Below are positions 1 to 37,573 of a stretch of DNA of 37,573 nucleotides, one piece after another. A program made the position numbers and the translations under genes. The DNA is taken from the NCBI GenBank assembly GCA_026710105.1, contig JAPORR010000087.1, forward strand, positions 1 through 37,573, written 5' to 3'. Within the stretch, counting starts at the first letter, position 1; every line of letters begins with the position of its first letter. The notes beneath the pieces are model-generated. The model did not search any database. It was not told where the DNA came from and saw only the letters and a program-made list of their open reading frames with translations. Origin of the DNA: Alphaproteobacteria bacterium (GTDB lineage: Bacteria > Pseudomonadota > Alphaproteobacteria > Bin95).

Positions 1-18
1 GCAGGACGGGAACCGCCC

Positions 19-906
19 ATGACTATCCGGTTCTGCAGGCTTCACCCGCTTTTTGCCGCAGAAGCGAGCCCCATCGACCTGAGAGGCGCGCATGATGGGG
101 AGACGCTCGAATGTATCCGGGCAGCGATGGACGAGCATGCTGTGCTTGTCTTCCGGGACCAGGTGTTCTCGAACGAGGAGCAGCTCAGTTTTGCTGAGCG
201 GCTCGACGGGGCGCTCCACCGCAAAACTGGATCCAGCGTCCTGCAGAAGAATCGCTTCGGCGACGAGGCGCTCACCGATGTCTCCAATGTTGATGCGGAC
301 GGACGGATTGCGGAAGCGACCAGCCGCAAACGCCTCTACGCGCTCGGCAACCGCCTCTGGCACACTGACGCCTCCTTCCAAGACCCGCGCGGTCGCTACT
401 CCATGCTGGCCGCCCTGGTGGTGCCGCCGGTGCCGGCTGATACCGAGTTCGCGGACATGCGCGTCGCCTATGACACACTGCCAGAAGAGACGCAGGCGGA
501 GTTGGAGGGACTCCGCGTGCATCACTCTATCGCGCATTCGCGGATGATGCTTGGCTTCGAGTTTTCCGAAGCGGAGCGGGCGCGGCTCAAGGGCGCGGTC
601 CACCCGCTTGTGCTAGTCAATCCCCGCACCGGGCGGCGCGCGCTCTATCTCGCGTCGCATGCCTCCCGGATTCTCGGCCGGCCGGTGCCGGAGGGCCGGC
701 TTGTTCTGCGCGAACTCACGGAGCATGCGACCCGGCCCGAGTTGGTGTACCGCCACGCTTGGCGGGACGGCGATTTCGTCGTCTGGGACAACCGTGCCAC
801 CATGCACCGCGCGCGGCCGTTCGACGACACGGTACATCGTCGTGAGATGCGCCGCGTCACCACGCTCGACACCGGCGATCCGGCGCGAGTCGCGCAGCCT
901 GCTTGA
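19..906 (+). CDS. TfdA/TauD-family 2-oxoglutarate-dependent Fe(II) dioxygenase
   Basis: A 295-residue protein with the complete iron site of the TauD/TfdA family. His115 and Asp117 lie in the motif LWHTDASF, the distal His263 in DNRATMHRA, and Arg274/275 or Arg278 is placed to bind the 2-oxoglutarate carboxylate. Spacing and length are very close to TfdA, the 2,4-D dioxygenase (287 residues), so the enzyme probably couples 2-oxoglutarate decarboxylation to hydroxylation of a small organic acid in the cytoplasm. The substrate cannot be read from the sequence; TfdA-like members also act on compounds other than phenoxyacetates. The usual GG before TEFAD is PA here. The stop codon overlaps the ATG of the next gene (TGATG), so the two are translationally coupled with a CoA-transferase. 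The start ATG follows a purine-rich GACGGGA. Confidence 0.88.
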   Translation: MTIRFCRLHPLFAAEASPIDLRGAHDGETLECIRAAMDEHAVLVFRDQVFSNEEQLSFAERLDGALHRKTGSSVLQKNRFGDEALTDVSNVDADGRIAEATSRKRLYALGNRLWHTDASFQDPRGRYSMLAALVVPPVPADTEFADMRVAYDTLPEETQAELEGLRVHHSIAHSRMMLGFEFSEAERARLKGAVHPLVLVNPRTGRRALYLASHASRILGRPVPEGRLVLRELTEHATRPELVYRHAWRDGDFVVWDNRATMHRARPFDDTVHRREMRRVTTLDTGDPARVAQPA

Positions 907-2138
907 TGAGGCCCCTCGACGATATCCGTGTGCTTTCGGTCACCGTATTCCTGGCTGGCCCCTTCCTCGGCATGACGCTCGCACGCTTCGGCGCAGAGGT
1001 CATCAAGGTAGAAGTGCCGGGCGCGGGCGACCCGATCCGCAGCGTTGGCCCCTTCCACGGGCCAAAGGGGATTGATGTCGAGCGCCGGACGGAGGACGAC
1101 CTCTCGATCCGGTTCCTGAAGCGTTCGGAGGGCGTCAAGAGCGTCACGCTCAACCTGAAGGATCCAGAGGGGCGCCGCATGTTTCTCGACATGGCGAAAC
1201 GGTCGGATGTGGTGATCGAGAATCTTTCGCCAGGCTCCATGAAGCGGATGGGCCTCGGCTACGAGGATGTGGCTGCCGCCAATCCGGGCATAGTCTATTG
1301 CTCGATCGCTGGCTACGGCCAGACCGGCCCCTACAAGGACCTCCCTGCGCACGATCACCAGATCCAGGCTATGTCTGGCATCATGGACATGAACGGTCCG
1401 GCGGATGGGCCGCCGACACGGATCGGCGTCTTCGTCGGCGATCTGGTGACACCCCTCTACGCCGCCTATTCGATCCTGGGCGCGCTCCGGCACAAGGAGA
1501 AGACGGGCACGGGGCAGTATCTGGATGCCTCGATGATCGATACGCTGGCTACCCTTATGTTCATGGAGCCGATGGAATATGTCCTGAAGGAAGGACAGTC
1601 GGTCCGTGCCGGCAATGACAGCCGAAACAACGATCCGACCGGCCTATACCATCTCGCCGACGGCGATATCATCGCCACGGTGAGCCTGTCGTTGCGTCTG
1701 GAAGCCCTGCTCGGCGCGCTCGATGCCTCTGAGCTGCTGGAGGAGACGCGGTTCTCTACCCCAAAGGCGCGGCAGGTGAATATCGCTGCGCTCAGGGCGG
1801 AAATCCAGGCGCGCCTTTGTGCCTACAATTGCGATCAGGGCCTCGCTTTACTGCGGGAGGCAGGTGTGCCGGCGGCGCGAGTCCGGGGCATTTCAGAAGC
1901 GATGGCGGACGAGCATTTCCGCAGGCGCGGCACGCTCAAGCCCATGTACCGGCAGGATTCCAACGAACCGGTCGAGGGTGGCGTTGTTTCTGGGTTCCCA
2001 GTCGAATTCTCGGGCGGCGCACTGCCGAAATTGGAAGGCGGTGTAAAACTCGGCCACCATAACCGGGAGGTCTTTGAGCAGCTACTGGGCCTCGACGCGG
2101 ATGCCGTGGCCGCGCTGGCGGTCCGCGGGGTGGTGTAG
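906..2138 (+). CDS. CaiB/BaiF family (class III) CoA-transferase
   Basis: About 410 residues, the usual length for family III CoA-transferases, which move CoA between two organic acids through an aspartyl-CoA thioester. The N-terminus has the expected pattern (PLDDIRVLSVTVFLAGP, then FGAEVIKVE). The presumed catalytic Asp is near residue 212 in the segment YLDASMIDTL, after GTGQ. ATG at 906 is preferred to the TTG one codon earlier because it overlaps the preceding TGA by one base, the typical coupling arrangement. Paired with the TfdA-like dioxygenase upstream, it may activate the same substrate or product as a CoA thioester; this is inference. A second, unrelated-looking member of the family lies at 21152. 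The gene is followed by a strong hairpin. Confidence 0.9.
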   Translation: MRPLDDIRVLSVTVFLAGPFLGMTLARFGAEVIKVEVPGAGDPIRSVGPFHGPKGIDVERRTEDDLSIRFLKRSEGVKSVTLNLKDPEGRRMFLDMAKRSDVVIENLSPGSMKRMGLGYEDVAAANPGIVYCSIAGYGQTGPYKDLPAHDHQIQAMSGIMDMNGPADGPPTRIGVFVGDLVTPLYAAYSILGALRHKEKTGTGQYLDASMIDTLATLMFMEPMEYVLKEGQSVRAGNDSRNNDPTGLYHLADGDIIATVSLSLRLEALLGALDASELLEETRFSTPKARQVNIAALRAEIQARLCAYNCDQGLALLREAGVPAARVRGISEAMADEHFRRRGTLKPMYRQDSNEPVEGGVVSGFPVEFSGGALPKLEGGVKLGHHNREVFEQLLGLDADAVAALAVRGVV

Positions 2139-2521
2139 GGCGCGGTCCTGTTCCGCTGGCCCCAAAGAAAAGCAGCCGGCGGTGGGGGCCCGCCGGCTGC
2201 AGTGCCGCGCGCGGTGGAGGAGGCCGCCGTCGGCAGGGAATGTCGAGGATATCGGCCTCAATACAGGCCGCGGCGCTGTTCGCGCCTCACTTCGACACTC
2301 CGTTTGTCTTCCGCATCACCACCTGCCGTTATGCGCCGAACTCCATTGCTCGTCCTTTCGAACTCTGCATCCGGTACGGAAGGCTTGCGAAGCGAACATC
2401 CACATGTTGAGGAGTTATCGAAAGTAATACCAATACCGATTTCTTTAATATTCTATAAGATTTACAAATAATTTGGCGCCGCCATTCCACGAAGGTAGTG
2501 CGGTGGTAAAATGGCTCTGCC
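2139..2521. other. Intergenic region between CoA-transferase and P450
   Basis: This 383-base gap holds a strong hairpin just after the CoA-transferase (listed separately). It also has a conspicuously AT-rich patch at about 2420-2475, directly upstream of the P450 gene and unlike the surrounding GC-rich DNA. The patch is the likely place for the P450 promoter, but no -35/-10 pair with good spacing stands out. ORFs here show no recognisable protein features. Confidence 0.5.
2172..2200 (+). terminator. Hairpin, likely terminator after the dioxygenase/CoA-transferase pair
   Basis: A perfect 11-bp stem (2172-2182 with 2190-2200, arm GCAGCCGGCGG) encloses a 7-base loop. It lies 33 bases after the CoA-transferase stop and is preceded by an A-rich stretch. 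No T-run follows, so it may act as a weak or bidirectional terminator or as an mRNA 3'-end stabiliser. Confidence 0.6.
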
Positions 2522-3934
2522 ATGCAGACGAATGATGCCCTGACCGCGCTTCGGGACCTTCCTGGCCCGAGAGGGCTGCCGCTGATCGGCGTATTGCATC
2601 AGATACGCTTCGACCGGCTACATCTTCAACTGGAGGCTTGGGCAGACAGCTATGGCGCCCTGTTCCGGATTCCCATGGGGCCGCGCTCTGTCGCTGTGGT
2701 CTCGGACGCCGCGGCTATCCAGCGCATACTCGTGCAGCGCCCGCAGGTCTTTCGGCGCACGCGGCGGCTTGCATCGGTGGCACAAGAAATGCGGCTCAAG
2801 GGCGTGTTCGCCACTGAGGGTGAGGACTGGCGCCGCCAGCGCCGGATCGTCACTGCGGCGCTCAACCGCCAGAAGCTCACGGACTTCTTCCCAAAGCTCG
2901 CCCTGACGGTCGCGCGCCTGCAGCGGCGCTGGGAAGGAGCGGCGGACAGGAGCGAGCCGGTGGATGTCTGCGGGGACCTCATGCGCTTCACCGTCGACGT
3001 CACCATGCAACTTGCCTTTAGCGTCGACGCCAATACGTTGGAGACGCCGGGGCCGGTGATCCAGCGCCATCTCGACAAGGTTTTGCCTGTGCTGTACCGG
3101 CGGAGCAATGCGCCCTTCGCCTGGTGGCGCCTCTTCCGCTTGCCTTCCGACCGGGCTCTCGACCGGGCGCTCGTAGCCATTGAGCGCGAGGTGGGCGAGA
3201 TGATTCGTACCGCCAGGCAGCGCATGGCAGCAGATCCGGGCCGCGCGCCCGCTGACTTTCTTGAAGCCATGCTGGCAGCAGTGGAGGAGGAAGGATCAGG
3301 CTTCTGCGATGCGGAGATCTTCGCCAATGCCGGCAACTTGCTGCTGGCCGGCGAGGACACGACCGCCAACAGCATCGCCTGGGCGATGCACTATTTCATG
3401 CTCTGTCCTGAAATGTTCGAGCGCGTTCGTGACGAGGCGGATGCGCTGCTCGCCCCGGCGCCGGCACTGGAGAACCTTGAACAGGCGAACTGCCTGCCGA
3501 TCCTTGATGCCTTCTGCAACGAGGTCATGCGGATCAGGCCGGTGGCGCCACTCCATGTCGTCGAGCCGGTGACGGACATCGAATTGCTGGGTTGCGCGAT
3601 CCCAAAAGGCACGCCGATCTTCATGCTGCTCCGCTATGTGGCAACCCGCGAGACGCATTTTGCCGGCGGTGATCGCTTTGATCCCGAGCGCTGGTTCCCT
3701 GAATCGCAGTCCAGCCCGCATGACCGCCGCGTCTTCCTGCCCTTCGGTGGCGGTCCGCGTCTCTGTCCTGGCCGCGCACTGGCGCTGCTTGAGATCCGCG
3801 CGGCGCTTACCATGCTCTGCCGCAATTTCGATCTGGAGCCGGTCATTCCCGCCAGCGAGGTTCATGAACACATGGCCTTCACCATGATGCCCGCGGGGCT
3901 GAAGGCGCGTCTCAGGCGGCGGACAGCAGACTGA
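2522..3934 (+). CDS. Cytochrome P450
   Basis: A 470-residue cytochrome P450 with all signature elements. The oxygen-binding I-helix motif AGEDT is at 276-280, the K-helix ExxR is Glu334-Arg337 (EVMR), and the heme loop FGGGPRLCPGR is at 408-418 with Cys415 as the thiolate ligand. There is no N-terminal membrane anchor, so it should be a soluble bacterial P450 that takes electrons from a ferredoxin or flavodoxin; no such partner is encoded nearby. The N-terminus shows the usual proline-rich LPGPRGLPLIG. It most likely hydroxylates a hydrophobic compound; the substrate is unknown. It stands alone behind an AT-rich leader, converges with the aminotransferase gene and may or may not share a pathway with the dioxygenase upstream. 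No strong ribosome binding site precedes the ATG. Confidence 0.93.
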   Translation: MQTNDALTALRDLPGPRGLPLIGVLHQIRFDRLHLQLEAWADSYGALFRIPMGPRSVAVVSDAAAIQRILVQRPQVFRRTRRLASVAQEMRLKGVFATEGEDWRRQRRIVTAALNRQKLTDFFPKLALTVARLQRRWEGAADRSEPVDVCGDLMRFTVDVTMQLAFSVDANTLETPGPVIQRHLDKVLPVLYRRSNAPFAWWRLFRLPSDRALDRALVAIEREVGEMIRTARQRMAADPGRAPADFLEAMLAAVEEEGSGFCDAEIFANAGNLLLAGEDTTANSIAWAMHYFMLCPEMFERVRDEADALLAPAPALENLEQANCLPILDAFCNEVMRIRPVAPLHVVEPVTDIELLGCAIPKGTPIFMLLRYVATRETHFAGGDRFDPERWFPESQSSPHDRRVFLPFGGGPRLCPGRALALLEIRAALTMLCRNFDLEPVIPASEVHEHMAFTMMPAGLKARLRRRTAD

Positions 3935-3973
3935 TAGCCAGATGTGATCAATGCGGCGATGCGCTGCCCGCGC

Positions 3974-5350
3974 CTACAACTCGCCATCCGCCTTGAGCAT
4001 GTCGAGGGAACGGGTGAAGGCGGCGACAGTGGCATCGATCTCGGCTTCGCTATGGGTGGCGGAAATCGTACCGCCCGGCCAGCCGGTCAGATCCACGCCG
4101 TTCACATTCATCGCGAGGCGCAGCTTGTGGGCGGCACCCGGTGCATTGCCCCGCAATTCCTGATAGCCGCAGGCAAAGGGGTCGAATGAATCCGGCGAGA
4201 CATCATCTCTGCCCATGGGATTGGTGAATATGTGGAAGACCGAAAACTCGCCATAGACCGCCCAGGGAACATCCGCGGCACGGATAGCATCGTTTAGGCC
4301 GTCGCGCAGGCGTGCCCCCATGGCGTTGGCACGCTTGCAGGCCCCGGTTGCTTCCAACTTGGTTAACGCGGCGAGGCCAGCGGCGGCAGCCACGGGATTG
4401 GCGTTGTAGGTACCCTGATGTCCGACCTTCTCGATACCCTTCTCGCGGGTAATGTCGAAATCGAGCCGCTCGAAGAACTCCGCGCGGCCGGCAAGCGCCC
4501 CGCCCGGCACGCCGCCCGAGACGATCTTGGCTAGGGCGGTCAGATCCGGGTGGATGCCGTAATGACCCTGCGCGCCGCCGGGCGAAACACGGAAGCCTGT
4601 CACCACCTCGTCGAAGATGAGCGCTGTCCCATTTTCGACTGTCGCCTCGCGCAGCCCTTCAAGGAAGCCGGGCGAGGTCGGCACCATGCCAGTGGAGGAG
4701 CCGGTCGGCTCCAGAATCGCGGCAGCGATATCACCCGCTGCCAAGGCGGCACGTGCGCCTTCCAGGTCCTCGGGATCGACCAGCACCGTGCTCGCTGCGA
4801 TGCCGGGCACGAGGCCAATGGCCGCGGAGCCGTCGAAATGCGAGGTCTGGCCAGATGCCATATGGTCGTGCCAGCCATGGAAATGGGTGCGCACGCGCAG
4901 GATCTTCATGCGCCTGGTCTTGCTTCGCGCCAGACGCAGCGCCAGAAGTGTTGCCTCCGTGCCAGAGGAGGTGAAACGCACCTTCTCCGCCGAAGGCACC
5001 AGCGCCTGGATCTTCTGCGCCCAGCGCAACTCGCCTGCATGGCTCGCGCCGAAATGGGTGCCACAGGCTAACGCCCCGGAAATCGCCGCGCCCACATCCG
5101 CATCGTTATGGCCGAGCAGCAGTGCGCCGTGGCCGCCGAAATAGTCGATATATTCATTGCCGTCGACATCCCATTTACGTGGCCCCTGGGCGCGCTCGAC
5201 ATAGATGCCGTAAGGCTCGATCCGGCGGCTGTCATGGGTAATGCCGGAAGGGAAAGTCCGGCATGCCTCCTCGAAAAGGTCGGCACTGGTTGGTGTCTTG
5301 TTCCGGTAGGCGGCGAGGATGCCGGAATTGCTGAGCGGGGCTTGCGCCAT
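3974..5350 (-). CDS. Class III PLP-dependent aminotransferase (glutamate-1-semialdehyde aminomutase-like)
   Basis: A fold-type I class III aminotransferase of 458 residues. PLP-phosphate contacts are in SSGTEAT (128-134), the ring-stacking region is FHGWHD (157-162), the Asp binding the pyridine nitrogen is Asp247 in FDEVVTGFR, and the Schiff-base lysine is Lys275 in LAKIVSGG. The layout resembles glutamate-1-semialdehyde 2,1-aminomutase and related omega-aminotransferases. It is probably not HemL itself, because alphaproteobacteria generally make 5-aminolevulinate with ALA synthase. The ATG at 5350 is chosen over a GTG at 5359 because GGAGA sits 9 bases before it, although the GTG would overlap the upstream stop. 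It is the last gene of the aap unit, so it probably transaminates the imported compound or a product of the amidohydrolase. Confidence 0.9.
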   Translation of the reverse strand: MAQAPLSNSGILAAYRNKTPTSADLFEEACRTFPSGITHDSRRIEPYGIYVERAQGPRKWDVDGNEYIDYFGGHGALLLGHNDADVGAAISGALACGTHFGASHAGELRWAQKIQALVPSAEKVRFTSSGTEATLLALRLARSKTRRMKILRVRTHFHGWHDHMASGQTSHFDGSAAIGLVPGIAASTVLVDPEDLEGARAALAAGDIAAAILEPTGSSTGMVPTSPGFLEGLREATVENGTALIFDEVVTGFRVSPGGAQGHYGIHPDLTALAKIVSGGVPGGALAGRAEFFERLDFDITREKGIEKVGHQGTYNANPVAAAAGLAALTKLEATGACKRANAMGARLRDGLNDAIRAADVPWAVYGEFSVFHIFTNPMGRDDVSPDSFDPFACGYQELRGNAPGAAHKLRLAMNVNGVDLTGWPGGTISATHSEAEIDATVAAFTRSLDMLKADGEL

Positions 5351-5355
5351 AGGGA

Positions 5356-6396
5356 TCACTCTCCGTCAAGTTTGTAGAAGCGCCGCGCCGTGCCGGCGAA
5401 CAGGTCGGATTTCTCATCGTCGGACGCGCCGGCGGCGAGCTTCTTGAAGGCATTCCACATGACAGCATAGCTGCAGGACGCCTTGTCGACAGGGAAATTG
5501 CTCTCGAACATGCAGCGCGAGGGGCCGAACGCGTCGATGCAGGTTTCGATATAGGGCCGCCAGACCGAAGCGAGGTTATCGGAATCAGGTGCCCTGTCCT
5601 GCTTGTGGAAGCCGAACCCGCAGATCTTCATGCCGAGGCCGCCGAGCTTCACATAAACATTTTCGCACGCGGCGATGGCGCGGATGTTGTCCCGCCAGCC
5701 GGGGAATATCTCATCCTGGCGCCCGACATAGGGGCCGATGCCGAGCGGTCCGCCGACATGGTTCAAGACGATGTGTGCGTCCGGAAAGGCGTTGGCAAGG
5801 CCGACGACATCGCCGAGCTGGGTGTGGTAAAGCCAAGCCTCGAAGGTAAGATCCAGTGCTGTGAGCCTGGCGAAGCCCTCGCGGAAAGCCGCTTCGCCGA
5901 ACAGGCCGGGCGGCGGATCTGTATGGCTGTTGCGCACATCCGGGCTTGGGTCGTATCCCGCCGCATGGCGGATGCCGCGAAAGCGCCCATTACCGGCGGC
6001 GATCTGGGCAGTCAGCACCGCTTCCGCCGCCGCGCCGAGCGTGAGATCGGCAAAGCCGATGATGCCGGCGCAGGCCGCGGTTTCCCCATAGCGTCCTGAC
6101 GCGCTCATCGCGGCTGCGCCGTTGACGAATTCGACTTCCCCGATGGGGGCCTCCGCCGCTGGTCCGTCCGCGCGATACATGGAGCTGCATTCGATAAAGA
6201 CTGTCGCGCGCACATTATGACCGCTGTCGGTATCCGCCAGCAATTCGTGCAGCAGGTAGCGATGATAGGGGAAATCCCAGAGATGGTGGTGTGGGTCGAC
6301 GATCGGCAGCTCCGGCTCCAAGATTTCTTCTCTGGTCGCAGCTAGCCAGGCGTCGTCGATGGCGGTCATCCGTGATTCGACCGAGTTTGCGGTCAT
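5356..6396 (-). CDS. Amidohydrolase family protein (amidohydrolase_2 / lactonase-like)
   Basis: A TIM-barrel metal-dependent hydrolase of 346 residues. The metal-binding HxH motif is in IVDPHHHLWD (32-41), a signature of the amidohydrolase_2 group that includes 2-pyrone-4,6-dicarboxylate hydrolase and sugar-lactone hydrolases. A later barrel strand has IVLNHVGGP, and the C-terminal end has MFESNFPVD, both usual in this group. The ATG at 6396 is preferred: AGGAG lies 11 bases upstream, it overlaps the stop of the 42-codon ORF (ATGA), and homologous sequence starts soon after. The open frame extends to 6618, but that part lies inside the ABC ATPase gene and has no family resemblance. It probably opens a lactone or amide ring of the compound handled by this operon; the substrate is unknown. 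Confidence 0.87.
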   Translation of the reverse strand: MTANSVESRMTAIDDAWLAATREEILEPELPIVDPHHHLWDFPYHRYLLHELLADTDSGHNVRATVFIECSSMYRADGPAAEAPIGEVEFVNGAAAMSASGRYGETAACAGIIGFADLTLGAAAEAVLTAQIAAGNGRFRGIRHAAGYDPSPDVRNSHTDPPPGLFGEAAFREGFARLTALDLTFEAWLYHTQLGDVVGLANAFPDAHIVLNHVGGPLGIGPYVGRQDEIFPGWRDNIRAIAACENVYVKLGGLGMKICGFGFHKQDRAPDSDNLASVWRPYIETCIDAFGPSRCMFESNFPVDKASCSYAVMWNAFKKLAAGASDDEKSDLFAGTARRFYKLDGE

Positions 6397-6521
6397 GCCA
6401 GTCCGATCTCCTGGTTCACCTCCGGCGCGAGCACCGCCCGGAGCTCGACCGTGTAGGGCGAGGTTTCGATGCCATAGGGGATACAGGGGCGTTTGCCCGG
6501 CTTGCCGCCGGAATAGGTCAA
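6393..6521 (-). CDS. Small unrecognised ORF (42 aa) overlapping both neighbours
   Basis: A TTG-started frame of 42 codons fills the gap between aapP and the amidohydrolase exactly. Its TTG overlaps the aapP stop (TTGA) and its TGA overlaps the amidohydrolase ATG (ATGA). The peptide begins [10 protein letters not shown] and continues with [15 protein letters not shown], then ends VNQEIGLA. It looks protein-like (mixed polar/aliphatic, strand-like) rather than random. No Shine-Dalgarno sequence is obvious for the TTG, so translation would depend on coupling to aapP. I do not recognise the family. It could be a real small protein, a conserved leader for coupling, or the remnant of a longer gene. 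Confidence 0.45.
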
Positions 6522-7309
6522 TGAGAGAGAATCTGGCTGAGGAAAAGCTTGGTCCGGTCCGACTGCGGATTGTTGAAGAAGGTTTCCGGTTCGTTCTGTT
6601 CCACAATCTGGCCTTCATCCATGAAGATGACGCGGTGGGCGACCTGGCGGGCGAAACCCATCTCGTGAGTGACGACCATCATGGTCATGCCGGTTTCCAC
6701 AAGATCGACCATGACATCGAGCACTTCCTTGATCATCTCCGGGTCGAGAGCGGAGGTCGGTTCGTCGAATAGCATGATACGCGGTTGCATGCAGAGTGAG
6801 CGCGCGATGGCGACGCGCTGCTGCTGGCCGCCGGAAAGTTGACCCGGATATTTCAGCGCCTGGTCGCCGATCTTCACCCGGTCAAGGAAATACTGCGCTC
6901 GGTCCTCAGCATCCTTCTTCGGTTCCCGGCGCACCCAGATCGGCGCCAGGGTACAGTTCTCCAGCACAGAAAGATGGGGAAAGAGGTTGAAGTGCTGGAA
7001 GCACATGCCGACTTCTGAGCGGATGCGGTCGATATTCTTGATGTCCGAGGAGAGCGCCGTACCCTCGACGACAATGCTGCCGGTCTGGTGGCTTTCGAGT
7101 GCGTTGATGCAGCGGATGAGCGTGGACTTGCCGGAGCCAGACGGCCCGCAGACCACGATCCGCTCACCGCGATAGACGGTCAGGTTTATGTCGCGCAGGA
7201 CGTGGAACTCGCCGAACCACTTGTTCATCCCTGTGATCTCGACTGCGATCTCGCTGGATGCGGTCATGGAACGGCGTTCCTCGTCCCATTCTGTTGCTGC
7301 GACGGTCAT
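6518..7309 (-). CDS. aapP: General L-amino-acid ABC transporter, ATP-binding subunit AapP
   Basis: A 263-residue ABC ATPase of the polar amino-acid family. Walker [10 protein letters not shown] is at 55-63, the Q-loop in FQHFNLFPH, the signature LSGGQQQR near 160, Walker B IMLFDEP followed by the D-loop SALDP, and the H-loop in VVTHEMG. It powers import of amino acids through AapQ/AapM at the inner membrane. The gene lies 15 bases after aapM in the order J-Q-M-P known for the Rhizobium general amino-acid permease. GGGAGA precedes the ATG at 7309; a second ATG at 7267 is also possible and would remove 14 residues that lie outside the conserved domain. Its stop overlaps the next small ORF. Confidence 0.94.
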
Positions 7310-7324
7310 GGCCCTAATCTCTCC

Positions 7325-8638
7325 CTATCGATGCCCGACATCGAGATTGCGCTCCAGATGCATGGAATAGCGCGACATGGCGAAACAGAAGATGAAGAAG
7401 AACAGTGCGATAAAGCCATAGAGCTCCCAGACGATGCCGTTCCAGTTCTGGTCGGCCCGAATCGGCTGTAGCAAGCCCACCGGGTCGAGCAGTCCGATCA
7501 CGATAACCAGGGTGGTGTCCTTGAACAGGCCGATGAAGGTGTTAACGATCCCTGGAATGGAGACCTTGAGTGCTTGCGGCAGGATGATGAGCTGCATCGA
7601 TTTCCAGTAGTCCAGCCCGAGGGAGTCAGCAGCTTCATACTGCCCAACCGGCAGCGCCGCGAGCCCGCCGCGTATAACCTCCGCCATATAGGCTGAGGCG
7701 AAGGCAGTCACCATGATAACCACGCGCAGGATGAGATCGAATTCCGTACCCGGCGGCAGGAAATAGGCGAGCAGCAGCCAGGCGACGAAGAGCAGCGTGA
7801 TCAGCGGCACACCGCGGATGAACTCGATGAAGCCGACACAGCATGCCTTGATGATCAGCAGATTCGACTGTCGGCCAAGTGCGAGCACGATGCCCACGGG
7901 CAGGGAGCCGACAATGCCGGAAACACCGATGATAGTCGAAAGCAGGAAGCCACCGAGCCTAGCGGACTCCACTGAATCGAGATCCACGGCCAGCACGGCG
8001 CTGAGCGTGTCGTCGAAGACCGTGACTCCGAACAACCACCACAGCACCGTCGCGAGCAGACCCACGCCGACAGCAGCCAGGAAGACCAGCCTCTCGTCCA
8101 GCCAGCCGCGCATCAGTCCTGGCAGCCAGCGGACGCAGGCCCAGCCGAGCACCGGCCCGGCCAGTACTCCTACCGGCCCCCAGAACGAGCCACCCCAGAT
8201 CAGCCAGTAGGCGAGTAGCGGATAGAGCCCGGTGAAGATGAGTAGCTTGCGCGGCGCGGAGGCAAAGAGCGCGGGCCAGATCGCAATGAACATCAGCGCA
8301 AAAGCCAGCACTGGTCGCCAACGGAGACCGTCCGGATAGAAGCCGAAGACGAATTGCAGGAAGCGTTCGTTGATGACCGCAAGACAGGCGCCATCGTCAA
8401 TCTTGCGGCATTCCTGCAGCGAGGAGGCGTTCCAGACCGAGTCCAGGAAGAGCCAGGGTACCACCGACGCGAGGACATAGGCGACGAAGGCGAACGAGAG
8501 CAGGGTCGCGACCGTGTTGAAGATACCGGAGAATAGGTTTTCCCTAAGCCAGCCGACCACGCCACCAGTCTTCGCCGGCGGCGGTGCGGGCGGGATTTGC
8601 CTCTCAGCGACGAAGGCGACGGAGAGCCTCTCCTTCAT
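7325..8638 (-). CDS. aapM: General L-amino-acid ABC transporter permease AapM
   Basis: A 437-residue integral membrane protein with many hydrophobic helices. In the C-terminal half it has the permease cytoplasmic loop (EAA-type) beginning YEAADSLGLDYWKS and continuing to LPQALKVSIPG, which docks on the ATPase. The N-terminal tail is cytoplasmic and proline-rich, followed by a first membrane segment and several extra helices before the core transport domain, as in AapM. Length is somewhat above the roughly 380 residues I know for rhizobial AapM. It forms the heterodimeric channel with AapQ. Only one base separates its ATG from the aapQ stop, so the pair is almost certainly co-translated. Confidence 0.92.
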   Translation of the reverse strand: MKERLSVAFVAERQIPPAPPPAKTGGVVGWLRENLFSGIFNTVATLLSFAFVAYVLASVVPWLFLDSVWNASSLQECRKIDDGACLAVINERFLQFVFGFYPDGLRWRPVLAFALMFIAIWPALFASAPRKLLIFTGLYPLLAYWLIWGGSFWGPVGVLAGPVLGWACVRWLPGLMRGWLDERLVFLAAVGVGLLATVLWWLFGVTVFDDTLSAVLAVDLDSVESARLGGFLLSTIIGVSGIVGSLPVGIVLALGRQSNLLIIKACCVGFIEFIRGVPLITLLFVAWLLLAYFLPPGTEFDLILRVVIMVTAFASAYMAEVIRGGLAALPVGQYEAADSLGLDYWKSMQLIILPQALKVSIPGIVNTFIGLFKDTTLVIVIGLLDPVGLLQPIRADQNWNGIVWELYGFIALFFFIFCFAMSRYSMHLERNLDVGHR

Positions 8639-8639
8639 C

Positions 8640-9854
8640 TTACCGCTCCTTCAGCCTGACGCGCCGGTTATAGGCGTTCATGCCCGCTGAAATTGTCAGC
8701 GAGGCCGTGAGATAGAACGCCATGAGCAGCAGGATGCACTCCATCTCGCGCCCCGTCTGGTTCAGCGTGATGCCGCCGAGCGTGCCGGTCGCGTCCATGT
8801 AGCCCACGGCGATGGCGAGCGAGGAGTTCTTGGTGAGATTGAGGAATTGGCTGATGAGCGGTGGCACGATGACTCGTAATGCCTGCGGTAGCACGACGAG
8901 ACTCATGGTCCGGCCGGGACGGAGGCCAAGCGCGTAGGCGGCTTCGGTCTGGCCCTTGCTAACCGCGAGAATGCCGGCGCGCACGATCTCGGCAATGAAA
9001 GCACCAGTATAGACCGAAAGCGCGAGCCACAGGCCGATCAGGCTGTCGCGCATATATATGCCGCCCTTGAAGTTGAACCCCTTGAGTGCGGGAATCTCCA
9101 GAGAGATGGGTGATCCCATGGCGAAGAATGCCACCAGGACTGGAAGAACGAGGATCGCAAGACGGATCTGGAAGACCGGCAGGATCTGCCCCGTCGCCGC
9201 TTGTCGGACCCGGGCCCAGCGGCCGAAATACCAGGCAGCGGCGATGGTCAACACCAGCATCGCACCCACTACAGCGGAACCCGCCTCGAAGATCGGCGCC
9301 GGTATGTAGAAACCGCGATTGGTGATGAACACGCTGTCGAAGAAGAGCCCGCTCATCCCTTCCGGCCCCCGGAAAGACCTCACACCCGGTAGCACCTCGT
9401 TGACGATGGCAACCGTGAACAGGATCCAGATCAGCACCGGGATATTGCGAAAGGCTTCAATATAAACCGTCATCAGCCGTGCGACGATCCAGTTCCCGGA
9501 CAGCCGTAGCACGCCTGCGAGGATGCCGATGGCCGTCGCAGCGATACAGCCCAGAACTGCGACAAGGATGGTGTTCAGAATACCGACAATGGCCGCGCGC
9601 CCGTGCGAGGAAGTCGAATCGTAATCGATCAGGTGCTGGTTAATGTCATAGGCGGAGGTTTCGAAAATAAAGCCGAAATCGATGTCCTTGCCGAGTGCCT
9701 CGAGGTTCTGGACCGCGTTATCTACCGCCCAGGCAAAGGCCAGCATGATGGCCGCCAGTGCAAAGACCTGGATAGTGTAGGACCGGTACCTGGTGTCGTA
9801 GAGAAGCTGGCTGACGCGAAACGCTTCTACGGGCGGTTGTCCTGTCATGGACAT
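8640..9854 (-). CDS. aapQ: General L-amino-acid ABC transporter permease AapQ
   Basis: A 404-residue inner-membrane permease. The core transport domain carries the EAA-type loop TEAAYALGLRPGRT...LPQALRVIVPP that contacts AapP. The first transmembrane helix (near residue 30) is followed by a long periplasmic stretch and then an N-terminal block of helices, as expected for AapQ (about 400 residues). The ATG at 9854 is chosen over the in-frame upstream start at 9899 because the extra N-terminal residues are proline/arginine-rich and not conserved in type; ATG at 9848 is a close alternative. No strong Shine-Dalgarno sequence is visible. The gene is separated from aapJ by 113 bases containing a hairpin, so it is likely expressed at a lower level than the binding protein. 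Confidence 0.92.
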   Translation of the reverse strand: MSMTGQPPVEAFRVSQLLYDTRYRSYTIQVFALAAIMLAFAWAVDNAVQNLEALGKDIDFGFIFETSAYDINQHLIDYDSTSSHGRAAIVGILNTILVAVLGCIAATAIGILAGVLRLSGNWIVARLMTVYIEAFRNIPVLIWILFTVAIVNEVLPGVRSFRGPEGMSGLFFDSVFITNRGFYIPAPIFEAGSAVVGAMLVLTIAAAWYFGRWARVRQAATGQILPVFQIRLAILVLPVLVAFFAMGSPISLEIPALKGFNFKGGIYMRDSLIGLWLALSVYTGAFIAEIVRAGILAVSKGQTEAAYALGLRPGRTMSLVVLPQALRVIVPPLISQFLNLTKNSSLAIAVGYMDATGTLGGITLNQTGREMECILLLMAFYLTASLTISAGMNAYNRRVRLKER

Positions 9855-9923
9855 GTGTTGCGGGCCCCGATCGGGTCCGGGCGGGCGGCGTCTCGGCACG
9901 TCGATGCCGCAGCCCGGACATGG

Positions 9924-9956
9924 AAAGGGCGCTTCCCCTGGAGGAAAGCGCCCTTT
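9924..9956 (-). terminator. Intercistronic hairpin (attenuator) between aapJ and aapQ
   Basis: An 11-bp inverted repeat (AAAGGGCGCTT at 9924-9934 with its complement at 9946-9956) lies 11 bases after the aapJ stop on the minus strand. The stem can extend by GG/CC pairing past one bulged base. There is no long U-run. Its position after a binding-protein gene and before the permease genes suggests partial termination or mRNA stabilisation that favours AapJ. Confidence 0.65.
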
Positions 9957-9967
9957 GCGTTAAGTGC

Positions 9968-10987
9968 TTACCGGAAGGGAGGCGCGTAAAGGATGCCACC
10001 CTTGGTCCAGAGCTGATTCAGGCCTCGGGAGAGGCCGATCGCGGTGTTCTCGCCGATATACTTTTCGAAGATCTCGCCGTAATTGCCACCGGTCTTGATG
10101 GCGTGGATCGCCCAATCTGGCGCGAGGCCGAGCATCTCGCCATAATTGCCCTCGACGCCCAGCAAGCGCTTGACCTCGGGGTCCTTGGTGCTGGCAGAGG
10201 CCATACTGTCGACATTCGCCGCCGTGATGCCTTTTTCCTCAGCGATGATGAGCGCATTCATCACCCAGCGCACGATGTCGCCCCAGGCATTATCGCCGTG
10301 GCGGACGAGCGGGCCCAGTGGCTCCTTGGAGATGATTTCCGGCAGAACGATATGGTCGCCAGGGTTCTCGAAGGTGGCACGGGTTGCGGCCAGGCCGGAA
10401 GCGTCCGTCGTGTACACATCGCAAGCATTCGCCAAGTATTTCTGCTGTGCTTCGGCATTGGTCTCGATCGGTACCGGGTCATAGTTCATGTTGTTGGCGC
10501 GGAAGAAGTCGGCCAGATTGAGTTCTGTGGTGGTACCGGTCTGTATGCAGACAGTTGCGTCGTTGAGATCGGTAGCAGACGCCACGCCCATATCCTTGCG
10601 GATCATGAAACCTTGGCCGTCATAGTAGTTGACGCCGAGGAAATCGAATTTCAGATCGACGTCCCGGCTGAGCGTCCAGGTCGTGTTCCGGTAGAGAACG
10701 TCAATCTCGCCCGAGGCCAGCGCTGTGAACCGTGTCTTGCCCGTCGTGGGTGTGAATTTGATCGCATTCGCGTCGCCGAGCACGGCCGCCGCTGTTGCGC
10801 GGCAGAAGGTGACATCGAACCCGTCCCAATTGCCATTGGAATCAGTGAATGCAAACCCGGCGAGACCGGTGGAAACGCCGCATTGGATGAAGCCCTTGGC
10901 CTTCACATCGTCCAGTGTCGCCCCCTGCGCTGCAGCTGAGACTGCCACTGCTGCGGTGGCGGCAACCAGTGTCGTTTTGAGTTTCAT
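9968..10987 (-). CDS. aapJ: General L-amino-acid ABC transporter periplasmic binding protein AapJ
   Basis: A 339-residue family 3 solute-binding protein. It begins with a Sec signal peptide (MKLKTTLVAATAAVAVSAAA, cleavage near QGA). The mature N-terminus, TLDDVKAKGFIQCGVSTGL, is typical of AapJ, and FTALASGEIDVLYRNTTWT contains residues expected to bind the amino-acid carboxylate and amino groups. It binds L-amino acids in the periplasm and delivers them to AapQ/AapM. The ATG at 10987 has GGGAGA 10 bases upstream and directly precedes the signal peptide; the longer frame to 11026 is rejected. It is first in a seven-gene minus-strand unit ending in the aminotransferase and should be the most strongly expressed member because of the hairpin after it. 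Confidence 0.94.
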   Translation of the reverse strand: MKLKTTLVAATAAVAVSAAAQGATLDDVKAKGFIQCGVSTGLAGFAFTDSNGNWDGFDVTFCRATAAAVLGDANAIKFTPTTGKTRFTALASGEIDVLYRNTTWTLSRDVDLKFDFLGVNYYDGQGFMIRKDMGVASATDLNDATVCIQTGTTTELNLADFFRANNMNYDPVPIETNAEAQQKYLANACDVYTTDASGLAATRATFENPGDHIVLPEIISKEPLGPLVRHGDNAWGDIVRWVMNALIIAEEKGITAANVDSMASASTKDPEVKRLLGVEGNYGEMLGLAPDWAIHAIKTGGNYGEIFEKYIGENTAIGLSRGLNQLWTKGGILYAPPFR

Positions 10988-11317
10988 GAGTATTGGTTCT
11001 CCCGTTGGAGTGCGTTTAACAGCCAAACGGAATTTCTATGCAGCCCGGACTAAGACTACCTCTGAACTTCCGCATGTGGCGTAGGCACCCACTTTACCGA
11101 CCGGCGCGCTCGTGGGCAAGTTTATCTTCCATACCCTGATCTTCCGCACCGGCTTGCTGTTCCCCGAATGATGGATGCTCGTGAACAAGACTGTGCCATC
11201 ATGACCGCAAGAGCAACAAAATCGAGGTCACGAGCCGGGCGGATCGGCGGCGTTTCTGGCAGCATTGTGAAATGCATTTGCCCGCGCGGGGTCAAAACCG
11301 GCTACGATTGGTCCGTC
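10988..11317. other. Divergent intergenic region between aapJ and the sdh-like operon
   Basis: This 330-base region must hold the promoters of two divergent operons. An open frame reads from 11168 into the iron-sulphur subunit gene, but its upstream part shows no family resemblance. I see no convincing -35/-10 pair and no clear operator palindrome. A short sigma54-like element near 11013-11028 on the minus strand has wrong spacing (see rejected items). Confidence 0.5.
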
Positions 11318-12037
11318 ATGGCAGCACTCGAAGTCGAAATCTGGCGCGGAGAGGGTAATGACGGCAGCTGGCGGTGCTATGCGGTGCCGCACCAGGCCAA
11401 CCAGACCGTGCTCGATGTGGTTACACATGTGCAGCGCCATATCGACCCTTCGCTCGCCTATCGGTTTGCCTGCCGGGTGGGAATGTGCGGCTCCTGCGCG
11501 ATGACCGTAAACGGCCGCCCGCGCTGGACTTGCCGCACCCATGTTTCACGTGTTTCCCGCAAGGGCCGGCTGCGCATCAGTCCGCTCCGCAACCTGCCGG
11601 TCATCCGGGACCTCGCCGTCGATATGGCGCCCTTTTTCGAGAAATGGCGCGACGCAGAGGCTCGCTTCGTGCCGTCGCCTGTGCCTGTAGAGGAGCCCGT
11701 CCGCCCCGGCGAGCCGGCGCGCAAGGCCGCCGATGCTGGTATCGAGTGCATCAATTGCGCCATCTGTTACGCCGCCTGCGACAGTGTGGCCTGGAATCCG
11801 GACTATCCAGGCCCGGCCGCGCTGAACCGCCTCTGGACCCTGGTAAACGACCGGCGCGACGGCGACCAGGATGGTCATCTGGAGGCAGCTGGTACAGGCT
11901 GCCACCTCTGCCGTAGCCACCAGGAATGTGCCGAGGTCTGCCCAACTAACCTCAATCCGACCACTGCCATCGCCGGTCTCAAGCGCGAGGTCTTCCGCCG
12001 CACACTTGCCCGCCCACCGTGGGAGGGGCGACAATGA
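11318..12037 (+). CDS. Succinate dehydrogenase/fumarate reductase-like iron-sulphur subunit
   Basis: A 239-residue SdhB/FrdB-type protein that carries electrons from the flavoprotein to the membrane quinone site. The ferredoxin-like domain has the [2Fe-2S] ligands Cys52, Cys57, Cys60 and Cys72. The C-terminal domain has CxxCxxCxxxC at 144-154 and Cys198-x5-Cys204-x3-Cys208-Pro, giving ligands for the [4Fe-4S] and [3Fe-4S] clusters; an extra Cys195 precedes them. Two short linkers make it divergent from the mitochondrial-type SdhB normally found in this group. The ATG at 11318 is chosen because the N-terminal strand (ALEVEIWRG) begins there. Its stop overlaps the next ATG. First gene of a B-C-D-A operon. 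Confidence 0.85.
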   Translation: MAALEVEIWRGEGNDGSWRCYAVPHQANQTVLDVVTHVQRHIDPSLAYRFACRVGMCGSCAMTVNGRPRWTCRTHVSRVSRKGRLRISPLRNLPVIRDLAVDMAPFFEKWRDAEARFVPSPVPVEEPVRPGEPARKAADAGIECINCAICYAACDSVAWNPDYPGPAALNRLWTLVNDRRDGDQDGHLEAAGTGCHLCRSHQECAEVCPTNLNPTTAIAGLKREVFRRTLARPPWEGRQ

Positions 12038-12360
12038 AGGAGGCGTGGCTGTTCACGGTTCAGCGCCTCTCGGCCCTGGTTTTGGCACCGCTGGTACTGC
12101 TGCATCTTGGCGTCATCCTCTATGCAGTCCGGGACGGTCTCTCCGCCGAGGAAATCCTGGCGCGCACCCAAGGCAGCCAGCTCTGGGGTGTGGTCTACGG
12201 GCTATTCGTGTTCGCGGCGGCCATCCATGCGCCCATCGGACTCCGCGCCGTGCTCAGAGAATGGGTCGGTTGGCGGGGCGCAGGACTCGACATCGCGATG
12301 GGGCTGTTCGGTTTACTACTGCTGGCGCTCGGCCTGCGTGCTCTGGCGGCCGTGCTGTGA
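12034..12360 (+). CDS. SdhC/FrdC-like membrane anchor subunit 1
   Basis: A 108-residue protein with three hydrophobic helices, the size of a succinate dehydrogenase/fumarate reductase membrane anchor. Helix 1 contains QRLSALVLAPLVLLHLG and helix 2 contains AAAIHAPIGLRAVL; His29 and His67/68 are candidate heme b ligands. It would anchor the catalytic subunits and form part of the quinone site with the following protein. The ATG at 12034 overlaps the stop of the iron-sulphur gene (ATGA) and is preceded by GGGAGGGG. The conserved pattern RLS...H...H..xGxR is shared with the next subunit, suggesting the two arose by duplication of one cytochrome b-type ancestor. Confidence 0.8.
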   Translation: MKEAWLFTVQRLSALVLAPLVLLHLGVILYAVRDGLSAEEILARTQGSQLWGVVYGLFVFAAAIHAPIGLRAVLREWVGWRGAGLDIAMGLFGLLLLALGLRALAAVL

Positions 12361-12683
12361 GGCATGGATCCTGGTGGGCCTTCCTGCTGCACCGGCTTTC
12401 CGGCGTGGCATTAGCGGTTTTCCTGCCATTCCATTTCTTCGTCCTAGGTCTTGCGGTGGAGCGTGCCGCGCTCAACGACGTGCTTGATTGGGCAGATAAT
12501 CTCTGGGTCAAGCTCGCCGAAGCAGGGCTGGTCGTTCTACTGGCGCTCCACCTGACAGGTGGGGTGCGGGTGCTGCTGCTTGAATTCGGGCGCTGGTCCG
12601 ACAGGCAGCAGTCGCGGATTGCGCTTGCCGGCGGGCTCGCGCTGCTGGCCGGATTCGGCTTCCTGGCGGCGGCCTTCGCATGA
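12357..12683 (+). CDS. SdhC/SdhD-like cytochrome b membrane anchor subunit 2
   Basis: A 108-residue membrane protein with three helices. It has the motif HRLSGVALAVFLPFHFF, the classical SdhC signature HRxSG, and in helix 2 LHLTGGVRVL with His65, the usual heme b axial ligand context. The GTG at 12357 overlaps the previous TGA (GTGA) and fits the start of homology; the open frame extends further upstream only as a shadow of the preceding genes. It pairs with the previous protein to hold heme and quinone in the inner membrane. Its stop overlaps the ATG of the flavoprotein gene. This ORF is easily missed because its true start is an overlapping GTG. Confidence 0.78.
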   Translation: MRHGSWWAFLLHRLSGVALAVFLPFHFFVLGLAVERAALNDVLDWADNLWVKLAEAGLVVLLALHLTGGVRVLLLEFGRWSDRQQSRIALAGGLALLAGFGFLAAAFA

Positions 12684-14410
12684 TCGAGCGTATGGAGCGG
12701 GACATACTAGTCCTCGGCTCCGGCGGCGCTGGGTTGTTCGCCGCACTGCACGCCTACCGCGCCGATCCTGCCCTCGACATCGCTGTCGCGACCAAAGGCC
12801 TGCTCGGGAAGAGCGGCTGCACACGCATGGTGCAGGGCGGTTACAATGCGGCGCTGGCGCCCGAAGACAGCCTTGAGCGTCATTTCATGGACACAATTGA
12901 AGGCGGTGCCTGGATCAACCACCAGGAGCTGGCCTGGACGCTGGTCGCGGGGGCGGTTGGGCGCATTCGAGAACTGGAAGACGAGCTCGGCTGCTATTTC
13001 GACCGCAACCCCGACGGCAGCATTCACCAGAAGGCTTTCGCCGGGCAGACTTTCGACCGCACCATCCACAAGGGGGACCTTACTGGCATCGAGATCGTCA
13101 ATAGGCTGATGGAGCAGGTCTGGGCGCGGGCGGTGACGCGGCTGGAGGAACATCGGGCGGTGGCCCTGATACCTTCGCAGGACGGCGAGCGGCTGGCGGG
13201 CGCACTGCTTATCGATATCCGCAGTGGTGTGCTTCGCTTCGTACGGGCGAAGGCCGTGCTTCTGGCGACCGGCGGTGGGCCTACCATGTACCGTTACCAC
13301 ACGCCGTCGGGCGACAAGAGTTGCGACGGCATGGCGCTGGCGCTGGAAGCAGGCCTCGCGCTTCGCGATATGGAGATGGTGCAGTTTCACCCGACTGGCC
13401 TCTATGCCGGGCCGGCCACGCGTATGACCGGCACGGTTCTGGAGGAAGGCCTGCGGGGTGCCGGCGGCTATCTGCTCGGCGGTGACGGCGCGCGCTTTAT
13501 GACGCGTTATGACGCCCGGCTGGAGCGGGCCACTCGCGATATCGTTAGCCGCGCCATGGCGCACGAGATGCGCGCAGGCAATGTTACCGGAAACGGTGGA
13601 CTCTATATCTCCATGGCCCATCTCGGCCCGGACATGGTGGCCACGCGCTTCAAGGGCATGGTGGAACGCTGCCGAGACTGCGGTTTTGATCTCGCCGGCG
13701 GGTTGGTGGAGGTGGTACCGACGGCGCATTACATGATGGGCGGCGTGACCTTCGAGCCAGATACGAGCACGGCCATGCCAGGCCTCTATGCCGCGGGCGA
13801 GGATACTGGTGGCGTCCATGGCGCGAACCGGCTCGGCGGCAATGGTGTCGCCAATTCCACCGTCTATGGCGGTATCGCTGGCGACCAGATGGCAGTGGAC
13901 GCTAGGCGGCTGCGTGCCTTCCCCGACGCCGACGAGACGGTTCTGGAGGCCGCTGTAGCGCGTTGTCTCAGTGTCCTTGACCGGCCGCCTGGCGATCTAG
14001 CAGGCATCCGCACACGCCTCTCGGACCTGATGTGGGACGAGGTCGGTATCCTGCGCTCGGCCGGGAGCCTCGAACACGCACGGATCGGGCTCGCTGACTT
14101 GGCGGCGGAGGTAGCGGCGGCCGGCGCGGCTGGCAGCGGGCGCGCCTTCAACCTCGCCTGGCAGGAACGGCTGAATCTTGAGAGCCTGGTGACCGTCTCG
14201 CGCGCGATTGCAGTGGCAGCTTGCGCTCGCGAGGACTCGCGTGGCGCGCATTACCGCGAGGATTTCCCGGAGATCGATGATCTTGCTGCCACGCGCTATA
14301 CGACCGTGCGCCTGGAAGACAGCGCCTTTGCCGCATCCTCAGAGCCGGTCGCCTTCACTCGCGTCAGACCGGGTGAAACATTGGTCCCGAACGGTCTGGA
14401 TCGGCCCTGA
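12680..14410 (+). CDS. Succinate dehydrogenase/fumarate reductase-like flavoprotein subunit, atypical
   Basis: A 576-residue FAD-dependent dehydrogenase of the SdhA/FrdA family. The dinucleotide-binding motif GSGGAGLF is at 13-20. Dicarboxylate-site elements are kept: HPTG (237-240), EEGLRG (255-260), Arg286 in TRDIVSRA, HYMMGG (350-355) and HGANRLGGN (380-388). The notable change is in the loop KSGCTRMVQGG: classical SdhA/FrdA has R-S-H-T with the His covalently bound to FAD, and here Cys47 occupies that place. FAD is therefore either non-covalent, as in L-aspartate oxidase, or linked through Cys. The rest of the operon (iron-sulphur and two heme-type anchors) says this is a membrane quinone-linked enzyme rather than aspartate oxidase. 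Substrate could be succinate, fumarate or a related dicarboxylate. Confidence 0.85.
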   Translation: MIERMERDILVLGSGGAGLFAALHAYRADPALDIAVATKGLLGKSGCTRMVQGGYNAALAPEDSLERHFMDTIEGGAWINHQELAWTLVAGAVGRIRELEDELGCYFDRNPDGSIHQKAFAGQTFDRTIHKGDLTGIEIVNRLMEQVWARAVTRLEEHRAVALIPSQDGERLAGALLIDIRSGVLRFVRAKAVLLATGGGPTMYRYHTPSGDKSCDGMALALEAGLALRDMEMVQFHPTGLYAGPATRMTGTVLEEGLRGAGGYLLGGDGARFMTRYDARLERATRDIVSRAMAHEMRAGNVTGNGGLYISMAHLGPDMVATRFKGMVERCRDCGFDLAGGLVEVVPTAHYMMGGVTFEPDTSTAMPGLYAAGEDTGGVHGANRLGGNGVANSTVYGGIAGDQMAVDARRLRAFPDADETVLEAAVARCLSVLDRPPGDLAGIRTRLSDLMWDEVGILRSAGSLEHARIGLADLAAEVAAAGAAGSGRAFNLAWQERLNLESLVTVSRAIAVAACAREDSRGAHYREDFPEIDDLAATRYTTVRLEDSAFAASSEPVAFTRVRPGETLVPNGLDRP

Positions 14411-14771
14411 GGCTGTGCATACACCGGGGCACCAAGCAGACTGGCGGTACCCGCACAGAGGTCGAAGCAGCAGACGCTCGTGCTAGAGCCTTGGCCAGCC
14501 CATGCTTCTTATGCCCTGGTTCCGATAAATTCCTGCGGTACCGGCTGCAGGGCAGCAGTCTTCGACAAGGCCGTCCTGCATGTGGACGGCGAGGCAGATC
14601 TTCGCCGCCACGAGGAAGTTAGGCCAGTTTAACTTGGGGCTGGTTTGACAATGACGTCGGCGCCGTTATAACCCGCGCCATTCTCGAGAACGCGGGTGGC
14701 CGCACCCCGTCCGTGCCTTTGTGCCGGACCTATCGGGACAACAACAACGCGAAAGCGAGCAGCGGAAAGCC
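14411..14771. other. Intergenic region and rpsD leader
   Basis: The first 230 bases after the flavoprotein gene contain no supported gene and no obvious terminator hairpin. The rest holds the rpsD promoter (listed separately) and an untranslated leader of roughly 90 bases. The leader could carry an S4 autoregulatory structure as in other bacteria, but I could not recognise one by eye. Confidence 0.45.
14645..14672 (+). promoter_or_regulatory. Sigma70-type promoter for rpsD
   Basis: A perfect -35 TTGACA (14645-14650) and a -10 TATAAC (14667-14672) are separated by 16 bases. Transcription should begin near 14680, giving a leader of about 90 bases before the rpsD ATG. The strength of the match fits a ribosomal protein gene. 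Confidence 0.75.
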
Positions 14772-15386
14772 ATGGCGAAGCGCGAGAGTGCGAAACACAA
14801 GATCGATCGGCGCCTCGGCGTCAATCTCTGGGGGCGGCCCAAGAGCCCCTATAATCGACGCGAATACGGACCAGGCCAGCACGGCCAGCGCCGGCGCAAG
14901 CCCACCGATTTCGGCCTCCAGCTCCGCGCCAAGCAGCAACTCAAGGGACATTACGGCGACATTTCCGAAAAGCAGTTCCGGCGCCTCTACCATGAGGCTG
15001 TGCGCCGGCGGGGCGATACGGGCGAGAACCTGATCGAGTTGCTAGAGCGCCGACTTGACGCCGTGGTCTACCGGATGAAGTTCGTGCCGACGATCTTCGC
15101 TGCGCGCCAGTTCGTGAATCACGGCCATATCCGGGTGAATGGGCGGCGGGTCAACATCCCCTCCTGCCGGGTCCGGGACGGCGATGTGATCGAAGTGAAG
15201 CAGAAATCCCGCACCATGGCATTGGTGCTCGAGGCTATCGAATCCCCGGAGCGCGATATACCCGACTATCTTTCGGTTGATTTCAACGAGTTGAAGGGTA
15301 GTTTCCAGCGCGGCCCCAGCCTCGCCGATGTTCCCTACGCTGTGCAGATGGAACCGCATCTGGTCGTGGAGTTCTACTCCCGATAG
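14772..15386 (+). CDS. rpsD: 30S ribosomal protein S4
   Basis: A 204-residue S4 protein, one of the first proteins to bind 16S rRNA in 30S assembly. It starts [16 protein letters not shown] and has the highly conserved WGRPKSP and [10 protein letters not shown] segments, followed by the S4 RNA-binding domain ([12 protein letters not shown]...[18 protein letters not shown]) at about 90-150. The ATG at 14772 gives the standard N-terminus; the reading frame is open to 14721 but that extension is not part of S4. The gene is monocistronic as judged by its own promoter and the convergent gene downstream, which is normal for alphaproteobacteria where rpsD is outside the alpha operon. Confidence 0.98.
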
Positions 15387-15552
15387 ACCGTCGGCCCGGA
15401 ATGAGGCCGGGCATGACGGGATAGTGGGATAGGGGGCAGCAAGACGCTGCGTCTCGGTCAGGACGTTAGAACCTGAACCGCATGACTGCGGAGATCCTGT
15501 CTTCCGGGGTGCCTGCCTGCGGGGCCTGGCGTTTTGTGGCGGTCCGTGTGAG

Positions 15553-16308
15553 TCAGCCGTTACAGGCAGGGCAGGCGGCGCGGCGCTTGAAGCGGATGAT
15601 CCTCGTCGAGGCGGCAAGCGCGTCGTAGAGCAGGAGACGTCCGGAAAGGCTTTCGCCCATGCCGATCAGTTCCTTCAGTGCTTCCGTCGCCATGAACGTG
15701 CCGACGACGCCGGCGACGGCGCCCAGAATACCGGCCTCCGAGCAGGCTGGCACCGCGCCTGGTGGCGGTGACTCCGGGAACAGGCAGCGATAGCAGGGAT
15801 GCTCTGGCCCAGCATGGGGCTTGAATGTGGAGACCTGCCCGTCGAAGCGCAACACTGCGCCGGAGACAAGCGTTCGTCCGGCGGCCACTGCAGCTTCGTT
15901 GACAAGGTAACGCGTCGCAAAATTGTCGCTGCCGTCAAGAATTAGGTCGTAGTCCCGGAAGAGCCGAGCGGAATTGGCAGCAGTCAGCCGCTCATTGTGG
16001 GTCTCTACGCGGATGGCGGGGTCGAGCGCTCGGATGGCGGCCGACGCGCTCTCGGCCTTGGGGCGGCCGACGCGGTCTGTGCTGTGGATGACCTGGCGCT
16101 GGAGATTGGAAACATCAACGCCATCATCGTCGATGACGCCGAGCGTGCCGACCCCGGCGGCGGCGAGATAGAGGAGCACTGGCGCGCCGAGGCCGCCTGC
16201 GCCCACGACCAGCACGCGCGAGGCCAGCAGCGTCTGCTGTCCTGCCCCGCCCACCTCCGGTAGGATCAGGTGGCGGGCATAGCGGTCGAGTTGTGCGTCG
16301 GTCAGCAT
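15553..16308 (-). CDS. moeB: Molybdopterin-synthase adenylyltransferase MoeB (ThiF/HesA family)
   Basis: A 251-residue E1-like adenylyltransferase. It has the ATP-binding loop GAGGLGAP (37-44), the conserved DDDGVDVSNLQRQ segment with the Arg finger, and two CxxC pairs (CYRC and the C-terminal CPAC) that bind structural zinc. MoeB adenylates the C-terminal glycine of MoaD so that sulphur can be loaded for molybdenum cofactor synthesis; the same fold acts in thiamine synthesis (ThiF), and lone members can serve both. There is no C-terminal rhodanese domain, so it is the short bacterial form. It lies 12 bases after the DadA-like gene and is probably co-transcribed, although the pairing has no obvious metabolic logic. 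No clear ribosome binding site is seen. Confidence 0.9.
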   Translation of the reverse strand: MLTDAQLDRYARHLILPEVGGAGQQTLLASRVLVVGAGGLGAPVLLYLAAAGVGTLGVIDDDGVDVSNLQRQVIHSTDRVGRPKAESASAAIRALDPAIRVETHNERLTAANSARLFRDYDLILDGSDNFATRYLVNEAAVAAGRTLVSGAVLRFDGQVSTFKPHAGPEHPCYRCLFPESPPPGAVPACSEAGILGAVAGVVGTFMATEALKELIGMGESLSGRLLLYDALAASTRIIRFKRRAACPACNG

Positions 16309-16320
16309 GGGTGGCGTGCG

Positions 16321-17565
16321 CTAGAACCGATCGATTCTGTAGGGGGCGAGGTCGATCGCGGGTGGCCGGCCGGCGGCGAGGTCTGCGATATGGCGACCGC
16401 TGATCGGCCCGGCCGTCAGTCCCAGATGGCCGTGGCCGAAGCCGTACCAAACATTCCGGTGCAGCTGGGATGCGCCGAGCACAGGCAGCGAATCCGGCGT
16501 GGCGGGCCGGTTGCCCATCCAGCAAGAGCCCTCTTCGGCGTGGATACCGCGAAACGCCTTGCGGGCATGGGCGCGGAGCGGCTCTATGCGCTTCCAGTTG
16601 GGGGGCGCCTCAAGGCCGGCAAACTCGGCTGTGCCGGCGAGCCGGAGGCCCATCTCCATCGGCGTCGCCATGAATTTCCGGTCATGGAAAGAGATCGGGC
16701 GGCGTATCTCAATGCCGGGATCGGCGAGTGTGAGATGGTAGCCGCGTTCGGACTCGAGCACGACCTTTTCGCCCAGCATTTCGGCCAGGCCTGCGGACCA
16801 GGCCCCGGCCGCGATGACAAAGCCGTCTGCCGCCACTGCCCCCGCTTCGGTGCGCGCCGCCACCGGGCGATTGTCGTCGAAATCGAAGCCGGCGACGCGC
16901 GCTGCCAGCACCCGACCGCTGCCACGGATGAATGCTGTGGCCAGACCAGCCGCAAGCGCGCCCGGATCGATCGAATGCGCCCCCCCGGGAAAGAAGGCTG
17001 CATGCGGGAAGATCGGTGCCAGCCCCGGCTCGAGTTGGCGGAGCTCGTCGCCGGAGAGCTCCTCGACCTCGAAACCCCGTTGCCGCTGGCTGTCCCGGCC
17101 TGCTGCTGCTGTTCGGAAACTGTCTGTGCTCTCATAGACGGTGAGTGTGCCGTTCTGGCGGATCAGGCCAGTTATGCCAGCCTCCGCTGCGAGGTCCAGA
17201 TGTGCCTCGAGGGCCAAGCGGTGGAGAGCCGCCATGGCGTCCATCTGCCGGCGCATCGGCTCAGGCCGCCCGGCCTGGATAAAACGGATCAGCCAGGGCA
17301 GGAATTCCGGCAAATGTCGCCAGCGTATGAACAGCGGACCCAGCGGATCTAGCAGCCAGTGGGGCGCATTCAGCAAGAGGCCGGGACCGGTCTGTGGTAG
17401 GCAGGCATGCGAGCTGATAGCACCGGCATTGCCGAAGGAGGTCATCGTGCCGGGCGGCTCCGGGTCGATCAGTGTCACCTCATGCCCATCCCGGCGCAGG
17501 TAACAGGCTGTCGCCGTCCCGACGATGCCAGCCCCGATCACCACGATATGCCCTGTCTCTCCCAT
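16321..17565 (-). CDS. FAD-dependent D-amino-acid dehydrogenase (DadA-like)
   Basis: A 414-residue DAO-family flavoprotein. It has the N-terminal FAD motif VVIGAGIVGTATA, the DadA-type sequence TSFGNAG around residue 45, and the C-terminal GFGHGHLGLTAGP that closes the FAD site. DadA oxidises D-amino acids to 2-oxo acids and ammonia and passes electrons to the respiratory chain; related enzymes act on proline or sarcosine, so the exact substrate is open. The ATG at 17565 has GGAG close upstream and starts the FAD fold; the frame is open to 17583. Just upstream lies an IS630 remnant, so the promoter of this gene may have been affected by the insertion. Confidence 0.88.
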   Translation of the reverse strand: MGETGHIVVIGAGIVGTATACYLRRDGHEVTLIDPEPPGTMTSFGNAGAISSHACLPQTGPGLLLNAPHWLLDPLGPLFIRWRHLPEFLPWLIRFIQAGRPEPMRRQMDAMAALHRLALEAHLDLAAEAGITGLIRQNGTLTVYESTDSFRTAAAGRDSQRQRGFEVEELSGDELRQLEPGLAPIFPHAAFFPGGAHSIDPGALAAGLATAFIRGSGRVLAARVAGFDFDDNRPVAARTEAGAVAADGFVIAAGAWSAGLAEMLGEKVVLESERGYHLTLADPGIEIRRPISFHDRKFMATPMEMGLRLAGTAEFAGLEAPPNWKRIEPLRAHARKAFRGIHAEEGSCWMGNRPATPDSLPVLGASQLHRNVWYGFGHGHLGLTAGPISGRHIADLAAGRPPAIDLAPYRIDRF

Positions 17566-17695
17566 GACTCCAGCATATAGCACGGAACCAGCATATAGAA
17601 CGGAGACGGCCGCGGCAGGAGCGGAGCGGCGGACCGCAGGGCGATTTTATTGTCCGCCCGGTGACCGTTGCGTTTCGGGGTTGGCCATTTCGTTC

Positions 17696-17972
17696 CCGGA
17701 ACGTTTGAGGAAGATACATGCCACGCTGGACGAGGGTGTCGAGATCGAAGTTTGGTGGCAGGACGAGGCCCGTTCCGGGCTCCCGAACTCAACCCGGTTG
17801 AAAACGTCTGGCAGTTCATGCTCGACAAATGGCTCTCAAACCGCGTCTTCAAAAACTACGACGACATCCTCGATCACTGTTGCTTGGAACAATCTCGTCT
17901 CACAGCCCGAGTGCATCACCTCCACCGGAACCCGAAAATGGGCCCATGTTCTAAACTGTACCCTCTGGTATA
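17696..17972 (+). pseudogene. IS630-family transposase remnant
   Basis: Two parts of an IS630-type DDE transposase are visible. An upstream piece reads EVWWQDEARSG (the DEAR motif at about 17760-17773). A downstream piece reads PELNPVENVWQFM then NYDDILDHCC in a different frame from 17782. In intact elements these motifs are about 70-80 residues apart; here only about 8 bases separate them, so the core is deleted. A second frameshift near 17880 moves the C-terminus (AWNNLVSQPE, RKWAHV) back to the first frame. The gene is dead. It ends about 10 bases before the nuclease gene, and the frames happen to join it to that gene in one long ORF. Confidence 0.8.
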
Positions 17973-17983
17973 AGCTGCGGGCG

Positions 17984-19141
17984 ATGCCTGACTTATCGAA
18001 ACTTGAAGCCCTGATAGCGCGACTGGCCGGGATCGACTTCTCGCAAAGCAGCGAGCAGGACACGCGCGAAATAGCGGTAAATACCGTCATCGGCGAGTTG
18101 GGCTGGGATACGCTCGACCGCAATGAGGTCGCCCGCGAATACTTGGTCCGGGGCGGACGAGTGGACTATTGCCTTCGCAGCCAGACACGCAATCTCGTTC
18201 TGATCGAAGTAAAGCGGGCAGGCACGGACCTCGCCGAGCATCAGGAACAGTTGCTGCGTTATGCGTTCGATGAAGGCGTGCCGCTGGCGGCGCTCACGGA
18301 TGGCCTCGTCTGGTGGCTCTATTTGCCGACAGCAGGGGGAAGCTGGGAACAGCGGCGGTTCTTCCGCGTGAATTTCTGCGAGCAGCAGCCTGCCGATGCG
18401 GCCGCGTCGTTTTATCGCTTTCTCAACCGGGACGGCGTGACCAGCGGTGAAGCACACGAGGAAGCCAAGCGGGAATTCGAGAGCCAGGAACGTGATCGGC
18501 GTGTGCAGGCAGCCCTGCAGGATGCGTGGCAGCGGGTGCTCCGGGACCCAGAGAGCCTTGTGCGCGAGGAACTCGCCGACGCGGTAAAGGATATATCGGG
18601 TTACCGTCCGAATCGTAAGACTGTGGCGGATTTCCTGCACGAGATGTCCAGAAACACGAGAATCGATACCGGGCCACTCGCGGCATCGTTGCCGGATCCA
18701 TTTCCGGAGCCAGGTTTCAAAGATGGAGGTCAGATAGGCCTCACTGGCCAACCAGGTGGAACCAAGAAACCTACGCAATCGGGTAGAACCAAGGGCCAGT
18801 CAATTCCACCAGTGGCATTTTGGCTAAGTGGTGAACGCCATGAATTGCAGGTCCGAAACTGGCGCCAGATGCTTATTCAGTTATGTGAACATCTAGCAAG
18901 GGAGACCGGGCACGTTTTTGTGGAGCGCGTCTCCAACATTCGCGGGCGGAAGAGACCCTATTTTACTCGGTCACCCGCCGAACTTCGCGAGCCGGTCCAT
19001 ATTCCTGGGACCCGGCTCTATGTTGAAGGCAATGTCAGCGCTAAGGGTGCTGAGCAAATTGCAAGGCGGACTTTGTGTGAGGTCTACGGATCAGACGACA
19101 GATTTCGTATCGAACGAGCAGAACTACCTCCGGATTCATGA
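17984..19141 (+). CDS. Solitary type I restriction HsdR-N-like PD-(D/E)xK nuclease
   Basis: A 385-residue protein whose first 130 residues match the nuclease domain of type I restriction HsdR subunits. Asp61 in GGRVDYCL, Glu75 and Lys77 in LVLIEVKRAG form the PD-(D/E)xK site. HQEQLLRYAFDEG follows with the Gln-Tyr helix seen in HsdR. No helicase domain follows and no hsdM/hsdS lies nearby. A middle region is charged and helical (about 150-270). A C-terminal domain of about 100 residues starts at PPVAFWLSGE and contains GRKRPYF and LYVEGN; its function is unknown, though I think similar tails occur on other stand-alone restriction-like proteins. Role inferred: phage or plasmid defence, or a DNA-repair nuclease. 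Start ATG at 17984 excludes the transposase frame upstream. Confidence 0.75.
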   Translation: MPDLSKLEALIARLAGIDFSQSSEQDTREIAVNTVIGELGWDTLDRNEVAREYLVRGGRVDYCLRSQTRNLVLIEVKRAGTDLAEHQEQLLRYAFDEGVPLAALTDGLVWWLYLPTAGGSWEQRRFFRVNFCEQQPADAAASFYRFLNRDGVTSGEAHEEAKREFESQERDRRVQAALQDAWQRVLRDPESLVREELADAVKDISGYRPNRKTVADFLHEMSRNTRIDTGPLAASLPDPFPEPGFKDGGQIGLTGQPGGTKKPTQSGRTKGQSIPPVAFWLSGERHELQVRNWRQMLIQLCEHLARETGHVFVERVSNIRGRKRPYFTRSPAELREPVHIPGTRLYVEGNVSAKGAEQIARRTLCEVYGSDDRFRIERAELPPDS

Positions 19142-19222
19142 GGGCGCCCTTTCAGCTCGCCTTTGTGCATTACGTGGCGAAGCGGAGGGTGTAGTGCATG
19201 CGCTTTATTTTGTCGGGCTGCA

Positions 19223-20310
19223 TTATGTGACTTTCCCGGTGAGGAGCGGGATAAATTGTTTCCGAGCCAGAGTTCGCAGCGTATGGCGGCGATTGCATCG
19301 GAGACTGTGAAGCTGGTTTTTTCGTACCATGCTGCGGCGTAGGAGGGGTGGTTAGTCGTCAGAACCTCTTCCGCCCAGAGGCAGACGAGACTGTACAGCC
19401 CGCAGAGTACAGGGGTGGTTCGGGCAATAGCGGCGTCACTGGCGTTGTGTTTCGAGCCCGAGATGGGCGCGCAGTTCCTGGAAGGTGACCTCGACCTGCT
19501 GCACGAAGGTTGTGATGATCTGGGTCCATGTCGATGTCGGTGCAGAAGAACGCCTGCGGTTCCCGCTCGCCGTCGCGGACCAGCACCCACCGGATGGCTT
19601 TGGGCGGTGTGCGATACCAGATTGCGGTATCGGAGATGATTTCGAGCGTCTTTTTCTTCAGGCTTCCATACCAGCGCGGAAGCGTGAGGCTCTTCCAGCG
19701 GGCGCCGGGGTCGCGGGTATGGAGCTTGGGCGGTCCTTTCTGCCGGGCGCGTTTATGCGGGTCACGCGGCGGCGCGAAGAGGCTGGCATCCAGCCTGCTG
19801 ATGAGGGTCGCGCGCCAGCCGATACGCAAGCTCGTGGGTTCCGAAACTGCTGTCGGCGACGAAGACGATCCTGCGTTGCCAGCGCAGGATCTGGAGCATG
19901 CCCTCCCAGTCTGTGAGTTGCTTGTGACGGCGCCCTTGCTTGACGGCGTAGCGTGGGGCCAGGATGGTCAGAAAGGGTAGAGCCTTGATGCAACCAGGGC
20001 AGCGGGACAAGCAGCATGAAGCCAGCGCAGCCCGCTGGTCTTGACGAAATGGCGGGAGCGCACCGGATAGATGCCGCGCGCGTTGATCCGCGCGCGGCGC
20101 TCTATGGTGTCCCCGATGACGAGGGGTCCCGGTGAGCCGTGCCACCAGCATAAGCACAAGCCGGCGCGCTAGATCGCGCGGGTTCCAGCGGGCGCGATTG
20201 AGAACTTGATGGTAGGACGAGAATGTCTCGCACATCGCCCGTCACGCGTAGGCAGGCCGGTTCTTTTGCCCGGCGCCCCCCATGACCAGGACGAGCACAA
20301 GCCGTTGGGG
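19223..20310 (-). pseudogene. Decayed DDE transposase (IS701-like, tentative)
   Basis: Fragments of one transposase are spread over several minus-strand frames. From N to C they are SSYHQVLNRARWNPRDLARR near 20170-20220, TILAPRYAVKQGRRHKQLTD near 19930, FVADSSFGTHELAYRL near 19830-19870, YGSLKKKTLEIISDTAIWY near 19620-19670, and LYSLVCLWAEEVL near 19370. The tail FIPLLTGKVT ends at a TAA at 19223-19225. The order is preserved, so it is a single element broken by many small deletions and frameshifts. VADSSF probably marks the second catalytic Asp of the DDE core. Family assignment is by resemblance only. No terminal repeats could be fixed. Confidence 0.75.
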
Positions 20311-20491
20311 ATGAAAAAGTACCCCGAAAGGGCCACTCGCACAGGAAAGACGGAACCGAATCGCCGGTTCGGAGGGTTGTCGGACTGTGTCAGGGCGACC
20401 TTCGAATCGAAGGCCGTATGCAATGGCGGCCCCACGCGACCAGGTGACTCATCTCCTCGCCGCGACAGCAGGCGCCCGATATCACCGCGCC

Positions 20492-20780
20492 ATGCCTGCA
20501 TCCGACCCCTGTCTCGCGCGCATCGAAGCGTTCAACAAAGCCAAGGGCGGTGGCGTGACAGTCACCAAGGAGCGAGCGGGGCGGCTACAACCTGTATCTC
20601 ACGCAGGCGCCGATCGCAAGGCTCCAGCCGAAAGGCACAGGTGACAGGATGAGGGTCCGTTACTGGTCCTACAGGAAACGTTGGTAGGATGTCGGCGACA
20701 TGGGCGGGCTCGTACTACCTCTAGACCAAGCCCTCGACGAAATCGCCAAAAAACTCCATCTTCTGGACGTGGACGTGACC
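20492..20780 (+). pseudogene. Broken small conserved gene (about 90 aa)
   Basis: A gene that begins ATG at 20492 (MPASDPCLARIEAFNKAKGG, then VTVTKER) continues after a frameshift near 20580 as GGYNLYLTQAPIARLQPKG and then VRYWSYRKRW. An in-frame TAG follows, and the frame continues DVGDMGGLVLPLDQALDEIA. The joined product looks like a short cytoplasmic protein with a coherent sequence, which I think occurs in other alphaproteobacteria, though I cannot name the family. One frameshift and one stop make it a pseudogene. It lies between two transposase remnants. Confidence 0.6.
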
Positions 20781-20824
20781 AAATTTTGCACAAAGTCGAG
20801 CTAAGAGTCCGTTTGAGAATGTCA

Positions 20825-20932
20825 TCAGTGTGAGCTTCTTCGGAGCAGGGAGCTTCCCGTGGCGACAGGGATCATGACCTCGGAGACGTCGAGGCGCTGT
20901 TCGTAGTCGCGGACGAGGCGTCGCCATTTCCG
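20825..20932 (-). pseudogene. C-terminal remnant of an IS5-family transposase
   Basis: On the minus strand one frame reads KWRRLVRDYEQRLDVSEVMI, then PVATGSSLLRRSSH and a TGA at 20825-20827. This pattern (RRLVRDYE...DVSE.MI..A..SLLLRR) is the typical C-terminus of IS5-group transposases. The sequence breaks off upstream at about 20932, so only about 35 codons remain. The insertion lies about 220 bases before the second CoA-transferase gene. Confidence 0.72.
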
Positions 20933-21151
20933 CCTCGATCTGCAAATTGCACGAGGAAAAAACGCTATATCAACAGGTTAGCATCGAAGATGCATTTACA
21001 AGGGCCGCGCCGGCTATATGCAAACCGACGAGCACTGGCCCTGAAACTGGCAGCTCTGCCGGATCTTGCACCGCCTTCACTGAAGCACCAGCAATTTGGT
21101 CCGGACCAGAAACGCATTACTGTCTGTGCCGTTATGAAGGAGGCAGGAGCC

Positions 21152-22345
21152 ATGAATGGGCCGTTGTCAGGGTTTCGGGTAGTCGATCTCACCAATGTGA
21201 TTTCGGGGCCGATGGCGACGCAGATTCTTGGGGACCAGGGGGCTGACATCGTCAAGGTCGAGGCGCGGGACGGCGACCTGACGCGCGGCGGTGGCAACCG
21301 GCAGGGTGGGTTCCCGGCAGCCTTCCTCAACAACAACCGTAACAAGCGTTCCATCGTGCTCGACTTGAAACGGGCCGAGGGCGTAGCGCTGCTCAAGCGC
21401 CTCGCCGCAGCGGCGGATGTCTTCATCCAAAACTTTCGCCCGGGTGTGGTGGAGCGGCTCGGCGTCGGTGAGACGGAGATCCGCGCCGTGAAGCCCGACA
21501 TCGTCTATGTCTCGATCAGCGGCTTCGGCGAAAAAGGGCCGCTCGCCTCCAAGCCCACCTACGACCCCATCGTTCAGGCGATTTCCGGCCTCACCACGGT
21601 GCAGGCGGGCTCTGACGAGGAACGGCCCAGGCTGGTGCGGACTATCCTGCCGGACAAGGTAACTGCGCTCACCGCTGCCCAGGCGGTAACGGCCGCGCTG
21701 CTGCACCGGGCGGCGACTGGTGAAGGCCAGCATGTGCGTGTCTCCATGCTCGATTCCGTCGTTGCCTTCCTGTGGAATTCCGACATGGGCTCGCAGACCT
21801 TCGTGGATGCGCCGGTCTCGATCCAGCGTGCGGCCAGTTTCATCGATCTCATCTACGAAACCGCCAACGGCTATATGAGCGTCTCGCTGATGACCGACCG
21901 GCAATGGCTAAGCTTCTGCAAGGTCGCCGGGCGCGCCGACCTGGCAACTGACCCGCGCTTTGCCACGCCTGCCCTCCGCGACGAGAATATAGACGCGCGC
22001 CTGGAGCAGGTGCAGGAGGTATTGCGCACGCGCACAACGGCCGAATGGACCGCACTTTTCGACGCTGGACATGTACCATCTGCACCGGTGCTGACCCGCA
22101 GCCAGATGGTTGAACATCCCCAGGTCGCCGCGAACGGCACGCTCTTGGAATACGATCACCCGCTTGCCGGGCGACTCCGGCAGGCGCGACCAGCTGTCCG
22201 CTTCGAAGGTTCGCCCTCGGGCATCAGGCGCGGCGGCCCCGAACTCGGCGTCGACACGCGTGAGGTGCTGGCCGAAGCCGGCGTGGCCGAGGATGAAATC
22301 GAGGCGGCCATTGCGCGCGGCGTGGCGGGAACGGGCGCACCGTGA
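21152..22345 (+). CDS. CaiB/BaiF family (class III) CoA-transferase
   Basis: A 397-residue family III CoA-transferase. It opens MNGPLSGFRVVDLTNVISGP, contains GADIVKVEARDGD and LDLKRAEG, and the presumed catalytic Asp is Asp201 in RVSMLDSVVAF, after GEGQH. It transfers CoA between carboxylic acids through an enzyme-bound thioester. The ATG at 21152 is preceded by GGAGGCAGGAG, a very good ribosome binding site; the frame is open to 20990 but that extension is not conserved. The 5' flank is mobile-element debris, so it has probably lost former operon partners. The next gene downstream, pstS, has its own Pho box and is an independent unit. Substrate unknown. Confidence 0.9.
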   Translation: MNGPLSGFRVVDLTNVISGPMATQILGDQGADIVKVEARDGDLTRGGGNRQGGFPAAFLNNNRNKRSIVLDLKRAEGVALLKRLAAAADVFIQNFRPGVVERLGVGETEIRAVKPDIVYVSISGFGEKGPLASKPTYDPIVQAISGLTTVQAGSDEERPRLVRTILPDKVTALTAAQAVTAALLHRAATGEGQHVRVSMLDSVVAFLWNSDMGSQTFVDAPVSIQRAASFIDLIYETANGYMSVSLMTDRQWLSFCKVAGRADLATDPRFATPALRDENIDARLEQVQEVLRTRTTAEWTALFDAGHVPSAPVLTRSQMVEHPQVAANGTLLEYDHPLAGRLRQARPAVRFEGSPSGIRRGGPELGVDTREVLAEAGVAEDEIEAAIARGVAGTGAP

Positions 22346-22439
22346 TGCCTTGAAGAGCTTCGCGGCGGCCATCGGGCCGCCATCACAATCCCCCGTTCTG
22401 GCTCCCATCCCCCCATCCCAGCAGCGCCATGCAACATTT

Positions 22440-22457
22440 GTGTCATATAACTGCAAT
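22440..22457 (+). promoter_or_regulatory. Pho box upstream of pstS
   Basis: Two 7-base half sites, GTGTCAT (22440-22446) and CTGCAAT (22451-22457), are separated by ATAA. They match the PhoB-binding consensus CTGTCAT-N4-CTGTCAT in 6 and 5 of 7 positions. The site is about 93 bases before the pstS ATG and upstream of an operon that ends with phoB itself, so the operon should be induced by phosphate starvation and autoregulated. Confidence 0.75.
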
Positions 22458-22549
22458 GATGCCTTAACGGCCCTGCGCGAGCGTCTCGGCAGGCGGTGAG
22501 GCTGGATCTGCCCGGCGCCATGTCGAAGTCAACAAAGGAAGTCCCTAAT

Positions 22550-23596
22550 ATGAAAAAGACGCTACTCGCCGGGCTACTCGCCGGTGTAGCGGTCGCGGGC
22601 GTTGCAGAGGCTCGCGACCAGATTCGTATCGTCGGGTCGTCGACCGTGTTTCCGTTCTCGACCGCGGTCGCCGAACGATTCGGCAAAACGACCTCCTTCA
22701 AGACTCCGATCGTCGAGTCGACTGGCTCAGGCGGCGGACTCAAGCTGTTCTGCGCAGGTATCGGTGAAGGCCACCCCGATATCACCAACGCGTCGCGGCG
22801 CATCAAGGCGAAGGAAGTTGAGACCTGCGCAAAGAACGGGGTTGGCGATGTCGTCGAGGTCAAGGTCGGCTATGACGGCATTGTGCTCGCCAATTCCCGC
22901 GACACGGCGCAGTTCTCGCTGACCCTCAAAGATATCTTCATGGCTCTAGCGCATGACGTGCCGGCAGGTGCCTGCGCAAGCGCCGACGACTGCACTCTGG
23001 TCGCGAATCCGAACCGCACCTGGAAGGACGTCAATCCGGCGCTGCCGGATGTGCGCGTCGAGGTACTCGGCCCGCCAGCGACTTCTGGCACGCGCGACGC
23101 CTTTGTCGAGCTCGCTATGGAAGGCGGCTGCAAGACCTTCAAGGGCCTCAAGGCGATGAAGAAGGCGGACAAGAAGGCCTACAAGGCAGCCTGCCACACG
23201 ATTCGCGAAGACGGCATGTATATTGAGGCCGGTGAGAACGATAACCTGATCGTCCAGAAGCTGACGACCAATCCGCGTGCGCTCGGCATTTTCGGCTTCA
23301 GCTTCCTCGACCAGAATTCCGACAAACTGCAGGGTAGCACCGTCAACGGCATGTCGCCGGAATTCGAAGAAATCGCAGCGGGCAACTATCCCGTTTCGCG
23401 CGCCCTGTTCTTCTATGTGAAGAAGGCGCATATCGGCACGGTGCCCGGCATCGCCGAGTATATCGCCGAGTTCACCAATGAGGCGACCTGGGGTCCTGAC
23501 GGCTATCTGGCCGACAAGGGCTTGATCCCAATGTCAGACGACGAGCGCAAGGAGTGGAGCGCGTCGTCCAACGGTCTTCAGAACCTGTCCATGTAA
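22550..23596 (+). CDS. pstS: Phosphate ABC transporter substrate-binding protein PstS
   Basis: A 348-residue periplasmic phosphate-binding protein. It has a signal peptide (MKKTLLAGLLAGVAVAGVAEA) and then the phosphate-coordinating sequence VGSSTVFPFS. Further ligands are in ESTGSGGG and in TSGTRDAF. It captures inorganic phosphate and passes it to PstC/PstA. The ATG at 22550 is preceded by AAAGGAAG at good spacing; the open frame to 22496 would put extra residues before the signal peptide. First gene of pstSCAB-phoU-phoB. Several Cys residues suggest one or two disulphides in the periplasm. Confidence 0.95.
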   Translation: MKKTLLAGLLAGVAVAGVAEARDQIRIVGSSTVFPFSTAVAERFGKTTSFKTPIVESTGSGGGLKLFCAGIGEGHPDITNASRRIKAKEVETCAKNGVGDVVEVKVGYDGIVLANSRDTAQFSLTLKDIFMALAHDVPAGACASADDCTLVANPNRTWKDVNPALPDVRVEVLGPPATSGTRDAFVELAMEGGCKTFKGLKAMKKADKKAYKAACHTIREDGMYIEAGENDNLIVQKLTTNPRALGIFGFSFLDQNSDKLQGSTVNGMSPEFEEIAAGNYPVSRALFFYVKKAHIGTVPGIAEYIAEFTNEATWGPDGYLADKGLIPMSDDERKEWSASSNGLQNLSM

Positions 23597-23620
23597 AGCC
23601 GCCTGGCGGCGGAGCCCGAC

Positions 23621-24610
23621 ATGGCGCAGACGGCAATGGCAGCGAGGGACGAGGCCCGTCCCTCGCTGCTGGCGGTGGCCAAGGGCCGGCGCGCGCGCCA
23701 GATCTTGGGTGAGCGCGTCCTGCTCGGGTTCCTCCTCGCTAGTTCCCTCGTTGCGATCCTGACGACGATCGGGATCGTGTTTTCGCTTCTTTTCGAAACC
23801 ATTCGCTTTCTCGACGCGGTTCCGCTGCTCGACTTCCTGTTTGGGCTCAACTGGAGCCCACAGATCGCGATTCGCGAGGACCAAGTCGGCTCGAGTGGCG
23901 CGTTTGGCGTTGTGCCGCTGTTGGTCGGCACCGGGCTGATTGCCGCTGTGGCGATGACCGTTGCTGGGCCTTTGGGACTTCTTTCTGCTATCTACCTTGC
24001 GGAATACGCCTCGCCGCGGGCGAGAGGTTTCGCCAAGCCCATCCTGGAAATCCTCGCCGGCATCCCGACTGTGGTCTACGGCTTCTTTGCCGTGCTGGTG
24101 GTTGCGCCCTTCTTGCGTGATTCCTCCGAGTCCATCGGTTTCGAGGTCTCTTCAGAAAGCGCACTCGCCGCCGGCGTAGTGATGGGCGTAATGATTGTGC
24201 CGATCGTCTCCTCGCTCGCCGACGATGTGATCGCTGCCGTGCCCCAGTCGCTGCGCGAAGGTGCCTACGGGCTTGGGGCAACCAAATCCGAAACCGTGCG
24301 CGACATCGTGCTCCCCGCGGCGCTTCCTGGCATTGGCGGTGCGTTGCTGCTCGGTGTTTCGCGCGCTATCGGCGAAACCATGATCGTGGTCATGGCTGCC
24401 GGGCTGTCTGCCAACTTGACCGTGAACCCGCTCCAGGCCGTGACGACGATCACAGTGCAGATGGTCGCTCTGCTCACGGGCGACCAGGAGTTCGACAGCC
24501 CAAAGACGCTGGCCGCTTTCGCGCTTGGCCTGCTGCTGTTCATCGCGACGCTCATCCTCAATCTGATCGCGCTCATGCTCGTGCGTCGTTACCAGGAACG
24601 CTATGATTGA
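23621..24610 (+). CDS. pstC: Phosphate ABC transporter permease PstC
   Basis: A 329-residue inner-membrane permease with six or more helices. The first membrane segment begins near residue 33, and the core domain has the cytoplasmic loop LREGAYGLGATKSETVRDIV with LPAALPGIGG that docks on PstB. The segment YLAEYASPRAR and the helix ILAGIPTVVYGFFA are PstC hallmarks. It forms the phosphate channel with PstA. It begins 24 bases after pstS and overlaps pstA by 8 bases. The length is close to the family norm. Confidence 0.95.
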   Translation: MAQTAMAARDEARPSLLAVAKGRRARQILGERVLLGFLLASSLVAILTTIGIVFSLLFETIRFLDAVPLLDFLFGLNWSPQIAIREDQVGSSGAFGVVPLLVGTGLIAAVAMTVAGPLGLLSAIYLAEYASPRARGFAKPILEILAGIPTVVYGFFAVLVVAPFLRDSSESIGFEVSSESALAAGVVMGVMIVPIVSSLADDVIAAVPQSLREGAYGLGATKSETVRDIVLPAALPGIGGALLLGVSRAIGETMIVVMAAGLSANLTVNPLQAVTTITVQMVALLTGDQEFDSPKTLAAFALGLLLFIATLILNLIALMLVRRYQERYD

Positions 24611-25883
24611 CCGGCAAAGCAGTCCCTCCGAAACGATCCTCGCCTCGCTGCCCCGGCGGCGGCGGGCGGAGGCGCGCTTCCGGATTTATGGCATCGCCGC
24701 CATCGGCATCGCGCTTGCCTTTCTGATCCTGCTGATCAGCGCGATCGGGACCCAAGGAATCGGTGCTATCTCGCAGACGGAGATCGCCCTTGATGTGACA
24801 CTCGACGAAAGCGTCCTCGGCCTCTCCGACGCCCGAGACCGGGAAACCCTATCTAAGGCGAACTACCGTGCCGTTATCCGTGCAGCGCTCGGAGATGTAT
24901 TCCCGGAGGCGGTGAGCGCGCGCCGTGACCGGCGTGCGCTGATGAAGCTGGTGAGCGTCGGCGCAGGCTTTGAGCTGCGCAATCTGGTGCTCGAAGACCC
25001 CGGCCTCGTCGGAGGGACCATGCGCGTCTGGGTGCCGGCGGACGACGAGGTCGACATGCTGATGAAAGGCGCCACCGCCCGAGACTCAGGTCGTTTCAGC
25101 GACAAGCAACTGGGTTGGCTCGATCAATTGGAGGAAGAAGGACGCATCCGCAGCGCCTTCAACTGGCGTTTCTTCACTAGCGGTGACAGCCGGGAGCCGG
25201 AGCTTGCTGGCATACTCGGCGCAATTGCAGGCTCCTTCTTCGCGTTGATAACCTGTCTCGTGCTGAGCTTCCCGCTAGGCGTGATGACGGCCATCTATCT
25301 GGAAGAATTTGCGCCGCGCAACCGCTGGACCGATCTCATCGAGATTAATATCAACAATCTCGCGGCGGTACCTTCCATCGTCTTCGGCCTGCTGGGGCTT
25401 GCAATCTTTCTCGGCTTCATGGGGCTTACACGCTCGGCGCCGCTGGTCGGTGGCATGGTGCTCGCGCTGATGACGCTGCCGACCGTCATCATCGCCACCC
25501 GGGCCTCGTTGCGTGCCGTGCCACCCTCGATCCGGGAGGCGGCCATCGGCCTTGGCGCGAGCCGGATGCAGGCGATGCTGCACCATACGCTCCCGCTCGC
25601 TATGCCGGGCATCATGACGGGCACGATCATCGGCATGGCGCAGGCGCTGGGTGAATCCGCGCCGCTCATCATGATCGGTATGGTCGCCTTCATCGTCGAC
25701 ATGCCCCAGGGTCTTCTGGATCCTGCCTCGGCCCTGCCGGTGCAGATCTATATCTGGGCCGACAGCCCGGAACGCGCTTTCGCTGAGAAGACTGCGGCAG
25801 CGATTATCGTCCTGCTGGCTTTTCTGATTATCATGAACCTTACGGCTGTCATCCTGCGCCGGCGTTTCGAGCGTCGCTGGTAG
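24603..25883 (+). CDS. pstA: Phosphate ABC transporter permease PstA
   Basis: A 426-residue permease, longer than the roughly 300 residues of enterobacterial PstA. After a first membrane helix (about 37-57) comes a soluble region of about 140 residues that should be periplasmic; this extra domain (DUF3333-type) is usual in alphaproteobacterial PstA. The core permease follows with [26 protein letters not shown] and the loop [20 protein letters not shown] for PstB contact. It overlaps pstC by 8 bases, so the pair is co-translated in a fixed ratio. Confidence 0.95.
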
Positions 25884-25920
25884 GAGAGGCCCCTTTGTTA
25901 AGAGTTCCCCGAGCAATGCC

Positions 25921-26676
25921 ATGACCAAACTGACGGCGCGCAATGTCAATGTCTTCTACGGTGACGCACATGCGCTGAAACAGGTCAATCTGGATATCCG
26001 CCAGAATGAGGTGACGGCGCTGATTGGCCCCTCGGGCTGCGGCAAATCCACTTTCCTGCGCTGCCTGAACCGGATGAACGACCTGATCGAGGCCTGCCGG
26101 GTGGAGGGCAATATCTGCCTAGATGGCGAGGACATCTATGACCCGGCAGTAGATCTCGTCTATCTGCGGGCGCGTATCGGCATGGTGTTCCAGAAACCCA
26201 ACCCGTTCCCGAAGTCGGTCTATGACAATGTCGCCTACGGGCCTAAAATCCACGGTCTGGCAAGCTCGCGCGCCGAGATGGATGATATCGTCACTTCGAG
26301 CCTGGAGCGCGCCGGGTTGTTCGAGGAGGTGAAGGATCGCCTCGGTGCGCCCGCGACTGGTCTCTCCGGCGGGCAGCAGCAGCGCTTGTGCATCGCGCGC
26401 GCGATTGCCGTGTGCCCGGAGATCATCCTGATGGACGAGCCCTGCTCAGCGCTTGACCCGATCGCTACGGCGCGCATCGAGGCGTTGATCGACGAACTCA
26501 AGCAGAATTTCACCATCGTGATTGTCACTCATTCCATGCAGCAGGCGGCGCGCGTCTCGCAGCGCACCGCTTTCTTTCATCTGGGCGATCTGGTCGAGGT
26601 CGGCGACACCGACACGGTGTTCACCAAGCCTGTCGACCCGCGCACAGAGTCCTATATCTCCGGCCATATCGGCTGA
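25921..26676 (+). CDS. pstB: Phosphate ABC transporter ATP-binding protein PstB
   Basis: A 251-residue ABC ATPase with Walker [10 protein letters not shown] (36-44), the Q-loop [10 protein letters not shown] with the PstB-typical PNPFP, signature LSGGQQQR, Walker [14 protein letters not shown] (the Cys after EP is characteristic of PstB) and H-loop VTHSMQQA. It drives phosphate import and takes part in PhoR signalling with PhoU. The start at 25921 lies 37 bases after pstA. Length and features are normal for the family. Confidence 0.97.
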
Positions 26677-26696
26677 TGGAGGGCAGGAGGCGTTCC

Positions 26697-27419
26697 ATGA
26701 TGAATGACCGAGCCGAGCATATTTCAAAAGCCTTCGACGAGGAGTTACGCCTTCTAAACAACCGGCTTGCCGAAATGGGCGGCATGGCCGAGGCGCAGCT
26801 CGCTGGCGCAGTGGAGGCGCTCTGCCGCAGCAATGCCGAGCTTGCCGAGCGGGTCGTCGTGCGCGACAAGGAGATTGATGCGCTTGACCTCGAAATCGAT
26901 ATGTTCAGCGTCCGCCTAGTCGCGCTGCGCCAGCCTGTGGCAGCGGATTTGAGGACGATTTTCGCTGCTATCAAGATTTCCTCTGATCTGGAGCGCATCG
27001 GCGACTTGGCCAAGAACATCGCTGGGCGCACGCTTGCGATCAGCCGCTTCCCGCCGCTTCCGACCACAGTCTCAATCGCTTCTATGGCGACCGTTGTGCA
27101 GTCGATGATAAAACAGGTTCTGGATGCTTGGACGGCGCGCGATACGCAGAGCGCGGCGGATGTCTGCGCCCGTGATGTGGAAGTAGACCAGCATTATGCC
27201 AGCCTGTTCCGCGAATTGCTGACCTACATGATGGAGGATCCGCGCAATATCGGGCCCTGCACGCATCTGCTTTTCGTAGCAAAGAATCTGGAGCGCGTCG
27301 GCGACCATACTACCAATATTGCCGAGCAGATCGGCTACGTTGTGCTAGGCACAAGGCCGCCGGATCGCCAGACCCACGATCCGACCAACGCTCTCGTCCC
27401 GGAGGCCGACAGCCAATGA
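26697..27419 (+). CDS. phoU: Phosphate signalling protein PhoU
   Basis: A 240-residue all-helical protein with two PhoU repeats (about 20-110 and 125-215). Each carries a metal-binding E/DxxxD-type helix; DLERIGDLAKNIA and LERVGDHTTNIAEQ are the matching segments. PhoU couples the Pst transporter to the sensor kinase and keeps the Pho regulon off in phosphate-rich cells. The ATG at 26697 is preceded by CAGGAGG; the frame is open to 26676 but the extra residues are not conserved. The last four bases overlap phoB (ATGA), so the regulator is translated with PhoU. Confidence 0.95.
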   Translation: MMNDRAEHISKAFDEELRLLNNRLAEMGGMAEAQLAGAVEALCRSNAELAERVVVRDKEIDALDLEIDMFSVRLVALRQPVAADLRTIFAAIKISSDLERIGDLAKNIAGRTLAISRFPPLPTTVSIASMATVVQSMIKQVLDAWTARDTQSAADVCARDVEVDQHYASLFRELLTYMMEDPRNIGPCTHLLFVAKNLERVGDHTTNIAEQIGYVVLGTRPPDRQTHDPTNALVPEADSQ

Positions 27420-28114
27420 TCGCAGACCAACCCCATGTCCTCGTCGTCGAGGACGAAATGCCCATTGTCGAGCTGCTTCGTTATAATCTGGAGAAGTCTG
27501 GTTATTCGGTTTCGGTAGCCACCGACGGTGAGCAAGCTTTGGAGCAGGTAGCCGAAGGGCCGCCGGACGCCGTGCTATTGGACTGGATGCTGCCCCGCAA
27601 ATCCGGCATTGAGGTTTGCCGGCAATTGCGCGCCAAGCCGGATACGCGGATGCTACCGATCATCCTGCTGACGGCCCGGGGCGAGGAGGCGGACCGGGTA
27701 CGTGGTCTTGAAACCGGCGCTGACGACTATATCGTCAAGCCCTTCTCGCCCAGGGAGCTCGAGGCCCGCCTCAAGGCGGTGCTGCGCCGCTCGCAGTCGG
27801 TGCTGGTGGAGGAAAGGCTGGAATATTGCGGCATCGTCATAGACCTTGTCCGCCATCGCGTGTCCCGCAACGGGCGCGGCGTGCATCTCGGCCCTAAGGA
27901 ATACCGGCTGCTGCGGACCTTCATGGAGCGGCCGACGCGGGTGCTGACCCGCTCGCAGCTGCTCGACTCCGTCTGGGGTCTAGATGTGTATGTCGAGGAA
28001 CGGACAGTCGATGTCCATATCCGCCGCCTGCGTAAGGCGCTGAATGGTGTCGGCGAGCCGGACGCGATACGCACCGTGCGCTCGGGCGGCTATGCACTCG
28101 ACCTCGACAATTAG
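27416..28114 (+). CDS. phoB: Phosphate regulon response regulator PhoB
   Basis: A 232-residue OmpR/PhoB-type regulator. The receiver domain has the acidic pair Glu12-Asp13, the phosphorylated Asp56 in LLDWMLP, Thr86 and Lys108 in IVKPFS. The C-terminal winged-helix domain (about 135-230) contains LGPKEYRLLRTFMERP and the recognition region VYVEERTVDVHIRRLRKAL. Once phosphorylated it binds Pho boxes, such as the one at 22440, and activates phosphate scavenging genes. No phoR kinase gene is present in the window; in many alphaproteobacteria it lies next to pstS. It is the last gene of the operon. Confidence 0.96.
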   Translation: MIADQPHVLVVEDEMPIVELLRYNLEKSGYSVSVATDGEQALEQVAEGPPDAVLLDWMLPRKSGIEVCRQLRAKPDTRMLPIILLTARGEEADRVRGLETGADDYIVKPFSPRELEARLKAVLRRSQSVLVEERLEYCGIVIDLVRHRVSRNGRGVHLGPKEYRLLRTFMERPTRVLTRSQLLDSVWGLDVYVEERTVDVHIRRLRKALNGVGEPDAIRTVRSGGYALDLDN

Positions 28115-28281
28115 TCGAAGCGTCTTCCCGAAGTACGAATCACCGCTTCCACAAGCCAGTGCCTTGCTTTATCAAGACCTGAAATCCGGGCCGCTCGGGT
28201 ATGAGGCCGTTCTCCGGTGTTCGGGGCGCCAAAGCGTGGCCGGGATGGAAACGACAATCTAACCGGGAGGAACCACGGATC

Positions 28282-29376
28282 ATGGATCGCCGCTCATTTC
28301 TCAAAACTGGTGCGGCCGCCGCGGCTGGCGGAGCCGCCGCCGCGCTCGCTGCACCCGCTGTCGCGCAGGGAAGCAAGAATCTGGTCATTGTTTCGACTTG
28401 GCCGCGCGACTTTCCTGGCCTCGGCGTCTCAGCCCAGCGGCTGGCCGCAAGGATTGGGCAGTTGTCGCAGGGCACGCTGAATGTCGAATATTTCGCCGCC
28501 GGCGAACGTGTCGGCGCGTTCGATGTCTTCGATGAAGTCGCTTCCGGCAACAGTCAGGCCTATATTGCGGCCGACTATTATTGGGTCGGCAAGCATCCGG
28601 GCTTTGCATATTTCACCGCGGTGCCGTTCGGTATGACGACCGTCGAGTGGAACGCTTGGATCAAGTTCAAGGGCGGCCAAGCGCTTTGGGATAAGATATC
28701 CGGCGATTTCGGGCTAAAGGCGCTGATGTGTGGCGCAACCGGTACGCAGGCCGGCGGTTGGTTCAACAAGGAAATCGAGTCGGCCGACGACTTGAAAGGC
28801 TTGAAGATGCGCATCCCCGGCCTCGGCGGCTCGGTGATGTCGAAGCTCGGTGTGTCCACCGTCTCCCTGCCGGGCGGCCAGATCTACGAAAATCTGGTGT
28901 CTGGCGCCATCGACGCGACCGAATGGGTAGGCCCCTATAACGACTACTTCATGAAGTTCTACGAGGCAGCCAAATACTATTACACCGGCGGCATGCACGA
29001 GCCTAGCGCTGCTCTGGCCTTTGGCATGAACGCCTCCTGGTGGGGTTCGCTTTCCGACTGGGAAAAGGCCATCATCGAGGCGGCCTGCATGGAAGAGCAT
29101 GCGGCGCAGTTCGAGGAGACGATGGCCAAGAACGGCGAGTATATGGCCAAGCTGGAGAATGATCATGGCGTCCAGATTCGCGCCTTCAACGACGATGTCT
29201 GGGATGCATTCGGTGAGGCTGCGGCGGAGGTTTACGCCGATACGCGCGCCCATTCCGCGCTCGCGACGGAAATCGACGACGCCTTCCAGGTCGCGCTGCG
29301 TGAGATCGGCGGCATGATGGCGAAGTTCGAGACCACTTTCGTCAATCAACGCAACCGTGTGCTCGGGTTGGCCTGA
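28282..29376 (+). CDS. dctP: TRAP transporter substrate-binding protein DctP (TakP-like)
   Basis: A 364-residue DctP-family extracytoplasmic binding protein. It carries a twin-arginine signal peptide (MDRRSFLKTG, then an Ala-rich hydrophobic core ending APAVAQ), so it may be exported folded. The central domain has the carboxylate-binding Arg in LKMRIPGLGG and the motif ATEWVGPYNDYF, which resembles TakP, the 2-oxoacid binding protein. The ligand is therefore likely a 2-oxo acid or another monocarboxylate; this is inferred from resemblance. The ATG at 28282 has GGGAGGAACC upstream. It heads a P-Q-M operon and is followed by a strong terminator-like hairpin that should favour its production over the membrane parts. 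Confidence 0.92.
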   Translation: MDRRSFLKTGAAAAAGGAAAALAAPAVAQGSKNLVIVSTWPRDFPGLGVSAQRLAARIGQLSQGTLNVEYFAAGERVGAFDVFDEVASGNSQAYIAADYYWVGKHPGFAYFTAVPFGMTTVEWNAWIKFKGGQALWDKISGDFGLKALMCGATGTQAGGWFNKEIESADDLKGLKMRIPGLGGSVMSKLGVSTVSLPGGQIYENLVSGAIDATEWVGPYNDYFMKFYEAAKYYYTGGMHEPSAALAFGMNASWWGSLSDWEKAIIEAACMEEHAAQFEETMAKNGEYMAKLENDHGVQIRAFNDDVWDAFGEAAAEVYADTRAHSALATEIDDAFQVALREIGGMMAKFETTFVNQRNRVLGLA

Positions 29377-29402
29377 GCAGACGCTGAGATCGCATCGGGA
29401 AG

Positions 29403-29429
29403 GGGCGGGGCATTGATCCCGCCCTTTTT
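29403..29429 (+). terminator. Rho-independent terminator/attenuator between dctP and dctQ
   Basis: A 7-bp perfect GC stem (GGGCGGG at 29403-29409 with CCCGCCC at 29418-29424) is followed by five T residues. It lies 27 bases after the dctP stop and 30 bases before dctQ. It should end most transcripts after the binding-protein gene while letting some read on into the permease genes. Confidence 0.82.
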
Positions 29430-29458
29430 CGCAACGGGCGCATCAGGCTAGGCGACGC

Positions 29459-30454
29459 ATGATCGACCGGAACGACAAGAGCGCCATTCTGCAATGCAGT
29501 GAACCCGCGCCCGCCGCGCGGATGTTTGGCTGGAGCATGGTGGCGGCGCTGGCCGCCTTTCTGGCGAATAATGTGCTGACGGTCGCCTTCGGCCTGCCGG
29601 GTCCGGCCGCCGTGCTGACCGGCGGGGGTGGTCTTGCATGGCTCCAGGCCGCTCTCTGTGCCGTCGGAGTCTCTGTGGCCGTGTTCTATGTGCTGCGCAC
29701 GCCTCGGCGGGCCCTCCGCCGGGATGCGGATCGTCTCCACCGCTTCAACATGTATCTGGTTCGGGCCTGTTTCTGGACCGTACTGCTAGTTGGTATCGCG
29801 GATGCAGCTATCGCCCTGGCCCGCGTCGAAGGCTTTTTCGCTGGCCTGCTAAACGAAGAGACAGTCCGCGAACTCGGGCGGTCGCGCTGGGTCGGCTGGC
29901 ATGTCCATATTCCGCTGGCGGTCGTCGGTGCCATTGTCGCCCTCTTCTCTCGCGCGCCGGGTTTCGACTGGCTGGCGCTGCTAATCGTAGTGGCCGAGCT
30001 CGCCATTGTTATTACCCGCTTCGTGTTCTCCTATGAGCAGGCGCTGATGGGTGACCTGGTGCGCTACTGGTATGCGGCGCTGTTTCTGTTCGCCTCCGCC
30101 TATACGCTGTTCGATGAAGGCCATGTCAGGGTCGATGTGCTGTATTCCGGTTTCGGCCGAACCGTGCGCGGCTATGTCAATGCTTTCGGCGCCATCCTGC
30201 TCGGTATGACGACCTGCTGGGTCATCATCGCCATCGGCTTCGACGGCAGACAGTCGATCATCAACAGCCCCGTCGCCAATTTCGAGATCACACAGACCGG
30301 CGGCGTCGGCATGTTTGTCAAATATCACATGGCGTTGTTTCTGGCGGTTTTCGCCATCACCATGCTAATCCAGTTTGTCAGCTATTATTTTGAGGCTGTC
30401 GCCGACTACCGCGACGACCCCGGCCACCGCGATCATGAACCCGCAGCGCATTGA
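29459..30454 (+). CDS. dctQ: TRAP transporter small permease DctQ (extended form)
   Basis: A 331-residue membrane protein, about twice the usual DctQ length (roughly 170). The C-terminal half is a standard four-helix DctQ domain with FLFASAYTLFDEGHVRVDVLYS. The N-terminal half adds further helices (around 25-80, 105-130, 150-180), as seen in the long DctQ of TakQ type. It joins DctM to form the sodium-driven importer. No strong Shine-Dalgarno sequence is seen before the ATG at 29459, which lies 30 bases after the attenuator. The last codons are 11 bases from the dctM GTG. Confidence 0.88.
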   Translation: MIDRNDKSAILQCSEPAPAARMFGWSMVAALAAFLANNVLTVAFGLPGPAAVLTGGGGLAWLQAALCAVGVSVAVFYVLRTPRRALRRDADRLHRFNMYLVRACFWTVLLVGIADAAIALARVEGFFAGLLNEETVRELGRSRWVGWHVHIPLAVVGAIVALFSRAPGFDWLALLIVVAELAIVITRFVFSYEQALMGDLVRYWYAALFLFASAYTLFDEGHVRVDVLYSGFGRTVRGYVNAFGAILLGMTTCWVIIAIGFDGRQSIINSPVANFEITQTGGVGMFVKYHMALFLAVFAITMLIQFVSYYFEAVADYRDDPGHRDHEPAAH

Positions 30455-30465
30455 GGGGCTGAACG

Positions 30466-33117
30466 GTGGAACTCCTGTTTCTGGCATTGCTGGTCCTGAT
30501 CATGGCCGTAGCGTTAGGGTCGGGCTTCCCGGTCGCCTTTGCGCTGCCAGGCTCTGCCATTCTGTCTATCGGGCTCGCCGCCGCTGCCGGTTACCTGTTT
30601 GCGGCAGACACAGATGCGTTCTTCCATTCCGGCGGGCCGTCGCAATGGCTCTCGGCCGGGGTGACGAATCTGAGAGGCGTCTATTGGGAGGTCGAGCGGG
30701 ATACGCTGATCGCCATCCCGCTGTTCATCTTCATGGGCATCATGCTGCAGCGCTCCAGGATTGCCGAGGACCTGCTGGTGACCATGGCGCAGTTATTCGG
30801 TCCCGTACCGGGCGGGCTTGGCATTTCGGTGGTTTTCGTCGGTGCGCTGCTCGCAGCCACGACCGGCATTGTCGGCGCTACGGTGGTGGCTATGGGCCTG
30901 ATCTCGCTGCCGGCCATGCTGCGCAATCGCTACTCGCCCTCGCTCGCAACCGGCACTATCGCCGCCTCTGGCACGCTCGGGCAGATCATTCCGCCGTCGA
31001 TTGTGCTCATCATCCTGGCCGATCAGCTTGCGAGTGCGACTGACCAGGCGAGCACGGCCCGCAAGGTGCTCTACAAGGACAATACTGGCGAACTGACTAT
31101 GCCGTCGGCTTTCGATGTCTCTTCGACCAGCGCGGGTGAGATGTTTTTGGGTGCCTTTATCCCGGGGTTGGTGTTGGTCGGCCTCTATATGGTCTTCATT
31201 CTGGGCGCGGCTCTCTTGCGCCCGACGCTCGCGCCGGCGGTTCCCTATGACGGTGCTCGAGACCGGCACTTCGTCGGTCGTGTACTGCTGACTCTGGTGC
31301 CGCCCTTGACGCTGATTTTCCTCGTGCTGGGTTCGATTATCAGCGGTATCGCCACTGTTAATCAGGCGGGCGCCATTGGCGCTGTTGGCGCTCTGGTCAT
31401 GGCTGGTTACCGGCTTTATGGAGACGGGCGGCTGACCTATGTGCCGGCATTGCTGGCGCTGTCGGCGTTGGCGGTGCTCGGCTATGCGCTCGCCAATTAC
31501 GAGATGAATCTGAAGGCTGCGGACAGTGCTGAGGATTATATCGGTATCCTGATCGGCGTCATCGGTTCGGGCCTCCTTATGGCGTCGTTGTTGTGGAGCG
31601 GTTGGCGGGTCTTCAGGATCGACCGCACGCTGCATGCCGTGATGCTGGAAACGGCCAAGACCACGTCCCTGGTGTTTATCATCCTGCTCGGTGCCGCCAT
31701 GCTGACGGCGGCCTTCCGGGCCTTTGGTGGCGAGGAGCTAGTAAGGGATTTCCTGCAAAGCCTGCCCGGCGGCTTCTGGGCGCAATTCGTGATCGTGATG
31801 GCTGTGATTTTCGTGCTCGGTTTCTTCCTCGATTTCATCGAAATCGCCGTGGTGGTCGTGCCGATCGTCGCCCCGATCCTGTTGATGGACCCTTCCGCCA
31901 ATGTCACCGCCGTCTGGCTCGGCGTGATGATCGGGCTCAATATCCAGACCTCCTTCCTCACGCCTCCTTTTGGCTTCGCGCTCTTCTATCTGCGCGGCGT
32001 TGCTTCGGCCGCGGTGCGCACCGTGCAGATGTACAAGGGTGTGATCGCCTTCATCCTACTGCAATTGCTGGCTCTCGCCATTGTCGGCCTCGCGCCGTCA
32101 CTAGTGAACTATCTGCCGAATCGCCTCTCTCTGCTCGCGGAAACGGCCCCGCCGCCGATCAATCCGCGCCTGCAGGCCTGTATCGAGGACTATGTGTTTG
32201 CCGAATATGAAGTCCGGCGCCCCGAGCTGGACCGAGCTATTGCAGCAGCGCGCGCGCTTGATTCCGGTGTCCTGCCACAGAAGACAGCCCGCCAGCTTGT
32301 GGGCGCGATTGACGGTGCCGCCGACGTCTTCGCGCTTGTCGAGGCAGTGCGTGCCGCAAAGAAAGAGACCACCGCTGCTGCAATTCCCTATGCGCCGTTG
32401 CATCGCGAGGTGCGCGCCCTCCAGCGCGAGATTCGCCGCGACCGCGCCATCCACGCGCGGCTTATCCAGGAAATCGGGCGTACGGAGCGCCGTGGCGGCG
32501 AGATTGATGCCCTGAAAGCCGAGGCCGAACAGCTGGAGCGCGAGGCGGCGGCCCTCGAAACGCGCATTCCCGCCCGTTGGGCGGCTGAGAGCAAGGCGTT
32601 CCAAGCGCTCCGCCAGGCTGAGCTCAAGGCCGAGCAGACTTATCGCCGCTCGGTCGATCAGACTTATGACACGCTGGCCGAGATCATCGAATTGCTGCGC
32701 GGCGCGGAGGCGCTGGCCGCGACCCTGCCGGCGGCGCAAGGGCTTGGCGAGGCGCTTGCAGACCTCGCGCCGAAAGCAGCAAGTGAGCAGGTGCGCGAGG
32801 TGGAGCGTGCTCTCGGTACCGTGGCTAGTGGCCGGGCATTGCGCTCCCAGCTGTCGAAGGTTCGCAAAGCGTTGAGCGCCCGCAAGCCCGATCCTGTCAA
32901 GGCGGAGAGTGAGCTTCAAACAACGCTTCAGCAATTACGGGCCGAGATCCTCTGGCGGCAGGAGGCCGCAACTGCGTTACTGCCGGGGCTGGAACGTTTC
33001 GAGGAGGCGTTGCGCGGCACGGTAGGCCTGCGGCGGCAGCCGCGCCTGCCCAGAGACGTTGCGCTTGAGGTCGCGGCCTGCAGTGCGGAGCATCGGAGCC
33101 TCGCGCTCTATTTCTGA
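30466..33117 (+). CDS. dctM: TRAP transporter large permease DctM with C-terminal coiled-coil extension
   Basis: An 883-residue protein. Residues 1-555 are a DctM permease with about 12 helices; family motifs include FPLFIFMG-like AIPLFIFMGIML (83-94), VGALLAATTGIVGATV (125-140), SGTLGQIIPPS (168-178) and TPPFGFALFYLRG (499-511). A soluble insert at about 195-225 separates two helices. After PSLVNYLPNRLS the chain continues for about 320 soluble residues rich in Ala, Glu, Arg and Gln, with heptad-like stretches (REVRALQREIRRDRAIHA, AEAEQLEREAAALE), so probably a long cytoplasmic coiled coil. Ordinary DctM proteins are 425-650 residues. The GTG start at 30466 is preceded by GAGGGG. The extension is in frame and has normal GC content, so it is a real fusion rather than readthrough. 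Confidence 0.9.
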   Translation: MELLFLALLVLIMAVALGSGFPVAFALPGSAILSIGLAAAAGYLFAADTDAFFHSGGPSQWLSAGVTNLRGVYWEVERDTLIAIPLFIFMGIMLQRSRIAEDLLVTMAQLFGPVPGGLGISVVFVGALLAATTGIVGATVVAMGLISLPAMLRNRYSPSLATGTIAASGTLGQIIPPSIVLIILADQLASATDQASTARKVLYKDNTGELTMPSAFDVSSTSAGEMFLGAFIPGLVLVGLYMVFILGAALLRPTLAPAVPYDGARDRHFVGRVLLTLVPPLTLIFLVLGSIISGIATVNQAGAIGAVGALVMAGYRLYGDGRLTYVPALLALSALAVLGYALANYEMNLKAADSAEDYIGILIGVIGSGLLMASLLWSGWRVFRIDRTLHAVMLETAKTTSLVFIILLGAAMLTAAFRAFGGEELVRDFLQSLPGGFWAQFVIVMAVIFVLGFFLDFIEIAVVVVPIVAPILLMDPSANVTAVWLGVMIGLNIQTSFLTPPFGFALFYLRGVASAAVRTVQMYKGVIAFILLQLLALAIVGLAPSLVNYLPNRLSLLAETAPPPINPRLQACIEDYVFAEYEVRRPELDRAIAAARALDSGVLPQKTARQLVGAIDGAADVFALVEAVRAAKKETTAAAIPYAPLHREVRALQREIRRDRAIHARLIQEIGRTERRGGEIDALKAEAEQLEREAAALETRIPARWAAESKAFQALRQAELKAEQTYRRSVDQTYDTLAEIIELLRGAEALAATLPAAQGLGEALADLAPKAASEQVREVERALGTVASGRALRSQLSKVRKALSARKPDPVKAESELQTTLQQLRAEILWRQEAATALLPGLERFEEALRGTVGLRRQPRLPRDVALEVAACSAEHRSLALYF

Positions 33118-33146
33118 ATTCTCGGTCCGCGAGTGGAGCCCCGCAT

Positions 33147-33848
33147 ATGATAGATGCCTATTACTGGCCGACCCCAAATGGCTGGAAAATCTCCATCGCG
33201 CTGGAGGAAATGGCGCTGGAGTACCGAATCCTGCCGGTAAATATCGGCCGCGGTGACCAGTTCGAGCCAGATTTCCTCAGGATTAGCCCCAATAACCGCA
33301 TGCCTGCTATCGTAGACCATGACCCGCCCGGCAGCGGGGCGCCGGTCTCCGTATTCGAGAGTGGGGCGATCCTGCTCTATCTAGCGGAGAAGACGGGGCG
33401 CTTCATACCAACCGATCTTCGTGGCCGCATCGAAGTGATGGAGTGGCTGATGTGGCAGATGGGCGGTCTTGGGCCCATGCTCGGCCAGTCCGGCCATTTC
33501 CGGTTCTATGCCCCGGAGACGATCCCCTATGCGGTGGAGCGTTACACCAACGAGATGCTGCGGCTTTACGGCGTGCTTGACCGGCGGCTGGAAGGGCGCG
33601 AATTCATCGCCGGCGATTATTCCATTGCTGACATGGCCTGCTGGCCCTGGGTCATCACCTATAAGCGCCAGGAAGTCGATCTCAACAGCTTCCCTAATGT
33701 GAAACGCTGGTACAAAAGCCTCCAACAACGCCCGGCGCTCCGGCGCGGTTACGAGGTTGGGCGCGAATTCGGCAGGCCCACCGGTCAGTGGGATGAGGAA
33801 GCCCGTAAACATCTCTACGCCCATCCCGATCCCGGAGGTACGCGATGA
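33147..33848 (+). CDS. Glutathione S-transferase, Nu-class-like (YfcG/YghU type)
   Basis: A 233-residue cytosolic glutathione transferase. The thioredoxin-like N-terminal domain has TPNGWKISIALEE, the sequence typical of the YfcG/Ure2p-like Nu class, which reduces disulphides using bound glutathione. SPNNRMPAIVD holds the cis-proline and VFESGAILLYLAEK the gamma-glutamyl-binding Glu-Ser. The helical C-terminal domain has GRDYSIAD-like EFIAGDYSIADMACWPW, the folding N-cap motif. It is 29 bases after dctM and overlaps the VOC gene, with which it probably acts in detoxification or in glutathione-linked metabolism. It might also be expressed with the TRAP operon. Confidence 0.92.
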   Translation: MIDAYYWPTPNGWKISIALEEMALEYRILPVNIGRGDQFEPDFLRISPNNRMPAIVDHDPPGSGAPVSVFESGAILLYLAEKTGRFIPTDLRGRIEVMEWLMWQMGGLGPMLGQSGHFRFYAPETIPYAVERYTNEMLRLYGVLDRRLEGREFIAGDYSIADMACWPWVITYKRQEVDLNSFPNVKRWYKSLQQRPALRRGYEVGREFGRPTGQWDEEARKHLYAHPDPGGTR

Positions 33849-34312
33849 TCGAGATCAATGGTATGGCGCATGTCATTTTGACTGTGGGTCGGTTCGAGGA
33901 GGCACGCGAATTCTACTGCGGGCTGATGCCCTTCCTCGGTCTCCAGAAGGTCTATGACGGCAACAATTTCGTCTATCATGTGGGCGGGCGCACGGCGCTT
34001 GGCATCCAGCGCCCGGCACCGGAACATGAGGGTGAACGCTTCCGGCAGAACCGTGTGGGGCTGCATCATCTCTGCTTCCGGGCGCGTTCGCGCGAGGATG
34101 TGGACAAGGCGGCGGCGAAAGTACGCGAGCTCGGCGGCAAGATCGACCGTGGCCCGCTGGAGGGTGATTTTGCGCCCGGCTACTACTATTTCGTCTTCGA
34201 GGATCCGGACGGCATAAGGCTGGAGGTCAACTATGTTCCCGGCAAGGGCCTGCTTGCCACCGAAACCCCAATGTCCCCCAGTGACGACCCCAACTGGGAC
34301 CAGAACCCGTAA
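33845..34312 (+). CDS. VOC-family protein (glyoxalase/bleomycin-resistance-like)
   Basis: A 155-residue vicinal-oxygen-chelate protein with two beta-alpha-beta-beta-beta modules. Likely metal ligands are His9 in MAHVILTV, a His in GLHHLCFRA and the C-terminal Glu in GIRLEVNYVPG. The family includes glyoxalase I, fosfomycin-resistance thiol transferases and extradiol dioxygenases, so the reaction is open. The ATG overlaps the stop of the GST gene (ATGA), which suggests a joint glutathione-dependent function; glyoxalase-like or conjugate-processing activity is a reasonable guess. It converges with ruvX with only 26 bases between stops. Confidence 0.9.
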   Translation: MIEINGMAHVILTVGRFEEAREFYCGLMPFLGLQKVYDGNNFVYHVGGRTALGIQRPAPEHEGERFRQNRVGLHHLCFRARSREDVDKAAAKVRELGGKIDRGPLEGDFAPGYYYFVFEDPDGIRLEVNYVPGKGLLATETPMSPSDDPNWDQNP

Positions 34313-34338
34313 GCGCACGCCGCTGCTCTAATCTGGCT

Positions 34339-34791
34339 TCACCCGGATAGCGAGTCCAGGAAACCCTGGAGGATGTAGACAGCGGCCAGCATGTCCTTAG
34401 CGGCGCGGCGGCGGCGGCGGCTCGCGTCATCGGCGAGCATGGCGTGCTCGACGGCGTTGGTAGAGAAACGCTCGTCCCACATGAGCGCCGGCAGGTCGCG
34501 ATGCGCCATCAAGTTCAGCACGAACTGGCGCACCCGCCGGGCGCGCCGGCCTTCATGGCCGTCCAGATCGAGCGGTAGGCCGACGATCAGCGCCGCCACA
34601 CTCCGCTCATCCACGGCTGCGAGCAGCATGGTGGCCGTGTCTGCAAAACGCTTCGCGCGACGGACCGTGCCTGCCGGGGAGGCGACACGCCTGTCGGGGT
34701 CCGAGACCGCAAGCCCGACCGTCCGGTCGCCTACATCCAGTGCCAGCAGTCGCCCGGCTGTCGACAGATCCTCAGCGGTGACGAAAGGCAT
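34339..34791 (-). CDS. ruvX: Putative Holliday junction resolvase RuvX (YqgF)
   Basis: A 150-residue RNase H-fold protein. It has the first catalytic Asp in LLALDVGDRTVGLAVSD (Asp19), the second strand region ALIVGLPLDLDG, the conserved WDERFST, and the last acidic residue in KDMLAAVYILQGFLD. RuvX/YqgF is an essential nuclease that processes the 5' end of pre-16S rRNA and was earlier proposed as a resolvase. The family is usually 135-160 residues. The start at 34791 has no strong ribosome binding site; the N-terminal ten residues before the first strand are longer than usual, and a Thr/Ala-rich start may be inexact. It is a single gene between two unrelated units. Confidence 0.93.
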   Translation of the reverse strand: MPFVTAEDLSTAGRLLALDVGDRTVGLAVSDPDRRVASPAGTVRRAKRFADTATMLLAAVDERSVAALIVGLPLDLDGHEGRRARRVRQFVLNLMAHRDLPALMWDERFSTNAVEHAMLADDASRRRRRAAKDMLAAVYILQGFLDSLSG

Positions 34792-34966
34792 GGGCGGAAC
34801 TGTGGCTGCTACTCCGAGTATTCCAGGGTTTACCGAGATATCGGCCGACAGTTTGCGTCGGCAAACCGATCATGTCGCTCACTGCGCCACAGGTTGCACA
34901 GGTATGACTCTCATTCAGCTAACACAGGCGTTTTCAACCTTCTCCCCTTTTTGTCCTGCGTAAGTC

Positions 34967-36286
34967 TCAATCTTCCTGTGCCAACAATTCGCGTTGCGTG
35001 CGGCCCTTATATTCCGTGCGAAAGCGGCCGCGGCGCTGCAGGATCGGCACGACCAGGTCCACAAACTCCTCGATGGCGCCGGGGACGTAGATCGGTGACA
35101 GCATGAAGCCGTCTCCGCCCGCCTCGTCGAAAAAAGCCTCCATCTGGTCCGCCACACTCTCCGGCGTGCCGACGAATTGCGGCAGGCCCACGCTTTCGCC
35201 ATGGCGCCGGGCTGCCTCGGCCATGGTCATCGGCGTTCCGTCCGCCCTGCGGAAGCGAGTGCGCATGCGGGCAAGCTCAGGCTCCTCGCGTTCCAGCATG
35301 ATGTCGTTGTCGTCGAGCCGGGCAAGATCGAAATCAAGATGGGCGGAGAGGATCGTCTTGCCGCCTTCGACCGGCACGAGCTCATTGTGCTTCTCCTGCT
35401 TCTCGCGTGCCTCGGCTTCGCTCTCGCCGAGGATCGGCTGCATGCCGAACAGAATGCGGCAGGCCTCCGGCGGGCGACCGAAGGACGCCATGCGCTGCTT
35501 GATATCGGCGAGATAGGTGCCGGCGTCCTCCGCCCGAGGCTGGATAGCGAATACGGCGTCGGCGTAGCGGGCGGCGAAGTTGCGTCCGCCGGGCGAGGTG
35601 CCAGCCTGGAGGATCGCCGGGCCGTTCTGGGGCGAGCGCACCACGTTGAGCGGCCCGCGTGAGCGGAAAAACTCACCCTCATGCTCGATCCGATGCACCT
35701 TTGCGGCGTCGGCGAAACGGGCCCCCTCGCGGTCGAGCAGCACCGCATCCTCATCCCAGCTGTTCCAGAGCTTGCGGCAAACCTCCATATATTCATGCGC
35801 GCGCTCATAGCGGCGCTCTGTTGCCTCGCGCGCGACGCCGTAATTGGCAGCCTGGTTGCTGTTGATCGAGGTCACGACATTCCAACCGGCGCGCCCGGAG
35901 GTCATGTGGTCGAGGGTTGCCCAGAGTCGGGCGGCGTAGAAGGGGTGCTGGTTCGAGACCGAGAAAGTGGCGGCAATGCCGATGCGTGCCGTCGCCGCAC
36001 CGAGCCAGCCGAGCAGCGGCACCGGGTCATGCTCCGGCGCCTGCACGGCATAGCGCAGCGCGGGTTCGAGTGAACTCCGAAATGTGTCTGAGATGTAGTT
36101 GAGGTCAGCGAAGAACACCATGTCGAACAGGCCGTGTTCGCAGGTGCGCGCGATATGCTCGTAGAGGCCCGGCCGCGTCCAGTCCCAGGAGGGGTCGGAC
36201 CGTGGGTGCCGCCACATGGCGAGGCTGTGATAGGTTGGCCCATGGGTCAGGAACTGGGCTAGGTGCATCTTGCCGCCGCGTGCCAC
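34967..36286 (-). CDS. LLM class flavin-dependent monooxygenase (NtaA/SnaA/DszA family)
   Basis: A 439-residue TIM-barrel luciferase-like monooxygenase. It starts MARGGKMHLAQFL and has the family segments DMVFFADLNYI, LEPALRYAV, ATIGIAATFSVSNQHPFYAAR-type (split here as RIGIAATFSVS and HPFYAARLWATLDH), RAGWNVVTS and ILQAGTSPGGRNFAARYADAVF. NtaA/SnaA/DszA enzymes use FMNH2 from a separate reductase to oxidise nitrilotriacetate, pristinamycin, sulphones or related compounds. The GTG at 36286 is chosen because AGGAG lies 7 bases before it. The nitroreductase gene ends 11 bases upstream; that FMN protein could supply or handle flavin. The substrate is not evident. Confidence 0.92.
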   Translation of the reverse strand: MARGGKMHLAQFLTHGPTYHSLAMWRHPRSDPSWDWTRPGLYEHIARTCEHGLFDMVFFADLNYISDTFRSSLEPALRYAVQAPEHDPVPLLGWLGAATARIGIAATFSVSNQHPFYAARLWATLDHMTSGRAGWNVVTSINSNQAANYGVAREATERRYERAHEYMEVCRKLWNSWDEDAVLLDREGARFADAAKVHRIEHEGEFFRSRGPLNVVRSPQNGPAILQAGTSPGGRNFAARYADAVFAIQPRAEDAGTYLADIKQRMASFGRPPEACRILFGMQPILGESEAEAREKQEKHNELVPVEGGKTILSAHLDFDLARLDDNDIMLEREEPELARMRTRFRRADGTPMTMAEAARRHGESVGLPQFVGTPESVADQMEAFFDEAGGDGFMLSPIYVPGAIEEFVDLVVPILQRRGRFRTEYKGRTQRELLAQED

Positions 36287-36297
36287 GGGGCTACTCC

Positions 36298-36966
36298 TCA
36301 GCTCTCGGCCAGCGCCTCGCCACCAAACCGTTCGCGCATTGCGATCTCGGCGACGCTCCGGCGCCGCAGTTTGGTGAGCTGGTGCACTGGCCTGCCGAGC
36401 GGCACGACGGCTGCCACGGCGAAATGGTCGGGGATGGCGAGCAGGCGCTTGACCTGCGGTTCCTCGGCGACGGCGAGCGTGGTGATCGTGCCGCCGAGCC
36501 CGGCCTGCCGGGCGGCCAGGAGAGTGTTCCAGACGAAGGGATAGATTGACGCGCCGGAAATCACGCCGACGCGGTCGAGATGGCGGTCCATGGATGCGAC
36601 CACGCCCAGATCGACGATGAAGACCAGCACCACCGGCGCTTTCCGGAACAGTCCGGTCAGGACCGATGGCGGCTGGGTAGCGGCGGCTTCCTCCTCCGTC
36701 ACTGCGGAGGAATGGATTGTATTCCAGGGGCTCTCGCCGCGCTTGACCTGAGCGGCATAGCGCTTCGCTGCCGGCTCTGAGAGCGCGGACAGCCGCGCTT
36801 TAGTGTCCGGGTCGCGGACCACGATCACCTGGTTGCCCTGGCGGTTGCCGCCGCTCGGCGCGAAACGCGCGGTTTCGAGCAGCCTATATAGGGTCGCGTC
36901 CGACACCGGATCGCCGGTGAAGTCCCGGCAGGCGAAAGTGGTCCGCATCGCCTCATCGAGTTCCAT
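36298..36966 (-). CDS. Nitroreductase-family FMN protein
   Basis: A 222-residue nitroreductase-like flavoprotein. The FMN-binding N-terminus has MRTTFACRDFTGDPV and RFAPSGGNRQGNQVIVV, and a later region has NTLLAARQAGLGGTITTLA with PDHFAVAAVVPLGRP near the C-terminus. The family reduces nitro groups, quinones and enones with NAD(P)H as a homodimer. It is the first gene of a two-gene unit with the LLM monooxygenase; both use FMN, so it may reduce flavin for its partner or act on the same compound. AGGGA precedes the ATG. Confidence 0.92.
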   Translation of the reverse strand: MELDEAMRTTFACRDFTGDPVSDATLYRLLETARFAPSGGNRQGNQVIVVRDPDTKARLSALSEPAAKRYAAQVKRGESPWNTIHSSAVTEEEAAATQPPSVLTGLFRKAPVVLVFIVDLGVVASMDRHLDRVGVISGASIYPFVWNTLLAARQAGLGGTITTLAVAEEPQVKRLLAIPDHFAVAAVVPLGRPVHQLTKLRRRSVAEIAMRERFGGEALAES

Positions 36967-37197
36967 CGCTCTTTCCCTCGCTTGATTGTCTTGTCACACG
37001 AGACTCTCGCAGCATCCGCGCCCACCGGCAAGAGAAGTATAGCCAGGCACCGCGGCTTTGCGTCGATGCGAGCGGTTCGGGAAAGAACAATTGCCTCAAT
37101 GTGCTGAGTGTGATGGCCCCGAAGCTCGCCTTGGCACCGCCTTGCTTGATGGAACAGCTCGATGCTCTGTTGGCATCGGCACAGGCTGTTCGATCGA

Positions 37198-37573
37198 TTA
37201 ATTGCGCGCGAGTTTCGCGACGAGCAAGGAAAGTTTTTCCCGGTCTAAAACAGCGCGCTTTGATTCTCCTCTGAGTGCAGCAACTGCCTGCTTTTGTTCT
37301 TCCTTTAATTCATCAAATGATAATACCTCAATATTGCTCTCTACATCTGTTGCACCGCGCAGCAATAGGTCATAAGTTTCAAGTGCATTCTGCACATATG
37401 GGAGTATCTTCGGGTGATTTTTCACTTTATCATCAGATACATCAGATAAACTTTTAATCTTCGAACTTTCCTTCTCCATATGGATAAGATATCTTCCGAG
37501 AAGCAAAACGTAATTCGTGAATCGAAACTCTTTAAGATCTGGAGATTTCATGATTTTAAAGACTTCAGAAAAT
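37198..37573 (-). CDS. Unrecognised protein, AT-rich gene, 5' end outside the window
   Basis: A minus-strand frame stays open from its stop at 37198 to the window edge. An ATG at 37551 would give 117 residues, but the frame has no stop upstream of it in the 22 visible bases, so the gene may well be longer. The peptide (KSPDLKEFRFTNYVLLLGRY, later VQNALETYDLLLRG and EELKEEQKQ-like LKEEQKQAVAALRG) is mostly helical and charged with no signal or membrane segment. I do not recognise a family. Codon use is AT-rich (AAA, ATT, TTT, GAT), quite unlike the GC-rich genes to its left, which points to acquired DNA. Confidence 0.6.
   Translation of the reverse strand, partial: FSEVFKIMKSPDLKEFRFTNYVLLLGRYLIHMEKESSKIKSLSDVSDDKVKNHPKILPYVQNALETYDLLLRGATDVESNIEVLSFDELKEEQKQAVAALRGESKRAVLDREKLSLLVAKLARN

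Follow-up and report, generated by a model that had tools for sequence, protein, structure and literature searches.

Four overlapping genes at positions 11318-14410 (forward strand) of the window, that is, the whole 37,573-nucleotide stretch of DNA analysed, probably encode a quinone-linked 3-sulfopropionate dehydrogenase that would yield 3-sulfoacrylate for hydration by a partner hydratase. 3-Sulfopropionate is succinate with a sulfonate group in place of one carboxylate. The membrane-bound complex II homologue, a near relative of the mitochondrial enzyme that has probably been retuned from succinate to this substrate, would oxidise it to 3-sulfoacrylate, with quinone receiving the electrons by way of FAD, iron-sulfur clusters and heme b, and a class I fumarase-like hydratase, encoded elsewhere in the same genome, would hydrate the sulfoacrylate. 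In the commonest layout, hydration would give 3-sulfolactate, which SuyAB would then split into pyruvate and sulfite; in certain lineages that lack SuyAB, water may add at the sulfonated carbon to give sulfite and malonate semialdehyde. We infer the substrate, direction, regiochemistry and flavin bond of the complex from sequence comparisons and genome context.

Homotaurine is one source of 3-sulfopropionate; gut Firmicutes also produce it from sulfoquinovose by way of dihydroxypropanesulfonate (DHPS) (PMC11489063). According to the same paper, its bacterial breakdown is unpublished except for one thesis (J. Mayer), which, as cited there, proposes a route from 3-sulfopropionate via sulfoacrylate to sulfolactate in Roseovarius nubinhibens and to that extent matches the chemistry predicted here. 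By that thesis, strain ISM of this species uses 3-sulfopropionate; Cupriavidus necator H16 is reported to excrete the compound. Literature searches for sulfopropionate dehydrogenase found no published enzyme or gene for 3-sulfopropionate oxidation. If correct, the assignment would supply the first reaction, so far missing, in the mineralisation of 3-sulfopropionate, a gap in the bacterial breakdown of natural sulfonates, and a named gene set would allow this branch of the sulfur cycle to be searched for in genomes and tested by knock-out. The complex would also constitute a natural experiment on complex II, bearing on which residues decide between dicarboxylate and sulfonate specificity and on whether Cys can replace the flavin-linking His held essential for succinate oxidation.

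By its gene models, the set has the architecture of complex II. It comprises, all on the forward strand, an SdhB/FrdB-like iron-sulfur protein (11318..12037, 239 aa; TIGR00384, 188 bits, cut-off 88), an SdhD-like anchor (12034..12360; TIGR02968, E 1.2e-8; PF01127), an SdhC-like cytochrome b anchor with a GTG start (12357..12683; TIGR02970, E 6.9e-13; PF01127) and a flavoprotein subunit of 576 aa (12680..14410; Pfam FAD_binding_2 and Succ_DH_flav_C). Pfam and NCBIfam agree on the kind of each subunit, both anchors being of the b-heme type, and 4-base ATGA/GTGA overlaps join all four genes. The original prediction had recognised this overlapping complex II-type set, and gene positions and both kinds of model bear it out; its gene order, given as B-C-D-A, is corrected to B-D-C-A by the best NCBIfam model for each anchor. 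The iron-sulfur protein carries 2Fe-2S, 4Fe-4S and 3Fe-4S Cys motifs, with all cluster Cys residues invariant among 65-66 family members, and an additional invariant Cys195 three residues upstream of the first 3Fe-4S Cys. In the SdhD-like anchor, H65 occupies the column of the E. coli SdhD heme His and H24 is a second invariant His (both in 66/66); in the SdhC-like anchor, H65 lies at the column of E. coli SdhC heme His84 and is accompanied by H26 (both in 67/67). The complex shares with SdhABCD and FrdABCD the fold, four subunits, Fe-S motifs, heme anchors, the catalytic Arg and most substrate residues, but differs in having Cys for the FAD-linking His, Glu for Thr244, an inserted loop, the order B-D-C-A, an extra invariant His in each anchor and a hydratase of its own.

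Within the substrate site, FrdA His232, Glu245, Arg287, His355 and Arg390 are kept as H237, E256, R286, H350 and R384, all of which are invariant. The expectation that the substrate-site residues were otherwise unchanged holds for these five but fails at the column of FrdA Thr244, a substrate carboxylate contact, where Glu255 (codon 13442..13444, +) is found in 102/102 family members and Thr in FrdA, SdhA, NadB and the SdhA of the same genome. Just ahead of Glu255, a T-R/K-x-T-G loop that is absent from FrdA and SdhA has been inserted (about residues 245-250; P-A-T-R-M-T at 13412..13429, +, before the substrate-site Glu pair). Its T250 and the adjoining G251 are invariant, and position 248 is R, K or H in 102/102. 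Together, Glu255 and the basic loop alter one carboxylate pocket only, as expected for a sulfonate.

In genome comparisons, the complex is linked with the hydratase as well as with sulfonate genes. Of 36 genomes encoding the flavoprotein, 34 had the class I fumarase-like hydratase and the other two were 75% and 83% complete; among genomes without the flavoprotein, 0/34 had it (Fisher p 6e-18). Hydratase genes lie on the same DNA stretch in 72/80 named loci; the window's own genome carries an alpha-type hydratase on another contig (C129). In haloarchaea, the flavoprotein and iron-sulfur protein adjoin a UxaA pair, TauE and a sulfolactate-type dehydrogenase, and the loci also carry an ArgH/fumarase-superfamily lyase, unrelated to the class I fumarase-like hydratase, which may occupy the hydratase slot with another fold. 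Across the family, loci cluster with genes for SuyAB (sulfolactate sulfo-lyase), for sulfolactate dehydrogenases, for exporters of the TauE/YeiH type and for sulfite dehydrogenase, and include SuyB, an SlcC-type dehydrogenase, TauE and a sulfolactate dehydrogenase of the ComC type, whose best NCBIfam match, to NF040650, scores below the cut-off. A SuyB-like protein (at least 67% identity) was present in 17/36 genomes with the complex vs 2/34 without (p 1e-4); the SuyB sequence used as query shares 81% identity with a UxaA protein adjoining hpsN/hpsO in Cupriavidus pinatubonensis.

On contig C48 of the window's genome, SuyAB lies in a DHPS cluster with HpsN/O/P-like genes and a TRAP transporter; its presence there is explicable without the complex, which counts against the 3-sulfopropionate reading. 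The same applies to the 14/36 genomes with the complex, most of the window's genus among them, that have neither SuyB nor full-length Xsc, to the scarcity of SuyB at alpha-type-hydratase loci (2/26) and to the weak identity (~33%) of haloarchaeal UxaA proteins to SuyB. Xsc was considered as the missing desulfonation route and rejected, since its occurrence above the cut-off differs only weakly between genomes of the family (11/36) and the others (5/34). A malonate-semialdehyde route via a linked CoA-acylating methylmalonate-semialdehyde dehydrogenase, seen at 2/26 alpha-type loci, was not established.

Because some family genomes are without a known desulfonation route, sulfosuccinate and methylsuccinate have to be weighed as substrates. 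With 2-sulfosuccinate, the same complex and hydratase would give sulfofumarate and then an unstable hydroxysulfonate that would break down to sulfite and oxaloacetate. This would fit lineages in which sulfite exporters and sulfite dehydrogenase lie near the operon and SuyAB is absent from the stretch read, and would account for the altered carboxylate pocket, but it leaves unexplained why SuyAB, ComC and SlcC, all of them sulfolactate enzymes, are linked to the complex, and we regard it as unlikely.

In the putative 3-sulfopropionate dehydrogenase, Cys47 (codon TGC, 12818..12820, +) aligns unambiguously with the FAD-linking His of E. coli FrdA (His44, FAD 8-alpha link) and SdhA and of the genome's own SdhA (motif x-T-x-x-x-Q/E-G-G), as had been proposed. 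The column, which holds His in these three proteins and Ser in NadB, proved to be Cys in 102/102 aligned family members, Rhodococcus and haloarchaea among them, in place of the His for 8-alpha-N3-histidyl-FAD that serves as a criterion of the complex II superfamily. Whole-protein searches also gave Cys47 in 25/25 family loci among the matches listed; this invariance excludes a chance substitution or error. The AlphaFold model of the flavoprotein has a good fold (pTM 0.85; best PDB matches Sdh1 and FrdA, TM about 0.85-0.88), but was computed without FAD and has pLDDT <50 in loop 41-54 around Cys47, so that the Cys47-flavin distance is not readable from it. Cys47 would be expected either to form 8-alpha-S-cysteinyl-FAD or to accompany non-covalent FAD with a raised potential.

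In E. coli enzymes without covalent FAD, the potential drops and succinate oxidation is abolished while fumarate reduction is retained (PMC9557727); a non-covalent Cys47 enzyme would therefore favour reduction, which counts against 3-sulfopropionate oxidation. This precedent and the replacement of the FAD-His by Cys would suit a one-way reductase with low-potential, non-covalent FAD and quinol-driven reduction of fumarate or sulfoacrylate. Such an enzyme is nevertheless very unlikely, given that the complex lies among sulfite exporters, sulfite dehydrogenases and genes for sulfonate degradation, that Cys47 is not free to vary and that the residues credited with promoting flavin attachment (R384, E256, H350, R286) are kept. 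Among the functions originally suggested, genome context thus favours a non-succinate dehydrogenase and disfavours a one-way fumarate reductase.

A C5-dicarboxylate enzyme, in which a methylsuccinate/mesaconate oxidoreductase would be paired with the hydratase as a mesaconase, appears highly improbable. Class I fumarases can act as mesaconases (PMC4682846), and the glutamate mutase genes GlmL/GlmE close to four loci would fit mesaconate chemistry, which counts against a sulfonated substrate; they occur, however, in only 4/80 loci, three of them with TauE-type exporters, sulfur genes predominate at the other loci, and a methyl group would not explain the altered carboxylate pocket.

The flavoproteins of the presumed 3-sulfopropionate dehydrogenases form a single clade (100/100) across Proteobacteria, Rhodococcus and haloarchaea. 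Carriers of the operon include Paracoccus versutus, which is culturable, and Afifella. Since the window's genome also encodes a canonical His-type SdhA, the four-gene set is a second complex, in agreement with the specialised role envisaged for it. We give equally little credence to a mere second copy of succinate dehydrogenase whose substitution is neutral, which would share the fold, subunits and 30-37% identity to SdhA, in view of the retained SdhA, the tight linkage to a dedicated hydratase and the strong conservation of Cys and Glu in a monophyletic group across phyla and domains. The flavoprotein falls below the curated NCBIfam sdhA/frdA cut-offs (TIGR01812 426/567, TIGR01816 329/727 and TIGR01176 319/933 bits). 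Its best model is that of the thiol:fumarate reductase TfrA, NF004900 (486 bits over the whole protein, curated cut-off 718), but the window's set, compared with TfrA by model score, is a four-subunit quinone-type complex. Membership of NadB, TfrA or canonical Frd was rejected, every score being under the curated cut-offs. NadB shares the flavoprotein family, the absence of the FAD-linking His and a longer loop in the same region, but carries Ser in place of the Cys, retains Thr, is soluble, is without Fe-S or anchor partners and forms a separate clade.

More tentatively, the family might represent a cross-domain complex II clade that oxidises a sulfonate with cysteinyl-FAD and, within the window's own branch, the one with alpha-type hydratases, permits desulfonation free of sulfo-lyase, with water added to the sulfonated carbon to give malonate semialdehyde and sulfite. 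Annotated plasmids with the complex and hydratase occur in Paracoccus, Sulfitobacter, Methylobacterium, Pseudomonas and Pseudorhizobium, where the neighbours include TauE, a putative sulfate exporter, a sulfite dehydrogenase/oxidase, Ldh, a hydroxyacid dehydrogenase, a UxaA pair and TTT.

The four-gene complex (window 11318-14410, + strand) is very likely to serve sulfonate catabolism, with 3-sulfopropionate as its probable substrate. This compound is succinate with a sulfonate in place of one carboxylate; 3-sulfoacrylate and 3-sulfolactate are the corresponding analogues of fumarate and malate. In the proposed route, 3-sulfopropionate would be oxidised to 3-sulfoacrylate by the quinone-linked complex, hydrated to 3-sulfolactate and split by sulfolactate sulfo-lyase (SuyAB) into pyruvate and sulfite. 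A thesis on Roseovarius nubinhibens, as far as it is summarised in PMC11489063, gives 3-sulfopropionate, sulfoacrylate and sulfolactate as intermediates in this order and may already name these genes; apart from it, bacterial 3-sulfopropionate breakdown is unreported according to the same paper (PMC11489063).

The genes overlap by 4 bases each and were assigned by family models, in order, to an iron-sulfur protein, an SdhD-like anchor, an SdhC-like anchor and a flavoprotein, so that the order is B-D-C-A rather than B-C-D-A as originally predicted. Each anchor contains two invariant histidines (H24/H65 and H26/H65; window 12034-12683), which include the matches to the E. coli heme ligands; whereas E. 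coli SdhCD holds a single heme, the two additional histidines might coordinate a second one. The iron-sulfur protein carries an additional invariant cysteine, Cys195 (window 11900-11945), three residues ahead of the 3Fe-4S motif. A canonical His-type SdhA is encoded on another contig of the same genome, confirming that this is a second complex.

The flavoprotein loop K-S-G-C47-T-R-M-V-Q-G-G was aligned to R-S-H-T-V-A-x-x-G-G of FrdA/SdhA with one residue inserted ahead of the cysteine, placing Cys47, as predicted, at the FAD-linking histidine (FrdA His44). It is unchanged in 102 of 102 aligned family members, 80 of which were fetched by a pattern scan partly biased for it, since Cys was one of the motif's two seeds; it is also present in all 25 loci read from whole-protein searches, which are free of this bias. 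The claim that substrate-site residues are otherwise kept holds for FrdA His232, Glu245, Arg287, His355 and Arg390 and fails for Thr244, which is replaced by Glu255 in all 102 members, directly behind a short inserted loop in which a basic residue and T-G are conserved. Given the carboxylate that Thr244 contacts in FrdA structures, this pattern suggests that one carboxylate pocket is altered, with the other pocket and the acid-base Arg unaltered.

The potential of FAD rises from about -219 mV when free to about -50 to -90 mV when covalent; homologues whose FAD is bound non-covalently reduce fumarate without oxidising succinate (PMC9557727). An oxidising enzyme without the FAD-His requires other means of raising the potential. 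An 8-alpha-S-cysteinyl-FAD on Cys47 is tentatively plausible, because the cysteine is invariant at the His position and attachment-promoting residues are retained; against it, engineered E. coli FrdA His44Cys reportedly carries no covalent flavin.

In a maximum-likelihood tree, all Cys flavoproteins, including those of Rhodococcus jostii RHA1 and two haloarchaea, formed one group (support 100/100) separate from NadB, SdhA and FrdA, the exact position of FrdA being unsure because of its long branch. The AlphaFold model (pTM 0.85) best matched Mycobacterium Sdh1 and E. coli FrdA. The family occurs in 22 of 289 genomes of the class sample; among named genomes, Betaproteobacteria and Alphaproteobacteria often carry it.

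Of 80 loci taken from named genomes, 72 have class I fumarase-like hydratase genes on the same DNA stretch. Also found repeatedly near the complex are a UxaA-family pair, an Ldh_2 dehydrogenase (best model L-sulfolactate dehydrogenase, score under the model cut-off), a D-2-hydroxyacid dehydrogenase, TauE/SafE exporters and TTT or ABC importers; annotated plasmids also carry putative sulfate exporters and a sulfite dehydrogenase or oxidase by the complex. SuyA and SuyB are the counterparts of the UxaA pair: the SuyB query shares 81% identity with the protein adjoining hpsN and hpsO in Cupriavidus pinatubonensis, a genus member for which SuyAB identification is stated (PMC12890257). Among 70 genomes (36 with and 34 without the flavoprotein), a hydratase of either type was found in 34/36 versus 0/34 (p = 6e-18) and SuyB at ≥67% identity in 17/36 versus 2/34 (p = 1e-4), p-values that overstate the case because the contrast genomes were hand-picked from those already examined and related genomes are non-independent. 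Both flavoprotein genomes lacking a hydratase are incomplete, genomes without the flavoprotein have at most distant fumarases (~30% identity), and the pattern recurs across many families. Four Rhodospirillales/Kiloniellaceae genomes (stretches L059, L063, L064 and L070) have glutamate mutase genes (GlmL and GlmE) close to the complex, and in three of them the hydratase is missing from this DNA.

In the window's genome, the hydratase is not adjacent to the operon; its alpha and beta genes lie on contig C129 (149-1737) and show 74% identity to the Afifella partner. SuyB and SuyA are encoded on contig C48 (L174; 1420-10475) in a dihydroxypropanesulfonate (DHPS) degradation cluster, together with a LacI-type regulator, a DctP/Q/M TRAP transporter and HpsN-, HpsO- and HpsP-like genes (46-54% identity to the C. 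pinatubonensis counterparts). SuyAB is thus compatible with, not proof of, the 3-sulfopropionate route in this organism, since the cluster alone explains it via DHPS. The window also encodes a TauD/TfdA-family dioxygenase (22-903); next come a CaiB-family CoA-transferase (903-2138) and then a cytochrome P450 (2522-3934). Elsewhere in the window, DctP and DctQ genes precede an 883-aa DctM-type TRAP permease (30466-33117), which is roughly double the normal size and matches DctM in three stretches.

In haloarchaea, the flavoprotein and iron-sulfur protein genes adjoin a UxaA pair (only ~33% identity to SuyB), TauE, an ArgH-like lyase and, in Haloarcula, a sulfolactate-type dehydrogenase; no recognisable anchor genes were seen beside them. 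The lyase, annotated argH (8200-9702 and 8278-9780 in haloarchaeal stretches L143 and L144), scores best as ArgH and also matches XcbC of bacterial coenzyme M synthesis, which converts phosphosulfolactate to sulfoacrylate. It may be a sulfoacrylate hydratase; if this role of XcbC is right, an unrelated sulfoacrylate-handling fold would fill the hydratase slot, providing independent support.

The beta-type hydratase, mostly from Betaproteobacteria, is encoded upstream of the flavoprotein, its loci containing SuyB in 23/51 and ComC in 27/51 cases (SuyB in 7/7 genomes). The alpha type, mostly from Alphaproteobacteria including the window's, is encoded downstream, with SuyB in 2/26 and ComC in 3/26 loci (SuyB in 10/27 genomes). 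Sulfite exporters adjoin it in some loci, and a methylmalonate-semialdehyde-dehydrogenase gene is found in two, directly behind the hydratase in Pseudomonas MPC6. Hypothetically, the alpha type could add water onto the sulfonated carbon, yielding a hydroxysulfonate that would release sulfite and malonate semialdehyde. A NIPSNAP-family small protein is encoded behind the alpha-type hydratase, beside a sulfate exporter, in three stretches (L141, 14359-14673; L145, 15135-15461; L146, 14479-14793).
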